Origin: Leptolyngbya sp. SIOISBB
Lineage (GTDB): Bacteria; Cyanobacteriota; Cyanobacteriia; Phormidesmidales; Phormidesmidaceae
Direction: 5' to 3'
Assembly (NCBI GenBank): GCA_010671905.1
Contig: JAAHII010000001.1
Span: 3,720,001 to 3,784,000 of the forward strand
DNA: 64,000 bases
Under the pieces are notes generated by a model that did no database searches, was not told where the DNA came from, and was given only the letters and a program-made list of their open reading frames with translations. Positions 1-64,000 of the stretch are shown here, piece after piece. Made by a program: the position numbers and the translations under genes. Each line of letters begins with the position of its first letter. Positions within the stretch are counted from its first letter, which is position 1.

Positions 1-755
1 CGCTATTGGGCAAGGTAGCAGCAGAACGAGTGCGTGGGGAACTGGATAGCTTATTGAGCAAGCCAGAGGGCACGCCGTTGATGAAACTGGCGTGGGCCGA
101 CGACGTCCTCGGTACCTGGTTGCCCAATCTGTCTGCGGTACAAATTCAGCAGTTGGTGGCTGTGGATGCGGCGGCCGCGCAACTACAGGAGTATCATCCC
201 GCGTTTGCCGCCTTGCTCAAGGGCTGGATTAAAGAGCAGACGCCACCGGGCTTTCATCGGAGTTGGTTTAAGGCGGCGAAGCTGAGTCGCATCCTGTCAC
301 CGAATGGGGCGATCGCTGAGGCCGAACTGACCCACTTTAAATACAGCCGAGCCGAGCAGCAGGCCGTGTTGGCCATTCTCCGGGGTTGGGAACCGCTACA
401 AGCGATCGCTCAGGGTAACGACTCTCGGCGCCAACAATATGTCCTGTTCAAAACGGTGGGCAACAGCTTTATCGCATTGGCCCTAGTAGCCCTGGCAGAA
501 GGGAGTCCCTTCCCACTATTGGCAGAGCTGATCGATCGATTTCTTGATCCAGCAGATCCCGTCGCACATCCCCATGCCTTAGTCAGCGGTCGGGATTTAA
601 TTCAGCAATTGGGTCTACGACCGGGGCCGCATATTGGTCGACTGCTCAGTGAGGCGGAAGTTGCTCACGCAGAGGGCAAAATCACCACCCCCTCAGAAGC
701 GCTGGAGTGGCTAGCCCTTCAAGCAGATATGCCGTTGGATCATCCTTCTCGATAG
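1..755 (+). CDS. CCA tRNA nucleotidyltransferase, C-terminal part (5' end outside window)
   Basis: This is the C-terminal ~250 residues of a polynucleotide adenylyltransferase/CCA-adding enzyme, which adds or repairs the 3' CCA of tRNAs in the cytoplasm. The reading frame is open back to the first base of the window, so the TTG at position 6 is not a real start and the N-terminal nucleotidyltransferase head lies upstream. What can be seen is the helical neck/body/tail: AERVRGELDSLL at the left edge matches the ERIRxEL helix that follows the catalytic domain, and near the C-terminus GRDLIQQLGLRPGPHIG plus EGKITTPSEALEWL is the typical tail motif of bacterial and cyanobacterial CCA enzymes. The catalytic aspartates are not in the window, so the call rests on the C-terminal family pattern. 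Confidence 0.8.
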   Translation, partial: LLGKVAAERVRGELDSLLSKPEGTPLMKLAWADDVLGTWLPNLSAVQIQQLVAVDAAAAQLQEYHPAFAALLKGWIKEQTPPGFHRSWFKAAKLSRILSPNGAIAEAELTHFKYSRAEQQAVLAILRGWEPLQAIAQGNDSRRQQYVLFKTVGNSFIALALVALAEGSPFPLLAELIDRFLDPADPVAHPHALVSGRDLIQQLGLRPGPHIGRLLSEAEVAHAEGKITTPSEALEWLALQADMPLDHPSR

Positions 756-933
756 GCATGTTTTTAGGTGTGATGGTCTGGGACACTGCACTCAGGTGGG
801 GGGCCGCAGCCTGGATGCGGGGTTGCTACCAGCAGAGTTCGAGGTGCAGGGTGTAGCGGCACTCTGGGGATTTTAGGGCTCGAAGGGCGTTCTCTCGCGT
901 GCGTGTCAATTTTGGGCGATCGCCTGTTTGCAG

Positions 934-3312
934 CTACAACGGCGCGGGGTTACCCACCAACATAAAGGCAGCCCAGTTGATGGGATCGGGATATTGTTCT
1001 TGGGTCTGTAACATCGCTTGTCGCAAGGCTTGGGCTTTATTCTGACCTTGTGATAGCTCAGCGTAAAAGGCTTTCATCAGGGCGGCGGTGGGTTCATCGG
1101 GGACGGCCCACAGTGAGACGACAGTGCTCTTAGCGCCAGCGGCAAACAGTGATCGCGACAGGCCCACGACGCCATCGCCGGTGACTTCTCCCAAGCCGGT
1201 ATCACAGGCGCTGAGGACTACTAGTTGGGCATCTAGCGACAGATTCGCGATTTCGCGAGCGGTGAGTAGGCCATCGTCCGTGTCAGAGGGGGCCAAGGCG
1301 ATCGCGCCGAGAATGGGAATGCGATCGGTGGTGTCCACATAGTCCAGCAGGCCATGGGTGGCGAGGTGGATGACATCGGCTTGTGGCATTTCGGCCACGA
1401 TTTTAGACTCGGTGGCATCACTGCCAATGATCGCCTTGGTTTGAAAGAGTTGGGCAATTTCCTCGGCTTCAGCCTCGGCACCCGGTAGGGGTTGCAAGTC
1501 TCCTTCGAGGGTGGGAACCGGCGGCATGGTGGGATTACCGACTACTAAGGAAGTCGGGGTCGCCGTCACCGTCGGTGCCTCTAGGGTGAATTCCAGGAGT
1601 TGGATGGCGGGCGTCGTCAGCAGCGTATGTTGTTCGATGAGGTAGTTACCGTCGGCATCTTGCAGGGCCGCAAAGGGGAGATAAAATAGCGACTCGTGGG
1701 GTACCAACACCACTAAGTCATCGGGATCATCCGGCAGCGCATCGGCAATAGGGGCAATGAGTCGCTCGTGAAGTTCGTTCAAGTAGGAAGTCGATGGAGC
1801 GCTATCGGCCTGCACAACCCCAATGCCACGAGTGCGTCCATAGGCTCCGATCGCTGAGCGGCTCTGTTGCACCTGGTCATTCAAGCTGAGATCGACCCCG
1901 GCTAGGGAGATCTCTTCAAAGGTCACAGCACCATCGGGGGCAATCACCCACACAAAGACCCGGCCCGCCTGGCCACGCTGTCGCCCCTGTACGGTGAAGT
2001 CGTCTTCGGGGACGATCGCGTACTCTACAATCGTCGCGTCTAGCCGCTTCGCCACCTGCTGCAGTTGCTCAATCTTGGGCTCCGTCGAGACTGTGTCATC
2101 AGCGGCAAAGGACTCGACAAAAGCCCGCGCGCGACCGGCTTCAGAGGTTTCGAGGGCGGCGGTGTAATTGCCCTGCGCCACCTGCACTTGCATCAGCAGG
2201 TTGTAGGTATAAATTTGACTGTCAAAGACATTGACTTTATCGTCGTCCGCCAGACCTTGCCGCAGGGTGGCTAAGAGCTGTACCGACTCTTGTAGGGCGG
2301 TTTCCGCTTCGGCTAAGGCCCCCGACACAAGTTGAGTATGGGCCAGGTTGTTAAGGGCATCGGCCAAGAGGCGGGGGGCTTCGAGGCGGCGAGCGATCGC
2401 TACACTCGCTTGATGACTGCGTAACGCCGTTTCTAAATCGCCCGTATCTTCAAACGCAACACCTAAATTGGTCAGCACAGTGGCCTGCAGCATGGGATTC
2501 CCGGTTTCCGTGGCGAGGGCCAGACTTTGCTCAAATTGGGCGATCGCCGCGCTGTAATCGCCCAATTTTTGATAGGTGCCGCCGAGGTTGTTAAAGCCAT
2601 AAGCCGCTGAACCTAAAAAGCCTGACTCAGTGGCCAACGCAATCCCGCGTTCGTACCAGGTGATCGCGGTGTCATAGTCTGCTTGCAGACTGTAGAGGCC
2701 GCCCAGATTCATTTGCGCGGTGGCTTCTAGAGAAGGGGCGTTGACGGCGGCCGCCATCGTTCTGCTGGTCTCTTGAGCCGCGATCGCGGAGTCATAATCC
2801 CCTAAGGATTCATAGGCATTCCCCAATAGACCGTAGAGTTGAGCGATCGCGGCAGATTCTGTTTGATCTTCTAGGCGGGTGAGGGCCTGTTCATAGGTGT
2901 CGACGGCCTTGGCAAACTGACCCGAGGCTTGATATGCAATGCCTAAATTGCCTAACGCTTGGGCTTCTAGATCGGGACGATCGAGCGTTTGCGCGAGGGT
3001 CGCACTGTCACTGGCGTAGGCGATCGCGTCACCGTGCCAACTGAGAGACAGCGCTGCTGCTGCTAATGCATTGAGCGTTCGGGTCACCTGGATTGGATTG
3101 TCGGCAGCTTCAAACCCGGTCAACGCGGTTTCCCAAGCGGTGATTGCGGCTTCATAGTCGTTCGCCTGAAACGCAGTCATCCCGGTTTGAAATGCAGTTT
3201 CGGGACTCGCCTCTGGAGCGGCCTGCGCCATGAGGGCGAGCGGGGGTGCCTGGATGAAGCGCGGGGAGGGTTCAGCGATGACTAATGCCGCTGCCCACAG
3301 GGTCGATAGCAT
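934..3312 (-). CDS. TPR-CHAT caspase-like protease domain protein
   Basis: A 792-residue protein. It has a hydrophobic N-terminus that could act as an export signal (residues 1-30), about seven tetratricopeptide units (roughly 40-360; repeats such as ALxNLGxxYxxxGxxxxAxxxYExAL), and a C-terminal CHAT domain (about 540-790). The caspase-type dyad is intact: His653 in HLATHG and Cys703 in LSACDTG. CHAT proteins are clan CD cysteine peptidases; this TPR-CHAT form is common in cyanobacteria, but its substrate is unknown. The ATG at 3312 is fixed by an in-frame stop 27 bases upstream. It lies 36 bases downstream of the FHA-domain gene on the same strand, so the two are probably co-transcribed. Regulation and target are not visible. 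A role in processing the neighbouring FHA protein is inference only. Confidence 0.85.
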   Translation of the reverse strand: MLSTLWAAALVIAEPSPRFIQAPPLALMAQAAPEASPETAFQTGMTAFQANDYEAAITAWETALTGFEAADNPIQVTRTLNALAAAALSLSWHGDAIAYASDSATLAQTLDRPDLEAQALGNLGIAYQASGQFAKAVDTYEQALTRLEDQTESAAIAQLYGLLGNAYESLGDYDSAIAAQETSRTMAAAVNAPSLEATAQMNLGGLYSLQADYDTAITWYERGIALATESGFLGSAAYGFNNLGGTYQKLGDYSAAIAQFEQSLALATETGNPMLQATVLTNLGVAFEDTGDLETALRSHQASVAIARRLEAPRLLADALNNLAHTQLVSGALAEAETALQESVQLLATLRQGLADDDKVNVFDSQIYTYNLLMQVQVAQGNYTAALETSEAGRARAFVESFAADDTVSTEPKIEQLQQVAKRLDATIVEYAIVPEDDFTVQGRQRGQAGRVFVWVIAPDGAVTFEEISLAGVDLSLNDQVQQSRSAIGAYGRTRGIGVVQADSAPSTSYLNELHERLIAPIADALPDDPDDLVVLVPHESLFYLPFAALQDADGNYLIEQHTLLTTPAIQLLEFTLEAPTVTATPTSLVVGNPTMPPVPTLEGDLQPLPGAEAEAEEIAQLFQTKAIIGSDATESKIVAEMPQADVIHLATHGLLDYVDTTDRIPILGAIALAPSDTDDGLLTAREIANLSLDAQLVVLSACDTGLGEVTGDGVVGLSRSLFAAGAKSTVVSLWAVPDEPTAALMKAFYAELSQGQNKAQALRQAMLQTQEQYPDPINWAAFMLVGNPAPL

Positions 3313-3348
3313 GGTGAATTCCCAACTGAGCGCTCAGAACGCTTTACC

Positions 3349-5856
3349 TTACTCTAGACAGTCTTCAGTGTCGTCTTCAGTATTTTCGTCGCAAATTTCT
3401 AAGATTGGTTCCTCAATGGCGAGCTGATCGGCAAATGCGGTTTCTTCATCCTCTTCAGAAAGCTCGTCCAGGGCGGTTGTATCCGCGATTTCATTCGTCG
3501 GTTCAAAGAGTTGGCTTTCTAAAAACGTGACGATGGTGCGATCGGGTTCTGCAAAGAGTAGTCCCGCCACGGTGCCATTTTCACCTGGTGGGGGAGCCAC
3601 GCCGCCATCACCCGCGATCGCCGGACCAGTAAAAAAGTCCAGTTCTTCAAACCGGCGGGCATTTTGGGTGTCAAAGGCGATGGCGATTTCTCCTGTTGTG
3701 GTGGGATCAACCCTGGCCCCTCGAAAGAAGTACTGCTGGTCAACTGGCGGGAGAATTCGATTGTCTGCTGCATCGCGCGGCAGGGGAATCGAGACAAAAA
3801 TACTCAGGTCGAAAGTGTCAGACGCGATCGCGTTGCCAGCCGCATCTCGCTCTGACACCGCCTCCACCCGAAAGAAATCTTCGGCTCGGAAGATGTCTGC
3901 CGCATTGATGACGAGTCCACCCGCCCCGGCGAGAATGCTGTCTACTGTGATGTCACCTGCCGTGGATTCCAAATAAACGCGGCTGCCATTGCCACCCCCT
4001 AAGCCCACCGCTCCAGAAATCAGCAACACTCCGTCCGCATCGAGAATCTGCCGCTGTAGAGCGTTCAAATCCCCTGCCTGAATCATGGCACCGATGACGG
4101 TAAGGTTCCCATCGGTCTCGACTGAGGGGGCAATATTGGCGTTATCATTGCCGTCGCGCCAGGTGCGAACATCTCCCAGCGTGACGGCGCCGCCAGCGAG
4201 AATAAACACGTCACGCCCCGGAGCCGACAGCGTATCTCCCTGATTCATTGCAAACGCACCGCCCGACTCAAACCGAATCGGGGCGGGATCGGGGGGGACT
4301 TGATCTGGCGTTAGGGAGTCGGTGATCGGAACGCCACCGACCAAAATGGGCGATCGCTCGGCAAAGGTGAGTTCGTTGTCCGCCAAATCTTCAATGGTGA
4401 TGCTATTGCTGGCCCGTAGCGTGATGGCCGTGTCGCCGCTCAGCCCTTCTAACTCTGATTCGTAAAGGATGGTGGGAATCGGATCCGTCAGAGCAATGTT
4501 GGGTTCGCTCAACAGCGCCGCCAGCCCATCGGTATCATCGCCATCAGCAACACCATTGCGAATAATGATGTCGGTCGGGTCAAGCAGCAGTGCCCCATCG
4601 CTGCCGAAAGGAGCCATTGTTGTCACATCGCCGTCAAAGATCAGCGATCGCGCTCCGGACACTTCCACAAAACCACCGTCACCATCCAGAGCGCCGCCTT
4701 GCGCAGAAACATCACCCAAAAAAGCAGTTGTGTCATTCGACCACAAAATCACGGTGCCGCCATCGCCCGTGAGCCAGCTATCAGCGGCGATCGCGCTCCC
4801 CGAGTCCACATAGGTCAAGGTTGAACCCGGTAGCGTTGGTTGCCCCTCCAAGTCACCGCCAATCCGCACGGTGCCACCATTGCTGGCTCCCGTAGCGTTG
4901 ACTGTAGCGTCGAGTAAACTGACGCGATCGCCCACCATGACAATATCGCCGCCTATGTTCCCAGAGGTATCGAGGGTGCCGGTGGCGATCGCGGTGCCCG
5001 CTAAGTCCACTATGGCGGTATGCACGAGGGCGATGGTGCCATCGGGATTCGGGGTGATACCCGTAGCAGTGGCGAGATTGCTGCCGGTGAGGAGTTCGGG
5101 CAGCGACAAGGGTTCAAAGGTTAGAGGTGCAGCGGTTTCTGAAGGCAAGGCCACGAGTTCTAGACTGAGAGCCATATCCGTCTGGCTGATGCGCACCAGG
5201 TTGCTGTTGGGAATGGCGGCGATCGTAATCTCACCCCCCGGTGCGGTCAGCGTCCCCGTCGAAATCACCTGTCCCCCTATGAGGGTAATCGACTCCCCTG
5301 GTAGCACAGTCAAATTGGCAGCATTCACCACGGCCCCGCCATCTCCGGCAAAGGTAAACCCGGTGGGCGCCCCGGCAAACTGGCTGTAGTTGTTGGGGCC
5401 GAGGACATTAAACAGTGCGTCATCAAACAACACCCCGCTAGCGGTCATCGCTGCGAAAGAACCCGTCAGATCAAGTTGGGCATTGGGGCCAAATAATATC
5501 CCAGCAGGATTCATCAGATACAAATCAGCAGCACTGCCGGTCACCTGCAGGAGTCCATCAATGTAAGAGGCTTGCCCACCGTTGATGGCTCCAAGAATGG
5601 ACTGCACATTGGGCTGGGCAAAAAACGTTGCGGCTTGCCCTGGGGTGAGCCCAAAGTCGGTAAAGGCATGAAATAAGGTTTGTTGATCGCCCGACAGATG
5701 GCCCCCGGTGATGCTGAAGACCTCACCTGTTGTCGTCACTTGGGTGGCACCGCTAGGGTCAGGAGTAATCGGACTCGCCTGTGCCGCTACTGATATCCCG
5801 AGTAAGGCACTGCCAACAGCCAGAGCGGTAACCTTCAAGTTCAGGACAATCTTCAT
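3349..5856 (-). CDS. Filamentous hemagglutinin N-terminal (two-partner secretion) domain protein
   Basis: An 835-residue secreted protein of the TpsA type. It has a clear Sec signal peptide (MKIVLNLK, hydrophobic core, cleavage near AAQASP), followed by a two-partner-secretion domain with the signature NPAGILFGPNA at residues 116-126 and a beta-helical run rich in G, A, T and D (GGxVxI, GGEITIAA). The C-terminus is acidic (EEDEETAFADQ, ENTEDDTEDCLE) and has two late cysteines. Such proteins are translocated through an Omp85-type TpsB (FhaC/ShlB) pore and stay at or leave the cell surface. No TpsB gene lies in the window, so it must use a partner encoded elsewhere. It is the upstream gene of a two-gene unit with the CHAT protein. 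It is short for an adhesin, and the surface target is unknown. Confidence 0.85.
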   Translation of the reverse strand: MKIVLNLKVTALAVGSALLGISVAAQASPITPDPSGATQVTTTGEVFSITGGHLSGDQQTLFHAFTDFGLTPGQAATFFAQPNVQSILGAINGGQASYIDGLLQVTGSAADLYLMNPAGILFGPNAQLDLTGSFAAMTASGVLFDDALFNVLGPNNYSQFAGAPTGFTFAGDGGAVVNAANLTVLPGESITLIGGQVISTGTLTAPGGEITIAAIPNSNLVRISQTDMALSLELVALPSETAAPLTFEPLSLPELLTGSNLATATGITPNPDGTIALVHTAIVDLAGTAIATGTLDTSGNIGGDIVMVGDRVSLLDATVNATGASNGGTVRIGGDLEGQPTLPGSTLTYVDSGSAIAADSWLTGDGGTVILWSNDTTAFLGDVSAQGGALDGDGGFVEVSGARSLIFDGDVTTMAPFGSDGALLLDPTDIIIRNGVADGDDTDGLAALLSEPNIALTDPIPTILYESELEGLSGDTAITLRASNSITIEDLADNELTFAERSPILVGGVPITDSLTPDQVPPDPAPIRFESGGAFAMNQGDTLSAPGRDVFILAGGAVTLGDVRTWRDGNDNANIAPSVETDGNLTVIGAMIQAGDLNALQRQILDADGVLLISGAVGLGGGNGSRVYLESTAGDITVDSILAGAGGLVINAADIFRAEDFFRVEAVSERDAAGNAIASDTFDLSIFVSIPLPRDAADNRILPPVDQQYFFRGARVDPTTTGEIAIAFDTQNARRFEELDFFTGPAIAGDGGVAPPPGENGTVAGLLFAEPDRTIVTFLESQLFEPTNEIADTTALDELSEEDEETAFADQLAIEEPILEICDENTEDDTEDCLE

Positions 5857-6244
5857 GGTTCGACAGTTGATACAGTGAACAATTGGCGAGTGCCTACCCC
5901 AAGTGAGGACCTCTGAGAAAAGGGCGCGATCGCCTCAATGATCTTGAAAGGTTAAGTCAGGACAAAGACTCAACGACCCAGTAGATGCAGCAGCCCGGAT
6001 GTGCGTAAATCTTCGGATATTGTTCAGCTTACTGGATAAGATTGATGACTCTACACTGTTGGCCCTATATGAGTAGCCTGATCGTCAAGGACCACAATCA
6101 TTTGCGTGAGATATTATCAATCACAAAGATTGACTTTCTCAAGGGAGTAGCTCGAAAGTCATATTCCCACGGGCACAGTTTCGTCTCTGCTCCACCTGGT
6201 TGACTGGCAAAAGTGCCTTGTATAGATTGGGTGAAATGCAGTGA

Positions 6245-6270
6245 AACCCAACGCTAGCAGCAGTTGGGTT
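6245..6270. repeat. Short inverted repeat AACCCAAC-N10-GTTGGGTT
   Basis: Perfect 8-base arms (6245-6252 and 6263-6270) around a 10-base loop. The TTGGGTT core recurs at 6414 and 7754, and this type of motif is a common dispersed intergenic repeat in cyanobacteria. Confidence 0.7.
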
Positions 6271-6413
6271 GAGTTATGCTAGTGCCAATCTCACCGATGA
6301 CAACGGACGATCCCGCTGTGTTGAGCAGGATTTCTATTCGCCAGATTGGGCTAAAGGCGCGTCAATTCAAGTAACAAAAACGTGTGAATAATAGAGAATT
6401 CATACTAGGAGTG

Positions 6414-6437
6414 TTGGGTTTCGCTTGCTCAATCCAA
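6414..6437. repeat. Second TTGGGTT-type inverted repeat
   Basis: TTGGGTT (6414-6420) and AATCCAA (6431-6437) pair with one G-U type mismatch around a 10-base loop, followed by CCTACGGCG. It lies 60 bases before the pentapeptide-repeat gene. Confidence 0.55.
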
Positions 6438-6495
6438 CCTACGGCGGTATGCGATCTCATTGACATTATTCATTTTAGGTAAGGTAGTTTGCCGT

Positions 6496-7629
6496 ATGAA
6501 ATTTAGTAATTATTATATTTTAGGTATCTTCTTCCTCTCTATATGCTTGACTTCTTCAAAAAGTGCTAGTGCTGATTCAATAAGAATTGAATCATTTGCG
6601 GAAGAAAGATTAAACGAGATACTAGAAACCAGGGAATGTTTCTCTTGTCAGATAGAAGGCCTTGAAGTGTCAGGCGTTGATTTTAGTAACACCTTGTTAG
6701 AGAGGATACAAATATCCTCATCTGTAATCCTCGACTCCAATCTTTCTGAGGTGAATTTGGCACGTTCTTTAGTGCGTCATACTGACTTGTCTGGCTCGAA
6801 CTTATCTGGCTCGAACCTCACAGATTCAGAATTTCGACATGTGACTCTAAATAGAGTTGACATGCATGAGGTGAATTTTCAATCGGCTAGAATTGGAGCT
6901 ACTTCCTTTGAAGAGACAGATTTGATAGGTTCTTCTTTTATTGGAGCATACTTGGAAGCAGTCTCCTTTCGAGAGAACGATCTATCTTTGGTGAATTTCA
7001 ATAATGCAACTTTAAACAGGGTGAATTTTATCGGTGCTGACTTGCAGGAGACAAATTTAGATCAAGTATCTTTTCAAGATGTCATCTACAACCCAACTAC
7101 GATTTTTCCGGAAGGATTTTCTATTCCAGATACAGGGATATATTTACTAGCTCCGTATTCTTCTGCTATAGGATTGCAGTCTTATGGAAATGATTTTTCG
7201 AGGCTGGACCTGACAGGCATGGATTTCAGTAGTTCTAGGATGAGGGCTGACTTTTCAAGGGCTATTCTCAGTCAAGCAATATTCAACAGTGCGACATTAA
7301 TCTTTTCTAAATTCAATAATGCAAATTTGCATAATGCGTCTTTTTGCTCTACGAACCTAGGGGGGACAGATCTAAGTAATGCAGATTTGAGAGATAGTAT
7401 ATTGAGCTTAGCTGTTTTGGAGTCTGCTAACTTGAGTAATGCGCAACTTCAAGGGGCAGACATTAGAGGCAGCGATTTGAGTCAAGCTATTATCGAGAAC
7501 TCGAACTTTGAAGGAGCTGTTTATGATGAGAATACAGCATTTCCTGATGAATTCGATCCAGAAACAGCGGGTGCAATCTTATCTGATGAGGTTGCATTAG
7601 ATTGCTCTTCTATAAAAGAGCAGATTTAG
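6496..7629 (+). CDS. Exported pentapeptide-repeat protein
   Basis: A 377-residue protein from the ATG at 6496, chosen because it begins a good signal peptide (MKFSNYYILGIFFLSICL, cleavage near SASA); the upstream in-frame TTG at 6460 would bury the signal. The mature part is built of A(N/D)LxX five-residue units in two blocks (roughly residues 45-200 and 230-350; e.g. LSGSNLSGSNLTDSEF, NANLHNASFCSTNLGGTDL), separated and ended by the FPEGF/FPDEFDPETAG segments typical of cyanobacterial pentapeptide proteins. These fold as a right-handed square beta-helix; the function is unknown and a periplasmic location is predicted. The gene stands out: it is AT-rich, uses AGA, ATA and TTA codons, and has no GCGATCGC sites, unlike its neighbours, which suggests recent acquisition. 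Flanking TTGGGTT repeats support that. Confidence 0.85.
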   Translation: MKFSNYYILGIFFLSICLTSSKSASADSIRIESFAEERLNEILETRECFSCQIEGLEVSGVDFSNTLLERIQISSSVILDSNLSEVNLARSLVRHTDLSGSNLSGSNLTDSEFRHVTLNRVDMHEVNFQSARIGATSFEETDLIGSSFIGAYLEAVSFRENDLSLVNFNNATLNRVNFIGADLQETNLDQVSFQDVIYNPTTIFPEGFSIPDTGIYLLAPYSSAIGLQSYGNDFSRLDLTGMDFSSSRMRADFSRAILSQAIFNSATLIFSKFNNANLHNASFCSTNLGGTDLSNADLRDSILSLAVLESANLSNAQLQGADIRGSDLSQAIIENSNFEGAVYDENTAFPDEFDPETAGAILSDEVALDCSSIKEQI

Positions 7630-7753
7630 TAGCTACATTCTAGTTCTTATAACCTAGTTGATTACGAGATTAATGCTCAAAGGCTGGAGTAAAAACGAAG
7701 CAACTTAATTAACAAAAAGTCTAAAGTTAACGGAGAACTTAATAGTAGGTAAT

Positions 7754-7780
7754 GTTGGGTTGAACCTTGTGACACTCAAC
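7754..7780. repeat. Third TTGGGTT-type inverted repeat
   Basis: GTTGGGT (7754-7760) and ACTCAAC (7774-7780) form a 7-base stem with one mismatch. With the two copies upstream it brackets the AT-rich pentapeptide gene. Confidence 0.45.
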
Positions 7781-7800
7781 TTTGTATGGACTTGACCTAA

Positions 7801-8034
7801 ATGGCCTATTTCATCTTCTGGATTCTAGGATTTAGCATTCTCTGGGCTGGGCTCAAGCTCTTTGACGACGAAATCATTTTGATCGTGAGCTTGCTGGTGG
7901 GGACGGTCATGGTGTTGGCAGGGCTACTCTCCGCACCCACACCTCTCCAAATTGGCATTGAGGTGATCCTGATTTTGGCGATGTTCCATATCTGTATGGA
8001 GTGTATTCAGCGAGGCAATCGCGATCGCGCCTAA
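7801..8034 (+). CDS. Small two-segment membrane protein, unknown function
   Basis: A 77-residue protein with two hydrophobic stretches (about residues 3-22 and 27-66, interrupted near SAPTP) and a short basic tail (RGNRDRA). No family was recognised. It is in typical high-GC, HIP1-containing sequence (GCGATCGC near the stop), so it belongs to the host background rather than to the AT-rich island before it. It lies 70 bases upstream of the DNA glycosylase start on the same strand and could be co-transcribed. The call rests on length, hydrophobicity and codon use only. Confidence 0.55.
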   Translation: MAYFIFWILGFSILWAGLKLFDDEIILIVSLLVGTVMVLAGLLSAPTPLQIGIEVILILAMFHICMECIQRGNRDRA

Positions 8035-8106
8035 GCGGCCTTGTCTCTGTCGCAGCGTGACCCTCGTCAGAGCGTTACAGTGTTGGACGAGGAATGGGGG
8101 AACCGG

Positions 8107-8931
8107 ATGCCAGAGGGGCCAGAAATTCGGAAAGCGGCGGATAAGTTAGAAACAGCGATCGCCCGTCAGCCTGTCACCGAAGTTTTCTTTGCTTTTGAGC
8201 ATCTCCAGTCCTATGCCGCCAAGCTGGCTGGCTGCACCGTCACTCACATTGCCACTCACGGCAAAGCCCTCGTGACGTACTTTGACAATGACCTGTGCGT
8301 CTACAGTCATAACCAACTCTACGGCAAGTGGATGGTGCGCCAAGCTTATAACTTTCCCCAAACCAATCGGCAATTACGCTTTGCCATTCATACCGAGCGC
8401 AAATCGGCTTTGCTCTACAGTGCTTCTGATATCGAAGTACTGGCGGCGGCGGCAGTCCCCCATCATCCCTTCATTCAGAAACTCGGTCCCGACATTCTGG
8501 ACGCCCAAGTCACCCGCGAGCAGATTTTTGGCTGGGTGCAAGAAAAAACCTTTTATCGTCGCCGCTTCACCACTCTGCTGCTGGATCAGGGCTTTCTCTG
8601 TGGGGTGGGCAATTACCTGCGCAGCGAAATTTTGTTTGTCAGCCGCATTCATCCTACTCAGCGACCGACGGATTGCGATCGCGAACAGTTAGCCCGCTTT
8701 GCCGATGCTGCCCTGACCATCCCCCAGCAGTCTTACCATCACCATGGCATTACCAACGACCTGGATATCGCGCTCGATTTAAAGCAACGGGGGTGGCCAC
8801 GGTGGCAATATCGTCATTGGGTATTTGGTCGCGAGGGCCAAGGGTGTTACGTCTGCGGCACTCCCATCGTGAAAGCGCGATCGGGCGGTCGTCGCTACTA
8901 TTACTGCCCCACCTGTCAGCCCGCTGACTAG
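8107..8931 (+). CDS. nei: Fpg/Nei family DNA glycosylase/AP lyase (endonuclease VIII-like)
   Basis: A 274-residue base-excision-repair enzyme that removes oxidised pyrimidines and nicks the abasic site. The start at 8107 is decided by chemistry: the mature N-terminus must be Pro2-Glu3 (MPEGPEIRKA), the Schiff-base nucleophile and general acid; the upstream frame to 8041 would mask it. Lys53 in HGKAL is the conserved DNA-binding lysine. The C-terminus has the H2TH region (LDQGFLCGVGNYLRSEIL) and a zinc finger with CYVCG and CPTC pairs. The MPEGPEIR start and the HNQLYGKWMV segment favour endonuclease VIII (Nei) over Fpg. A purine-rich stretch (GGAATGGGGGAACC) precedes the start. Confidence 0.88.
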   Translation: MPEGPEIRKAADKLETAIARQPVTEVFFAFEHLQSYAAKLAGCTVTHIATHGKALVTYFDNDLCVYSHNQLYGKWMVRQAYNFPQTNRQLRFAIHTERKSALLYSASDIEVLAAAAVPHHPFIQKLGPDILDAQVTREQIFGWVQEKTFYRRRFTTLLLDQGFLCGVGNYLRSEILFVSRIHPTQRPTDCDREQLARFADAALTIPQQSYHHHGITNDLDIALDLKQRGWPRWQYRHWVFGREGQGCYVCGTPIVKARSGGRRYYYCPTCQPAD

Positions 8932-9010
8932 CTCGTCTATGGCCCTAAGGATGGGCGGAGCGATCGCACTAAGATCACGAAGTTCAGTTCATTCACTAGG
9001 CAGGACGAAG

Positions 9011-9451
9011 ATGTCACCACAACTGTTGGGTTTGATCGTGGGGGGCTTTTTGCCAGCCCTGTTTTATGGACTATCGAGCGTCTTTGCCAAAACCAGCTCC
9101 AATGCAGGGATGTCGGTGGGCGGTCATCTCTTTTTTATCGGCATTGCCATCAGCGTCATGGGTGGTCTGTTTAATCTGTTTCTGCCAGGCAACATTCCCT
9201 CAGCGGCGGCAGTGCTGTCATCTGCCATGCAGGGGTTCTTATGGGCACTCGGTACGGGCTGTGTGGTGATTGGTCTGCTGAAATACCAGGCTCCGCTAGC
9301 AAAACTGGTACCGCTATACAACATGAATACGCTGGTGACGTCAGGGCTGGCGCTAATTTTATTCGCCGAATGGCGCGATGCCGACCCGGTCAAGCTCTTG
9401 ATCGGAGCCGGGTTGATTGTCTTAGGCGGTGTGTTGGTCTCAGGAGCGTAA
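9011..9451 (+). CDS. EamA/DMT-like small integral membrane protein
   Basis: A 146-residue protein with about five hydrophobic segments (LLGLIVGGFLPALFYGL, HLFFIGIAISVMGGLF, FLWALGTGCVVIGLL, NTLVTSGLALILFAEW, LLIGAGLIVLGGVLV). The LVPLYNMNTLVT ... LFAEW pattern is that of one half of a drug/metabolite transporter (EamA) repeat, so the protein probably works as a dimer, as small DMT transporters do. The ATG at 9011 is chosen because AGGACGAAG sits just before it; an upstream frame to 8939 adds a non-hydrophobic leader with no family support. The substrate cannot be read from the sequence. Confidence 0.7.
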   Translation: MSPQLLGLIVGGFLPALFYGLSSVFAKTSSNAGMSVGGHLFFIGIAISVMGGLFNLFLPGNIPSAAAVLSSAMQGFLWALGTGCVVIGLLKYQAPLAKLVPLYNMNTLVTSGLALILFAEWRDADPVKLLIGAGLIVLGGVLVSGA

Positions 9452-9491
9452 ACCAGCTAGATTGTGCGCATGTTCATCGGGTTGGCATCGG

Positions 9492-9506
9492 GGGCTCTTG
9501 GAGCCC
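9492..9506. terminator. Compact hairpin between convergent genes
   Basis: GGGCTC-TTG-GAGCCC is a perfect 6-bp stem with a 3-base loop between the convergent EamA-like gene and the methyltransferase gene. It has no U-tract, so a terminator role is only possible. Confidence 0.3.
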
Positions 9507-9543
9507 GTCGCGATCGCGGCTGCCGTGAAAGTGTTTGTTCTGG

Positions 9544-10290
9544 TTAAGTCGCTGATTCGGGTTCAGGATAATGAGTGTCATTGACCACACTGGATAAGTC
9601 CAATTGTTCCCAGCGGAAGTTTTCGACCTCTCTCACTTTTTTGCCTAAATATTCACTGTGACAGTAGAGCCCCATGACGGGTTGCTGACGCAAATACTCA
9701 TCCGCCAGAGACGAAAATCTTCCGACAATGGGGTTCGAGAGACCCGCTTCAATGCATTCAAATCCCAATGCTTCCGAAAACAGGACTTTGAGCGCCATGT
9801 CACTGAACTGGAAAAAGTGCCAAGGTCGTTCGTGGGACGAAAAAGAAAAATGCGTTTCGATAAAGAGTGTGCCACCAACCTTGAGGACTTTAGCGATTTC
9901 TGTCGCCACAATCCAAGGCATGGCAAAGTGTTCAAAGCAGGCACTGGTATAGATCAGATCAAACTTTTCATCTTCTTTGAAATAAGAAGACAGTTTGTGT
10001 ACGTCGCCAACGACATCGACATTGTTGCCAGGGTAATAATCAAAGCCGACATAGTCGGCATTCGCAAATCGGCTGCGGGCATCAGACGGGCCACAGACTT
10101 CGCGACTGCCAATTTCCAAGACCCGCAGACCTGGCTTATTCCCAAGCTCGTAGAGGTAGGATTGCCATTTTTGGTGGCTCACTAGCTTCGACATCGGCAC
10201 ATCAGGAGCCAAATAAACCTCGTCTTGCACCGCCGCAACGGACTCGGCTGGCAAGGTTTTTCTGAGGAGCTTTTTCAGTAACTTTTTCAT
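9544..10290 (-). CDS. Class I SAM-dependent methyltransferase
   Basis: A 248-residue protein from the ATG at 10290 (MKKLLKKLLRK, a basic amphipathic leader); a TTG at 10323 would add 11 residues without support. The SAM-binding core is clear: motif I VLEIGSREVCG (about residues 60-70), an acidic end of beta-2 (YVGFDYYP), motif IV FDLIYTSACFEHF, and KVLKVGGTLFIETHF as post-motif III. This is the Methyltransf_11 pattern common among enzymes acting on small molecules or glycans. The substrate is unknown. It is convergent with the EamA-like gene and lies 240 bases from the helicase gene on the same strand, so co-transcription is unclear. Confidence 0.8.
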   Translation of the reverse strand: MKKLLKKLLRKTLPAESVAAVQDEVYLAPDVPMSKLVSHQKWQSYLYELGNKPGLRVLEIGSREVCGPSDARSRFANADYVGFDYYPGNNVDVVGDVHKLSSYFKEDEKFDLIYTSACFEHFAMPWIVATEIAKVLKVGGTLFIETHFSFSSHERPWHFFQFSDMALKVLFSEALGFECIEAGLSNPIVGRFSSLADEYLRQQPVMGLYCHSEYLGKKVREVENFRWEQLDLSSVVNDTHYPEPESAT

Positions 10291-10530
10291 GAAAATTAGT
10301 GGATAGAAACTGGCTCGGGGCAAGGGAGCTGTTGCTGGGGTAATTCAGGAGCCTGGACTTAACGGGAGGCGCTTAGTCGATGAGTGTGCTTGGCAACGGA
10401 ATCGTGATCAAGGTGGGCGGTGTCTCGGGCCTACAGGCAGCGCCGATTGTACCATCCTGCTGGTCGGAGTAGCCGTGGTGAGGGCCGCGAGACTGGTCAA
10501 CGAGGGCCATATGCTTTGCCGGTGTCGCTG

Positions 10531-11844
10531 TTACTGATAAACAAATAAGCGCTTGGCGGCGCGGGTAAGGGCGACGTAGCAAAGCTGATTGCGTTCAATA
10601 ATGTTGCGGTTGGCGAGCATGGACGGCACATCAACAAAGACGTCTTGAAAGGTGGAACCTTGGCTTTTGTGAATAGTTAGGCTGTATGCGTAATCCACAT
10701 CGTGGAAGTATTGCCTGAGATCCCAAAAGGCCATCCAGTTCTTATTCCGGGCCAAATCATCGAGTTTTAACTTCAGTTCACTGGCCCCGGATTCGTGCAG
10801 CACTCGTAGTTCGCGGAAATCCCCTTCTTCGGTCTCGACGGACAGGAGCCAAATCGGCCATTCGCCATCGCGGGTGCGGCGAGCTTCGATCACCTCGCAC
10901 TCAGCGGAGGTAGGCAAAATGATGGTGTCTTCTTCAATGCAGGGATTCAGGGCAATGAGTCGCTCGCCAGGTACAAAGCGGAGGGCAGTGCCGCCATAAA
11001 TGGCGCGGCGAATCTTATGGTTGAGCTGGGTCACTCGGCGATTGGTATAGGCCAGCGCTCGCACCTGATCCGGATTCATTTGATAAGCATCGCTGGTGAA
11101 GGCTTTTAGCATCAGCTGTTCCCAGACCGATCGCGGCAGTACAAAGTAGCCTTCGGTGCGATCACCATTCACATCAGTTTGAAAACGCGGCCAGCGATCG
11201 CGCTCCAAGTTGCGGCGGATATCTTCGGCAATGACGCCAATCGCGCCCCCATACCGCACCACCTCCGTTAACTCCGATTTGTGGAGAATCTCCCGAAAAC
11301 AGGCGGACTCCGGCTCATTCACGGGGGGCAGTTGCGCCGGATCGCCGACGAACAAAATTTGGGTGCTGCCATACAGGTTAGACACCGCATTGACCAGCAA
11401 GCGCCACAGCTCTTCATTGACCATCGAGCATTCATCGACAATGACGAGGCTGTAGCGATCGACTTGACTACCCTGCTTGCGATCGAGCTGGAACTCTTGA
11501 TTCCCCGTATCTTCATTAATCACGGGACGCAGACCTAGCAGGGTGCAGCAGGTCATGGCATCCACTTCGAGTTGCCAATCGTCGGCCATTTTGGCGAGTA
11601 CCTTGGTGGCCTTATTGCTAAACGCCGACAGCACGATTTTGCGATCGTCCCCTTGTTCTCGCAAACCAGTGACAAAGACTTGTAGCAAGGTGGTTTTGCC
11701 GGTGCCGGCATATCCTGTCAGCAGATATAACTTTTCGGTGCTGATAACGAATTCTTGTAAGGCATCAAGCGCCGCCAGTTGTTCTACTGTGAGGGCGATC
11801 GCGCCATCATCAGTGTCAGTGGGGCTGGTTTGTAGTCGCACCAT
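10531..11844 (-). CDS. RecD/Dda-like superfamily 1B DNA helicase
   Basis: A 437-residue ATP-dependent helicase. Motifs in order: Walker A GYAGTGKTT (about residue 45), Walker B VIVDECSM (about 135), motif III GDPAQLPPV, a SAF/SH3-like inserted region, motif V TIHKSQGSTF, and motif VI YVALTRAAKRLFVY at the C-terminus. This order and the short length match RecD2/Dda-type 5'-3' helicases rather than UvrD. There is no N-terminal RecD2 extension, so it resembles phage T4 Dda in size. The start is set at ATG 11844 rather than the TTG three codons upstream. No recB or recC homologue is adjacent, so it probably acts alone in repair or fork processing (inference). Confidence 0.85.
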   Translation of the reverse strand: MVRLQTSPTDTDDGAIALTVEQLAALDALQEFVISTEKLYLLTGYAGTGKTTLLQVFVTGLREQGDDRKIVLSAFSNKATKVLAKMADDWQLEVDAMTCCTLLGLRPVINEDTGNQEFQLDRKQGSQVDRYSLVIVDECSMVNEELWRLLVNAVSNLYGSTQILFVGDPAQLPPVNEPESACFREILHKSELTEVVRYGGAIGVIAEDIRRNLERDRWPRFQTDVNGDRTEGYFVLPRSVWEQLMLKAFTSDAYQMNPDQVRALAYTNRRVTQLNHKIRRAIYGGTALRFVPGERLIALNPCIEEDTIILPTSAECEVIEARRTRDGEWPIWLLSVETEEGDFRELRVLHESGASELKLKLDDLARNKNWMAFWDLRQYFHDVDYAYSLTIHKSQGSTFQDVFVDVPSMLANRNIIERNQLCYVALTRAAKRLFVYQ

Positions 11845-12042
11845 GCGGATCAAGATTGTCGTATGACTCTGACACTTCCAGGGAGGGGTAAGGGAGAATT
11901 AGGGGCTAGCGCGATCGCCTTTTATGTTCCTGCAATCGGTGCCTAATATCCCTTAATATTAAGCTCACTTTTTCATCTGGTATCGATCGTGACTTAACGG
12001 TGGTTTCCTCATCAGCGTTGCGACTAGGCAACATGATGGTGC

Positions 12043-13158
12043 TTAGTGAGTTGCCTTACCATCGGTGATTAAACCAGTGGGAAAAGCCGGTAGCGCGGTG
12101 CCGCCTAAAGCCGCTTGAATGGCAGCGGCAGCTGCCCACCCCGATGCTAAAGCTGTATCGAGATTAGCTGAGCCACACCAGTCGCCACAGGCAGCCAGAG
12201 GCAAGGGTGTTGGGGTTGTGAGTAACGGCTCGTTGCAGGGAGTGCTGACGAGGCTATAGCGCCAGCGGTGGACTTGGTAAGAGTGAGGGTAATTGAGCCA
12301 AGAGGCAATGAATTGGCTGGCTTGAGCCAGTAAGGTTTTGCCGACGAGTTCCAGATCCGGTGCGTCGAACCACTGGTGAGCAAACGCCGCACTGCTGTGA
12401 ATGACGACATTGGTGTCCGTTGTCGATCGCTTGCTGCTATCTAAGCCCACCCAAAACAATGACGTTTCTGGATGTCCTTCGACCAGCCAAGGAGCCATGG
12501 GATGACAGGGGAGGGCATCCGTTCGCTGGCGAGTCGGGTCATCATACTGGGCCATCACCGTAATGGTGGGGTTATAGTCAACGCTGCCGAGGGCTGTAAG
12601 GAGGGTTTGAATGGGGGCGATCGCGTCCAGCGGCGTCAGGATCGGGATGATTTGTGGAGCCGGGATTGCTAACACGATCGCTTTCGCCTGATGCCGTACT
12701 TGAGATTGATCGGTCGCCCGTTCAACGGTGAGTTGCCAGGTGTTCTGCGCCGTCAGCGCTAGGCTAATTAATCGCTGCTGTCGATGGATGGTCAAACCCT
12801 GAGCCAGATGTTTGCCAATCGCGTTCATGCCCGCTGGGGCCACTAAATAAGGTTCATGGGTGGGGCTTTCGTACAGGGTCCCAGCGGCATCCATCGTGTA
12901 TGTGTGGGGTTGCCAGGGCGTCAAAAGCTGCTGGTCACGCCAATGCTGTATGAGTTGTTCTAAGCGATCGCTGTGGTGAGCCAGATAACGGGTGCCGTGG
13001 TCAAGGGGGACGTTATTGATGCGGCGGGTCGCGAGTCGGCCCCCCAAGCCGCGAGATTTTTCGATGACACAAACTTGATGCCCGGCCTGTTGTAGTCGCC
13101 GCGCACAGACTAAACCGGCTAAACCAGCACCGACCACAATCACATCTTGCCCTGTCAT
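12043..13158 (-). CDS. NAD(P)/FAD-dependent oxidoreductase (renalase-like)
   Basis: A 371-residue flavoprotein. The N-terminal dinucleotide-binding motif VVGAGLAGLVCARRLQ (residues 7-22) is followed by the second FAD motif IEKSRGLGGRLATRR, and a C-terminal GDWCGSANLDTALASGWAAA segment contacts the flavin, as in the amine-oxidase/renalase group (COG3380). The substrate is unknown. It is divergent from the YaaW-like gene, with ~160 bases between the starts. Confidence 0.82.
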   Translation of the reverse strand: MTGQDVIVVGAGLAGLVCARRLQQAGHQVCVIEKSRGLGGRLATRRINNVPLDHGTRYLAHHSDRLEQLIQHWRDQQLLTPWQPHTYTMDAAGTLYESPTHEPYLVAPAGMNAIGKHLAQGLTIHRQQRLISLALTAQNTWQLTVERATDQSQVRHQAKAIVLAIPAPQIIPILTPLDAIAPIQTLLTALGSVDYNPTITVMAQYDDPTRQRTDALPCHPMAPWLVEGHPETSLFWVGLDSSKRSTTDTNVVIHSSAAFAHQWFDAPDLELVGKTLLAQASQFIASWLNYPHSYQVHRWRYSLVSTPCNEPLLTTPTPLPLAACGDWCGSANLDTALASGWAAAAAIQAALGGTALPAFPTGLITDGKATH

Positions 13159-13318
13159 AGTCCTGGTCTTTTGGCTCCCCTTGTTCCCCGTGTCCCGACT
13201 CCCGGCCCCGGCTTACCCACTTACGCCTAGTCTACTGGTTGGCCCCTCCGGCTTTTGCGCGGGATCCTTTCAGATGCTTAAAATAGGGTCATGATTGGCC
13301 TAGATTGAGTATCTTGCC

Positions 13319-14167
13319 GTGGATGAACTGCGTACGGCCTTAGAGTTAGCGACCGAAGATGAATTACAAGCGCTGACGGAACTGCTGTTTCGTCCTAAAT
13401 TGAATCCTTTAGATTATTGGTGCAACCCCGATCCGCTGGCCTTGCAGCGCGGCGATCGCGGCACCTGGCTAGACCAGCTAGAGGCCCGATTTCGCTATTT
13501 GGCGGCCGATGGGGTGACGGTGGTGCGGGGCACGAGCAATCGTGTTTCGTATCGTCAAGCGCTGATCCAGATTTGTCAGCATTTGCGGATTTCCTATGAG
13601 GAAGCGTTTACGACCACCGAGCTAGAAGCTGAAGTGTTTTTGCACGTGATGGAAAAAGCCTGGCGGCGGCTTTCCCCCGACGATCTCCGTGCCCTACAGC
13701 GACAAGTTCAACAGTCCATCATTGATCATGAGCAATTTCGTCAGCTACCTATCCCTCTCCAACGCAATCCGCTGGGGTTATTGATGAAAGGGGGGAGTGC
13801 GATCGCGGTGAGCGCCGTCATTCGCCCCTGGTTGCTGCAGCAAGTTGCGCGGCAGTTTGCCTTGCAGATGGCGCGTCAGCAGGTGGCCCAGCAAACTCTC
13901 GCTCGGGGGGGCTTGACCATTGCCGGTCAGATTCAGGGGCGGGTGGCAGTGGCGATGGCGTCGCGCGGCATGGCGGTAAATGCGGCTCGTTATACCGCGA
14001 CTCGCAGCGTTTTCGCAGTGCTGGGGCCAGCCATGTGGGCCTGGTTTTTTGCTGATTTGGGCTGGCGCGCGATCGCCACCAACCATAGTCGGATTGTGCC
14101 GGCTGTCTTTACCCTGGCGCAAATTCGCTTGACTCGGGGTGAGTCTTACGAACTCGCAGGGTGCTAG
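13319..14167 (+). CDS. YaaW family protein
   Basis: A 282-residue protein with GTG start. The N-terminal half (MDELRTALELATEDELQALTELLF; LNPLDYWCNPDP) matches the YaaW/COG4735 family, whose role is unknown. The C-terminal half (about residues 155-265) has glycine/alanine-rich hydrophobic segments (MKGGSAIAVSAVIRPWLL; VFAVLGPAMWAWFFADLGWRAI), consistent with membrane association. It ends 11 bases before the J-domain gene, so the two are likely translated from one mRNA and may act together in protein quality control (inference). Confidence 0.7.
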   Translation: MDELRTALELATEDELQALTELLFRPKLNPLDYWCNPDPLALQRGDRGTWLDQLEARFRYLAADGVTVVRGTSNRVSYRQALIQICQHLRISYEEAFTTTELEAEVFLHVMEKAWRRLSPDDLRALQRQVQQSIIDHEQFRQLPIPLQRNPLGLLMKGGSAIAVSAVIRPWLLQQVARQFALQMARQQVAQQTLARGGLTIAGQIQGRVAVAMASRGMAVNAARYTATRSVFAVLGPAMWAWFFADLGWRAIATNHSRIVPAVFTLAQIRLTRGESYELAGC

Positions 14168-14178
14168 GGAGTCATTGC

Positions 14179-14781
14179 ATGACAGAGTCAAGTTCGCCTC
14201 CTAATCACTACGTCTTGCTCAAGGTAAACCCGACCGCTTCCCCTCAGCAGATCCGGCGGGCCTATCGGGACCTCAGCAAGCTATATCATCCGGATACCAC
14301 AGAGCTGCCACCCGCGATCGCCACTGAGCAGTTCAAGCGTTTAAACAATGCTTACGCGACCCTCAGCAATCCAGAAATGCGCACCGCCTATGATTACAGC
14401 ATTGGCATTTCCCGCGTGGCTGTGGTGCAAGCGCCCAGCTATCTCAACTGCCCAGCGTCTGAGCGCGGCAAATACACCAAAGACAATGCCTATTTGGATC
14501 CCAATGATCGGCCGCTCTCGCCAGGAGAGATGTTTGCGCTCTTTATCCTGGGGCTGACCTTTGTAGGATGCTTGGTGTTGGTGGTTACCGTCGGCTGGAG
14601 CAAAGGCGAGCTTGTGCTGTATGCCCCCAATGAAGCCACCCCAGCAGAGTCGGTGATGTTGGCGGTGCCGGAGGCCGCTACTCCTGAAGCCGCTCCTGAG
14701 AGGCCAATGTCGTCTCCGCATCCTCCGTCCGCAGCACCGCGTCTCTTGCCTCAGACAGAATTATCTCCGAAGATAATTTAA
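14179..14781 (+). CDS. Membrane-anchored J-domain protein
   Basis: A 200-residue DnaJ-family co-chaperone. The J domain occupies about residues 10-75 and has the invariant HPD in KLYHPDTTELP, which stimulates Hsp70 ATPase. There is no G/F region or zinc domain; instead a single transmembrane segment (about 120-145, FALFILGLTFVGCLVLVVTV) precedes a proline/alanine-rich tail. The start at 14179 is supported by AGGGAG eight bases upstream; a GTG at 14161 would overlap the YaaW-like stop. J-domain proteins of this type often precede a DUF3143 gene in cyanobacteria, as here. The last codons form an AT-rich 8-bp hairpin (AATTATCT-CCGA-AGATAATT). Confidence 0.85.
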   Translation: MTESSSPPNHYVLLKVNPTASPQQIRRAYRDLSKLYHPDTTELPPAIATEQFKRLNNAYATLSNPEMRTAYDYSIGISRVAVVQAPSYLNCPASERGKYTKDNAYLDPNDRPLSPGEMFALFILGLTFVGCLVLVVTVGWSKGELVLYAPNEATPAESVMLAVPEAATPEAAPERPMSSPHPPSAAPRLLPQTELSPKII

Positions 14782-14816
14782 GTCTTCTGTATAGAAAATT
14801 TGTGTACCTTATGGTC

Positions 14817-15083
14817 ATGCCCACTGCGGATACCCCGCTCTATAACCACCCCCTCCCCGATATCGAACAGTGGCTCCGTGATCAGGGCTGTCGTCAAAAT
14901 CCTGAAGCCCTTCACGAATGGCATGTGGAAACTACGGCATGGCAAGCCGATATCGCGCTGGACGTAGATTCAATTGTGGTGCGGTATCTGGATACGCCGC
15001 CTGCCAGTGAAGATGTGCAGCGAATTTTCAAGTACTCGCTCAGTCGCCAAGATCTAGAAGAGGCGATTTTCTCCGGTCCCTGA
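14817..15083 (+). CDS. DUF3143 family protein
   Basis: An 88-residue soluble protein that begins MPTADTPLYNHPLPDIEQWL, the hallmark of the cyanobacterial DUF3143 family; ATG 14817 is chosen over the two upstream in-frame starts for this reason. It contains the conserved EWHVETTAWQADI and IVVRYL segments. The function is unknown. It follows the J-domain gene by 35 bases on the same strand, the usual arrangement in cyanobacteria. Confidence 0.8.
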   Translation: MPTADTPLYNHPLPDIEQWLRDQGCRQNPEALHEWHVETTAWQADIALDVDSIVVRYLDTPPASEDVQRIFKYSLSRQDLEEAIFSGP

Positions 15084-15130
15084 TTGCTGGGACGTCGATA
15101 TTTCTCATACTTGCGCTACCCATTGCCACT

Positions 15131-16102
15131 ATGACCACACCGTTTCAAGCTGATACGCAAGCGATCGCTCTGACCCCTGATGGACCGACTATTCCTGCTC
15201 TCGGTGTGGGAACTTGGGCCTGGGGTGACGCTTTCTTTTGGAGTTATGGCAAAGACTATACCGAGGCCGATCTACTGGCGGCTTTTCAAGCGTCACTAGC
15301 CGCTGGGGTGAACTTTTTTGATACTGCTGAGGTGTACGGCTTCGGCGAATCTGAACGTTTGCTGGGTCGCTTTCTGCAGCAGGTTGAGCAGCCCGTTGCC
15401 ATTGCCACCAAATACTTTCCGTTGCCCTGGCGCTGGTCACCGAAAGCCGTGGCGGAAACGCTGACCGCGAGTCTCGATCGCCTGCAACTCGACGCTGTTG
15501 ATCTCTATCAGGTCCACTGGCCGCTCGATTTTTTCATGGGGCAAAAAGACCTGATCAATGCCCTGGCTAATCAGGTCAAACAAGGGCGGGTGAAGGCCGT
15601 CGGCGTGAGCAATTATTCTGCCCAGCAAATGGCCACTGCGCATGGCTATCTAGCGGAGCGGGGGATTCCTTTAGCCGTCAACCAAGTGCAATATTCCCTA
15701 CTACACCGCAACATTGAGACTAATGGTGTGCTTGATCGGGCCCGTGAACTCGACGTCAACATCCTTGCCTACAGTCCCTTGGCCCAAGGCTTGCTCACCG
15801 GTAAGTACTCTGCCAGTGATACCCAAAAACCGGAAGGGGCACGCAAACTGAATCCGCGTTTTAGTCAATCAGGCTTGACCAAAATTGAGTTGGTGCTGCA
15901 AACGCTACAGGCGATCGCGGAAACCCATGACAAAACTCCGGCTCAAGTTGCCTTGAACTGGTTAATCTGCGTCGGTGGCGTGGTACCGATTCCGGGGGCT
16001 AAGAATGCTCGCCAAGCCAGTCAAAATGCCGGAGCGCTAGGGTGGTCGATGTCGGCGACAGAACATGAGCAGTTAGCCCGAGTAACGCAAGCCTGGCGTT
16101 AA
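15131..16102 (+). CDS. Aldo/keto reductase
   Basis: A 323-residue NADPH-dependent oxidoreductase with a TIM-barrel fold. The catalytic tetrad is visible: Asp and Tyr in DTAEVYGFGESE, Lys in IATKYFP, and His in YQVHWPLDF. The NADP-binding part has GVSNYS and, near the C-terminus, IPGAKNARQASQN. The length is normal for the AKR family. The closest pattern is the YajO/plastidial pyridoxal reductase-like group, but the substrate cannot be set. It is rightward, 48 bases after DUF3143, and may belong to that unit. Confidence 0.88.
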   Translation: MTTPFQADTQAIALTPDGPTIPALGVGTWAWGDAFFWSYGKDYTEADLLAAFQASLAAGVNFFDTAEVYGFGESERLLGRFLQQVEQPVAIATKYFPLPWRWSPKAVAETLTASLDRLQLDAVDLYQVHWPLDFFMGQKDLINALANQVKQGRVKAVGVSNYSAQQMATAHGYLAERGIPLAVNQVQYSLLHRNIETNGVLDRARELDVNILAYSPLAQGLLTGKYSASDTQKPEGARKLNPRFSQSGLTKIELVLQTLQAIAETHDKTPAQVALNWLICVGGVVPIPGAKNARQASQNAGALGWSMSATEHEQLARVTQAWR

Positions 16103-16218
16103 AGAAGGGGCAGTATTCAAACTTCGAGACGTTGCGTCAGGTGATGCAGGGTCGAAAATAGCGATTGGGCAACCGATTGCGACCAGTGAATGCGATTGTT
16201 GGCTAGAGAGAGTTAGTG

Positions 16219-16731
16219 ATGGGCAAGTTGGCCGATTGGGGCTTTTCAAAAGAGAGTTGGAAAGGGACACACGGCGAGTACTGGGTCCTAGCTCAGGGGC
16301 TGATCTTAATAGCCTTTGGGCTACTGCCACAGTGGCATCCTGCCGCGTGGGAGAGTTGGCCGCTGGCGGTGACATATGGCAGGCAAGCGATCGCTCTCGG
16401 ATTCGCAGTCATGGCTGTCATCCTACTGGGTAAGGGGTTGATCGACCTGGGTCAAAATCTAACTCCGTTGCCCTATCCTCGCGAAGACAGCAGTCTCGTA
16501 CAGACCGGCATTTACAGCTGGGTGCGGCACTGTCTCTATAGCGGCCTGATTTTTGGGACAGCCGCCTACAGTCTTTGGACGTTGAGCCTGCCTCATGTAT
16601 TGACGACGGCTCTACTATTCGCAGTTCTTGATCTGAAAGCCCGCAAAGAAGAAACCTGGCTCTGCGATCGCTTTCCCGAATATGTCGACTATCAACAGCG
16701 AGTCAGCAAGTTCATTCCCTGGCTATATTGA
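16219..16731 (+). CDS. ICMT-like membrane methyltransferase
   Basis: A 170-residue integral membrane protein of the isoprenylcysteine carboxyl methyltransferase/phospholipid methyltransferase group. The C-terminal half carries the family pattern: GIYSWVRHCLYSG (SAM/lipid entry; usually RHPxY, here RHCLY), then RKEETWLCDRFPEYVDYQQRVSKFIPWLY. About four transmembrane segments are visible. The substrate is unknown. ATG 16219 directly follows a GTG at 16216, and AGAGAGAGTT upstream serves as ribosome-binding site. Confidence 0.78.
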   Translation: MGKLADWGFSKESWKGTHGEYWVLAQGLILIAFGLLPQWHPAAWESWPLAVTYGRQAIALGFAVMAVILLGKGLIDLGQNLTPLPYPREDSSLVQTGIYSWVRHCLYSGLIFGTAAYSLWTLSLPHVLTTALLFAVLDLKARKEETWLCDRFPEYVDYQQRVSKFIPWLY

Positions 16732-16907
16732 GGCGAGTAACCATACAACAACGAGCGTCTGCTAGATGGGCAAAGAAGTTGTAGAGGCTGGGTGAATACT
16801 ATCGACCGTTGGGTGCCAATACACCCTGTGCACCACAACCAGTCTCCTCGCCCCTGATCCCCTAACGCTCCCTGGCTTCCTGGCCTTCCTATCATTCAAA
16901 ATCGATA

Positions 16908-18989
16908 CTAGGTGGCAAACACTGGCTCAACGCCCAGTTCGTGAAAGACAAAGGCATAAGTATCTGCTGTTTCCTCAATGCCCTTAGTCAGGCTGCTGGC
17001 ACCGTGGCCCGATTTCACCCCAATGCGAATCAGCGTCGGATGCTCGCCACTGTGACGCGCCTGCAACGTCGCCGCGTATTTGAAGGAATGGGCTGGCACC
17101 ACGCGATCGTCATGATCCGCAGTCACGATTAGTGTGGCGGGGTAAGGCACATCATCGCGAATGTTGTGTAGCGGTGAATAGTCGTAGAGATAGCCAAAGT
17201 CAGCTTCGTTGTCGCTGTTGCCATATTCGGCAGTCCAGTTCCAGCCGATGGTGAATTTGTGGAATCGCAGCATGTCCATCACGCCCACACCGGGCAGCGC
17301 TACGCGAAATAGATCAGGTCGCAGATTGATCACGGCTCCCATCAGTAAGCCGCCGTTAGATCGGCCCTCGATCGCCAGCTTGTGGGCATTGGTATAGCCC
17401 TCGCTAATTAAGTATTCCGCTGCGGCAATAAAGTCTTTGAAAGCTGTCGGGCGCTTTTCTCGAATGGCGGCTTCGTGCCAAGCGCGACCATACTCACCCC
17501 CGCCGCGAATGTTGGCGATCGCCAACAGCATCCCCTGTTCTAACAAGGCGACGTAGGCGGCGCGAAACGACGGTACGAGCGAGATGTTGAACCCCCCATA
17601 GGCATACAGATAAGTCGGCGTGTCGCCGTTGAATGTCAGCCCTTTTTTGTGAATCAAAAATAGCGGAATTTGAGTGCCATCAGTGCTGGGATAAAACACC
17701 TGTCGCGTTTCATACTGACTGGTGTCGAAGGCAATTTCGGGAGCCCGAAAAACGGTGGATGCCCCAGTGGCGATGTCGTAGCGATAAATGGTTGGCGGTG
17801 TCGTATGCGAGGTGAAAATGTAAAAGGTAAACTCGTCCTCTGGTTCTCCCTCAAAGCCGCCCACTGTGCCTAATCCCGGTAGCTCAATTGCCCGCTCTGG
17901 TGTGCCGTCAGGCAGATAAACATGGACGCGAGACGTGACGTCCTGGAGATAAGTGGCAAATAGCTTGCCTCCCACTAAGCTGACGCTGCGCAATGGCTCC
18001 GGCTTTTCGGGAATGATGGTTTGCCAGTTGTCGGGGGCGGGATTTTTAGGATCGATGAGGACGAGTTTGCGGTTAGGCGCGTTCTTGTTGGTAACAATGA
18101 GGATGCGATCGCCCACATTATCCACAGCGGCATAGGTCTCGTCGGTAATGGTGTCGATCAGCGGCGAGAACTCCGTTTCAGCAGCGGCTAAATCTTTTAC
18201 ATACAGGGCATTGCCCAGCTTACCCTGACCGCGATCGCTGATAGACAGCAGCAAAAATCGCTCATCCTCCGTGGCTCCCACAAAATAAAAGCGCAGGGGG
18301 TTTTGAGGATCTTCGTACACTAACTCATCCGCTGACTGGTCGGTACCCAGACGGTGGTAGTAAACCTTGTGAAACTCATTCAGTGACGACAGTTCTGCAC
18401 CGTCGGCAGGCGCATCGTATCGTTCGTAAAAGAACCCGTCCCCACACCAGGCTGGATAAGACACCTTGACCCACTCCAGGGTTTCCGGCAGGGACTCCCC
18501 GGTGTCTACCTGCAAAATGCGATACTTCTGCCAGTCAGAACTCCCCTCCGATAGCCCATACACAGCGTACTTGCCGTCCTTGGAGGGATTGAAGGCACTC
18601 AGCGTCGTGGTCTGATCGGCGGAAAACGTGTTGGGGTCAAGCAGCAGCCGGGGGGCGCCTGCGAGGCCATCCTGCACATAAACTACACTCTGCTCTTGCA
18701 AGCCATCATTCTTAAAGAAAAAGAAGCGATCGCCCCGCTTTTCAGGCGCTGAATAGCGGGGATAGTCCATGATTTCCAGCAGTCGTTGTTTGATGGCTCC
18801 CCGGTCGGGAATCTGTTCTAAATAGCTGAAAGTAACGTTATTCTGGGCCTCGACCCACGCAGCGGTTTCGTCAGAGCGATCGTCCTCTAACCAGCGATAG
18901 GGGTCGGGCACCTCAGTACCAAAGTAAGTGTCTACCTGGTCAACGGTAGCTGTTTGAGGGTAGTTCAGCTTGGATGGGGTGTTAGACAT
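16908..18989 (-). CDS. Prolyl oligopeptidase family serine peptidase (S9A)
   Basis: A 693-residue cytoplasmic peptidase that cleaves after proline in short peptides. The N-terminus (LNYPQTATVDQVDTYFG; DPYRWLEDDRSDETAAWV) is that of S9A enzymes, then comes a seven-bladed beta-propeller (about 75-430) and an alpha/beta-hydrolase domain. The catalytic triad is complete: Ser544 in GRSNGG, Asp627 in DHDDRVVP, His662 in SGHGAS. No signal peptide is present. The length is the usual one. It is leftward and separate from its neighbours; GGAG lies upstream of ATG 18989. Confidence 0.92.
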   Translation of the reverse strand: MSNTPSKLNYPQTATVDQVDTYFGTEVPDPYRWLEDDRSDETAAWVEAQNNVTFSYLEQIPDRGAIKQRLLEIMDYPRYSAPEKRGDRFFFFKNDGLQEQSVVYVQDGLAGAPRLLLDPNTFSADQTTTLSAFNPSKDGKYAVYGLSEGSSDWQKYRILQVDTGESLPETLEWVKVSYPAWCGDGFFYERYDAPADGAELSSLNEFHKVYYHRLGTDQSADELVYEDPQNPLRFYFVGATEDERFLLLSISDRGQGKLGNALYVKDLAAAETEFSPLIDTITDETYAAVDNVGDRILIVTNKNAPNRKLVLIDPKNPAPDNWQTIIPEKPEPLRSVSLVGGKLFATYLQDVTSRVHVYLPDGTPERAIELPGLGTVGGFEGEPEDEFTFYIFTSHTTPPTIYRYDIATGASTVFRAPEIAFDTSQYETRQVFYPSTDGTQIPLFLIHKKGLTFNGDTPTYLYAYGGFNISLVPSFRAAYVALLEQGMLLAIANIRGGGEYGRAWHEAAIREKRPTAFKDFIAAAEYLISEGYTNAHKLAIEGRSNGGLLMGAVINLRPDLFRVALPGVGVMDMLRFHKFTIGWNWTAEYGNSDNEADFGYLYDYSPLHNIRDDVPYPATLIVTADHDDRVVPAHSFKYAATLQARHSGEHPTLIRIGVKSGHGASSLTKGIEETADTYAFVFHELGVEPVFAT

Positions 18990-19200
18990 GGGGCGATTCT
19001 CCGCTGGGGCGATCGCTCTTCATTGTGCCTGAGGACTTCTCACACTGGAACCCTATGACCGGCTGATAAAATCGTCAATTGGGGAAAATTCAGGGCTCAG
19101 ATTCTCAGCGACTCGCATGCCAAGAGGGATAACGCCAGGACGTTTGAGTCGCTTTTCTGTGGGCACACTAAGCCAGAGGGTTGGCGAGAGCAAGAGTCGA

Positions 19201-19785
19201 ATGCCTTCTAAAAATCAACTACAAACCATACTCAAAGACAAGTATGGCATCAACAAAAATATTACTCAGTCTCTAACCTTTGAAGACTGTGAAAGTCTTC
19301 TATTAACGCTGCAAAGTCAACCAGAGACCGCTAAATTGGTTGAGTCTTTCATCAACAAAAATGGTGAGTTGGCACAGAGCAATCGGTCGCTTGGTCAACG
19401 TCGCCAGCAGGCAGAGAAAAAATTTGCACGGTTACAGGTGGAGACTGAGCAGCTAGAGCAATCCATTGCCAAACTTGAACAGAGAAATAACAACTTAGGA
19501 GATCGCAAATCCCAGCTTTCTGAAGAGCAGCAAGCTCTAGAATCCCAAATTCAAGCACTGGCGGCCCAAAATCAGCGGCTCAACGCTAAAGTCAGCAATC
19601 TGGGCGATCGCAACGAAGAGTTGATTGAAGCGAATGATGAACTCAAACGAGATAACAAAGAACTCAAGAACTTGGTCGATCAAATTCGTTTACGCTTAGC
19701 TCGCGATATGAATTCGCTGCTGCAGTATGAAGATAGCGAACTCCGCAAGGCTATGATTCGGTTATTGCGCTGGACTTTGGGGTAA
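19201..19785 (+). CDS. Coiled-coil protein, unknown function
   Basis: A 194-residue protein. An N-terminal globular part (about 1-65; MPSKNQLQTILKDKYGI) is followed by a long heptad coiled coil (about 70-165, rich in L, E, Q, N with NNLGDRK/SNLGDRN repeats) and a short C-terminal helix (ELRKAMIRLLRWTLG). The start at ATG 19201 is preferred; a longer frame to 19117 adds a low-complexity leader. It is the first of three rightward genes ending with an HNH nuclease, with only 12 bases to the second. No family name was recognised. Confidence 0.65.
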   Translation: MPSKNQLQTILKDKYGINKNITQSLTFEDCESLLLTLQSQPETAKLVESFINKNGELAQSNRSLGQRRQQAEKKFARLQVETEQLEQSIAKLEQRNNNLGDRKSQLSEEQQALESQIQALAAQNQRLNAKVSNLGDRNEELIEANDELKRDNKELKNLVDQIRLRLARDMNSLLQYEDSELRKAMIRLLRWTLG

Positions 19786-19797
19786 ACAGAAGTCAAG

Positions 19798-20214
19798 ATG
19801 GCCAGCAAACAGCACAAAAAACGCCTGTTTAGCGGTATGGGATATCGGGCAGTGCAGCGATCGAATTCCCATCGCAGAAGCCAATTGCCGAAACGCCAAC
19901 AACAATGGTTGAAAGAAAATCGTTATCGCAATGTCGGTTGGGATAATGTCATCCAGCTTTATCAAAAAATCAACGACTTACTAGCATCCTCTAATGCCGA
20001 TGAGCCCACTTTAGAGGAGCTGTTCTTAACAGCTGATCGCATCGGGCAAAAATATCAATCAACTGAGGAAATTTCGGCCTTCAATCAAGCGCTGAGCAAC
20101 GAAGTTGAAAACATTGCGAAGCAAATAGATCAACAATTTCCAGATGACGAGTTGGAACAGGTCGATTACAGCCAGTCTACAGGGCGCGCTACGCGAAAGC
20201 GTCACCGGCGGTGA
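19798..20214 (+). CDS. Conserved hypothetical protein, basic N-terminus
   Basis: A 138-residue protein with a basic head (KQHKKRLFSGMGYRAVQRSN; LPKRQQQWLKENRYRNVGW) that could bind nucleic acid and an acidic, helical middle (PTLEELFLTADRIG; NEVENIAKQIDQQFPDDELE). No enzyme motif was seen. It lies 12 bases after the coiled-coil gene and 43 bases before the HNH gene, so it is the middle of a probable operon. The extreme 3' end (GGGCGCGCTACGCGAAAGCG) looks like a dispersed cyanobacterial palindromic repeat that has been absorbed into the reading frame, giving a basic RATRKRHRR tail. Confidence 0.55.
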   Translation: MASKQHKKRLFSGMGYRAVQRSNSHRRSQLPKRQQQWLKENRYRNVGWDNVIQLYQKINDLLASSNADEPTLEELFLTADRIGQKYQSTEEISAFNQALSNEVENIAKQIDQQFPDDELEQVDYSQSTGRATRKRHRR

Positions 20215-20257
20215 ACGCAAGCTTGACTAACTGATAGTGGGAGCGATCGCAATATTT

Positions 20258-20701
20258 ATGACAGACGATAAGACTTTACAAGAACTCGTTGAACAAGCTG
20301 AGAAAGTCGGCAACAAACGCTATCACAAACTCACCCAACAAGATTTTGAAAATTATCGCAAGTTTGATTATTGGCGCTATATCAACGGCGATAGCGAATG
20401 TGGTACGACCACAGAAAGTCAACAGTGGGTCAGAGAAAACTCGGAATATCACTGCCCGGTGTGCGGTCAACGATATCGCGATCGCAGCGGTCGCAGTATC
20501 GATCATAAACTCCCTCGTGCTCAATATCCTTGGCTATCGATGGACTTTAGGAATCTCTGGGTAATTTGCCATCACTGTAACCAAGAAAAAGGCGAGCGTC
20601 ATTGGTATGAATATGAGCGCTACATGCTAGCACAACATCCCAACCGCTATCCGGACATTGTTTTTGCCCGCCCTAGACAGTTGCTAAAAACCTTGAGGTA
20701 A
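20258..20701 (+). CDS. HNH endonuclease
   Basis: A 147-residue HNH nuclease. The zinc ribbon is formed by CPVCG and CHHCN pairs, and the metal-binding DHKLPRAQYPW plus the NLWVICHHCNQEKG segment give the H-N-H core. ATG 20258 is chosen; a frame from 20237 runs through a HIP1 site. Stand-alone HNH proteins are found in restriction, in mobile elements and in repair, and sequence alone does not decide. It closes a rightward trio with a coiled-coil protein and a basic unknown protein, and it is convergent with pcxA. Confidence 0.82.
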   Translation: MTDDKTLQELVEQAEKVGNKRYHKLTQQDFENYRKFDYWRYINGDSECGTTTESQQWVRENSEYHCPVCGQRYRDRSGRSIDHKLPRAQYPWLSMDFRNLWVICHHCNQEKGERHWYEYERYMLAQHPNRYPDIVFARPRQLLKTLR

Positions 20702-20716
20702 TCGCATTGACTCCCT

Positions 20717-20822
20717 GATATAGCAATCCTGCATGAACCGTGAAGAACCTTATGGTAATCGTCTTGTTGGCACGGGATCTTGCCCGTTTTACCTTCATGC
20801 ATCAATTCGGATCGCTATATCT
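20717..20822. repeat. 106-bp inverted-repeat element between convergent genes
   Basis: The outer arms GATATAGC (20717-20724) and GCTATATC (20815-20822) are perfect, and an inner pair TGCATGAA (20730-20737) and TTCATGCA (20795-20802) is also perfect; the centre holds ACGGG/CCCGT. The ends resemble those of the 105-bp repeats at 33.2 and 56.5 kb (ATAGCA...TGCTAT), but the interior differs. It is MITE-like and may also act as a bidirectional terminator for the HNH and pcxA genes. Confidence 0.6.
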
Positions 20823-20889
20823 TGGCATGGTGTCAACCTATCTGATTAGGTCTATAAGACAAGATTGTGGGTAATTTCGGGACTTTCTC

Positions 20890-22191
20890 TTATGTATTCA
20901 TGCGCTCGTAGATCGCAGAGGTGGCCGGTGAGTAGCGAGTTAAGAAATTGAAAATCCAAAACTTGATGCAGGCATCAATAATGACTGGCACAGTGGCAAT
21001 AAAACCGTTGATAAAAAACTGATTTTCGGGAACGCCAAAGTGTTGAAACGTGGCGACCAGAATGACTTCCCACCCTTCGGCAGAGTGGAAACCAACAAAA
21101 ATATCAGTAACCAAAATAAAGAGAAAAACTTTGACTGGATCACGCAGATTGATAAAGGTGCGGCTAGAGACAGTGCGGATCAGGGTGACCTGACGCCGCC
21201 CGATGAGGAATAGCACTACTACCGAGAGGAAGGCTAATAAATCAGCGAGCAAATTTTTTAAGCCGTTGAGTTCTTCTTCCCGCGCTTCGCGCCAAATATC
21301 AAAAGCGGCTTCTTGCAGATATTCTTGCCGTCTTTCGTCATCCATATCATCGTAGTAGCCGAGTAGAGTGGCCACTTCTAGCTTCTCTTTGGCAAACAGA
21401 TAGTCGCGGGCAAACTCATCTTGAATCTCTTCATTCAGGGCGATTTCGGTAGGGTTGCGATCGCTATAAGTTCCTAACAACGGCTCGAAAATGAGGTTTT
21501 TCGTCAAAATTTGTACCGATAGCGGAATGATCAGCAACACGGCTAGCCACCGGAGTGCAATTCGGGTTTGTTTGCGCTGCAATCGCAGGGTGTCGATAAT
21601 CTGCTGCTCATACTCGGCGGTGGATTCTTTATTAGGCGATCGCAACCGTGGCAGTAACTTTTCGCGCTGGCGATCGCTGTCCATTTCCAAGGCGGGCATA
21701 TCAAGGGTTAGATCGCGAGCAGGGCGCGGTTCCCCCGCGTCTGTAGCAGACATCAGTGCTTCGTCAACGGCAAAAAAGTTGGCTAAATTACCTTCCCCAC
21801 GATATTTGGCGATCACCGACTCGATAAATTCCAACTTATCTAGCACCGGTTGCCGCTGCGCTTCCTCGTCTGTTGCTGCGGGTTCTGTTTCCGATAAGGT
21901 GGCTGTGTCTCGCGCTTCGGGTTCAGCCGTTTGAGACTCAAACAAAAAACTGTTGGCTTTGAATTGAGTGAGATTCAAGCGAATTTTGAGGAGCTGGCGA
22001 TCGCGCAGACTGCACGCATAATCAATCACCGTCTTACTTTTGTCGGCACTCTCCCCGATTTTTTGCCCAGCAAACAGTTCGTCTTCTAGCTTTCGAATGG
22101 TCAGCGCCCCTTCATAGGCGGCATTCAGCGCTTTTTCTCGCCGTTGAGAAAACCAGTTCAAAACTTGAGCCGAAGCATCCCGGAATTCCAT
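20890..22191 (-). CDS. pcxA: Proton extrusion protein PcxA (CemA family)
   Basis: A 433-residue inner-membrane protein of the CemA/PcxA family, needed in cyanobacteria for light-driven proton extrusion and linked to CO2 uptake. The soluble N-terminal half (about 1-215) contains the acidic, variable linker typical of the cyanobacterial form. The C-terminal half has four transmembrane segments (about 216-236, 305-330, 350-370, 395-420), with the family blocks RWLAVLLIIPLSVQILTKN, ALNEEIQDEFARDYLFAKE and RDPVKVFLFILVTDIFVGFHSAEGW (read in parts). GAAAGG lies seven bases before ATG 22191. It is divergent from the DUF1269 gene across a 644-base region rich in palindromes. Confidence 0.9.
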   Translation of the reverse strand: MEFRDASAQVLNWFSQRREKALNAAYEGALTIRKLEDELFAGQKIGESADKSKTVIDYACSLRDRQLLKIRLNLTQFKANSFLFESQTAEPEARDTATLSETEPAATDEEAQRQPVLDKLEFIESVIAKYRGEGNLANFFAVDEALMSATDAGEPRPARDLTLDMPALEMDSDRQREKLLPRLRSPNKESTAEYEQQIIDTLRLQRKQTRIALRWLAVLLIIPLSVQILTKNLIFEPLLGTYSDRNPTEIALNEEIQDEFARDYLFAKEKLEVATLLGYYDDMDDERRQEYLQEAAFDIWREAREEELNGLKNLLADLLAFLSVVVLFLIGRRQVTLIRTVSSRTFINLRDPVKVFLFILVTDIFVGFHSAEGWEVILVATFQHFGVPENQFFINGFIATVPVIIDACIKFWIFNFLTRYSPATSAIYERMNT

Positions 22192-22445
22192 AGTGTGCCT
22201 TTCAGTTCTCTCCGCCTAAGAGCCAGTCATAAAGAACGACCCCCTCAAAATATAGGCACTGAAGGAGAATCTTGATCAAAAACTCAACATCATTCGCTGT
22301 TTTGCGGGCTGACAACCCCCAGATCAGCATGGAGAACTGAGCCAGACACTGGATGTTCTCTACCCTGAAGAGAGTTCACGGTTGGCCATTTCACCCGTGC
22401 TCTCGGCCCTTAAATTACGAGAAAAAGTAACGGATCATGTCCTCC

Positions 22446-22473
22446 GCATGTTGCTGTGATCACAGCGACATGC
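22446..22473. promoter_or_regulatory. 28-bp near-perfect palindrome, possible operator
   Basis: GCATGTTGCTGTGA (22446-22459) abuts TCACAGCGACATGC (22460-22473); the arms differ at one position and there is no loop, so DNA binding by a dimer is more likely than an RNA hairpin. The centre TGTGATCACA has CRP-like half-sites, but without the 6-base spacer of a CRP site. It is 255 bases upstream of pcxA and 363 upstream of the DUF1269 gene. Confidence 0.45.
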
Positions 22474-22524
22474 TTGCAACCAGAAGGGAATAGATGCTTG
22501 TCATCTCTTCTAATCCTGACAAGT

Positions 22525-22646
22525 GCTAGGGCCTGTCATCCGGTCCCGGTCAACCCCTTTCAGCAAAGGAACGACAGCCCCTAGCCTATGGAATGAATGC
22601 GGGCGCGGAAATGCTTGCTCCCAAAGGCTTCTGGGATTAATTGATG
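22525..22646 (+). repeat. Dispersed repeat family 2, uninterrupted copy
   Basis: About 120 bases nearly identical in pattern to 37162-37277 plus 38426-38431. The left part is a hairpin with 12-base arms and one mismatch (CTAGGGCCTGTC at 22526-22537; GACAGCCCCTAG at 22573-22584), with an inner CCTTT-CAGC-AAAGG stem-loop; the right part has TGAATGCGGGCGCGG and ends CTGGGATTAATTGATG. This copy shows the target before insertion of the IS at 37.3 kb. Confidence 0.75.
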
Positions 22647-22712
22647 ATGTGCCCTAGGGCAATCTCAGCAACTACTAAGTTCTTTATTCGGTTCTTAATT
22701 TAAGTTACCTAA

Positions 22713-22780
22713 GATGCAATTTGCTTTAGATAGGCAAAGTCCTTTAGGATGCAGTTTGCTTAGCGGGACAAAGCCCTTTA
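22713..22780 (+). repeat. Two-unit tandem repeat upstream of DUF1269 gene
   Basis: GATGCAATTTGCTTTAG...AAAGTCCTTTA (22713-22746) is followed at once by GATGCAGTTTGCTTAG...AAAGCCCTTTA (22748-22780). The units are ~34 and 33 bases and about three-quarters identical. They run into the palindrome at 22773-22788. Confidence 0.65.
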
Positions 22781-22788
22781 TAAAGGGC
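22773..22788. promoter_or_regulatory. Perfect 16-bp palindrome GCCCTTTATAAAGGGC
   Basis: Self-complementary without a loop, 47 bases before the DUF1269 ATG and so in the promoter or leader region. The second tandem unit ends inside it. It could be an operator or a short RNA hairpin. Confidence 0.45.
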
Positions 22789-22835
22789 AGACTAAAACGA
22801 CTCATTGAACCGTATTACTGAGGAAAGGTTGAACC

Positions 22836-23327
22836 ATGGCTGACTTGACTGTTTGGAAATTTGCGAGTCCTGATGGTGCTGAGAGTGTACTGACCAAGCT
22901 GGCAGATCTGCAAAAGCAACACTTAATTGATATTAAAGACGCGGCAATTGTTACCTGGGCACCAGGTAAGAAAAAGCCCAAAACTAAGCAGGCACTGCCT
23001 CTAACTAGCCTTGGTGCTTTAGACGGGGCTTTTTGGGGAATGTTATTTGGCTTGATTTTCTTTGTTCCGTTATTTGGCGCCGCTGTCGGTGCCATCACCG
23101 GGGCTCTATCCGGCCATTTTCAGGATTACGGTATTAATGATGATTTCATCAAAGAAGTGCGTGACAAGGTGACGGAAGGCACCTCGGCACTATTTTTATT
23201 GACTGAAAGTGTCACCCTTGACAAGGTCGAAGAGGCGGTTAAAGCGGATGCGCCTGAACTTATTCAGTCCAACTTGACTAAAGAGCAAGAAGCAACCCTC
23301 AAAGAGCATTTCAGTGCTGCTGAATAA
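22836..23327 (+). CDS. DUF1269 family membrane protein
   Basis: A 163-residue protein that matches the DUF1269 pattern: an N-terminal soluble part (MADLTVWKFASPDGAESVL; IKDAAIVTW; KPKTKQ), a glycine-rich hydrophobic hairpin (about 67-97, ALDGAFWGMLFGLIFFVPLFG then GAITGALSGHF), and a C-terminal domain (VTEGTSALFLLTES). The family is found in many bacteria and is often stress-linked, with unknown activity. TGAGGAAAGG lies before ATG 22836. Its upstream region carries the tandem repeat and palindromes, which suggests tight regulation. Confidence 0.85.
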   Translation: MADLTVWKFASPDGAESVLTKLADLQKQHLIDIKDAAIVTWAPGKKKPKTKQALPLTSLGALDGAFWGMLFGLIFFVPLFGAAVGAITGALSGHFQDYGINDDFIKEVRDKVTEGTSALFLLTESVTLDKVEEAVKADAPELIQSNLTKEQEATLKEHFSAAE

Positions 23328-23720
23328 TTGAGGTATACGTTCGTCAATTGCGATTGCCCCATCTCCCTTTCATACTAATCCTAAGGTCTGCGAGCTAACT
23401 GGTCGCAGTATCTAGAGTGGTTTTTGAAAACAACGTGTATGGGTCGTTGGGCGATCGCATTTCAGCCTTGAGGAAGGCCGAGTGTTCCACCATCCATCCA
23501 TCAGTAAATTCAGGCTCGGATTGGTTTCAGCAAGTGCTTTTTGAGACATTTAAACGCTATTGCTAGGCACAATTTATGGGATGAGATTGATGCTGAGCCT
23601 TTGTCCCGCTCAATCCTAGACATAAAAGAGTGGTGGGCTACTGCACAGTAACTTCACCTAATCACCTAATGCCAGAGGTTATATTTTAAGCATTAGTATT
23701 TTTTAATCTATCTTTGCCCC
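23328..23720. other. Intergenic region, no gene seen
   Basis: 393 bases between the DUF1269 gene and the outer-membrane barrel gene. A weak AATTGA/TCAATT pair lies just after the DUF1269 stop. The last 60 bases are AT-rich and probably hold the barrel gene promoter, but no clear consensus boxes are visible. Confidence 0.5.
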
Positions 23721-24842
23721 ATGAAGTATCCCCAGCTGTTTCTATTACCGTTTGCAGCGCTCTCCTGGACGGTGGTTATGACTCCAGAGGCTCAGGCATC
23801 GGTGTCAACGCTAGTCAAATCTGATATACAAAAGACCGAGTCCAAATTGACGTCTGCTGGAGCAAATTATTCCATCCCGCGATCGCCTGCTGTCAACATT
23901 AGTCAAACCCTCGGAACTGAGGGCTCTTCGTCCCACTCGACGACAGTTGCGGACACTGAGGCGATCTCTTTAGAAACCGAGTCTGCAAGCACCCCTGTTA
24001 CCTCTGAAGGGATACCGGTAACGCCAGTGGGGGCAGTGAATTTGGAGGCTGCTGCCGCTGCCGTTACTCCAGTCACCGACGCCGACACCCTAACCGTTGT
24101 GGAACTTGTAGAGCCCGGTACAGGGAATGCTTGGTTGCCAGCGCAATCAGCCAGCGCCTTAACCAATGGCGACATGAATCTTGCCCAAGCGGCCCCGGTT
24201 CGTCAGAGTACGTCAGGTTGGTACGTAGCATTGGCACCAGAAGTCGTTTTTGGCTACGACATCGATCTGGATGGCGATGACGTGACTATTCCGGTGGTGC
24301 CAGCACCGGGCCTGCCCCCGATTGGTACCGCCACCGTCCCCGTAGACGTGTCTATCGACACTGACACCGGCTTTGGCATTAATGGAGCGGTGGGGTATCG
24401 CTTTGACAATGTGCGAGCCGAATTCGAAGTTGGCTACAACAACAATAGCGTTGACAGTATCACCGTGAATGATGTTGACACATCTGTAGACGGTGATATC
24501 GGCAATTGGAAGTTTTTGATTAACGGCTATTACGACTTTCCGACTAACAGCCGCTTTAGCCCCTATTTAGGGGGCGGGATCGGCGTTGCGATTTTGTCTG
24601 CCAACGATGTCTCAGCGACAGTCCCTAATCTAGGGGAGGTCGACATTGATGACTCAAGTGCGAGTTTTCTGTTCCAGTTCAAGGCTGGAGCGGGTTACGA
24701 CATTACCGAAACTCTGAATGCGTTTCTGGGCTATCGCTTGATGGGGATTCCTGGGCAAAGTTTTGAGGTGCTCGATGCGGATCTCGATGCGGATACGCTG
24801 TTTATTCACTCGCTGCAACTCGGGGTTCGTTACGAGTTTTAA
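23721..24842 (+). CDS. Outer-membrane beta-barrel protein
   Basis: A 373-residue exported protein. A Sec signal (MKYPQLFLLPFAALSW, cleavage near PEAQAS) leads into a low-complexity T/S/A/V/E-rich linker (about 28-155), then an eight-strand-type beta-barrel (about 165-373) of the OMP_b-brl/OmpA-like class. Alternating strands are visible (WYVALAPEVVFGYDIDL, GFGINGAVGYRF, VRAEFEVGYNNNSV, FSPYLGGGIGVAIL, FKAGAGYDITETLNAFLGYRL), and the protein ends in LGVRYEF, with the C-terminal Phe used by the BAM machinery. The ligand or role is unknown. It is convergent with the large fusion gene, 45 bases apart. Confidence 0.82.
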   Translation: MKYPQLFLLPFAALSWTVVMTPEAQASVSTLVKSDIQKTESKLTSAGANYSIPRSPAVNISQTLGTEGSSSHSTTVADTEAISLETESASTPVTSEGIPVTPVGAVNLEAAAAAVTPVTDADTLTVVELVEPGTGNAWLPAQSASALTNGDMNLAQAAPVRQSTSGWYVALAPEVVFGYDIDLDGDDVTIPVVPAPGLPPIGTATVPVDVSIDTDTGFGINGAVGYRFDNVRAEFEVGYNNNSVDSITVNDVDTSVDGDIGNWKFLINGYYDFPTNSRFSPYLGGGIGVAILSANDVSATVPNLGEVDIDDSSASFLFQFKAGAGYDITETLNAFLGYRLMGIPGQSFEVLDADLDADTLFIHSLQLGVRYEF

Positions 24843-24887
24843 GGAGCGCTGAGTATTCTGCTAGTCACCCTCTCGCTTTGCTCGATC

Positions 24888-27428
24888 TCACACAATGAGC
24901 CACCACAGGCTGGCTGTCAGTCCGAGTGTGGCCAAATGTTGGGGTATCAGCAGGCGAAAGGGATAGCGGGCAATTTTTTGGGTCAGGGCGATCGCTAAAA
25001 TCGCTCCGATGCTCAACGCTGTGCCTTGCAAAAAGGCCACGACGGCTGGATGAGCAACTAATACTGGTAAGTTCATGCCTGAAAGCCCAATTGTTGCGGC
25101 ACTCAAGGGTAATACTTGTCCCGCTTCGGTGAGAAACAACTGGAGATAATGGGCCAGGGTGCCCATGAGCACCAATGGCAGGTATCCGTAGGCCAGTTCC
25201 TGAAAAGGACGGGGTTTGCGGGTCTTGGTCAGTTTGTGCAGAACATAGATGGCGGCTTGTGCAGTGCAGGGTAGTAAGGCGGGGAATATGAGAAGCGCGA
25301 TCGCGACTCCCCCATGCAGCCAAAAGTTCGTCAAATTCATGGACCAGCTGAAGCCTTCCAGCAACTCGGGCAAGCGATGGAGAAAGACGGCATCAAGCAG
25401 TAAAAATAGCAGCGCTACTTCATACGCGCGGGGCGTATGGGTCGTCCAGAGTTCAATGCCGGGGGGCCGCAGATTAAATTCCACCGAGCGATGAGGACAC
25501 GCCTTGAGACAGGTCATACACAGTACACAATCGCGATTTTCCTCTAACTGCGCTGGATGCGAATAGATCGGACAACCCGCTGTTTTCTGGCCTTCGCCTT
25601 TCTCAGGGCCTCCTTTATAGCACTGGTAGGTGGTGCATTCTGCTGAACAAGTTCCTTGCTGTGCCCGTAGTTCCGTCATGGAGAGTTTGGCATGGAGTCC
25701 ATTCATGCCGCCAATGGGGCAGAGGTAACGGCACCAAAACCGCCGCTCAAAAATTTGTGAAAAAATGATGGCCCCGGCTGTAATCAGCAGCAGCAGACAA
25801 GCCGACAAATAGGCAGTGTTTTGCAAATCCCACAGCTCTTCCCACAAGAGGATGAGAGCAAACAGCCCCAACAGGAACCAGCCGCCCCAGCGTTCGGCCT
25901 CTTCGCGGGGCCAGCGTTTAAGTTGGCGAGGCCAGAGCTTGAGCGAAAGGGTTTGCAGCACTTCGCCATAAATCATGAAGGGGCATACTGCACACCAAAC
26001 CCGCCCCAAAAAGGGAAATACCAGCAAAATGATGGGCCACCACCAAGCCCAAAACAGGTTGAGAACGACATTTTGATCGCGGGTTTGGGGGCCGACGAAC
26101 AGCACGATGTTCATCAGCGCAAACGCTGCCAGGGTGACGCCATAGTTGAGGCGATCAGGCCACCAAGGACTCCTCAACAACTGTCGCAGGGTGGGATAGG
26201 CGTTGAGCAAATTCCAGCGAAATTGCTTCTTTTTACTCTGAGACGGCCAGAGAATTTCTTCCGTGAGTATGCAGTCCGGTGCTACCTGAGATAACGCCCG
26301 CGAGACGAGACTTTCTAGTTCCCGCAAATTGTTCGGAAAATTGTAGGCTTGCAAGCGCCGAATTGCTTCTGGGCTGACAGCAATCTTTTGCTTGCCACGG
26401 GCGCGGCTAATCAGGCTGATGTAGTAATCGACGTAATCTTCAATGTCAGCTTTGCGGACTCGTAGAGGCGGCACTTTGATTTGGGTGTCAACGACCTTAT
26501 CTACGGCTGGAATGGGTCGCTCCGAAATCAGGATGATCTGAGCGGCACTTGTGCGTTCAGGGATGGATGCATCACGCTCACGACTGACCGGACGGTAGGT
26601 GTGGTGGGTGAGCAGTTGGGCGATCGCGCCAATGAGCGGTTTGGGCAATTCTTCAACGTTGTTCAAAACCAGCGTACCTGCATCCAAGGCTTCCAGTAGT
26701 CCTGGTTTGCCGTCTACGCGTCCAAAGAGTTCGGCTCCACTCGCTTGCAGATGAGCACAATCGACCTTGATGATGGCTTGGCGGCGATATGCCGAACCGT
26801 AGTGCATCAGTGCGGCGATGTTGTCTTTTTCCGTTCCCGGTTCGCCAAATATCAGGACCGACCCGCAGTCATCCTTGCAGTTTTTGAAGGCATCGCGAAT
26901 TTGTTGTCGGAGGCGCTGAGCATATCGACTGCGGCCAATGACCCCGCGGCGGGCCTTGGTCACTAAGTAAGGCCGCAAGATTGCTTGCCGTTCTTGCTCA
27001 TAGGTCAGTTGTGAGGCAACCTGCCGCAACTCGGCCGCAATCCGCTGCGAAAACACTTGCATGATTTCGGGATAATCTGATTTGAGCTGCTGGAATTGCG
27101 CTGCGGGCAGAAACCAGAATCGACAGTGATTGAGGGTCTGGATGGTGTTTTCGACCGGTTCTCCCAGCAGGAGCGATCGCAGATTGAGTAATGCCCCTGG
27201 CAAAAAACTCATCGGCCGACTCGCACCGGGCTTATGCTCTAGCCGCCCAGTTTCCAGAATATAGAGCCCATCGGGTGGTGTGTCTGCGATTACGACAACT
27301 TGATGCGGAGGTAGCTGCCGGCGTTCCAGCTGCTGACTGAGGGTGGTGAGGATGTCATCACTGAGGGCACTCAGGGCCGATCGCTCCTGCAGCCAGATGA
27401 TGCGATCTCTCACTGTCGTGCTTGTCAT
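24888..27428 (-). CDS. cNMP-binding / sigma-54-activator-like AAA / NosR-NapH-like polyferredoxin membrane fusion
   Basis: An 846-residue protein. Domains: Crp-like cyclic-nucleotide-binding fold (about 15-140); AAA+ domain of the sigma-54 activator type (about 160-395) with Walker A-like GEPGTEKDN (195-203) and the NFPNNLREL motif (363-371); then a membrane part (about 430-846) with several transmembrane segments, CAVCP (479-483), CRYLCP (566-571) and a 4Fe-4S ferredoxin motif with Cys634, 637, 640 and 644 (CVLCMTCLKACP). The membrane part resembles NosR/NapH/CcoG-type iron-sulfur electron carriers. The AAA part is degenerate: no GAFTGA loop, and LNNVEE where Walker B should read LDE. There is no helix-turn-helix. 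It is probably a membrane redox protein with a ligand-sensing head rather than a transcription activator (inference). No operon partner lies nearby. Confidence 0.82.
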   Translation of the reverse strand: MTSTTVRDRIIWLQERSALSALSDDILTTLSQQLERRQLPPHQVVVIADTPPDGLYILETGRLEHKPGASRPMSFLPGALLNLRSLLLGEPVENTIQTLNHCRFWFLPAAQFQQLKSDYPEIMQVFSQRIAAELRQVASQLTYEQERQAILRPYLVTKARRGVIGRSRYAQRLRQQIRDAFKNCKDDCGSVLIFGEPGTEKDNIAALMHYGSAYRRQAIIKVDCAHLQASGAELFGRVDGKPGLLEALDAGTLVLNNVEELPKPLIGAIAQLLTHHTYRPVSRERDASIPERTSAAQIILISERPIPAVDKVVDTQIKVPPLRVRKADIEDYVDYYISLISRARGKQKIAVSPEAIRRLQAYNFPNNLRELESLVSRALSQVAPDCILTEEILWPSQSKKKQFRWNLLNAYPTLRQLLRSPWWPDRLNYGVTLAAFALMNIVLFVGPQTRDQNVVLNLFWAWWWPIILLVFPFLGRVWCAVCPFMIYGEVLQTLSLKLWPRQLKRWPREEAERWGGWFLLGLFALILLWEELWDLQNTAYLSACLLLLITAGAIIFSQIFERRFWCRYLCPIGGMNGLHAKLSMTELRAQQGTCSAECTTYQCYKGGPEKGEGQKTAGCPIYSHPAQLEENRDCVLCMTCLKACPHRSVEFNLRPPGIELWTTHTPRAYEVALLFLLLDAVFLHRLPELLEGFSWSMNLTNFWLHGGVAIALLIFPALLPCTAQAAIYVLHKLTKTRKPRPFQELAYGYLPLVLMGTLAHYLQLFLTEAGQVLPLSAATIGLSGMNLPVLVAHPAVVAFLQGTALSIGAILAIALTQKIARYPFRLLIPQHLATLGLTASLWWLIV

Positions 27429-27482
27429 AGGATTGCCCTGCGTGCGCTACCCTGCAGTCGTTCAACTTTCGGGCTTCACCTC

Positions 27483-27566
27483 ATGATAAATCTCGTCGAT
27501 TTATGGGTACCGTTGGCGTTACTTGGTTTAATCGTTTTGGTCGCAATTTATTTTGCGCGGGCTTGA
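27483..27566 (+). CDS. Possible 27-residue single-span membrane peptide
   Basis: ATG to TGA encodes MINLVDLWVPLALLGLIVLV followed by AIYFARA, a clean transmembrane helix with a positive end. Its size and shape resemble small photosynthetic-complex subunits, but I do not recognise it as any named one. No Shine-Dalgarno sequence was seen, so it may be chance. Confidence 0.28.
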   Translation: MINLVDLWVPLALLGLIVLVAIYFARA

Positions 27567-28049
27567 TGATTGGCCTCTCGTTGCCAATACACCGGAATAT
27601 ACCAGGGTATTTTTGCGCAAAAGCAACCAGATCATCAAGGCTGCGGTGATTGAGTTCACTCAAGCTCGGCTTGGGCATTATAGGGGTGAATAACACCGTT
27701 GAACTGCAGGCAAGATCACGTTAGCCACTGCTCGGACACTCTTTCTTTAAGGCTGCTCCAGAGTCCCAAGCTGATTGTGCTTGTCATTGTTTAATATGGA
27801 TTACTTACGAGATCTATAGGTCGTTTTCTATCCTCGCCCAGTATCTGGTTTTTTGGGAGGCTGCTACCATCGGGCACATGACCGTTGTAAAGCCCCTGCA
27901 GCAGCCTGGATCAACTTCATACCAGCACCTTGCTGAGAGTTTTGAGGCGGCAACAACGATATTTTATGTTGCAAGCTATTGACTTTCGAGGTGTATTATT
28001 GGGTGCAGGATTGACAGTATCATACGCTAGACGCAAGGATTATATAGCT
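27567..28049. other. Leader region upstream of ado
   Basis: About 480 bases without a convincing gene. It contains GCAACA...TGTTGC near 27950-27972 and a TTGACA at about 28011, which is too close to the start for a usual promoter. The ado frame is open upstream to 27930, but the start is at 28050. It probably holds the ado promoter and leader. Confidence 0.45.
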
Positions 28050-28745
28050 ATGCAACAGTTGGATATCACTCCTGCACTCGATTATCAATCTGAAGGTTAC
28101 AAAGACGCTTACAGCCGCATCAACGCGATCGTGATCGAGGGTGAGCAAGAGGCTTTCGATAACTACTGTCAGTTGGCAGAACTCCTCCCCGACGCTAAGG
28201 ATGATCTCCTGCGTTTGGCTAAGATGGAAAAGCGCCATATGAAAGGCTTTCAAGCCTGTGGTAAGAACCTCTCGGTCACTGCCGACATGGAATTTGCCAA
28301 GGTTTTCTTTGAGAAACTGCATGGCAACTTCAAAGTGGCCTGGGACGAGGGAAAAATTGTCACTTGTCTGTTGATTCAGTCTTTGATTATTGAGACGTTT
28401 GCGATCTCGGCTTACAACATTTACATTCCTGTGGCTGATGACTTTGCTCGCAAAATCACAGAAGGGGTGGTCAAAGACGAGTATATGCATCTGAACTTTG
28501 GTGAAGAGTGGCTCAAAGCTAATTTTGAAGCCTCTAAAGCTGAACTCGAAGAGGCTAATCGCCAAAACCTGCCGATTGTTTGGGCCATGCTGAATCAGGT
28601 GGCTGATGATGCGAATGTCCTGGGCATGGAAAAAGAGGCTCTCGTCGAGGACTTCATGATCACCTATGGCGAAGCCTTGAGCAATATTGGCTTTTCCAGT
28701 CGTGAAGTAATGAAGCTTTCGGCTCAAGGTTTAGCAACTGTTTAG
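28050..28745 (+). CDS. ado: Aldehyde-deformylating oxygenase (alkane biosynthesis)
   Basis: A 231-residue, ferritin-like di-iron enzyme that converts fatty aldehydes to alkanes plus formate, using O2 and reduced ferredoxin. ATG 28050 gives [20 protein letters not shown], the exact length and start of known ADOs, with AAGGA upstream. All six iron ligands are present at the expected places: Glu32, Glu60, His63, Glu115, Glu144 and His147. Conserved blocks: [52 protein letters not shown]. It is followed by aar and accA, the usual cyanobacterial order. A strong hairpin separates it from aar. Confidence 0.96.
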
Positions 28746-28821
28746 GTACTGGGGTCGACTGCTCGACCAGACAATCGTTCACAGAAATCTCTGTTGACGA
28801 TTTCGAGCTGCTTGGAAATTT

Positions 28822-28868
28822 TCGGGAAAGCGATCGCGGCCTCCATTGAGGTCTCGTCGCTTTCCCGA
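28822..28868 (+). terminator. Strong hairpin between ado and aar
   Basis: TCGGGAAAGCGA (28822-28833) pairs perfectly with TCGCTTTCCCGA (28857-28868); AAATT/AATTT flanks extend it, and an inner CCTC-CATT-GAGG stem lies in the loop. It lies 77 bases after the ado stop. The 3' flank is AT-rich (AATTTATTTG), not a full U-tract. It is likely to end or reduce ado transcription, which fits separate ado and aar transcripts as described for cyanobacteria. Confidence 0.65.
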
Positions 28869-29012
28869 AATTTATTTGACTGATCTATCATCCCTGCCTC
28901 AGGGTGGGGTGTTCAAACGCAGTTTCAGTGCGGGACTGACTTCACGTATGGTGGAGATATCTTCAGCTTTTGCCCCATTTTCACTCTCTTAGAGGTGGTA
29001 CGCAGGATTACG

Positions 29013-30069
29013 ATGTTTGGCCTAATTGGACACTTAACTAGTCTCGATCATGCTCAATCAGTCGCTCGGGATTTGGGATATCCCGAATATGCTGATCAAG
29101 GACTCGATTTTTGGTGCAGTGCACCTCCACAGATTGTGGATAGCATCAAAGTGACAAGCGCTACCGGCCAGGTGATCGAAGGGCGCTATGTCGAATCTTG
29201 CTTTTTGCCTGAGATGCTGGCAGCTCGACGCATTAAGACCGCTGCTCGTAAAGTGATTAATGCGATGGCCCACGCCCAAAAAAAATGGCATTGACATCAC
29301 TGCACTCGGTGGATTCTCGTCCATCATCTTCGAAAATTTTAATCTCAACCAGATGAAGCAAGTGCGTAACGTTTCTCTGGAATTTGAGCGATTTACCACT
29401 GGTAACACTCATACCGCTTATATTATTTGTCGACAAGTTGAGGCTGCCTCGGCCCAGTTGGGGATTGATCTGGCCAACGCTACTGTGGCCGTCTGCGGAG
29501 CAACGGGTGATATCGGCAGTGCAGTTTGTCGCTGGCTCAATGCTCGCACTGATATTCCGGAAATGTTGCTGGTTGCTCGTAACCAAGAGCGCCTGCAAAA
29601 TCTGCAGGCTGAACTGGGCCGAGGCAAAATCGCTAGCAGTCTTGAAGACGCCGTGGCTCAAGCCGATATTGTCGTTTGGGTCGCGAGTATGCCGAAGGGG
29701 GTCACCATTGATCCACAAATCTTGAAGCGTCCCTGCCTAATGATTGACGGTGGCTACCCCAAAAACTTGGATAGCCATTTTAACGCTGAAGGGATCCACG
29801 TCCTCAAGGGAGGCATTGTCGAGCACTCTCTAGATATTGACTGGCGCATCATGAGCATTGTGAACATGGATGTCCCGGCTCGGCAGTTGTTTGCCTGCTT
29901 TGCTGAATCAATGCTGTTGGAGTTTGAGAAGTGGCATACCAACTTTTCGTGGGGGCGTAACCAGATCACCCTGGAAAAAATGGATTTAATTGGTCAAGCC
30001 TCGGTTCGACATGGCTTCCGACCACTGCTGAACTTGACCTCAGCGGCCCTAGTGTCTGAGGGCTCTTGA
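29013..30069 (+). pseudogene. aar: Acyl-ACP reductase, frameshifted in an A8 run
   Basis: AAR reduces acyl-ACP to the fatty aldehyde used by ADO. ATG 29013 gives [18 protein letters not shown] as in known AARs. The frame runs to 29294 and stops; the rest of the protein continues in the +1 frame to 30069. The break is at eight A's (29278-29285): with seven, the text reads [20 protein letters not shown], as expected of the family. The NADPH-binding [14 protein letters not shown] and the catalytic Cys ([14 protein letters not shown]) both lie after the break, so the 94-residue first piece would be inactive. The total without the extra A is about 351 residues, near normal. Either a homopolymer sequencing error, a true null allele, or a slippage site. 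Everything else is well conserved, which favours error or a very recent event. Confidence 0.9.
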
Positions 30070-30123
30070 AGACTGCTTGATCAGCTTAGACTAGCTAATT
30101 AGCGGCTTTGAAGGGCCGTGGCA

Positions 30124-30188
30124 CTTGTTTACTGCTGCTGCCTAGGGATTAGTTGTCTTCTCAGAATCCCTTCAGCAAGTAAAACAAG
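30124..30188 (+). terminator. Long imperfect hairpin between aar and accA
   Basis: CTTGTTTACTGCTG (30124-30137) pairs with CAGCAAGTAAAACAAG (30173-30188) with two bulges, and the inner AGGGATT (30144-30150) pairs with AATCCCT (30165-30171). There is no U-tract, so it may be an attenuator or processing site rather than a simple terminator. Confidence 0.45.
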
Positions 30189-30293
30189 AACCGTTATGCT
30201 AACTGAGTGAGGTTCTCTGACTTGATAGCTCGGATTGATGGCTGATGGTCATTTTGAATTTGGCGCTGTCACTGCACCGATGTAGTTGAAATT

Positions 30294-31292
30294 ATGCCGA
30301 CGACCCAACGCAAAACCATTCTGTTAGATTTTGAAAAACCTCTGGTTGAACTGGAAGAACGGATCGACCAAATTCGCAGTCTAGCGGAAGATAATGAAGT
30401 CGATGTTGCCGCCCAGCTACGGCAATTAGAGACCCGAGCCGATCAATTACGGCAAGAGATTTTTGCTAGTTTGACCCCTGCTCAGCGCTTACAGGTGGCG
30501 CGTCATCCTCGGCGACCGAGTACGCTTGACTATATCCAGGCCATTAGTGACGAGTGGATTGAGCTACATGGCGATCGCGGCTCTGGCAAAGACGATCCGG
30601 CTCTGGTGGGTGGCATTGCTCGATTTGAAGGTCGTCCAGTCGTGATGCTGGGTAATCAAAAAGGGCGCGATACCAAGGACAACGTCGCTCGCAATTTTGG
30701 GATGGCCTCGCCGGGCGGATATCGCAAAGCGATGCGATTAATGCAGCACGCCAATCGCTTTGGCATGCCGATTTTTACGTTCATTGATACGCCTGGTGCG
30801 TTTCCTGGTTATGAAGCGGAAGAGCTAGGGCAAGGTGAGGCGATCGCTTACAACCTGCGTGAAATGTTCTCCCTTGACGTACCGATCATCTGCACTGTCA
30901 TTGGTGAAGGGGGCTCTGGTGGGGCACTCGGTATTGGGGTTGGCGATCGTTTGATGATGTTTGAGCATGCCGTGTATACCGTTGCTAGCCCGGAAGCCTG
31001 TGCAGCTATTTTGTGGAAGGATGCTGGGCGAGCAGCGGAAGCTGCCGAAGCGCTCAAAATTACTGCGCTTGATCTGATGAATCTTGGCATCTTAGATGTG
31101 TTGTTAGCCGAGCCGCTCGGCGGCGGACATGCCGATCCTCTAAAGGCAACAGAAATTTTGCGAGAAGCGCTCAGAGAAAACTTAGAATCGCTGCTAGTCT
31201 TATCTCCGGCAGAACGACGGGATCTGCGTTATCAGAAGTTTCGCAAAATTGGGGTTTTTGCGGAAATCGCCCAAAATGGTCAAGCTCAATAG
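30294..31292 (+). CDS. accA: Acetyl-CoA carboxylase carboxyltransferase subunit alpha
   Basis: A 332-residue subunit of the heteromeric carboxyltransferase (AccA2D2), which moves the carboxyl group from biotin to acetyl-CoA to make malonyl-CoA, the first step of fatty-acid synthesis. The N-terminus ([20 protein letters not shown]) and the crotonase-fold core are typical: [68 protein letters not shown], and [12 protein letters not shown]. The length matches the family (~320). It follows aar by 224 bases, as in most ADO-carrying cyanobacteria, so precursor supply and alkane synthesis are encoded together. Confidence 0.96.
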
Positions 31293-31593
31293 CTAGAGCT
31301 GACACCGATTTTCTGGCTAGGCAGAGTCGGTGACGAGGTTGATTGTCCGGACTTCCTGGATGCTGGTAGTGCGGTGCTGACAACTCTCTAGGAGAGAACC
31401 GCCTGTTATGATGAGTAATGGCAAGATGAGAAATGTCCCAAAAAGAGTTTACGTTTGTTAACATTGTCTTTAGGTCAACTTTCGGCCCAAGCTCAGGTGT
31501 TCCTCAGGATGCGCTGTCATTGTTAACTTCCAGTCCTCAAGTATTGGCGCTGAATCAGCCTCACCATCAGTATTTTTGACATCTGATTTATTC
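31293..31593. other. Intergenic region between accA and SDR gene
   Basis: 301 bases, no gene. It has a CACCGA/TCGGTG pair soon after the accA stop and two GTTAAC motifs (within TGTTAACA near 31457, and near 31520). No clear promoter boxes were seen. Confidence 0.45.
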
Positions 31594-32319
31594 ATGACTT
31601 CTGAAACCCAACAGCGGGCACTGATTACTGGTGCCAGCAGCGGAATTGGTCGCGAAACCGCGATCGCCTTTGCCAAAGCGGGTATTGATCTGGCCTTGGT
31701 GGCTCGGTCTCAAGCAAAGCTCGATGCTATTGCGAAAGACTTGGTGCCCTTTGGAGTAGCGGTCAAAACCTACAGCATTGATCTGAGTCAGACCGATACC
31801 TTAAAAGGGTCTCTGCAAGCTTTATTGGATGATTTTGGCCCGATCAACGTGCTGATTAACAATGCTGGTATGGGATACACCGGGGCATTGGCTGATATGC
31901 CCCTAGCCGATTGGCACGCCTTGATCGAGCTGAACTTGACGAGTGTTTTGCTGACGATGCAGGCCGTTGTGCCTGGGATGCGAGCGCAAAAGCAGGGAAC
32001 TATCCTCAATATCGCCTCTATCGCTGCTCATAATGCTTTTCCCAGCTGGGGAGCTTACAGCGCCAGTAAGGCCGGGTTGATTACCCTCGGTCGGATTTTG
32101 GGCGTTGAGGAAAGCGAACATGGCATTCGCGTCATGACTGTATCACCAGGAGCGGTGAATACACCGCTTTGGGATACCGAGACAGTGCAGGCTGATTTTG
32201 AGCGATCGCAAATGCTGACTCCAGAGATTGTGGCTCAAAGCATCCTGAACGCTGTTCAACTTCCGGATTCCGCAATCATTGACGAAATTACGTTGATGCC
32301 TAGTGGAGGTGCCCTTTGA
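31594..32319 (+). CDS. Short-chain dehydrogenase/reductase
   Basis: A 241-residue classical SDR. It has the cofactor motif TGASSGIGRETA (about residues 12-23), the NNAG motif (INNAGMGYTGAL), the catalytic Ser in NIASIAAHNAF, and the YSASK Tyr-Lys pair, then PGAVNTPLWDT. ATG 31594 is preferred to the ATG six codons upstream, since the motif spacing then fits. An SDR after accA is a frequent cyanobacterial neighbourhood; a role in fatty-acid or aldehyde metabolism is plausible but unproven. folE follows 66 bases later on the same strand. Confidence 0.85.
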   Translation: MTSETQQRALITGASSGIGRETAIAFAKAGIDLALVARSQAKLDAIAKDLVPFGVAVKTYSIDLSQTDTLKGSLQALLDDFGPINVLINNAGMGYTGALADMPLADWHALIELNLTSVLLTMQAVVPGMRAQKQGTILNIASIAAHNAFPSWGAYSASKAGLITLGRILGVEESEHGIRVMTVSPGAVNTPLWDTETVQADFERSQMLTPEIVAQSILNAVQLPDSAIIDEITLMPSGGAL

Positions 32320-32385
32320 TCGGCCAGTTGCTCACGGTCAATCGGCAAAATTTTAACTGCTTGGAGAATTAATTACAGATTCACT

Positions 32386-33108
32386 ATGACTACCGTGTCT
32401 TCTAACACCAACAATGGTGCCAATTTGTCGAGCTCAACCGCAGATATCGATTTGCGGCAAAACGGTGTGCCTGCAATTCGTCCTGATCGCAGCACTGCCT
32501 ATGGTGAAAGCACAACGGCTAAGCCGACCTCTGACGAGAGTCAATTGGCGATGATGGATGCTGTCCGGACGATGCTCATTTCTCTGGGCGAAGATCCTGA
32601 GCGTGAAGGATTACTAAAAACTCCCAAGCGAGTGGCTGAGGCCATGCGTTTTTTGACCAGTGGCTATAGCCAATCTCTCGATGACTTAGTCAACAATGCC
32701 ATTTTTGACGAAGGCCACAACGAGATGGTGCTCGTGCGCGACATCAACTTGTTTAGCCTGTGTGAGCATCATATGTTGCCTTTTATGGGGCGGGCTCACG
32801 TGGCTTATATTCCTAAGCAGCGGGTTGTTGGGTTGAGCAAACTTGCTCGGATTGTCGAGATGTATTCCCGTCGTCTCCAAGTGCAAGAACGTCTGACGCG
32901 TCAAGTGGCAGAAGCGATTCAAGAAGTCCTTGATCCACAGGGTGTGGCTATTGTGGTCGAAGCCAGCCACATGTGTATGTCGATGCGCGGTGTACAAAAG
33001 CCAGGTTCGTGGACGGTAACTAGCGCGATGCTCGGCTGCTTCCAAGAAGATTCGAAAACTCGCGAAGAATTTCTCAGCTTGGTCCGTCACCAACCGTCTC
33101 TGTTTTAA
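32386..33108 (+). CDS. folE: GTP cyclohydrolase I
   Basis: A 240-residue enzyme that converts GTP to dihydroneopterin triphosphate for folate and pterin cofactors. An N-terminal unstructured extension (about 1-55; [18 protein letters not shown]) precedes the catalytic core, with [20 protein letters not shown], the zinc ligands in [19 protein letters not shown] (Cys, His) and the later Cys in [33 protein letters not shown] is the conserved tail. A rho-independent terminator lies 66 bases after the stop. Confidence 0.95.
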
Positions 33109-33173
33109 GCGATCGCTACTGTTCAGCTACCTGACAGGCAGCTGAAACAGACAATTTTCGCAATGTTGATGAG

Positions 33174-33207
33174 AACCAGAGTTGCCTGACAGTGACTCTG
33201 GTTTTTT
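33174..33207 (+). terminator. Rho-independent terminator of folE
   Basis: AACCAGAGT (33174-33182) and ACTCTGGTT (33195-33203) form a perfect 9-bp stem with a 12-base loop, followed directly by six T's (33202-33207). It ends the ado-to-folE cluster just before the first dispersed repeat. Confidence 0.9.
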
Positions 33208-33212
33208 GATGG

Positions 33213-33314
33213 CATAGCAGAAGCCAGAATGCGGAGGTCGGCATGCGGAATTACCATGCCTGCCAGAAAACGCTTTCAATCATCCAGGGTGCCTGATCAA
33301 ACTGCGGCTGGCTA
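33213..33314 (+). repeat. Dispersed ~105-bp repeat family 1, copy A
   Basis: It starts CATAGCAGAAGCC and ends GCGGCTGGCTAC. The interior has AGAATGCGGAGGTCGGCATGCGG-type units (quoted in part: GAATGCGGAGGTCGG), TGCCAGAAAACG and TGCCTGATCAAACTGCGG. Clear homology with 56532-56636 and, reversed, 62390-62493. This copy has the fewest GAATGCGGA units. Confidence 0.8.
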
Positions 33315-33374
33315 CAGACACAGCTCCAGGCGATCAACTAGCTGATGGAGCGGAGTCGAAATCAGCTACCGATT

Positions 33375-34061
33375 TTAAGGTTTGATGAGGTCCTGCTCCT
33401 TGCAACTTGATAGGGCAGTAAACAGAGTCTGGGTTTTGTGGAGGCATTTGTTTCCAGGGCTGAGTTCAACCCCACTAGAGAGGTCGATGCCTTGAGGTGA
33501 AAGCAAATTGAGGGCCGTTGATATATTCTCAGGATTTAATCCACCTGCTAGAATCCAGGGCTTTGCCGGGTGAAAAACCTGGAGCAATCGCCAGTCCAGC
33601 GTTGTGCCCGTACCACCCTGCATGTGAGGATGATAAGCATCTAGCAAAATCGCGTCTACGACAGTTTCATAGGCCTGCACTGCGACGAGATCAGCATCGC
33701 TCCGAATCCGCAAAGCTTTGATGAGTTTCACATCAGGAAAGCTTCGGTGCAGCTGTTGGCAAAGTTCAGGGGACTCCTGGCCGTGCAGTTGCAGCGTCGT
33801 CAGCCGACCAGTTGAAATGACTTCACGTAACGCCTCTACAGAAGCGTCAACAAATACGCCCACCCGTTCCACACCACCATAATCAGCGGTAATGAGTGCT
33901 TCACTAATCGCTCGCATTTGCAAAGGTGTCACATAGCGGGGAGAGTTAGGGACACCGATCAGCCCGATCGCACTGGCGCCTTGACGGGCAATGGCCACGG
34001 CTTGCTCCGGTACCATTAAGCCACAAATCTTTACCCAAAGAGAAGAATCTACACAGGTCAT
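33375..34061 (-). CDS. trpF: Phosphoribosylanthranilate isomerase
   Basis: A 228-residue TIM-barrel enzyme of tryptophan synthesis that turns N-(5'-phosphoribosyl)-anthranilate into CdRP. Family features: WVKICGLMVPEQAVAIARQG with the catalytic Cys, GVFVDASVEALRE, LQLHGQESPELC, AILLDAYHPHMQGGTGTTLDW with the catalytic Asp, and PWILAGGLNPENI; DLSSGVELSPGNK is the phosphate-binding end. ATG 34061 with ACAGGG upstream is preferred to a TTG at 34088. It is convergent with folE and divergent from psaK. Confidence 0.93.
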   Translation of the reverse strand: MTCVDSSLWVKICGLMVPEQAVAIARQGASAIGLIGVPNSPRYVTPLQMRAISEALITADYGGVERVGVFVDASVEALREVISTGRLTTLQLHGQESPELCQQLHRSFPDVKLIKALRIRSDADLVAVQAYETVVDAILLDAYHPHMQGGTGTTLDWRLLQVFHPAKPWILAGGLNPENISTALNLLSPQGIDLSSGVELSPGNKCLHKTQTLFTALSSCKEQDLIKP

Positions 34062-34148
34062 CGCTACCCTGTTAACTCTATTGAACAATCTGCCGATCTC
34101 GATTCTACGGGTCTTTATGATCCAAAGGACGAAATAATAATGTCTTTT

Positions 34149-34153
34149 GGAGG
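34149..34153 (+). promoter_or_regulatory. Shine-Dalgarno GGAGG that sets the psaK start
   Basis: GGAGG is eight bases before the TTG at 34162. The other in-frame TTG (34147) overlaps it and cannot use it, so translation should begin at 34162. Confidence 0.65.
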
Positions 34154-34161
34154 CCGTATCC

Positions 34162-34437
34162 TTGATTGCTTCTTCTTTCTCGGTTTTAGCGCAAGCTGCT
34201 CCCAGTACTCCAGTTTGGTCTTTTCAAACGGCGCTGATCATGATTACCTGCAATCTATTCGTGATTGCGATTGGTCGCTATGCCATTCAAAAACCAGGTG
34301 CTGGCCCGACTTTGCCTTTTAGTCTGCCGGGATTGTTCGATGGCTTTGGCGTCCCTGAACTCTTGGCCACTGCCAGCCTGGGTCATATCTTGGGAGCTGG
34401 CATGATTCTCGGGTTGGGCAACGCCGGCCTGTTGTAA
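34162..34437 (+). CDS. psaK: Photosystem I reaction centre subunit PsaK
   Basis: A 91-residue thylakoid protein at the periphery of photosystem I, with two transmembrane helices that bind chlorophyll and help take up phycobilisome energy. Conserved parts: FQTALIMITCNLFVIAIGRYAIQ (helix 1, in part), a short stromal loop, GLFDGFGVPELLATASLGHILGAG and MILGLGNAGLL (helix 2). No ATG is available in frame; TTG 34162, placed eight bases after GGAGG, gives a size close to other PsaK proteins. It is divergent from trpF with ~100 bases between the starts, where the promoter must lie. Confidence 0.92.
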   Translation: MIASSFSVLAQAAPSTPVWSFQTALIMITCNLFVIAIGRYAIQKPGAGPTLPFSLPGLFDGFGVPELLATASLGHILGAGMILGLGNAGLL

Positions 34438-34609
34438 CTTGTGCCTATCCGAATCTGGTCAGGCTAGTGATTGCTCGGCGGATATTTCACCAGTCTGATC
34501 AGGGTGTTCGTCACCAGTCTACCGAATGCCTCCGGCTAAAATAGAGACTGCCTCCAAGGTTTAAGGTCTTGCAGGCACTACTTTTTATCGTTCACGATTG
34601 GCTAAAACT

Positions 34610-35809
34610 ATGCGGTCTGGCTGGCGCGTCGGCTCCATTTTAGGAATTCCTCTCTATCTCGATACCTCTTGGTTCGTGATTGTTTTGCTGGTGACTTTTG
34701 TCTATGGCAGCAATCCTATGTGGCAACAAAGCTGGGGAGATGTGGCGTGGCTGGTGGGCCTCAGCATGGCCTTATTGCTGTTTGGTTCCGTGCTGCTGCA
34801 TGAACTGGGCCACAGTCTTGTGGCCAAATCCCAAGGCATTAAGGTGAATTCGATTACTTTGTTCCTATTTGGGGGCATCGCGGCCATTGATCAAGAATCG
34901 AAAACTCCAGGACAGGCTTTCCAAGTCGCGATCGCTGGCCCGGCAGTGAGTCTGGGACTCTATGTTGTGCTGACGCTGGCCGTGGCGGTGTTATCTCTAC
35001 CTGCCCCGGTGGCCGTCCTCTTTGCCAATGTGGCGCAAATCAATCTAGTGCTGACAGTGTTTAATCTGATTCCAGGGTTGCCGCTGGACGGTGGACAGGT
35101 GCTTAAAGCGGCAGTCTGGAAGGCGACCGATAGTCGCATCAAGGGCGTACGCTGGGCGGCAAGAACGGGACAAACCTTGGGATGGGTAGCCGTGGGTGGT
35201 GGTTTGCTGGCCTACTTAGCTCAGCCTAGCCTTGATCTGATCTGGATCGTCCTGATTGGTGGATTTGCGATTCGTAATGCCTCGAACTATGGGCGAGTGG
35301 CGGACTTTCAAGAAACTCTGTCAGAATTGACAGCTGCCGATGCCATGGCCCGCGATTTTCGGGTTTTAGACGCGAATATGACCCTGCGGGAATTTGCCGA
35401 TGAGTATTTGTTGCAATCGACGCGAGCCCCGGTTTACCTAGCCGCGTCCGATGGCCGCTATCGGGGATTAGTGAAAATTGAAGACGTCCGAGATGTCGAA
35501 CGCAGTCAATGGGAAACCCAAAAACTGATCGATATTGCCCGTTCACTGACGTCAGTGACCAACGTTCGTGAGACGACTTCTTTGGCAGAGGTAATTGTGT
35601 TGCTTGAGCAGCAAGCGCTGTCTCGCTTAATTGTGCTAACGCCTGCAGACGCTGTTGCTGGTGTGATTGACCGGGGTGAGGTGGTACGAGCCTTGGGCAA
35701 AAAAATGAATCTTGCCATCTCGGATAATGTGATTCAGCGTATCAAGGATGAGGGCGAATATCCGCCGGGCCTCAAGTTGCCTGCTTTGGCGAAGAGTCTA
35801 CAGGAATAG
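34610..35809 (+). CDS. Site-2 protease family zinc metallopeptidase with CBS domains
   Basis: A 399-residue intramembrane protease. MRSGWRVGSILGIPLYLDTS is the usual N-terminus, so ATG 34610 is used rather than the TTG at 34598. Zinc ligands: HELGH at 64-68 and the downstream Asp in LPLDGGQVL; five or six transmembrane segments fill residues 20-225. The C-terminal half (about 235-370) holds two CBS motifs (TAADAMARDFRVLDANMTL; APVYLAASDGRYRGLVKIEDV), which in this M50 subgroup probably sense nucleotides. Targets in cyanobacteria may be membrane-bound regulators (inference). Its last 38 bases overlap the end of the convergent lipoate-ligase-like gene. Confidence 0.9.
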   Translation: MRSGWRVGSILGIPLYLDTSWFVIVLLVTFVYGSNPMWQQSWGDVAWLVGLSMALLLFGSVLLHELGHSLVAKSQGIKVNSITLFLFGGIAAIDQESKTPGQAFQVAIAGPAVSLGLYVVLTLAVAVLSLPAPVAVLFANVAQINLVLTVFNLIPGLPLDGGQVLKAAVWKATDSRIKGVRWAARTGQTLGWVAVGGGLLAYLAQPSLDLIWIVLIGGFAIRNASNYGRVADFQETLSELTAADAMARDFRVLDANMTLREFADEYLLQSTRAPVYLAASDGRYRGLVKIEDVRDVERSQWETQKLIDIARSLTSVTNVRETTSLAEVIVLLEQQALSRLIVLTPADAVAGVIDRGEVVRALGKKMNLAISDNVIQRIKDEGEYPPGLKLPALAKSLQE

Positions 35810-36554
35810 CGAAGCGGGCCGATCTCGCCGCAATCTCAGTTTGTTCGAGTGGACTCAGCGGTTGCGGTGTGAACTCAATCTGCAGCGATCGCATGAGCTC
35901 CGCTTGAATCAATTCTTCTAACGTTTCTAGAAATTGGTCATGAGGCTGGGCTGGAATGGTTGACGGGCGGTGTTGAGGTGGCATGGCGTCGGTGCCGAAG
36001 ACTTGCTGATAAAGTGTCGGTTCAGGCCAGAGCTGGATAGAACCGTGTTGCAGCAGGTAGCGATCACGCCGCAATTGAGCACTCCCGATCAGCTTCTCCC
36101 CTGATGCAGTGACCAAGTCGGCTGGCGTAGACAAGGCGAAGCAATTGTCTTGGTAACGATAACTGTGACCTGCAGTGCCATAGTCAAGCGGTACCTCTAG
36201 GCGCTGCCAGGCGCTAATGAGCGCATTGCAAATTTGTTGATAAGCGTCCTGCCGCTTGCCCACGAGGGGTAAGACAATTGCATAGGTCAAATCTCCTTGA
36301 TGCAATACTGCTCTGCCCCCAGTAGGACGCCTGACCAGCTCAACAGTTTGGCTTTGCCAAGTTAAGTGTTGCCAATGTTGAGGCCACTGCTTTTGGTGAT
36401 ACCCCAAGGAGATGCTGGCAGTTGACCACCGATAAAACCTCAAGATGGGCGGCTGGTTGTCGTCAATCAGCTGGTCTAGCATCCAGCTATCGATAGCCAT
36501 ATGGCTTGCCCCAGCAGCCGTCATTGATGGAATCAAGCGCCCCTGACGGTTCAT
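35772..36554 (-). CDS. Lipoate-protein ligase A / LipM-like protein
   Basis: A 260-residue member of the biotin/lipoate ligase fold family. Motifs: LRFYRWSTASISLGYHQ, RRPTGGRAVLHQGDLTYAIV (lipoyl-AMP or acyl binding), and ASGEKLIGSAQLRRDRYLLQHGSI with the conserved Lys. A Cys in DNCFALSTPADL sits where LipM octanoyltransferases have their nucleophile, so the enzyme may transfer octanoyl groups rather than ligate lipoate; sequence alone does not decide. The 3' end overlaps the site-2 protease gene tail to tail by 38 bases. Confidence 0.8.
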   Translation of the reverse strand: MNRQGRLIPSMTAAGASHMAIDSWMLDQLIDDNQPPILRFYRWSTASISLGYHQKQWPQHWQHLTWQSQTVELVRRPTGGRAVLHQGDLTYAIVLPLVGKRQDAYQQICNALISAWQRLEVPLDYGTAGHSYRYQDNCFALSTPADLVTASGEKLIGSAQLRRDRYLLQHGSIQLWPEPTLYQQVFGTDAMPPQHRPSTIPAQPHDQFLETLEELIQAELMRSLQIEFTPQPLSPLEQTEIAARSARFAIPVDSSPKQAT

Positions 36555-36596
36555 GCAAGTTTTGGTTCTGAACCAGGTATCCGCGACAGCACCAGG

Positions 36597-37073
36597 CTAA
36601 GCGCCATATTCCGCCTGTAGGGCTTCATCGTTGTCGTCGGCAATCGTGGCCACAATCGTCATTAATCGCGAAATTTCTCCTGGTGAAATATCGGCTAGAG
36701 GACGGCTAGCGAGCACCACAACTTTATTACCGAGGATCCCGAAGCAAGCTTCGAAGGTTTCACTACAATTCATTTCCAAAAGATGGCGCATGAGTTGTGG
36801 CTCATTCTTAGCAGGAAGGGATAGTACCGATGACCAAACAGTCAAAATATCTGCGTCACTGCTACCCGTGAGCTGTACAAACACACCGACGCTGCCATAC
36901 TTGAATTTCCATAATGTGCCTTGGTCACTATGGCTGACCATGGCACTGTCGTCTTGTTCGAGACTACTAATGACCGTCTCAATCACTTCAACATGATTGG
37001 CGGTGACGGTCGTGTCATCACCGTTCTCAGAGATGGTGGTCAAAGTTTCTAAGCCAAGCGGTGTCGCTGTCAT
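36597..37073 (-). CDS. YbjN domain-containing protein
   Basis: A 158-residue protein resembling the YbjN/type III chaperone-like fold (DUF1821-type in cyanobacteria). The segments MVSHSDQGTLWKFKYGSVGVFV, LLEMNCSETFEACFGI and VVVLASRPLADISPGEISRL show the usual beta-hairpin then helix pattern. These proteins are thought to act as small chaperone-like or stress factors, without a known reaction. ATG 37073 is chosen over a TTG two codons upstream. It is leftward, upstream of the lipoate-ligase-like gene by 42 bases, and may form a unit with it. Confidence 0.65.
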   Translation of the reverse strand: MTATPLGLETLTTISENGDDTTVTANHVEVIETVISSLEQDDSAMVSHSDQGTLWKFKYGSVGVFVQLTGSSDADILTVWSSVLSLPAKNEPQLMRHLLEMNCSETFEACFGILGNKVVVLASRPLADISPGEISRLMTIVATIADDNDEALQAEYGA

Positions 37074-37161
37074 CTTCAATGTCGTCTATACACTGCTGCT
37101 CCAAATCTAACCGCTGTTTTGTCCAGCGCAAAGAGGTTGGGCGGAATTTCTTAATTTAGTT

Positions 37162-37277
37162 GCTAGGGTCTGTCATTATTTAGCGGTCAAAGCCTTTCTG
37201 CCAAGGAACGACAGCCCCTAGTCTGTTGAGTGAATGCGGGCGCGGGTGTGTTTAGCTCCAAAGATTTCTGGGATTAA
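37162..37277 (+). repeat. Dispersed repeat family 2, copy interrupted by IS
   Basis: Homologous to 22525-22646. It has CTAGGGTCTGTC (37163-37174) and GACAGCCCCTAG (37210-37221) as hairpin arms, TGAATGCGGGCGCGG, and CTGGG followed by ATTAA, where the IS begins. The missing tail TTGATG resumes after the IS at 38426. Confidence 0.75.
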
Positions 37278-38420
37278 CAGGACTTACGCATTGACAAAAT
37301 CACCAAAACCATAATTCAAGCGTTGCTACCCATCAGCGGTGCTTGGAGGATGAACTGTCGAGCGACCTCTTGATAGAGGTAACGTTGCAGCGCATACCAG
37401 TTGCCTAACTGTTGGTGCCAGACTTGCAACTCCAACTCGACAAAGGCGCGCAGGGCGCAGAAGATATGGGTGTGAATAGCTTCCTTTAAGCGCACCCGAA
37501 AGCGTTTGAGGGCACACAACTGTTTCCCGGCCCGGTGAAAACATTCAATGCCCCAGTGTTGGGTGTGCAATTGCTCAAAGTCAGCCGCAGTGGCTGCTTC
37601 TAGCGCCTCAGGGTCAGGCAAGTACAAGGCATAGTACCGACACGATTCGTTTTTGAAGCGCTGGCAAAAGACCTTGACTCGCCCAACTCCCTTAAGATAG
37701 ACCAGCCTCCCAGAGTCTGGAATGGCTAACGTGTCTACTCGTTGATAAGCCTGATGAGGTGTTAAACGCACCAGTCGATTCTTGGCAACGCCGACTAAAA
37801 ATCCCGTCTGGTCGTCTTTGAGCACATTGAGATTGGCCTTGGCGGCATACCAAGTATCGCTCGTGACGGCGCGAGGACGCAGCCCCCACGGCCCCACCTC
37901 CTGCCACATTTCCTGAAAGTATTGGTTTTTAGTTTTCCCCTCCGCTTTGTCATAAAGCCGGTAGTTAATCGGCACTCGCAAGCCATTGAGGCTGGTGTAG
38001 TAAAGTGTGACCAGTGAAAGTCCCAGCACCGGCTGGGCGGCTTTACTGCTCCAGAAATAGCCCAACAGAGCGGTCGCTTTTCGCTGCGCATAAGGCTTTT
38101 CCAGCACGGTATCGTCCACGCTCACAACACCGCCGACTAAATCAATCCAGCCTTGAGAGACGAACTCGTTCAACAGATCCTTCGGCTCGTAGCGCTCTCG
38201 GCACAGAAAGCGATTGACGCTGTCGTGGGACACCGTTTTGAGGATCTCAGCCAGTTCGCAACAGCCGGAACCTTGCGGTTGGGCTAGCAGATAGCGGACG
38301 TAGAGGTTGAGCGTGCAGTGCGCTGTGGAAGGTTTGGTCAGAATCCGCAACGGAATAGGTTATTCAATATCTTTGATTCTCAACCCATACATTCATTCCG
38401 CTGTCAATGCGTAACTCCTG
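37278..38420 (-). mobile_element. Complete insertion sequence, 1143 bp
   Basis: The terminal inverted repeats are 19 bases with one mismatch: CAGGACTTACGCATTGACA (37278-37296) and, reversed, CAGGAGTTACGCATTGACA (38402-38420). A perfect 5-base target duplication ATTAA flanks it (37273-37277 and 38421-38425). It holds one intact DDE transposase gene on the minus strand. The near-perfect ends, intact gene and duplication indicate recent insertion. The family is probably within the IS4/IS701 superfamily; I cannot fix the subgroup. Confidence 0.92.
37316..38350 (-). CDS. DDE transposase (IS4/IS701-like)
   Basis: A 344-residue transposase that fills most of the IS. The catalytic triad is seen as Asp in VSVDDTVLEKPYA, Asp in AVTSDTWYAAKANL, and Glu in WGIECFHRAGKQL (the YREK-like region). 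The N-terminus (SHDSVNRFLCRERYEPKDLL) matches the DNA-binding part of cyanobacterial IS4-superfamily transposases. The only usable start is TTG 38350, because an in-frame stop lies nine bases before it. The frame is intact, so the element may be active. Confidence 0.88.
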   Translation of the reverse strand: MRILTKPSTAHCTLNLYVRYLLAQPQGSGCCELAEILKTVSHDSVNRFLCRERYEPKDLLNEFVSQGWIDLVGGVVSVDDTVLEKPYAQRKATALLGYFWSSKAAQPVLGLSLVTLYYTSLNGLRVPINYRLYDKAEGKTKNQYFQEMWQEVGPWGLRPRAVTSDTWYAAKANLNVLKDDQTGFLVGVAKNRLVRLTPHQAYQRVDTLAIPDSGRLVYLKGVGRVKVFCQRFKNESCRYYALYLPDPEALEAATAADFEQLHTQHWGIECFHRAGKQLCALKRFRVRLKEAIHTHIFCALRAFVELELQVWHQQLGNWYALQRYLYQEVARQFILQAPLMGSNA

Positions 38421-38548
38421 ATTAATTGATGCCGCGCCCGCAGACAACGCCGATAGCTGTTAGCAGCAGGATCGGCAGGTTTTAACAAATGATGGAGCCT
38501 GAATCGCCACGATGGCTACCGATCACTTAGATTCAGCCAGGTCGGCGC

Positions 38549-39013
38549 CTAGAAGGGAATATCGTCGTAATCGACATCGGTTGCTGGCTCCGTCGGTGCC
38601 ACCGGTGGGGCCGCTTGCGATCTTGCAGGAGGCGTACTCGGGGCTACGGCTGGGGCTGGAGCGCCCGCGCTCGGCATCGGGGCCGGTTGAGCCATCGTCA
38701 TGGCACCCAAGTCAGCAATGCGATGGACTCGCTGTGCGGTCATTTCTGCCCGCTTTTCTTTAAAGCCTTCAGGCCGATCAACGGTATTCATCCCCAGGCG
38801 ACCTTCTAACAAAACGCGATCGCCAGTTTGATAGCGCTCTTGCATTTCTTGCGCTAAGTTGCCCCACCCAATGACCTTGATTTGCTGCGCTGGATCATCA
38901 TCGCGCAATCCTGGAAAAGCGACCGTCATTTCGGCGATCGCGGTTTGATTGTCTTGGGTGTAGCGTAACTGAGGGGCGGCAATAATTTCCGCCATCAACA
39001 TGCAATGGTTCAT
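38549..39013 (-). CDS. ssb: Single-stranded DNA-binding protein
   Basis: A 154-residue SSB with an OB fold (about 1-105: MNHCMLMAEIIAAPQLRYTQ, AEMTVAFPGLRDDDP, VIGWGNLAQEMQERYQTGDRVLLEG), a proline/alanine-rich linker (about 108-143) and the acidic tip DYDDIPF that recruits partner proteins. This short N-terminal form is the second, cyanobacterial-type SSB. Its ATG overlaps the stop of the upstream sugar nucleotidyltransferase gene in an ATGA (39010-39013), so translation is probably coupled. Confidence 0.88.
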   Translation of the reverse strand: MNHCMLMAEIIAAPQLRYTQDNQTAIAEMTVAFPGLRDDDPAQQIKVIGWGNLAQEMQERYQTGDRVLLEGRLGMNTVDRPEGFKEKRAEMTAQRVHRIADLGAMTMAQPAPMPSAGAPAPAVAPSTPPARSQAAPPVAPTEPATDVDYDDIPF

Positions 39014-41553
39014 AATGCTGTCTCCTGAGGAATTGGGTGAATACCCTGTTCTTGCTCGATAAAGGTCAACACTTTTTGACGATATTCATTGAGTTTTTCG
39101 TCAACCCATTCACGATCTTCGCTGTTGGCATAAATATGCACTAAAGGTTCCCCAGCATCCGGTAAGACCAATATCCAGCCATCGCTGGCGGGGTCGAGTA
39201 CTTTCACTCCGTCAACCAACTCTAGCTGGTCAGCCGGATGGGTTTCTACCATATGACGCATCAATGCCCCTTTGGCGGTCCAAGGGCAGCGTAACGTTTG
39301 CATCCGGTGAGAAATGCGGGGTAATTCGGCCCAAATCTGCCCCAGGGTATGTTCCTGAATGGTCAGCATTTCAATAATTTTGGCAATACAGAACATGGCA
39401 TCAAAGCCCGGATGCATCTGCGGGAAGATGAAGCCCATGTCGCTGCTGCCACCCAAGACGACATTTTCGTTTTCCTGACAGGCTTCCATCAGCGCTGTGG
39501 GATTGACTTTGGTGCGAATGACATTGCCGTCATGGCGGCGAGCAATGTGTTCGATCGCCCCGGTGGCATGTACTGGCACCACCACAGTGCCGCGAGGATT
39601 CGCCGTTAGCACCATGTGAGTCACGAGCGCGGTTAACGTTTCACCCCGAATGGGTGTGCCGACCTCATCAACCAGGACAAACTGTTCTCCATTAGCCGAA
39701 ACTTGGACACCAAAGGTCGCTTGTAAGGCTTGGACAACCTGCCCTAACTGCCCTAGCATAGCCTCTCGATCAGCGGCAGTCGGGGCACTCTGGCTCAAAC
39801 TGGCGTTTAATACGACAGCATCGCAATCACATTTGGCGAGCAGTCGGGGTAAGACTGCCCCCGATACGGCGTAAACGTAGTCGATGACTACTTTCGAGTT
39901 GCTGCTGCGGACCGCCTCGACGTTGAGATGTTCCTCAAAGGCCGTACTGTACGCTTCGATGATGCGGCTGGGATACGTTACGGTCCCGATCTCGTGGATG
40001 GGCGATCGCCGCAAGTCTTCTTTGAAGTAAGCCCCTTCAATTTTCTTTTCTTTGCCTTTCGGAATATCGATACCGTTTTCGTCAAAGAACTCAATGAGGA
40101 TGTGATCGGGGCGATCAGGATGCAACCGGACATGAATACCGCCATTCACTCCCAAGGTTGGCATAATGGCGCGAGCGAGCGGAATGGCAGTGGCTTCCAG
40201 GTTTTGAATATTGATGCCGACCGACATCAAACCCGAAATCAGCGATCTCGATACCATGCGCGAGATGCTGCGCTGGTCACGCGATACCGTAACGTTTGTC
40301 CCTGACTTCAGCGTCGAGCCATAAGCAGCTCCCAGTTTCACTGCAAACTCAGGGGTGATATCAATGTTGGCTAAACCTGCTACACCCCGCTGACCAAATA
40401 AATTACGCTGCGCCATATTGCCCCAAATCAAATTGATATTCAAAGTTGCACCCGACTCGATTTGCTTATTGGGCCACACTCTCACCTTTGGACTGATTTG
40501 CGCTTCTTCACCGACTGTGGTTAAGGCTCCAATGACCGCTCCTTCGAGGACTTGGGCTCGACGATCGACTCGCGCCCCGCGTGAGATGACGCAAGCTTGC
40601 AGAAACGCTTCTTCACCGATAATGGCACCATTCCACACCACAGCTCGTTCAAGCTGAGCATCATTGCCAATCGTGACGTTGTCACCCACGATGGTGCCAG
40701 AGTTGAGTTTGACTTGTGCCCCGATGCGACAATTGTCGCCAATGATGACCGGTGGCTGAATTTTAACGGTCGGGTCAATTTCGGTATTTTGTCCGACGCG
40801 AATGCCAGGAGATTGTTCGGGGTAGTAATCGAGATAGACATCAACTTTCTGATCTAAGGCGTCGTACTGGGCATCTCGATAGGCATCAAGATGGCCGACA
40901 TCACACCAATACCCCTCCGCGACATACCCAAACATGGGTTCATCCTTGTCTAAGAGCAAGGGAAAAAGATCTTTAGAAAAGTCTGTTTCTTGATTCGCTG
41001 GCAAATATTTTAAAACTTCCGGCTCCAGGATATAAGTGCCGGTGTTGACGGTATCGGAAAAAATTTCGCTGGTCGATGGCTTTTCTAAGAACCGCTTAAT
41101 CCGATTATCTTGATCGGTAATGACCACCCCAAACTCGACTGGGTTAGGGACATGGGCTAACACCAGCGTGGCTTTCGAGCCTTTCGCTTTGTGAAAGCGG
41201 ACGGCTTCTTGTAAATCAAAATCGGTGATGCCATCGCCGCTAATCACGATAAAGGTATCGTCCAACAGCTCGGCAATATTTTTGACACAACCAGCAGTGC
41301 CTAGGGGCTGATCTTCTTCAACGGCATAGGTCATGCGAACGCCAAAATTACTGCCGTCCTGAAAGTAATCTCGCATCACGTCAGGTAAGTAGTAGAGCGT
41401 GGCGATGACCTCGTCGACGCCGTTCCGCTTGAGGAGGTTGATGATGTGTTCGGCAATGGGGCGGTTCATAACCGGCACCATCGGCTTGGGTAGGTCACAG
41501 GTAAGTGGTCGCAGGCGGGTCCCAGAACCGCCGGCCATCAAAACTGCACGCAT
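39010..41553 (-). CDS. Sugar-1-phosphate nucleotidyltransferase fused to a degenerate phosphohexomutase domain
   Basis: An 847-residue protein. ATG 41553 follows AGGAGG (41559-41564) and gives MRAVLMAGGSGTRLRPLTCD, the start of the NTP-transferase domain (about 1-235; GGSGTRLRP, DLPKPMVPV, VNTGTYIL); it probably makes a GDP- or similar NDP-sugar. A hexapeptide left-handed beta-helix follows (about 255-370; NCRIGAQVKLNSG). The last ~450 residues look like phosphomannomutase/phosphoglucomutase, but the active-site Ser loop (TASHNP) is replaced by GVNGGIHVRLHPDRP, the metal loop DGDGDR by SANGEQ, and the GEMSGH loop by GGSSDMGF. So the mutase half is probably not catalytic. It was annotated elsewhere as mannose-1-phosphate guanylyltransferase by this architecture; the sugar is unproven. 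Confidence 0.85.
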   Translation of the reverse strand: MRAVLMAGGSGTRLRPLTCDLPKPMVPVMNRPIAEHIINLLKRNGVDEVIATLYYLPDVMRDYFQDGSNFGVRMTYAVEEDQPLGTAGCVKNIAELLDDTFIVISGDGITDFDLQEAVRFHKAKGSKATLVLAHVPNPVEFGVVITDQDNRIKRFLEKPSTSEIFSDTVNTGTYILEPEVLKYLPANQETDFSKDLFPLLLDKDEPMFGYVAEGYWCDVGHLDAYRDAQYDALDQKVDVYLDYYPEQSPGIRVGQNTEIDPTVKIQPPVIIGDNCRIGAQVKLNSGTIVGDNVTIGNDAQLERAVVWNGAIIGEEAFLQACVISRGARVDRRAQVLEGAVIGALTTVGEEAQISPKVRVWPNKQIESGATLNINLIWGNMAQRNLFGQRGVAGLANIDITPEFAVKLGAAYGSTLKSGTNVTVSRDQRSISRMVSRSLISGLMSVGINIQNLEATAIPLARAIMPTLGVNGGIHVRLHPDRPDHILIEFFDENGIDIPKGKEKKIEGAYFKEDLRRSPIHEIGTVTYPSRIIEAYSTAFEEHLNVEAVRSSNSKVVIDYVYAVSGAVLPRLLAKCDCDAVVLNASLSQSAPTAADREAMLGQLGQVVQALQATFGVQVSANGEQFVLVDEVGTPIRGETLTALVTHMVLTANPRGTVVVPVHATGAIEHIARRHDGNVIRTKVNPTALMEACQENENVVLGGSSDMGFIFPQMHPGFDAMFCIAKIIEMLTIQEHTLGQIWAELPRISHRMQTLRCPWTAKGALMRHMVETHPADQLELVDGVKVLDPASDGWILVLPDAGEPLVHIYANSEDREWVDEKLNEYRQKVLTFIEQEQGIHPIPQETAL

Positions 41554-41940
41554 TAGATCCTCCTCGTACTCAAAAGGAATTGTCGTCGACAACTAAAAAT
41601 GTCAGTGAATAATCGAGATCGCTGCTTTGTGAACGCCTAGGCTGGTACCAAAGCCACAACTTTGCGGCATCCCATACCGCATCGTCTACCTTTATCAATA
41701 AGTTCACATCTACCGATCTACCGAATAGCATAAATGGCTGCTCATCACCGTCGTCGCCATGACGGGAAATCTCACCACTCATATTGCGGTTGACAGCAAA
41801 TCTGTCTGGGGCGGGATGAACACCGCCAGCCTCCCAAAATGGTTATTGCTTATCGGTAGACCGCTCTCGGTTACTGTAGTCGTATCGTTGTTATTTTAAA
41901 GGGTGAGGTTACATCTCCCCTAACAAGGTGAGCTGAGGTT
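41554..41940. other. Divergent intergenic region, no gene seen
   Basis: About 390 bases between the nucleotidyltransferase gene (leftward) and a small conserved gene (rightward). GGTGAGGTTA and GGTGAGCTGAGGTTA occur close together just before 41941. No other structure is clear. Confidence 0.45.
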
Positions 41941-42123
41941 ATGGAAACACTGTTTGTATTGGCATTGGCGATCGCTTACAGCACCGGAGCCTGGCGGTTT
42001 TGGAGTGGCTTTCAAAGAACTAACTTTAGTCAAAATAAAGTTAACTTAACGCTGCTGTGGCCGATTTACTTTGTTGCCAACAAGTCTTACCGAGAAAATT
42101 TCAATAAGGCTCTCAAGGGCTAG
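41941..42123 (+). CDS. Small conserved cyanobacterial membrane protein
   Basis: A 60-residue protein, METLFVLALAIAYSTGAWRF and so on. It has one N-terminal hydrophobic helix, then WSGFQRTNFSQNKVNLTLLW and a basic end (NKSYRENFNKALKG). I recognise the pattern as a conserved cyanobacterial hypothetical; no function is known. AAGGTGAGCTGAGG before ATG 41941 supplies a ribosome-binding site. Confidence 0.65.
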   Translation: METLFVLALAIAYSTGAWRFWSGFQRTNFSQNKVNLTLLWPIYFVANKSYRENFNKALKG

Positions 42124-42277
42124 GATATTGGGGCCTTGACCTAGGGCAGCCGAGGGGCATTGGATTCTGGTTCTGCGCGCTGACTTGGAGAGAGTGGTTT
42201 TAAGCTTTCTCGGTTAAGGCAGTGTCGAAGTTTCATCTCAGAGCCCTGTCATTGTTTTTATCAATCTCAAATTGCTT

Positions 42278-42964
42278 ATGGTTTCGACTGGTTTGCCTGA
42301 ACGGCTGGATGCGGTTGCCGAACGCTACGATCGCGAGTATCGCGGGGAATCAGTTGAGGTGCCAGAGTCAGTAGAGGCTCTGCCCATTTTTCAAGATTGG
42401 GTGGCGGGCAAGTTATCGTCGCGTCTCGCATCGCCCTTTTGGGACATGGCGAAGCCCAAAAAGTTGCAGAATTGCCTTGACTTGGGCGCTGGGGGCAGTT
42501 TTTTGTTTTATCCCTGCTGGCGCGAGTGGGATGCCCGGTTTTACGGGCAAGACATCAGTGGCGCAATTTGTGATCTGGTAAATGCTCGCGGGTCGCAGCT
42601 CAATTCCAAGCTCTATAAGGGCATGCGACAGGCGGCGGCGCACCAACTCGATGTCTATGAACTAGGTCAGTTTGATCTAGCGATCGCGACTGGCGTGAGT
42701 TGCTACTACGAATGGGACTATTGGTACAACGTCTTGTTTTCGGTCAAAAAAGTTCTTAAACCGGGCTGTCCGTTTATTTTCGATGTGATTGATCCGGATC
42801 GTCCTTTAGCCGAGGATTGGGCCATCTTAGAAATGTATTTAGGGGCCGAGGTGGAACTCATGTCGATCGCTGACTGGAAACGCCGCTTGAAGTCAGCTGG
42901 TGTCAGCATTAAGAAGGAACAGGAAGGAGAACTGTTCCATCTCTTTAAGGTTGTGTTGAGTTAA
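42278..42964 (+). CDS. SAM-dependent methyltransferase
   Basis: A 228-residue class I methyltransferase. Motif I is LDLGAGGSFLFYP (about residues 70-82), motif II YGQDISGAICDLV, motif IV FDLAIATGVSCYYEWDYW, then VKKVLKPGCPFIFDVIDPD. The substrate is unknown. ATG 42278 is used rather than a TTG two codons before. Its stop overlaps the cobK start by one base (TAATG), which suggests coupled expression with the corrin pathway gene, although a role in cobalamin synthesis is not shown. Confidence 0.78.
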   Translation: MVSTGLPERLDAVAERYDREYRGESVEVPESVEALPIFQDWVAGKLSSRLASPFWDMAKPKKLQNCLDLGAGGSFLFYPCWREWDARFYGQDISGAICDLVNARGSQLNSKLYKGMRQAAAHQLDVYELGQFDLAIATGVSCYYEWDYWYNVLFSVKKVLKPGCPFIFDVIDPDRPLAEDWAILEMYLGAEVELMSIADWKRRLKSAGVSIKKEQEGELFHLFKVVLS

Positions 42965-43779
42965 TGTCGACCCTCTGGCTGATTGGGGGCACCCAAGAAA
43001 GCCGCCAGTTAGTTCAGCTGTGGGTGCAAAAGTTTCCTCATGATTCTTCTCGGCAACTGCACTGCATTGTTACAGTGACGACGGCAGCCGCTCGTTCTTT
43101 ATATCTTCAGACGCCTCCTCTACGAGTGCAGGTTGGTCAGTTCACTGCGGCCCAGATTGATAATTTCGTTCATCACAACCACATTGACGCCATTTTAGAT
43201 ATGTCGCACCCCTTCGCGACGGAAATTTCTCAGTTGGCGATTGCCCTGGCTCAGCACCGTCAACTTCCCTATCTGCGCTATGAGCGTCCGGTAGTGTCAG
43301 CACCACAGCAGACCTGGCGCGATCAACGAGGACGGCCAGGCATGGTCTGTGTGTCGCAACTCCAGGATGTCCTCACTCCGGAATCTTTAGCGGGCGATCG
43401 CACATTGCTGACCTTGGGCTACCGACAATTATCGATATTTGCGCCTTGGCAATCACGAGCAACGTTATTTGCCCGCATTCTGCCGTCACCTGTAGCTTTG
43501 AATACGGCTCTGCAAGTGGGCTTTACCCCTGATCGTTTGATCGCTTTGCGCCCTCCTATCAGTGTCGATCTAGAAAAAGCGCTATGGCAACAATGGCAGA
43601 TTACGCAACTCGTGACGAAGGCGTCTGGTCATCCAGGGGGACAAGACGACAAGCAGACGTTGGCCGCCGCAATGGGAGTGCGGTTAATTCAAATCCGGCG
43701 ACCCGCGATCGCGTATCCTCACCAAACTGATGACCTTGATACGGCACTACAGTTTGCTTTGCGTTACGGTAACCCTTGA
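42964..43779 (+). CDS. cobK: Precorrin-6A (cobalt-precorrin-6A) reductase
   Basis: A 271-residue NADPH-dependent reductase of the corrin ring pathway (CobK/CbiJ), leading to cobalamin or pseudocobalamin. Conserved: LWLIGGTQESRQL, VTVTTAAARSLYL, ILDMSHPFATEIS, LPYLRYERP, LTLGYRQLSIFAPW, and TQLVTKASGHPGG. The start overlaps the stop of the upstream methyltransferase gene by one base. No other cob gene lies in the window and no cobalamin riboswitch was seen. Confidence 0.88.
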   Translation: MSTLWLIGGTQESRQLVQLWVQKFPHDSSRQLHCIVTVTTAAARSLYLQTPPLRVQVGQFTAAQIDNFVHHNHIDAILDMSHPFATEISQLAIALAQHRQLPYLRYERPVVSAPQQTWRDQRGRPGMVCVSQLQDVLTPESLAGDRTLLTLGYRQLSIFAPWQSRATLFARILPSPVALNTALQVGFTPDRLIALRPPISVDLEKALWQQWQITQLVTKASGHPGGQDDKQTLAAAMGVRLIQIRRPAIAYPHQTDDLDTALQFALRYGNP

Positions 43780-44026
43780 TGTGTGAAGGAGTGTTCTCCC
43801 CTGGTTGGGAAATTCTGGCAACCAATCGTCAAAGTTTGCTGGCTCAGCTGCTAAAGGGGATGTTACGCTCGTCGGCATCAAGGCTTGATTGAGGGCAATA
43901 ACAGCCTAAATTGCGCGTTCAAAGATTAAGACGATCGCTTTTGACAAGGAGTGTTATGCTTAATCCCCAACAAGCTCACGCACAGGAATAGAGTGGGTGT
44001 GAAGTCGCTGTGCTTCCGGAGTTTTT

Positions 44027-45482
44027 ATGACAGCTCTGCCTATGCCATCTGGTTCATCTTCAGACGCTTCTGGGACTAACTCGCCGCCAGAGGCTACTCC
44101 TGCGTTTGCCATGAAGGAGTTGGTCACTCGACTCCAACGTGAGCAGTTCAAAATTCAAGATCTCCTCAGTTCTTTGGGGTTTGCCCTACGGAGTCTGAAT
44201 AATCTCAATCAGTTTTTAGAACTGATTCCCATGATTGCCAGTCGAGTGACGGATGCCAGCGGGGGTGCCCTGGTGTTGTTTCGTCCAGATGGCCAGGTGC
44301 GCCTAGAGCGCCTGCACTGTCAAAGTGACGATCATTGTCAAGACGTCAAGATGGCTCTAGAAGCGGCGACTCGTCAAGTCACGGCCTCCTTTTCGCCTTC
44401 TGGCAGCGCGATTGAAATTGCCCGCACCGCCATGCTGGCACTTGACCGCCACGTGCACCGCTACTTGGGTGCCGATTTTCAAATTTTTGGCACGGCCATT
44501 ATTGTCAAAAATGTAGAGCGGGGCCGTCTCTATGTCTTCAGTCGAGAGGTTGACTACGCGTGGACTGAAACCCGCCAAAAGCTAGTGCGGTTGGTGGCGG
44601 ATCAGACTGCAGTTGCGATCGAGAACGAAGAACTGACGGTGGCGCTCCGCAAAAAAGAGCGCATGGGTCGAGAATTAGAAATTGGTGCAGAGATTCAGCT
44701 GCAGCTATTGCCGCGTACCTTTCCCACGATTGATGGCATTGATTTAGCGGCGCAGTGCCGCACCGCCAATAAGGTTGGCGGCGACTATTACGATTTTATC
44801 CCCACCAGCTACGACCAAATTCGCCATCCTGAGGCTCAACCCTCATCCTTAGCCCCTTGGAGTTTTTGCGGTGGGCGATGTCATGGGCAAGGGGGTCCCT
44901 GCGGGGCTCATTATGACCATGTTGCGAGGGATGTTGCGGGCCGAAGTGCTGCATAGCTTTTCACCTGCTAAAATCCTGCATCATTTGAATCACGTCATGC
45001 ATACCGATCTGGAAAATTCCAGTCGATTTGTGACGCTGTTCTACGGCGAATACGATCCGAAAACGCGCACGCTTTCCTACAGTAATGCGGCTCACAATCC
45101 ACCCTTGCTCTGGCGAGCAGCCAGTAACACTGTGACGCGCTTAGATACGGTGGGCATGCTGTTGGGCCTAGATATCGATACTCATTATTACGAAGAGCAA
45201 GTCGAACTCCAGCCCGGCGACACCATTCTCTATTACACCGATGGGTTTACCGATGCGGCCAACTCCAAAGGGGAGCGCATGGATGAAGACAACTTGATTA
45301 ATGCACTGAAGTGGGCCTGCCATAATCGCCAGTCTGCACAGGAAATTTTGACCTATTTATTTGAGATGCTGCAGCGGTTTGTTGGTCATGGTCGTCATAC
45401 CGATGACGATGTCACCTTGGTGGTCATGCGCCTCAACCCAGAGTTACAACTCAACTTATTTAGTCAAGAGACCCCTGACTAG
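44027..45482 (+). pseudogene. GAF-SpoIIE (PP2C) serine phosphatase, frameshifted in a T5 run
   Basis: A protein of about 485 residues when the frame is restored. It has an N-terminal coil, a GAF-like sensor (about 45-200), a linker helix (LRKKERMGRELEIGAEIQLQLLP) and a PP2C-type SpoIIE domain. The first frame runs from ATG 44027 to 44956, the second to 45482. The break is at T5 (44873-44877): with four T's the text reads WSFAVGDVMGKGVPAGLIMT, the Mn-binding core of the family; with five it becomes WSFCGGRCHGQGG. The rest is normal (GDYYDFIP; YSNAAHNPPLLW; LYYTDGFTDAAN; DDDVTLVVMRL). SpoIIE phosphatases switch anti-sigma-factor antagonists. A single-base sequencing error or a recent mutation are both possible. 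Confidence 0.85.
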
Positions 45483-45660
45483 GGATCAAGTTATATCTTC
45501 AGGGTGAGTATATTGCCGCTGCGGTGGACTCGGTCATCGACTTGCTGATGTTGCTGATTCCCCGCTGGTGGTTTTATTCGGAAATCTCGCAGGGGAGAAA
45601 TACGCTTTTGAGGAGTTGTTGTGCTTCAATGCATACCAGCAAGTGATGTGAGGTTTTGTG

Positions 45661-45921
45661 ATGCATTCCGAGTCATTGTGGATGGCAGTGAGTGAAACGG
45701 GTTGGCGACAGCCAGAGACCCAGTTTGACGATACCTTGGCCAGTCAGAACCTCTGGCGTCAAGGCATGACGCCGATCCTGGCCCAAGAGCAGTTTGAACA
45801 AGATATCTTGGCGGATTTGGGTAATGTAATTGGGAATTTTATTGAATCGGGGCAGGTTTGGGCGCTCTTAATTGGGTTTGTCCTGGGATATATTTTGCGC
45901 GGGGTTACAACTTATCGTTAG
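45661..45921 (+). CDS. Small single-span membrane protein, unknown
   Basis: An 86-residue protein. The N-terminal 60 residues are polar (ETGWRQPETQFDDTLASQN; QFEQDILADLGNVIGNF), and residues 65-82 form one transmembrane helix (WALLIGFVLGYILRG). No family was recognised. It lies 48 bases before argH on the same strand. Codon use fits the host; a GTG three bases before ATG 45661 is an alternative start. Confidence 0.5.
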   Translation: MHSESLWMAVSETGWRQPETQFDDTLASQNLWRQGMTPILAQEQFEQDILADLGNVIGNFIESGQVWALLIGFVLGYILRGVTTYR

Positions 45922-45969
45922 ACATGGCATGCTGATGAAATTCCTCCCTGATAGAAAGGTGTCTGTGCT

Positions 45970-47367
45970 GTGAGTTCCCCTGCCCCTAAAGCTTGGAGCC
46001 AAAGATTTGAGTCGGCCTTGCATCCGGCGATCGCGGCCTTTAATGCCAGCATTGCCTTTGATATTGAACTGCTCGACTATGACCTCACTGGCTCCGAGGC
46101 CCATGCCAAAATGTTAGCCAAAGTCGGCATTATCACTGGTGTCGAAGCCGAACAGTTAGTGCAGGGGTTAGAACAGATTCGTCAGGAATATCGTGAAGGC
46201 AACTTCAATCCCACGATTGATGACGAAGATGTCCATTTCGCCGTTGAACATCGCCTGATTGAGATTATTGGGGATGTGGGAAAGAAGCTACACACGGCGA
46301 GATCGCGCAACGATCAGGTGGGTACAGATATTCGGCTGTATCTGCGCGATCAAGTGGATATCATTCGCGAGCAACTGCGGGTCTTTCAACAAGCTTTGAT
46401 CGACCAAGCTGAGCGCCATGTCGAGACGATCATTCCGGGGTACACCCATCTGCAACGCGCTCAACCGTTGAGCCTAGCTCATCACTTGCTGGCTTATGTC
46501 GAAATGGCGCAACGAGATTGGGAACGGTTAGGCGATATCCGGCCTCGCATCAACGTCTCACCTTTGGGCTGTGGCGCACTGGCAGGAACGCCGTTTCCGA
46601 TTGATCGGGCATATTCAGCCGAGTTACTGCGATTCGAGGGGGTATATCGCAATAGTCTGGATGGAGTCAGCGATCGCGACTTTGCGATTGAGTTTACTGC
46701 GGCTGCCAGTCTGATTAGCGTCCATCTATCACGCTTAGCCGAAGAAATCATTCTCTGGGCCTCTGCCGAATTTGGGTTTGTCAAACTGACGGATACCTGC
46801 TCGACCGGCTCCAGCATCATGCCGCAGAAAAAGAATCCCGATGTGCCGGAACTGGTACGCGGTAAAACGGGGCGCGTCTTTGGCCATCTCCAAAGTTTGT
46901 TGGTGATGATGAAAGGGTTACCGATGGCCTACAACAAAGATCTGCAAGAAGACAAAGAACCTTTGTTTGACACGGTGAAAACAGTGCAGGGGTGTCTACA
47001 GGCCATGACGATTTTGCTGCAAGAAGGTCTGGAATTTCAGACTGAGCGTTTGGCCGAGACCGTCACCACGGATTTCTCCAACGCTACGGATGTGGCCGAT
47101 TATCTGGCTGCCAAAGGAGTGCCCTTCCGGGAAGCGTACAACCTAGTGGGTAAAGTAGTGCGGCAATGCCTCGCTAGCCAAAAGCTATTGAAGGATCTCA
47201 GCCTCGAAGAATGGCAAACCCTACATCCTGCGTTTGAAGCGGATATTTATGCCGCGATCGCGCCCCAACAGGTGGTGGCTGCTCGTAATAGCCTTGGCGG
47301 CACTGGCTTTGAGCAAGTGCGGTTGGCCCTGAGTGAGGCGAAGAAGCGGCTGCTTGAGGTGGGGTGA
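45970..47367 (+). CDS. argH: Argininosuccinate lyase
   Basis: A 465-residue enzyme that splits argininosuccinate into arginine and fumarate, the last step of arginine synthesis. GTG start with AGAAAGG upstream. The fumarase-superfamily signature [16 protein letters not shown] is intact, as are the substrate regions [14 protein letters not shown] and [17 protein letters not shown]. The homotetramer acts in the cytosol. The length is normal. Confidence 0.96.
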
Positions 47368-47487
47368 AAGTGTGTGAGTGTGGATGGGTATGAGAGTGGA
47401 TGGAGTCGGTGAGGTGAGTGAGGTCGAAAAGGGTTGAGTTTTGAATTCGCAGTGATTCAAATAACGGGCTCAGCACACTGAACCAAG

Positions 47488-47557
47488 CACTCAAAACTTA
47501 GAACTCAAAACTTAGAACTCAAAACTTAGAACTCAAAACTTAGAACTCAAAACTTAG
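47488..47557 (+). repeat. Five tandem copies of a 14-bp unit
   Basis: AACTCAAAACTTAG is repeated five times in register (the first copy begins CACTC), directly after argH. A second short repeat of CCCTGTTC type follows at about 47566-47599. Probably a slippage-prone minisatellite. Confidence 0.9.
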
Positions 47558-47614
47558 AAGCAACTCCCTGTTCTCTATTCCCTGTTCCCTGTTCCCTCTT
47601 TAGTGGATGCTCTC

Positions 47615-48889
47615 ATGACTATTTCTCTCTGCATGATTGTCAAAAACGAAGCGGAGAATCTCCCGCGCTGTCTAGATAGTATCAAGGACTGCGTGGACGA
47701 AATGCGGATCCTCGATACGGGGTCTCAGGATGACACGATCGCGATCGCTCAATCCTACGGCGCGATCGTCGACACCATGGAGTGGGCGCAGGATTTTGCG
47801 ATGGCGCGTAATCAGTCCATTGTAACGGCAACGGGGGACTGGATTGTCGTGCTGGATGCGGATGAAACGCTGACGGCAGCAGGGCGCGAGTTGCTGAATT
47901 TGATCAGGGCTGGGGAACCGCTGGGCGATCATGACCTCGACTCTCTGTTGGCTATTACCTGGTTACGCCATGAGATCAATACCGTGCAATCGCCGTACTC
48001 AGAAGTATCGCGCCTCTTTCGCAATCGGGATGACCTCCGGTTTAATCGGCCTTATCACGAGACCATCGATGATAGTGTGACGCAGTTGATGCAGGCTGAC
48101 GCCCAGTGGGAGATATTGCTCTGGCCGTCAGTTGCCCTTTTGCATACGGGTTATGAAGCAGACGCGATCGCCCAGCGGGATAAATTTGCGCGTGCCGAAA
48201 CCATCATGTCCACGTATCTAGCTGAGCGTCCCCAAGATGCCTACATCTGCAATAAATTGGGGGCGCTATACCTCAGTACGGATCAGATTGCTCGGGGTCA
48301 GTCGCTGCTGGAACAAGGACTCGCGGCTGCCCCGACCGATGCCTCCACGCTTTACGAGTTGCATTACCACTTGGGGCTGGCCTATCGAGAGACGGGTTTG
48401 AACGCGATCGCCATTGACCATTATCAGAAGGCGCTGACTCAGGAGGTTCCCGAGGTGTTGAAGGTGGGGGCTTACCTGAATCTTGGTACCCTGTATCAGG
48501 GCAATAACAATTTCACTGGGGCGTTTGATCTCTTTTCGCAAGCGATCTCGGCGGCACCCGAGTTTGCCCTGGCCCACTTCAACTTAGGCGTTGTACAGCG
48601 CGTTTTGGGCGATTTGCCAGGGGCGGTTTCGTCTTACAAGCAAGCGATCGCTCTCGATCCGGAGTATGCGGCAGCTTATCAGAATCTGGGCGTGGTGCTG
48701 TTCAAGCTATCGCTGGTGCCTGAAAGTATTCAGGCGTTCCAACAGGCGATCGCTTTATATAAACAGTTTGACCCCGCCCAAGCCGAACGCTTGATGCAAA
48801 GCATTGGCAATTTAGGGGAAAAGATGAATGCCGATGCGGCAAATAGCCCGACTGCCCAGAGAGGGAAAGGGTTTGGGACTTCAGTTTGA
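47615..48889 (+). CDS. Family 2 glycosyltransferase with TPR repeats
   Basis: A 424-residue protein. The N-terminal GT-A domain (about 1-200) begins MTISLCMIVKNEAENLPRCL and has the DxD-type metal motif in VVLDADETL, typical of the SunS/WaaE-like GT2 group. The C-terminal half (about 200-410) has five or six TPR units (AYICNKLGALYLSTDQ; FNLGVVQRVLGDLPGAVSSY; YQNLGVVLFKLSLVPESIQA). Many cyanobacteria carry this architecture; the donor and acceptor are unknown. ATG 47615 fits the family better than GTG 47603. Confidence 0.85.
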   Translation: MTISLCMIVKNEAENLPRCLDSIKDCVDEMRILDTGSQDDTIAIAQSYGAIVDTMEWAQDFAMARNQSIVTATGDWIVVLDADETLTAAGRELLNLIRAGEPLGDHDLDSLLAITWLRHEINTVQSPYSEVSRLFRNRDDLRFNRPYHETIDDSVTQLMQADAQWEILLWPSVALLHTGYEADAIAQRDKFARAETIMSTYLAERPQDAYICNKLGALYLSTDQIARGQSLLEQGLAAAPTDASTLYELHYHLGLAYRETGLNAIAIDHYQKALTQEVPEVLKVGAYLNLGTLYQGNNNFTGAFDLFSQAISAAPEFALAHFNLGVVQRVLGDLPGAVSSYKQAIALDPEYAAAYQNLGVVLFKLSLVPESIQAFQQAIALYKQFDPAQAERLMQSIGNLGEKMNADAANSPTAQRGKGFGTSV

Positions 48890-48966
48890 GATGCTTCTGC
48901 GGCGATGAGGGTAAAAGATCCATCGGCTGCGGGCTTTGACCGATGCCCCACGGTCCCTGTCCACAG

Positions 48967-51900
48967 TTAAGAAAGCATGACTCGTTCTTGCTGCGGCTCT
49001 GGCGGCTGGACTGGCCGCTGGGGTTGGGACGAGTGACGCTTGATGAGCATGTAGGACGCTGGTACAAAATAGAGCGCCAGGATCGTGGCTCCAGACATGC
49101 CCCCCGCGATTGCGATCGACAAGGGTCGCCAAAACGGATCGCCTTCTGCCAGCAGCGGCACAAATCCGACGATGGTGGTTACAGTGGTTGTGATCACGTG
49201 GCGAGTGGCCCGCAAGGTGACTCGCTGTACGGCTTTCGGATTCCCTTGGCGACACTCAGGATCTTGGTCGAGGCAAGTCAGCACCACGATGGAGTCGTTG
49301 ATCGCGATGCCAATCAAGCCCATCGTGCCGACGATCGCCATAAAGCCCAGCACCGCCCCAAAGACCTTCAGGGAAAGTAGCGCCATGCCGATGGAGCCAA
49401 CGGCGACCACCGCCAGCACGCCTGCTAGTCGAAACGACCCTAAGGACAGCACTAGCGATGCCACCATGCCCACCACCAAGAGCGGCACGAACAAGAGCAG
49501 GTTACCCATCGCTGAGTTTTGCTCTTCGAACTCGCCGCCAAACTCGTAGCGGTATCCCGGCGGTAGCTCAAAATTGGTTTCGGCCAAACGGTCTTGCAGT
49601 GCCGTCAAGACGGTGCTTGGCAAGACCCCAGCGGTGATAAAGGCTTGTACCGTATTCACGCGCTGCTCGTTGCGGCGAGCAATACTAGAAAGTTGTGGCA
49701 TGAGTTCAAAGTCGCCCAGGGCTGCTGCGGGGCGGAAAGCACGATCGCCACTCTGAGCCGGTCGCAGATCCAACGAGGATAAGGCTTCTAAGCTGGCGCG
49801 ATCGCGGTTCGCGAGGCGCACCCGGACAGGAAGATTTTCCGTCGATTCTAAAATGGCCCCACCCGTAATGCCCTCAGAATAGGCATCAAGCTGCTGAGCG
49901 ATTTCAGTGTTGGTCAGCCCGGCCTGACGCACTTGTTCGTCATCTAGATAAAGACCCAGCTTCGGCTGACCTGCCGTCAGATCGTCCCGCACATGCAGCA
50001 CATCCGGAATAGTGACCATCAGCTCACGCACTTCCATGCCTAAGCGCCTCAGTTCCTCTAAGTTCGGGCCGTAAAGGCGCATTTCCACCGGCGCGTCAAA
50101 CGGTGGCCCCTGCTGAAACTTTTGGGCAATCACCCGAGCGGTGGGAAACTGTGCATCGAGCTCGTCCTGCACTGTGTGGATCAGCACTTCAACCTGATCC
50201 TCTGACTTCAGCTGCACCATGGCCTGGGCGTAGGAGGGTTCATTTTCGCGATCGCCCTGCAGGTTGTAATAGAAGCGCGGCGCACTTTCCCCCACAAACC
50301 AGTACACATCCTCAACGTTGTCGTGCTGCAAGATGACCTCCCGCGCCTGCATCACCTGTTCCCGCACCGCCTCAATGGGAGTTTGGGAAGAAAACTCCAT
50401 CTCAATGTGAAACTGATCGCGATCGAGCAGGGGGAAAAACTGGTTTTCCAACGTGCCCGCTGAGATAAAACCGACCAGGGGAATTGCCAGGGTGATGCCG
50501 ATGACCAAGAGAGGACGAGCCACGGTGCGGCCAATTGACCAGCGATAGAGCCGTGCTAAACGTGGTACCGATAGGCCCTCATTCCACCAGGCTCCTGGCT
50601 GGTGCAAAAACCGGGTGACCCGTCCGCGCAAGCCTGAAAACCGTATGGGCCGAGTTTGAGCGGAGTCCTGACGACCCAAGGCGAGGGCAGCGAGGGCCGC
50701 AATTAGCGTGAGGGAGAGCGCTAGCGATGAGATAATCGCTAAAATCACCCCCAGGGCGATCGAGCCGACAAATTCCCCCGCTGAGCCGGGCAGCAGGTAA
50801 ATCGGTAAGAAAGTCAGCACGGTGGTGGCGGTCGAGGCCAGCAGGGGCACCCGCAAATGATGGACGGTTTTGGTTGCAGCCTGGAGCGGAGCCATACCGT
50901 CGGCAATATCGGCTTGAATTTCATCCACCACGACGATCGCGTTGTCGATCAGCAGGCCCAGGGCAATAATCAGCCCGGTCACCGACATTTGATGTACGGG
51001 CACGCCCAGCACCGTCATCCAGCCAAACACCGCAAAAATCGTAAAGGGTAGAGCCGAGCCCACGACAAACGCAGAACGCCACCCCATCGCCACCAGCGTC
51101 ACACTAAAGACGAGGAAAGCACCCAGCACCAGGTTGAGCATCAGCGTGTCGATGCGATTTTTGACATAACCACTCTGGTCAAAAATCACGTTCAGGCTGA
51201 CGCCCACCGGCAGGCGATCGCGAAAATCTGTCACCGCCGTCCGGGTCTGAGCTGCCCACTGGTCAATGCGTAAGCCCGATTGCATCATCACCCCCAAGAC
51301 CACCGCTGGTTGCCCCCCCACAATCGCCTGATCACTGAGGGGATACCGTACGCCTCGGCTGACGCTGGCAATATCGCTGAGGCGAGCAAACTGGCCGTTA
51401 CTGGTCTGGATGGGAATTTGCCGAATCTGTTCAGTGCTTTCCAGATCACTCTCGACCTCCAGGGCCAAGGTTTCTGAGCCGGTGCGGAGCTGTCCGGCAC
51501 TGGCTTTGGCATCATGCAGGCTAATTTGAGTCGCCAACTGCTGCGGCGATAGGCCCACCCCCACCAGCTCCGGCGCATTGATTTCCACCAAAATCTCTTC
51601 ATCCGGGTTGCCAAAGAAATCGACTTCTTCGGTGCCATCCACGCCTCGCAAGATGACGCCTAATTCTTCGGCATAGCGGCGCAAAATCGCGTAATTGGGC
51701 GCTTCTGGCAGCGTCCATTGCAGAGCCGTGACGAAGGTATAGGCTTTGACCAACACCTCTGATAGCTCTGGATCGACCACCCCACCGGGAAATCGCGTCG
51801 TGGCGTCATCCATTTCATCCCGGACTTTTGACCAGACTGGCTGAGCATTCACAATCGATTCCGACAGCTCGACCGACACGCTCGAAAAGCCGACCCGCGA

Positions 51901-52143
51901 TTCCGATTCGATCACGCTGATCTCTTCGATTTCCGAGAGCTCTTCTTCTAAGACGGTGGTCACGAGTGCTTCTACCCGCTCGGCGCTCGCTCCGGGAAAC
52001 GCCGTTGTGATGATCGCGACTCGCGAGACGAGTTGAGGATCTTCTTGGCGGGGCAACGATTGATAGGAGGACAAGCCCCATCCCAACAGCAGGATGATCG
52101 TCAGGGCTAGCAGGCGCAGGTTAGTGAAAAAAGGGCGAACCAT
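48967..52143 (-). CDS. RND family efflux transporter permease
   Basis: A 1058-residue inner-membrane pump of the AcrB/CzcA type, driven by the proton gradient. It has twelve transmembrane helices in two sets (first at residue ~12 and about 330-490; second at about 520-545 and 860-1030), each with a large periplasmic loop. Visible motifs: PRQEDPQLVSRVAIITTAFPGASAERVE (in part), GLLIDNAIVVVDEIQADIADG in helix 4 with the conserved Asp, and GIAINDSIVVLTCLDQDPE in the second half. The substrate class cannot be fixed. The adaptor gene lies upstream on the same strand, but 599 bases away, with low-complexity GGATG repeats directly before this start. Confidence 0.9.
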   Translation of the reverse strand: MVRPFFTNLRLLALTIILLLGWGLSSYQSLPRQEDPQLVSRVAIITTAFPGASAERVEALVTTVLEEELSEIEEISVIESESRVGFSSVSVELSESIVNAQPVWSKVRDEMDDATTRFPGGVVDPELSEVLVKAYTFVTALQWTLPEAPNYAILRRYAEELGVILRGVDGTEEVDFFGNPDEEILVEINAPELVGVGLSPQQLATQISLHDAKASAGQLRTGSETLALEVESDLESTEQIRQIPIQTSNGQFARLSDIASVSRGVRYPLSDQAIVGGQPAVVLGVMMQSGLRIDQWAAQTRTAVTDFRDRLPVGVSLNVIFDQSGYVKNRIDTLMLNLVLGAFLVFSVTLVAMGWRSAFVVGSALPFTIFAVFGWMTVLGVPVHQMSVTGLIIALGLLIDNAIVVVDEIQADIADGMAPLQAATKTVHHLRVPLLASTATTVLTFLPIYLLPGSAGEFVGSIALGVILAIISSLALSLTLIAALAALALGRQDSAQTRPIRFSGLRGRVTRFLHQPGAWWNEGLSVPRLARLYRWSIGRTVARPLLVIGITLAIPLVGFISAGTLENQFFPLLDRDQFHIEMEFSSQTPIEAVREQVMQAREVILQHDNVEDVYWFVGESAPRFYYNLQGDRENEPSYAQAMVQLKSEDQVEVLIHTVQDELDAQFPTARVIAQKFQQGPPFDAPVEMRLYGPNLEELRRLGMEVRELMVTIPDVLHVRDDLTAGQPKLGLYLDDEQVRQAGLTNTEIAQQLDAYSEGITGGAILESTENLPVRVRLANRDRASLEALSSLDLRPAQSGDRAFRPAAALGDFELMPQLSSIARRNEQRVNTVQAFITAGVLPSTVLTALQDRLAETNFELPPGYRYEFGGEFEEQNSAMGNLLLFVPLLVVGMVASLVLSLGSFRLAGVLAVVAVGSIGMALLSLKVFGAVLGFMAIVGTMGLIGIAINDSIVVLTCLDQDPECRQGNPKAVQRVTLRATRHVITTTVTTIVGFVPLLAEGDPFWRPLSIAIAGGMSGATILALYFVPASYMLIKRHSSQPQRPVQPPEPQQERVMLS

Positions 52144-52742
52144 AGGAGTGGATGGGTGGATGAGTGGATGGGTAGGTGGGTGGATGAGGAGTGACGGATT
52201 TTAAGGTGCGGGCTTGATCTTGACTGCAGACCTCCCAGGTCAATATTCATGGGACTTTCACAGTGTTCTTGTGCTTCCCCAGACCTCGGGGGACACAGCC
52301 GCTTTCCTCATATTTGGCGGGCATACAGTTTGATAGCGGTGCCGCGCTTCCGATTGTCGATCCGCCGCTGTGTCTGCTCTCTTTATTGAGCTACGGCGTA
52401 TACACATCTCTAGAACTCAGCACAAAGGTCGATCCCCCGCTGTCGTTGCCCCCTAAAGCCCTCTGGGCATGGCTGCGTTAGAAAAATGGGGCTCTATCCG
52501 ATTCAAACTAGGATTTCCCCCTTTTTAAGGGGGATTGAGGGGGATCTAACCTCAGGCATGTTCTCAAGAATGACTTATGTATAAACGGCAGCTGATTGAG
52601 GGGGGCGATTCACATCCGGTATTGAGTTGCCCTTCTGTTTTGAGGGAATTGGGGGGAGCACGCCGACCGATAAATCGATTCTCTAGTTGCCCAAAATCGG
52701 TACTAGGAAACCAGAACTGGCCCCAACGGCACAAGTCTCGAT
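52144..52742. other. Repeat-rich gap between RND adaptor and pump genes
   Basis: About 600 bases without a gene, unusual inside an efflux operon. It holds GGATG-type low-complexity repeats (52144-52190), a direct repeat GTCGATCC(G/C)CCGCTGT ~85 bases apart (near 52356 and 52431), and the CCCCCTTTTTAAGGGGG element at 52517-52533 with further GGGG-rich copies to 52660. It reads as a pile-up of small dispersed repeats. Confidence 0.6.
52517..52533. repeat. CCCCCTTTTTAAGGGGG palindromic repeat
   Basis: 7-base arms around TTT, followed by ATTGAGGGGGATCTAAC. This is a well-known type of dispersed intergenic repeat in filamentous cyanobacteria. Confidence 0.65.
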
Positions 52743-54116
52743 TCATTCGACTGTGGTGACGGGTTGACCAGGGATCAAGCGGTGAACGCCATCGGCAACA
52801 ATGCGATCTCCCGGTTGCACCGTGCCTCTAACAAAGACGCGTAATCCTTCCTGGGTGGTATCCTTGCGGCTTTCTTCATGCAAAATCTCGACGCTTTTAG
52901 GCTGCACAATGTCGGGTTCTGTTTCTGAGTCCGCTGGCATTACCACATACACACTCCACAGACCACGAATATCTTGGATCAATGCCTGAGCGGGTAGCCA
53001 CATGCCTTCTGTGGGAATGGTTTCGGTGATTCCTACACGAGCGGTTTGACCGAGATTCACAGCCGTTAACGCTGTCGGTTCTAGTTGAAAGACCACCAAT
53101 TGGGTACGAGTATCGGGATCAATTTCTGGCAGTAAAGATTTCACCGTTGCGTTGTAACTGGTATCCCCTAGAGTCACGGTTACTGGAGTGCCCGCAGTCA
53201 AGCGCTGCGCCGCCGTTTCCGGCAGGCCGATGCGGGCTTCGGGAGCTTGGTTTTCCACCAACCGCACGACGGACTGGCCCGCGCCGACCACTACGCCTTC
53301 ATCCACGGACTGCGCCGCCACAATGCCGTCAAAGGGAGCGATGAGGGTACTTTTATTCAAGTCAACGTCCAAGTCGGCAATGCTGGCGACCAACTGGTCA
53401 ACCACCGCCTGCTGAGCCGCGATTTGTTCAGGACGGGTGCCGTTGCGCAGCTCATTCAAATTGCTTTGGGCACGATCGCGACGGGCCTCCAGAGTTTCTG
53501 CCCCAAAGGCAAACTCATCGAGCTGTTCGCGGGAGATCGCCCCCTCGGCATAGAGGAATTCTCGCCGCGATCGCTGCTGTTGTTGCAGCTGTAGCTGGTT
53601 CTCAAAGTCGCGGACTTCGGCCTCAGCGGCGGCGATATCTTCCTGGCGCGCTCCCCGTTCTAACTCCAACAGTTGAGCTTGGGCAGCGGCTAGCTGTGCC
53701 TCTAACTGACGCTTCTGAGTCTGCAGGCTGGCGGTATCAAGTTGGGCCAGGGATTGTCCTGCCGTGACGCGATCGCCCTCTGCGACCAAAACCTGCACCA
53801 GTTCCCCACCCCGCGTAAAGCCCAAATCACTGCTGCGCAGGGCGGCGATTTCCCCAGTGTAGGACCGTGATACGGTGTAGCTTGCTGCCGCTTCCACGGT
53901 CAACGTTTCCACCGACAAGGGCCGGGCCGCCGCGACTTCAGTCGCCGACTCTGAAGCGGTGAGTTGCGCTTGCACAATCGGGGTGCAGATCGCAAATAGT
54001 AAGCCCACGGCTCCGAGGCCGAGCCAGCGCCGCGATCGCGATGCTGGTTTTGCCGGACTAAGCGACTGGGAGTGAGTGTTAGCAGCGGTGTCTGGTGGGG
54101 AAACCGGGTGAGACAT
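52743..54116 (-). CDS. RND efflux periplasmic adaptor (membrane-fusion protein)
   Basis: A 457-residue HlyD/AcrA-type adaptor. A single N-terminal anchor or uncleaved signal (about 30-50, WLGLGAVGLLFAICTPIVQA) is followed by a lipoyl half (GEIAALRSSDLGF; VLVAEGDRVTAGQSLAQLD), a long alpha-hairpin coiled coil (about 125-240; QLEAQLAAAQAQLLELERGA), the second lipoyl half (STLIAPFDGIVAAQSVDEG) and beta-barrel and membrane-proximal domains. It bridges the pump to an outer-membrane TolC-type channel, which is not in the window. It is upstream of the pump gene. Confidence 0.88.
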   Translation of the reverse strand: MSHPVSPPDTAANTHSQSLSPAKPASRSRRWLGLGAVGLLFAICTPIVQAQLTASESATEVAAARPLSVETLTVEAAASYTVSRSYTGEIAALRSSDLGFTRGGELVQVLVAEGDRVTAGQSLAQLDTASLQTQKRQLEAQLAAAQAQLLELERGARQEDIAAAEAEVRDFENQLQLQQQQRSRREFLYAEGAISREQLDEFAFGAETLEARRDRAQSNLNELRNGTRPEQIAAQQAVVDQLVASIADLDVDLNKSTLIAPFDGIVAAQSVDEGVVVGAGQSVVRLVENQAPEARIGLPETAAQRLTAGTPVTVTLGDTSYNATVKSLLPEIDPDTRTQLVVFQLEPTALTAVNLGQTARVGITETIPTEGMWLPAQALIQDIRGLWSVYVVMPADSETEPDIVQPKSVEILHEESRKDTTQEGLRVFVRGTVQPGDRIVADGVHRLIPGQPVTTVE

Positions 54117-54179
54117 CTGGGGTTCTCCAAGGAATAGTGATCAACAAATCAGAACAGGGGAAACCGTGACGGAGCGGGT

Positions 54180-54758
54180 TTAAGTGCCGGGGCGCTTCTG
54201 GTTTTGCGCCGCGAGTTCGGCGGTTTCTTGAAGGCGTTTGGCGCGGGTCTTGGGGGTTTTGGCCAGCTTGATCCAGCGCAAAATATTGCGGCGGCTGGAG
54301 GGAGAAAAGGCATCAAAATTTTCCTGAGCTGGGGGATGCTTTTCTAGAACCGCGATCAGGTCGTCGGGTTTGATCAGGGCATCCACGTCATCCATAAAAT
54401 TCCACAGGCCATTGCGCTTGGACTCCGCGATCGCGGCTAGCCCAGCAGGCTGCATCTGCCCCGTCTCAATCAGTTTGGCGGCTCGGTCTTTATAGGTTTT
54501 GGCCCAATGCTGAGTCTGGCGGGGGGAAATCATTTGCATCGTGCGCTCTTCGTCCAGTTGGCGACGAATGCCGTCAACCCAGCCAAAACAGAGCACTTCA
54601 TCCAAAATGTCCTGTACGGAAACGTAGCGCTGACCCATGTGTTTCTTGTAGGTCACCAGCCAAACGCTGTCGCTTTGGGTATGGTGGGCCATCAACCATG
54701 CGCGCAATTGCTGCTTGGAGGTCACCTCTACCTGGGCGAAATTCTCAGTCTTGATCAT
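54180..54758 (-). CDS. YdeI/OmpD-associated family protein
   Basis: A 192-residue protein of the YdeI family (bacteriocin-protection/OmpD-associated in other bacteria; actual role unclear). Motifs: SVWLVTYKKHMGQRYVSVQDILDEVLCFGWVDG (in part), ISPRQTQHWAKTYKDRAAKLI, and FSPSSRRNILRWIKLAKTPKTRAKRL, which is the usual C-terminus. ATG 54758 is chosen; the frame upstream to 54878 overlaps the DUF2461 gene and lacks family support. It lies 38 bases after the DUF2461 stop, on the same strand. Confidence 0.78.
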   Translation of the reverse strand: MIKTENFAQVEVTSKQQLRAWLMAHHTQSDSVWLVTYKKHMGQRYVSVQDILDEVLCFGWVDGIRRQLDEERTMQMISPRQTQHWAKTYKDRAAKLIETGQMQPAGLAAIAESKRNGLWNFMDDVDALIKPDDLIAVLEKHPPAQENFDAFSPSSRRNILRWIKLAKTPKTRAKRLQETAELAAQNQKRPGT

Positions 54759-54796
54759 GATTCGTCTTAAGTAAGTAGTGTCAGCCCGATATCGCG

Positions 54797-55480
54797 TCAG
54801 GGGGATGTTTGGGCGGCTTTCGCAGCGCGGCCAAATTCCAGCAGGGAGGCGCAATTTTTGGCATATTCCACGATGCAATCGACAATGTCGCCCTCAATCC
54901 AAGCGCCTTTGCCGAGCGACACCTCAACGATGAAGCTCTTCAACTTCAAATAATCGGCGTATTCGTGATGTTCGTATTGCCCATAGCCCCGGGGCATGGT
55001 GGTCAGTTTGTCAGTGTCGCTGAGGGACAAATCAGCCTGGCTGAGGTCTTGCAAGACGCGAGCGAATTCCGTGGGGCGGTCAATGATGAGATCGCGCAAC
55101 GGTGCTAACTCAGCCGCCTTGAGCTGATAAAAGCCACAGACGATCATGCCGCCTGAGCTATCGAGATGCACATAAATCAATCCCGCTTTTTCCGCTTTGG
55201 TGCCTGAGGGGGTCAGCACGCCGCTGATGTGGGTGCTGTAGGGCGATTTGTCTTTAGAAAATCGGATATCGCGATGCTGGCGGAACATCGTTTTGGCCCC
55301 ACCCGCCAGCGGCGCATCAGTTTCCTCCAGCTGTTCCGTCACTCTTTCCAAGACCCCGGCAAAGGGCTCTCTCAAATAGTCTTCAAACTCTCGACGGTGT
55401 TCGTCATACCAGGCTTTTTCATTATTGGCTGCCAGCCCTTGCAGCAGCTCAAACGACTTGTGTGTGAAGTTCGGTTCCAT
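54797..55480 (-). CDS. DUF2461 family protein
   Basis: A 227-residue protein of DUF2461 (TIGR02453), of unknown function. It begins MEPNFTHKSFELLQGLAANN, then WYDEHRREFEDYLREPFAGVL, FRQHRDIRFSKDKSPYSTHI and IYVHLDSSGGMIVCGFYQ, all typical of the family. The true start is ATG 55480, since the sequence upstream to 55576 is not conserved. It forms a leftward pair with the YdeI-like gene, opposite a LysR gene. Confidence 0.82.
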   Translation of the reverse strand: MEPNFTHKSFELLQGLAANNEKAWYDEHRREFEDYLREPFAGVLERVTEQLEETDAPLAGGAKTMFRQHRDIRFSKDKSPYSTHISGVLTPSGTKAEKAGLIYVHLDSSGGMIVCGFYQLKAAELAPLRDLIIDRPTEFARVLQDLSQADLSLSDTDKLTTMPRGYGQYEHHEYADYLKLKSFIVEVSLGKGAWIEGDIVDCIVEYAKNCASLLEFGRAAKAAQTSP

Positions 55481-55587
55481 TCGTGCAATCTCTGAATACC
55501 GACGCAATGATCCGGCAACCCTCGTTGGGACACGGGGGCCGTTTCCTTTGAATAAAGACCAATCAATGCTTATCAATACTTAACACG

Positions 55588-55609
55588 ATATTGATTACAA
55601 AACCAATAT
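55588..55609. promoter_or_regulatory. Inverted repeat ATATTG-N10-CAATAT, possible LysR box
   Basis: Perfect 6-base arms in the AT-rich gap between the divergent DUF2461 and LysR genes, 36 bases before the LysR start. LysR regulators often bind such interrupted dyads (T-N11-A) in the shared region and control the divergent gene. Confidence 0.55.
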
Positions 55610-55644
55610 AAGATTTAGATGATCTCATACCAAAAATTGCATCA

Positions 55645-56511
55645 ATGAATCTGAAGACCTTAAGCGCGTTCATTGTGTTGGCCGAAGAGTTGCACTTTGG
55701 TCGGGCGGCTCATCAGTGCGGTATATCGCAACCAGCGATGAGTCGTTTGCTCAGCGACCTCGAAGCCGATTTGGGGGTCAAGCTGCTGCGCCGTACTTCT
55801 CGCGAGGTCTCTCTGACTTCGGCGGGGCGGGCCTTCCTCGACTCGGCTAGGAAATCCGTCACCTATGCCGATATGGCGGTACGGGCAGCCAAAGCCGGAG
55901 CCGTTGACGGCATCGACTCGCTGCGAGTGGGGATGAGTATTGGCACCGCTCAGCCATTGGTCGGTCGGCTGATGGCACAATTCAAACGCGCCCATCCTGA
56001 AGCTCGCGTCACCCTGAGTCAGGTCGATGAACGCTCGCTGGGGTCGGCATTAACGAGCGGAGAGATTGATGTGGCGATCGCATGGGAGGTCTCTATTCCC
56101 ACCGGCATCTCGCGCCAGCATTTAGGGACAGTGCCGATGGCCGTGTTGGTGCCAGTGGGGCACCCCCTAGAACACCATGAGCCTGTGCAATTTGCTGATC
56201 TGGCGGACTACCCGATCATTTTGCCTGCCCGCGATCGCCAGCCAATTATTTACGATACCTATCGACGCTATACCGCTGAGGTGGGCTTTGAACCGGAGAT
56301 TGCGATCGATGTTTCCACCATGTCAGACACCTTGGCGATGGTGGCTGGCGGCGTTGGGGTGGGTAATGCCCCCGTCGTACCAGGCCTAAACTATCCTGGC
56401 GTTTCCGTCCTGAAGCAAGAACCGTTGTTTGAGCTGAACTATGAATTGGCCTGGGCTAACACCATGCCTGCGGTTGAAAGTCTGCTCAAGCTTTGCGAGT
56501 TGGATTATTGA
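55645..56511 (+). CDS. LysR family transcriptional regulator
   Basis: A 288-residue regulator. The N-terminal winged helix-turn-helix is at about 3-60 (LKTLSAFIVLAEELHFGRAA; CGISQPAMSRLLSDLEADLG; TSREVSLTSAGRAFL), and the ligand-binding domain is at about 90-288 (LRVGMSIGTAQPLVG; IDVAIAWE; LADYPIILPARDRQP; MVAGGVGVGNAP). The effector is unknown. It is divergent from the DUF2461/YdeI pair with an inverted repeat between, which suggests that it controls that pair and itself. Confidence 0.9.
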   Translation: MNLKTLSAFIVLAEELHFGRAAHQCGISQPAMSRLLSDLEADLGVKLLRRTSREVSLTSAGRAFLDSARKSVTYADMAVRAAKAGAVDGIDSLRVGMSIGTAQPLVGRLMAQFKRAHPEARVTLSQVDERSLGSALTSGEIDVAIAWEVSIPTGISRQHLGTVPMAVLVPVGHPLEHHEPVQFADLADYPIILPARDRQPIIYDTYRRYTAEVGFEPEIAIDVSTMSDTLAMVAGGVGVGNAPVVPGLNYPGVSVLKQEPLFELNYELAWANTMPAVESLLKLCELDY

Positions 56512-56531
56512 TGCTCTAATTTGCTCCAAGC

Positions 56532-56636
56532 TATAGCAGAATGCGGAATGCGGAGGTCGGAATGCGGAATTGAAATGCTTTCCAGAAAGTGGTTGCAACC
56601 ATCCAAGGTGACCTAATCAAACTGCGGCTTGCTATA
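56532..56636 (+). repeat. Dispersed ~105-bp repeat family 1, copy B
   Basis: The ends TATAGCA (56532-56538) and TGCTATA (56630-56636) are perfect inverted repeats. The interior has three GAATGCGGA-type units, then CCAGAAAGTGGTTGCAACCATC and ACCTAATCAAACTGCGG. It lies between the LysR gene and asnS. Homologous to copies A (33.2 kb) and C (62.4 kb, reversed). Confidence 0.85.
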
Positions 56637-56719
56637 TCTCCCGATGTCGGATGGACTAAAGCTGCTCAAGAATGCTCACAGCCTAGGTAGAACGCCGCGC
56701 GACCTATACCGATGCATCA

Positions 56720-58108
56720 CTAAAACTCGATATTGTCGGGCGTGCGAGGAAAGGGGATCACATCGCGAATGTTGCTCATGCCCGTCATGAATTGGACGAG
56801 GCGTTCAAACCCGAGGCCAAAGCCCGCATGGGGAACGGTGCCATAGCGGCGGAGGTCGAGATACCACCAATAGGCCTCACGGGGCAGTCCGGCCTCATCA
56901 ATGCGGGGTTCTAAGACATCCAGTCGTTCTTCCCGTTGAGAACCGCCGATGATTTCACCCACCTTGGGAGCCAGCACGTCCATGGCGGCCACGGTTTTCT
57001 GGTCATCATTGAGCCGCATGTAAAAGGCTTTGATGGCCGCTGGATAGTCCGTTACGATGACCGGTTTTGTGAACAAGTCTTCCGCCAGATAGCGCTCATG
57101 CTCTGACTGTAAATCGATGCCCCACTCCACGGGGAATTCAAATTTTTTGTCGGCTGTAAGCAGTAAATCTACCGCTTCGGTATAGGTGATGCGGGCGAAT
57201 TCATTATTGATGATGTTCTCGGCGGTGGCTAAAACTGAGTCATCAATGCGCTGGTTGAAGAACGCCATGTCGTCTTCGCACTGCTCTAGCACCGACTTGA
57301 AGATATATTTGAGGAAATCTTCAGCGAGATCAGCGTTGCCCATCAGGTCACAAAACGCCATCTCGGGCTCAATCATCCAAAACTCCGCCAGATGACGGGA
57401 AGTATTGGAATTTTCGGCCCGAAAGGTCGGGCCAAAGGTGTAGACGTTGGTAAACGCCATCGCCATGATTTCGGCTTCGAGTTGGCCGCTGACGGTGAGA
57501 TATGCGGACTTGCCAAAAAAGTCTTGGTCAACGTCCACGCTGCTATTTTTATTGAGGGGTGGCTGATTGAGGTTCAGGCTGGTGACGGTGAACATTTCCC
57601 CCGCGCCTTCACAATCGCTGGCGGTCAAGATGGGGGTATGGACCCACATAAAGCCCCGTTCCCGAAAGAAATCATGAACGGCTTGGGCACAGGCGTTACG
57701 GACCCGAAAGACCGCCCCGAGGGTATTGGTGCGAGATCGCAAATGCCCCATCGTCCGCAAAAACTCGAAACTGTGGCGCTTCTTTTGTAGTGGATAGGTT
57801 TCGTCGGCGCTGCCAAAGACTGTGATCCCCTCCGCCTTCACCTCAATGCGCTGACCTTTGGCGGGAGATTCAACGACTGTACCGGCAATCTCGACGGACG
57901 CGCCGGTTGCAATTTGCCCGATAATCGCCTCATAATCCGCCAGGTCTGAGTCGGCTACGATTTGTAGTCCTCCCATGCAAGAACCATCGTTGACGTTGAT
58001 GAAGCACAATGATTTTTGGGCTCTCTTGGTGCGCACCCAGCCTTGAATGGTCACGGTGTCGCCGGGGTGCCCTGATTTGAGCAAATCGGAAATGCGAGTG
58101 ACAGCCAT
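56720..58108 (-). CDS. asnS: Asparaginyl-tRNA synthetase
   Basis: A 462-residue class IIb synthetase. The N-terminal OB anticodon-binding domain is at about 1-115 ([20 protein letters not shown]), and the catalytic domain follows with motif 1 near [16 protein letters not shown], motif 2 [29 protein letters not shown] (in part) and motif 3 [15 protein letters not shown]. The WMIEPEMAF segment and the length distinguish AsnRS from AspRS. ATG 58108 gives [10 protein letters not shown]; a frame nine codons longer has no support. Confidence 0.95.
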
Positions 58109-58251
58109 AGCGTGTGAATAGAGGAGATATTGCAATCTACGTTAACAGTCTAGAGCTACCGTAGCGTAGTCTCTGCAGTGTGGCGACGCGATACAGCATC
58201 TTGATGCCAAGCAAGCTGCTTGGTGTGGCAGCGCAATATTTTGAGAACTCG

Positions 58252-58647
58252 TTAGCGGGTGGCGATCGCATGTAGTATCCAGCCCAGAATGATCCCCAAG
58301 CCGCCATAGCGAACTGCCTGCCAAAAGGGTTCACGTAGCGATTGCCAGTCAAAAACCTGGCTTTCGAGCTGGATTTCGAGATCGTGTAGCCGCTGCTGTA
58401 GTTGCTTGAGAGCTTCAGGACTCAGTCCTGACACCTGCATGTTTTCTTCAATCTGAGCCTTTTGGGCTTGCAGTTCTCGTACCTGATTAAAGCGTTGCCG
58501 TAATACCTCAACGGACGTTTCTAACTGGGTCAAGGCGGCATCAAAACTGTGCCAATCCTGATCGGGCGACGAAGATGAAAAGGCCCCCCGTGTTTGCCAG
58601 CGATCGTGTCTTTGGTGCTGACGCACACGCCTCAATCGGCGATTCAT
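58252..58647 (-). CDS. Coiled-coil protein with C-terminal transmembrane anchor
   Basis: A 131-residue protein. A basic N-terminus (MNRRLRRVRQHQRHDR) is followed by a coiled coil at about 35-95 (LTQLETSVEVLRQRFNQVRE; LKQLQQRLHDLEIQLESQ) and one C-terminal membrane helix (YGGLGIILGWILHAIA). No family was recognised, but similar tail-anchored coiled-coil proteins are found in cyanobacteria. It is divergent from the DUF6439-like gene with only ~60 bases between the starts. CCAAGCA-AGC-TGCTTGG, a perfect hairpin, lies just after the gene at 58207-58223. Confidence 0.55.
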   Translation of the reverse strand: MNRRLRRVRQHQRHDRWQTRGAFSSSSPDQDWHSFDAALTQLETSVEVLRQRFNQVRELQAQKAQIEENMQVSGLSPEALKQLQQRLHDLEIQLESQVFDWQSLREPFWQAVRYGGLGIILGWILHAIATR

Positions 58648-58708
58648 ATGCACAATGGAAGATGAAGAACGTAGCGCTCATCATACCCACATTTACGACC
58701 AGCCCATC

Positions 58709-58978
58709 ATGACTTCTCCCACTTCTAACGCTAATATCCATCAATCGAGCGACCTAGAGCTCGCTCAGGCATTAGCTGCACAACTATCGATTAAGCCTAA
58801 TGATTGGCATCGACTCAATCGCAACCGTAAGATTCGGGCGCAAGAGCAGGCAGCCGCAGCATTAGTTTACTTGCTCAAAGACGAGCCAGAAGAAGCTCTG
58901 AGTCGCTTACAACAAGCCGTGGGCTGGCTAGACCAGAGCCTCACTGCGCCTCCTTGTCCCACCCATGGGAAGAAGTAG
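58709..58978 (+). CDS. DUF6439-like conserved cyanobacterial protein
   Basis: An 89-residue, mostly helical protein. The core DWHRLNRNRKIRAQEQAAAA, LVYLLKDEPEEALSRLQQAV and GWLDQSLTAPPCPTHG is highly conserved among cyanobacteria; I recall it as DUF6439. The function is unknown. ATG 58709 is preferred; ATG 58655 would leave only seven bases to the divergent start. Confidence 0.65.
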   Translation: MTSPTSNANIHQSSDLELAQALAAQLSIKPNDWHRLNRNRKIRAQEQAAAALVYLLKDEPEEALSRLQQAVGWLDQSLTAPPCPTHGKK

Positions 58979-58985
58979 GTCGCCT

Positions 58986-59441
58986 TTAGCAAACTAAGGG
59001 TAGACCAAACCAACGGTGAATGTGTTTACAGAGGTGCAGTTCTCGCCCACCGCGACTCCACTGCACTTCATCAAAAATTTGGTTCAAGATATACAGGCCG
59101 CGGCCGCATTCATCAACAGCGATTTCGTCAGGAGTGGCTGCATCAGCACAATCGCAGCAGCAATTCTCAAAGTCGAACCCGCCTCCTTGATCCTCAATAA
59201 TCCACCAATATTGATTTCCAGAGGTTTTGTAGCGAACCGAAATCACCTTTCGAGGATCAAGGTGGTTGCCGTGTTTGACGGCATTGACGAGTGCCTCTTG
59301 CAGCCCTAAGCGAACTTCGGCTTGCCATTTGTGCGGCACTCTATCCATCAACCGGTCAAGAATTGGGCAAAGATAAAGTGTAGAAACAAAGCTCAGACTG
59401 CCCCAATGTGGCTGAATGGAGGGCTGGAAAAGAGCTACCAC
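58986..59441 (-). CDS. Anti-sigma-factor-type ATP-binding protein (RsbW/SpoIIAB-like)
   Basis: A 151-residue GHKL-fold protein. The N-box is EALVNAVKHGNHLD, the G1 box IEDQGGGFD, the G2 box DECGRGLYIL. Proteins of this kind act as serine kinases or anti-sigma factors in partner switching, with SpoIIE-type phosphatases as opponents. GTG start at 59441, with GGAGG (59449-59453) eight bases upstream. A Cys-rich loop (FENCCCDCADA) between G1 and G2 is odd and could bind metal or sense redox. It is convergent with the DUF6439-like gene, eight bases apart. Confidence 0.8.
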   Translation of the reverse strand: MVALFQPSIQPHWGSLSFVSTLYLCPILDRLMDRVPHKWQAEVRLGLQEALVNAVKHGNHLDPRKVISVRYKTSGNQYWWIIEDQGGGFDFENCCCDCADAATPDEIAVDECGRGLYILNQIFDEVQWSRGGRELHLCKHIHRWFGLPLVC

Positions 59442-59859
59442 TGGATGTCCTCCAGAGAACTAATAAAACTTTACAGACGGGGAAAAATTAGGCTTTCAGA
59501 AACAATGAAGATTTCAGACAGGGAACTTAAAGTAGTGGATGTTAATAACCTGGAATGCCTGTAGGGCTTACGGTTGACTCAAAATTGGCTCGGGGATTTA
59601 TTAAATTCTTCTCATATTATATCAATAGAATCCCGCGAGACTGCTACTGAGTGAGGTGACACAATCACTTCATCAATGGAAAGCTAAATATTTTTATACA
59701 GAGATATTCCTCGCAAAATTGTTATCCAAGTGACAAAAGCTGGTTGCAAATCGTTTGCCCTGGACAAATCATCCTGCAGTTAAGCAGGCGCTGCTCTCAG
59801 TTCAAAGGTTGTTATTCCAGCACTGTTTGATGGAGGGTTACCTTCGAGCACGCAGAAGG
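59442..59859. other. AT-rich intergenic region, no gene seen
   Basis: About 418 bases between the anti-sigma-type gene and the HEAT-repeat gene (both leftward). A rightward frame at 59322-59564 has no family features. No hairpins with U-tracts were found. Confidence 0.45.
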
Positions 59860-60522
59860 TTATTCAGGAATATAACGTTTCGCAGTGTCAGCCACGGCAG
59901 AAGACGTATCTTGCCTGAGTCGCTCTAGCGCAGTTGTCACCTCTGGGGTGTCAAATTGACCGAGAGCTTGAGTCACTCGATGACGAACCTGCCAATCATC
60001 TGCCTGCACATAGGGCAGTAAGAGTGGCACTGCCCGAGGATCGCCGAGTTCTCCCAGTGCCCCAATCGCTGCTGTCGAGACTAAAGTGATGTCAGACTCA
60101 AGGGCTTTGACTAAGAGGTCAAACCCTCGGGGATCGCCCAGCTCACCTAAGGCGGCCACAATGCTGAATTTCAACAGCCATTCATCCGTGGTGTCGTAGG
60201 CAGACTGCAAGTCAGTAAAGGCTTCTGTGACTTTAAGTCCGCCCAAAGCGTCCGCCGCCGCTGACTGTACGTCCGGTTCGGGATCGTTGAATAAAATATC
60301 TCGCAGCAGGCCAACCGTTTGTGGGCGATCCTGATTGCCCAGGGTATCGAGTTGGCTGACTGCGGCGTACCGCACCCGCGAGTTATCGTCTTTGCAAGCC
60401 TGCACAATCAGAGGATAGCTGCTCGCGGGATCAAGCTCACGCGCCTGATTGACACCCCTCAATCGCTCCCCTAGGTTGGATGATTCGATTAACTGCTGGA
60501 CGCTTTCGGAGGTGGGGTTCAT
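59860..60522 (-). CDS. nblB: HEAT-repeat protein, NblB-like
   Basis: A 220-residue, all-helical protein with about six HEAT/PBS-lyase-like repeats (RVRYAAVSQLDTLG; PDVQSAAADALGGLK; LLKFSIVAALGELGDPRGF; LVSTAAIGALGELGDPRAVP; WQVRHRVTQALGQF). The opening TSESVQQLIESSNLGERLRG and overall length match NblB proteins, which are needed for phycobilisome breakdown or chlorophyll turnover under stress. Other HEAT proteins (CpcE/F lyases) are possible but have different ends. It is leftward, upstream of no obvious partner. Confidence 0.72.
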   Translation of the reverse strand: MNPTSESVQQLIESSNLGERLRGVNQARELDPASSYPLIVQACKDDNSRVRYAAVSQLDTLGNQDRPQTVGLLRDILFNDPEPDVQSAAADALGGLKVTEAFTDLQSAYDTTDEWLLKFSIVAALGELGDPRGFDLLVKALESDITLVSTAAIGALGELGDPRAVPLLLPYVQADDWQVRHRVTQALGQFDTPEVTTALERLRQDTSSAVADTAKRYIPE

Positions 60523-60586
60523 GGCGTTTTCTCAGTCACAAAGGGCGGTGGGCAAAGATCTGGATCAGGCAGGGCGATCGCCTGAT

Positions 60587-61078
60587 TTATCCTGCCACGT
60601 CAGCGGAGGCATCTTGATAACTCTCAGCTAAGGCTCGCACAATATCCCCTTGGGTCAAAATGCCGACGAGGGCACCTTGCTCATCCAAGACTGGCAACCG
60701 CGTCACTTTTTTGTGGTGCATGAGTTGGGCGGCGGCTTTCAGAGAAGCGTTCGGCTGGGTGGTGGCCACTTTGTCATGGCCCATTACTTCGGCCACGGTT
60801 TGGCCCAAGGCTTTGTGGACTTCTTCGTTATAGCGAGCAGGATTTTCCAAATAGATAACGCTGTCTAGCAGCATGATGTAGGCCGGTAGTGGAGCACCTG
60901 TGACCTGCCACATCAGGTCGGCTTCCGACAAAATACCTTTTAATTCACCCTGGGTGGTCACAACTGGTAGGCCACTAATCCGGTTTTTGGCCAGGAGTTG
61001 AATGGCTTCTGGCAATGGGGTGTCAGGGGTGACAGTCAAGAGGTCACGGGTCATCACATCGGCGACCGTTTTGGTCAT
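60587..61078 (-). CDS. Two-CBS-domain protein
   Basis: A 163-residue protein with paired CBS motifs: TVADVMTRDLLTVTPDTPLP ... GLPVVTTQGELKGILSEADL, and VAEVMGHDKVATTQPNASL ... RLPVLDEQGALVGILTQGDI. It probably forms a Bateman module that binds adenine nucleotides. The segment between (LMWQVTGAPLPAYIMLLDSV; YNEEVHKALGQ) is that of the widespread stand-alone CBS family. ATG 61078 has GGGAGAG upstream. The partner protein is unknown. Confidence 0.85.
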   Translation of the reverse strand: MTKTVADVMTRDLLTVTPDTPLPEAIQLLAKNRISGLPVVTTQGELKGILSEADLMWQVTGAPLPAYIMLLDSVIYLENPARYNEEVHKALGQTVAEVMGHDKVATTQPNASLKAAAQLMHHKKVTRLPVLDEQGALVGILTQGDIVRALAESYQDASADVAG

Positions 61079-61262
61079 CTGAGTCTCTCCCAGGTCAAGG
61101 TCAGTTATGGCGGTTCCGGTATCAGCGAGAAAACCCATGCGCTCTGCGAGTCACCGCGAAGCTTGAACAACTGGTGGGTCGTGAGGAAATCTCCTCAAGC
61201 TGGCCCGACTGCCAAACGTTACTTTCATTCTAGGGAACTGCCCCCAGGGAACCGGACTGCCG

Positions 61263-62306
61263 TTATAGGTCGTTACAGTACTGCGCCAAGATGTTGATGC
61301 AGTGGGCGATCGCGCCTAAATGGGCAATTTCGTAGCCATGGGTATTGTGAGTCGGAAAGCTGAGGCAGGCAGCTTTGGGCACATGGCCAAAGGTCATAGC
61401 AATCGAGGCATCACTGCCAAAGCCACTGATAACGGCTTGTTGCAGGGGGCACTGACTGACCTGGGCCGCCTGCCGCAATTGTTGATTCAGGGCTTCGTCA
61501 TAGAGGCCGTACTTGTCTTGCATCAGTAGCACCGGTGCGTCACCGGGCTCGATGGGATATTCATCTGAGAGCGGACAAATTTCCAACGCGATTAAGGCAT
61601 CTAGCGGCTGGCGGTTGCTAAAGTACAGCGCCCCGACCGCCCCCACTTCTTCTTTAGCAGAAAAGACTAAGTAGATCGTTTTGGACGGTGCGCTCAGGGT
61701 TTCAGCCAGAGCGAGCAAAATGGCCACTGATGCCTTATTGTCGAGGGTGTAACTGGCAATGTAGTCGCCTAAGCGGCAAGGTTGCTTACGATGTTTGCCC
61801 ACGACCATGCGCGTGCCAGGACGAATTCCTGCGGCTGTGAGTTCTGTCAGCGATCGCTTAGTCTCGACCCAAGCTGCTGCCCAGGTAACGGCCTTGCCCT
61901 CTTGCTGCGGCTTTTGAGCCGATTCGTGGGACACGTGGCGCGACCCAAAAGACAGAATGCCAGCAATGGTTTCGTGATCTCCTAAAAAATCGACGACGCC
62001 TTCGCCATAGATCCAGGGAAACGAGCCGCCTAACCGTTGCACTAAAACCCGTCCATCGGGCTTCATGTCTTTGACGATGCCGCCGATTTCGTCTTTATGG
62101 GCGGTGATGGCGATCGCCCCCTTACCCCTGCCGGGGATCCGAGCCACAATATTGTCGGCGTCATCTTGCCAGTGATCAATACCCAGAGACGACAAGCGGT
62201 TGAGCAGCTCGGCATTAATTTCTTGCTCTGCCCCACTGGGGGAATGGCACATGACTAAGTCAGCAATCGTGTCATAAAGAGTGTCGTAAATCTCAGGCTT
62301 GGACAT
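61263..62306 (-). CDS. M42 family aminopeptidase (PepA/FrvX-like)
   Basis: A 347-residue di-metal aminopeptidase that forms large tetrahedral complexes and trims peptides in the cytosol. Metal-site regions: ITAHKDEIGGIV (His, Asp nearby), SYTLDNKASVAILLALAE (Asp), FSAKEEVGAVGA (Glu-Glu), and the C-terminal FPTHNTHGYEIAHLGAI (His). ATG 62306 gives MSKPEIYDTLYDTIADLV; the frame to 62342 is not supported. Confidence 0.88.
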   Translation of the reverse strand: MSKPEIYDTLYDTIADLVMCHSPSGAEQEINAELLNRLSSLGIDHWQDDADNIVARIPGRGKGAIAITAHKDEIGGIVKDMKPDGRVLVQRLGGSFPWIYGEGVVDFLGDHETIAGILSFGSRHVSHESAQKPQQEGKAVTWAAAWVETKRSLTELTAAGIRPGTRMVVGKHRKQPCRLGDYIASYTLDNKASVAILLALAETLSAPSKTIYLVFSAKEEVGAVGALYFSNRQPLDALIALEICPLSDEYPIEPGDAPVLLMQDKYGLYDEALNQQLRQAAQVSQCPLQQAVISGFGSDASIAMTFGHVPKAACLSFPTHNTHGYEIAHLGAIAHCINILAQYCNDL

Positions 62307-62389
62307 CACAAGGGGTGAGGGGAGACAGCTTGTCACCAGCATGCCACCAAATAATCGGCGATCGCCGCTGTCCTACCTGGGGATGGTCT

Positions 62390-62493
62390 GACAGGCCGCC
62401 GTTTGATCAGGTTGCCTTGGTTTGTTGCAATCGTTGTCTGGCAATCATTCCGACCTCCGCATTCCGACTTCCGCATTCCGCATTCTGCGATAC
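62390..62493 (-). repeat. Dispersed ~105-bp repeat family 1, copy C
   Basis: Read on the minus strand it begins GTATCGCAGAATGCGG, has four GAATGCGGA-type units, then TTGCCAGACAACGATTGCAAC and AACCTGATCAAACGGCGG. It is the most diverged copy, with the longest internal tandem part. It lies between the M42 peptidase and helicase genes. Confidence 0.75.
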
Positions 62494-62507
62494 CTGTGAG
62501 CGTTGAC

Positions 62508-64000
62508 TCAGCGATGGCTCTCGGCTAACTGCGACATCACCACGGGCAAAACGGGGCATGGCGGCAACTCAGTCAAGTTGTCAGGATTGCTCCAGGTAAA
62601 GGGAGCGGTATGGGCCGCAGAGATCCACAGCAAGCGTTTGGCCCGGGTCATCGCTACGTAGAGCAGGCGAAACTCTTCAGCGGTTTTCAAGTTTTTGGCC
62701 TGCTGCCATGCCGTTAATAAATCAGGGATCGGTGCGGCATTTTGCTCGGCATGGGTCTGGGCTCGGATTTGCGCGCGAGCCACCTCAGGCAGACTAAAGT
62801 CGCCTAAAAACGTCTGCTGAGGCGGCACCCATAAGTTGCCTGGAATCGTCCGCTCGTGCAGAAAGGGCAGAAAGACGACATCCCAATCCAACCCCTTGGC
62901 CTTGTGCATGGTCAAGATCGTAAGCTGCCCACGTCGGGTGTAGCGATCATCGCGATCTTCGGTATCTACTGCCTCGAAGCGTTCGGAGCCGACAATTTCC
63001 TGCAGCGTTTGAATCATCGCTCGTAGAGTATTGTCTTCGCGGTTTTGCTGCGCGAGTCGGGCGGCGAGCTTGTCGGCGGTGGCGAGTTCGCTTTGGTTGT
63101 AGCCCAGAGTTAACCCAGCAAAGGGAATGAGGTGATAGGGCGGTAATTCAAACCGCGATCGCAGCAGCCCCGTACACAATCGTCGCGCTTGCTCGGCAGC
63201 CTCGGTCAAGGGTGGCGCATCCAACGGCCCCGGATACATAAATTGTTCGGGTTGTTTGGCCAGCAGATTCAGATCTTGCGAGGGCATACGCTGGCGATCC
63301 ACAAAGACTCGCAGCAGTGCCTTCAGGCGATCGGGTGAATGGGGCCGCTCAATGAACTGCAGAATGGTCAGCATTTCTGAGGGCACATGGGTTTGGCGCT
63401 CTTGTTCGCCAACGTCGTAGATTTGCAGGCCGGTGCTGAGTAAATCGACGCCGAGGGTCTCTGGATCATGCAACAGCTGATTGATAAAGCGCCCCTGACG
63501 ATGCTCACGCACCAAGATCGCCTGACTCAACTGGGGATCAGCTTCGTGTAAGGCCAGCGATCGCTGGGCCAGCAGCCGGACTGTTTCCGTCACCGTGGCG
63601 GGACGATAAAACTCGACGCCGCCACTCATCGGAGCTGGGTTGGCATCCGGCTGGGGATCATCGGACGGCACGCGATGGATGGTCTGGAAGCGGAAGGGGG
63701 CGACAGTGCCCGCTAAGCCAGCTTCGTTGACCCAGGCCAGCATAGCGTTAGCCGCCGCCATAATCATGGGACTACTGCGGCCCGCTTGGTCCATCACCAC
63801 GAGACGGTTTTGGCGTTGAGCGCGATCGCAAAACTGGTTAAAAAAGACCGGATCGGCGGGCGTAAACGTCGAGTTGATGGCCTGGTTGGGATCGCCTACC
63901 CGCACTAAATTCAGCGCCCCTGTGGCATCGTCGACATCGCGCGCCAATGTTTCTAAAAGCTGAGTTTGCAATGGTGACGAGTCCTGGGCCTCATCTTCGA
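62508..64000 (-). CDS. UvrD/RecB-family DNA helicase, C-terminal part (5' end outside window)
   Basis: The last ~497 residues of a superfamily 1A helicase. The frame is open to the window edge, where EDEAQDSSPLQ (motif II, about 63968-63998) is read, so the TTG at 63971 is not the start. Motif III VRVGDPNQAINSTF, motif V LTILTMHKAKGLDWDVVFLP (in part) and motif VI RLLYVAMTRAKRLLW are present; Walker A lies off-window. Order and spacing suggest a UvrD/PcrA- or AddA-like repair helicase. The last ~30 residues show no nuclease motif. Confidence 0.82.
   Translation of the reverse strand, partial: EDEAQDSSPLQTQLLETLARDVDDATGALNLVRVGDPNQAINSTFTPADPVFFNQFCDRAQRQNRLVVMDQAGRSSPMIMAAANAMLAWVNEAGLAGTVAPFRFQTIHRVPSDDPQPDANPAPMSGGVEFYRPATVTETVRLLAQRSLALHEADPQLSQAILVREHRQGRFINQLLHDPETLGVDLLSTGLQIYDVGEQERQTHVPSEMLTILQFIERPHSPDRLKALLRVFVDRQRMPSQDLNLLAKQPEQFMYPGPLDAPPLTEAAEQARRLCTGLLRSRFELPPYHLIPFAGLTLGYNQSELATADKLAARLAQQNREDNTLRAMIQTLQEIVGSERFEAVDTEDRDDRYTRRGQLTILTMHKAKGLDWDVVFLPFLHERTIPGNLWVPPQQTFLGDFSLPEVARAQIRAQTHAEQNAAPIPDLLTAWQQAKNLKTAEEFRLLYVAMTRAKRLLWISAAHTAPFTWSNPDNLTELPPCPVLPVVMSQLAESHR

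Follow-up and report, generated by a model that had tools for sequence, protein, structure and literature searches.

A gene on the reverse strand of the Leptolyngbya sp. SIOISBB genome encodes a single chain in which a CRP-like domain, a AAA+ domain of the sigma-54 activator type, and a NapH/NosR-like membrane iron-sulfur module are fused. The window, by which we mean the whole stretch of DNA analysed, is 64,000 nucleotides long (assembly GCA_010671905.1, contig JAAHII010000001.1, positions 3,720,001–3,784,000 of the forward strand); the gene occupies 24888..27428 (–) and specifies an 846-amino acid open reading frame that ends in additional C-terminal membrane helices. Activators without a GAFTGA loop and NapH-like modules are both already known, and the fusion combines such known parts. 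We found no description of the fusion in the open-access papers searched, in keeping with the first-pass annotation, which knew of no characterization of this design. Our preferred explanation, held with about even confidence, is that the protein transfers electrons at the membrane and that its AAA+ part, no longer hydrolysing ATP, serves in control or assembly.

Four Pfam families were matched above their gathering scores: cNMP_binding (PF00027; amino acids 37–116, E = 6e-10), Sigma54_activat (164–292, 3e-12), AAA_lid_14 (323–393, 1e-11), and Fer4_5, in two stretches (1e-8). Among the NCBIfam matches listed (25 of 31 families), the middle part matched many sigma-54 activator families and the membrane part matched NapH/MauN (E = 2.4e-14), in both cases far below the cut-offs. 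The AlphaFold2 model, calculated from a 60-row alignment, has a mean pLDDT of 85.8 and a pTM of 0.60, and contains a long helix (amino acids 121–154; 26967..27068, –) that joins the CRP-like and AAA domains. In 60 family members scanned with Pfam, AAA_lid_14 and Fer4_5 were found in all and Sigma54_activat in 59. Pfam and the family alignment described below thus bear out the three-part fusion first read from the sequence. The absence of a DNA-binding domain, also claimed at that stage, was confirmed: no helix-turn-helix family was detected by Pfam, either at E up to 0.1 in the window protein or at E up to 0.001 in the 60 members, and no kinase or other output domain was among the Pfam matches for these proteins.

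Of 388 genomes of the window's class, 261 (about two-thirds) contain a whole or partial match at 1e-20. Because open homologues are this widespread, chance is excluded as an origin of the architecture, and we rejected the possibility of a pseudogene or artefact. An earlier draw from the phylum gave 179 of 386 genomes with any match at 0.001, many of these weak; 107 of the matching genomes are of the same class or nearer, and 104 of these matched below 1e-10. Outside the phylum, among the plasmids searched (72,556 records), at least 80% of the query was covered in two records, both cyanobacterial. At the loci that we opened in nonphotosynthetic relatives the fusion was absent, with four encoding other polyferredoxins and three encoding bEBP-type activators.

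The family alignment has 138 rows, which we grouped into types A (the window's type, 118 rows), B (13), and C (7). Some rows are identical, and the rows are not independent. Two rows, one each of B and C, are fragments that do not include the AAA core, leaving 136 AAA-bearing rows. In the family tree, a quick one drawn with midpoint rooting, B and C sit on long branches and many of the forks are open. Type C is without the CRP-like domain. The window genome carries one A gene and one B gene, and we counted at least 44 B genes among the matches listed (identity to the B query of at least 58%, vs at most 44% for the other listed rows). A set of 30 B loci was also assembled, three of which (the window genome's own, G286, and G296) repeat the 13 of the alignment.

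The CRP-like domain (amino acids 37–116; 27081..27320, –) was recognized by its fold in the window protein and in 50 of the 60 scanned members, the other 10 having no cNMP match. The cNMP phosphate-binding signature is absent from all 118 A and all 13 B rows, as judged by a pattern without a positive control; a looser pattern, likewise without one, matched one A row. C rows have no aligned residues over this domain, except in one short stretch. The first-pass annotation had named a Crp-like cNMP domain, of which the fold holds and the phosphate-binding signature does not. Lacking this signature, the domain is unlikely to have cAMP or cGMP as its ligand.

The AAA+ domain and its lid (amino acids 158–396; 26241..26957, –) have the FleQ/NtrC1 fold, with the AAA part of the model superposing on FleQ with a VIA-align Z of 25.4 (rmsd 2.1, 227 residues). 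Shared with the sigma-54 activators NtrC, FleQ, and NifA are this core-plus-lid fold, a similar P-loop context, and the stretches IH--S, PL-R, and N-REL. Unlike these activators, the window protein has no GAFTGA loop, no Walker B Asp-Glu, no arginine-finger motif, and no helix-turn-helix domain, and no RpoN domain was found in its genome.

The family-wide alignment that the first-pass annotation proposed as a check shows that such losses run through the family. At the place expected for GAFTGA is a shortened L1 region (amino acids 237–250; 26679..26720, –): G236 and G251 are separated by 14 residues in 117 of the 118 A rows, vs 21, 22, 22, and 22 in four GAFTGA-like domains from relatives. The resulting shortfall of 7–8 residues is close to the 8-residue L1 deletion that passages on the GAFTGA-less Caulobacter NtrC describe. 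No GAFTGA-like loop occurs in any of the 138 rows, two of which are the fragments without that region. The arginine-finger pattern FR.DL..R was likewise absent from all 138 rows, by a blunt test that found the pattern in only two of these four comparison domains. At the Walker B site TLVLNN (amino acids 252–257; 26658..26675, –), Asp-Glu is replaced by Asn-Asn, with N256 in 116 and N257 in 117 of the 118 A rows. The first-pass annotation had described this segment, LNNVEE, as without acids; its two glutamates are acids, but none stands at the Walker B positions. The Walker B of VpsR, LLLND, is similar to the LxLNN of the window protein.

What remains of the nucleotide site is conserved. In the altered Walker A sequence GEPGTEKD (amino acids 195–202; 26823..26846, –), all 136 AAA-bearing rows retain Lys201, and Lys201 and Asp202 are each invariant in the 118 A rows. 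The replacement of Gly200 by Glu, correctly noted for the window protein, is not fixed family-wide: residue 200 of type A is Glu in 101 rows, Gly in 13, Gln in 3, and Asp in 1, and Gly200 occurs, by eye, in several separate A groups of the tree. The sensor II region PNNLREL (amino acids 365–371; 26316..26336, –) has Arg at residue 369 in 56 of the 118 A rows and Lys in another 43. Between positions 150 and 400, 31 columns are strictly invariant in type A. For the AAA segment, dN/dS was 0.03 and 0.06 in the two of six pairs with unsaturated dS there; dS was saturated for many pairs. In type C the AAA segment is more variable in length.

The earlier description of the AAA domain as dismantled is therefore the wrong word. 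With an invariant P-loop lysine, and a Walker B pair fixed as Asn-Asn in the window's type, the alignment indicates a site that is remodelled, not decaying, with its ligand pocket under selection. Lys201 and the fixed Asn-Asn argue for a pocket in use, and the tolerance for Glu, Gly, Gln, and Asp at position 200 argues against strict ATP use in type A. Since position 200 varies in this way, no single ligand chemistry fits all members. Conservation of the AAA residues could also be structural only.

The site of type B has a different composition. In the 30 B loci, G200 and K201 are present in all and T202 in 29, forming a GKT P-loop, by virtue of which type B may bind nucleotide. Position 256 is Asp in 14 of these loci, and position 257 is Asn in 25 and Asn, Gln, or His in all 30, leaving no catalytic Glu. 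At position 369, Arg does not rank among the five commonest residues.

The window genome gave no match to either RpoN domain, Sigma54_DBD or Sigma54_CBD, in agreement with the expectation that rpoN is absent from it; both searches were positive in four of 14 control genomes. Passages of a survey of 29 cyanobacterial strains report sigma-54 and its activators as absent from all of them (PMC3162934). Searching 386 genomes of the phylum for Sigma54_DBD, we obtained matches in 11, of which two were above the cut-off. One is a 207-amino acid open reading frame in a genome of the same class (G125), which resembles the RpoN DNA-binding domain over model positions 33–159 of 160 (62 bits; locus L153); that genome has no Sigma54_CBD match, and the frame is perhaps a fragment or a foreign piece. 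The other, in G224, covers model positions 25–72. We also looked in genomes without sigma-54 for homologues whose ATPase motifs are intact and which have a GAFTGA loop, and found none among the 138 fusion members. Activators with GAFTGA-like loops do exist in nonphotosynthetic relatives without detected RpoN, but these are not the fusion. Two such relatives (G106 and G325, loci L137 and L138) encode chains with two tandem sigma-54-type AAA units, having the loops GAYTGA/GSFTNA and GAFTDA/HAFTGA; neither RpoN domain was found in these genomes. Locus L136 of G321 gave a further match.

The NapH/NosR-like core of the membrane module (amino acids 422–655; 25464..26165, –) has four predicted membrane helices and two ferredoxin-type motifs, and is homologous to TIGR02163 (NapH; E = 1.4e-14, 54 bits), though below the curated NapH/MauN cut-off of 213 bits. 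It contains a CX2CP motif (C479–P483; 25980..25994, –), followed by a CX3CP motif (C566–P571; 25716..25733, –) and two [4Fe-4S]-type sites (C594-x3-C598-x4-C603-x15-C619P and C634-x2-C-x2-C-x3-C644P; 25494..25649, –). The twelve cysteines of these elements, namely C479, C482, C566, and C570 of the Cys-Pro motifs and eight in the two predicted cluster motifs, are invariant in all 138 rows and in all 30 B loci, 27 of which are new. Spacing in the first cluster motif is 3-4-15 in 125 rows and 3-4-24 in 13. Five further predicted membrane helices follow (amino acids 668–845; 24894..25427, –), in which Y747, E768, G770, and Q801 are invariant in 63 aligned rows; the model has nine long helices in this module. 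Heme ligation by the C-terminal helices was considered and is not claimed, because H684 and H760 are each missing from some members. By helix positions and the positive-inside rule, read by us without a tool, the cysteines and the N-terminal domains would lie on the cytosolic side. The search for a solved fold gave none at E 0.001 and was uninformative, the model being weak in this module (pLDDT 71).

The four helices and two Cys-Pro motifs are shared with NapH, NosR, and RdhC, and the two [4Fe-4S]-type motifs resemble those of NapH and NosR. In contrast to these proteins, the window protein has the CX2CP motif first, the 3-4-15 spacing, the five extra helices, the N-terminal CRP-AAA part, and no match to an FMN-binding domain (Pfam; window protein and 60 members). 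According to passages of PMC5928378, the membrane part of NapH is proposed to oxidise quinol, and mutations in the Cys motifs impair NapH and NosR. A quinone site in the membrane module of the window protein is putative. The closest comparison for the module by itself is a 452-amino acid 4Fe-4S binding protein from a Deinococcus ficus plasmid, which is 31% identical over amino acids 406–821, including the stretch C-CTT-CYKG-GCP and the C-terminal helices, but has Fer4_5 as its only Pfam family and neither a CRP-like nor an AAA domain. Because it is found there without the AAA domain, the membrane module can stand alone. A Sulfurovum mangrovi plasmid also encodes a relative of the membrane module, close to a 2-hydroxyacyl-CoA dehydratase-like gene and the corresponding activase; this relative is perhaps the electron donor to that pair.

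Neighbouring genes were compared at 100 loci (86 A, the window included, 8 B, and 6 C). The neighbour analysis suggested in the first-pass annotation revealed no partner recurring across the 86 A loci. The two most frequent neighbour families were rejected as conserved partners, as neither runs across type A. An LtrA-family gene lies downstream of A in 14 loci (e.g., L071, L028, and L042), of genera that we read as Nostocales; in seven of these it is on the same strand with a gap of at most 125 bases, and the one tested matched Pfam LtrA at 1.9e-98. This neighbourhood says little about redox. Response-regulator-type genes occur at 12 of the 100 loci, some on one strand and some on the other, and their distances are scattered. 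In the window itself, the adjoining stretch 27930–31292 reads as genes for aldehyde-deformylating oxygenase, acyl-ACP reductase, and accA, an order repeated at locus L003. Elsewhere in the window, positions 47489–47559 hold five perfect 14-base tandem repeats, and Rfam gave no match.

Type B does have a recurring neighbour. In 23 of the 30 B loci, the next 1.2 kb after B holds a cysK-type gene on the same strand, and in 16 this gene comes within 40 bases; two of the seven loci without it have less than 250 bases of downstream DNA. In the first set, 8 of 13 B loci had such a gene after B on the same strand. None of 117 A loci showed the same arrangement within 1.2 kb (downstream DNA reaches that far in 108), and a cysK-like gene lies elsewhere nearby in four of them. 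The Pfam match of the B-linked gene is to a general PLP-enzyme family, its name of cysteine synthase coming from two annotated plasmid homologues, and in the window genome it is one of three such genes with more than 55% identity. The B locus of that genome (G000:C1:1281000-1299000) contains a run that, by our reading of the translations, encodes heme oxygenase, hemN, nitronate monooxygenase, and a radical-SAM activase, followed by cysK. Passages of PMC4500134 name ho2 and hemN as low-oxygen genes in cyanobacteria. Genes reading as cydAB and nifH lie near two other B loci (L147 and L129, respectively), and DsrE and rhodanese genes lie near one B locus. Among the 13 B loci, HO2 and HemN seeds matched only the own-genome locus, and the low-oxygen setting is therefore not general for type B.

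In the explanation that we prefer, the NapH/NosR-like module would carry electrons from the quinone pool to a cytosolic partner, or from that partner to the pool, by means of its nine helices, the cytosolic CX2CP/CX3CP pair, and clusters predicted to occupy the two [4Fe-4S]-type sites. The CRP-like domain, long helix, and AAA+ domain would have given up contact with sigma-54, DNA binding, and ATP hydrolysis of the usual kind. Instead, the CRP-like and AAA+ parts would assemble the protein and set its activity through the conserved, remodelled ligand pocket. Gating of electron transfer by the AAA domain, as the first-pass annotation had it, is plausible; the domain might also just hold the complex together.

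Several other functions have to be weighed against this. The protein might be a redox sensor: the membrane module would respond to the quinone pool, to oxygen, or to sulfide, and a cytosolic partner would receive the signal through the AAA/CRP-like part, electron flow being the signal and not the pathway. The N-terminal domains are of sensor type, and some B loci lie near genes reading as low-oxygen or sulfur genes. NosR, too, was first taken for a regulator and later tied to electron transfer, as passages of PMC5928378 recount; the same confusion is therefore possible for the window protein, in either direction. With no output domain detected by Pfam and no regulator conserved beside type A, where the response-regulator-type genes are scattered, we regard a sensor as possible but somewhat unlikely. 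That the AAA domain is an inert assembly scaffold without a ligand would explain the missing catalytic parts, the exchange of residue 200 among Glu (which is expected to disturb phosphate binding), Gly, Gln, and Asp, and the variable length of the segment in type C. Lys201, the fixed Asn-Asn of type A, and the GKT of 29 of 30 B loci suggest that the pocket is still selected, and make such a scaffold unlikely.

A role in sulfur metabolism, with the protein as the electron source for a reduction of sulfur whose product enters cysteine synthesis, would fit type B most clearly, given its downstream cysK-type gene and the DsrE and rhodanese genes at one locus. No conserved reductase partner was seen, however, type A lacks the link, and cysK, whose Pfam match is to a general PLP-enzyme family, may do no more than mark the niche; we consider this role improbable. 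The resemblance to VpsR, which is likewise without GAFTGA and is the second-best PDB profile match of the window protein, raises the further idea of a membrane-tethered regulator acting with sigma-70, of the VpsR/HupR kind. VpsR, HupR, and the NtrC proteins of Caulobacter and Rhodobacter are soluble and keep a DNA-binding domain; the window protein, in contrast, is fused to a membrane iron-sulfur module. GAFTGA-less NtrC and VpsR are reported, in passages of PMC10274813, to act with sigma-70. However, regulators of this type bind DNA, no helix-turn-helix family is found here, and in the predicted structure the AAA part runs straight into membrane helices, which leaves such a regulator hardly credible.

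As a membrane electron-transfer protein with a non-hydrolysing AAA+ module, the window protein would add a component to cyanobacterial electron transfer. It would also offer an uncommon example of selection keeping a AAA+ domain of the sigma-54 type, as part of a membrane redox protein, where the genomes have no sigma-54. The pairing of B with cysK makes function testable by gene removal in cyanobacteria. We tentatively suggest, as a speculation with the chances against it, that a AAA+ motor became, at an early stage of cyanobacterial evolution, a switch that does not hydrolyse ATP and by which a quinone-linked iron-sulfur oxidoreductase is clamped or gated. The switch would exist in two forms: A, together with C, which lacks the CRP-like domain, would be the housekeeping form, and B, apparently in an operon with a cysteine synthase of its own, the form for low oxygen or sulfide. 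If this is true, electron flow in the photosynthetic membrane would be set by a former transcription engine.
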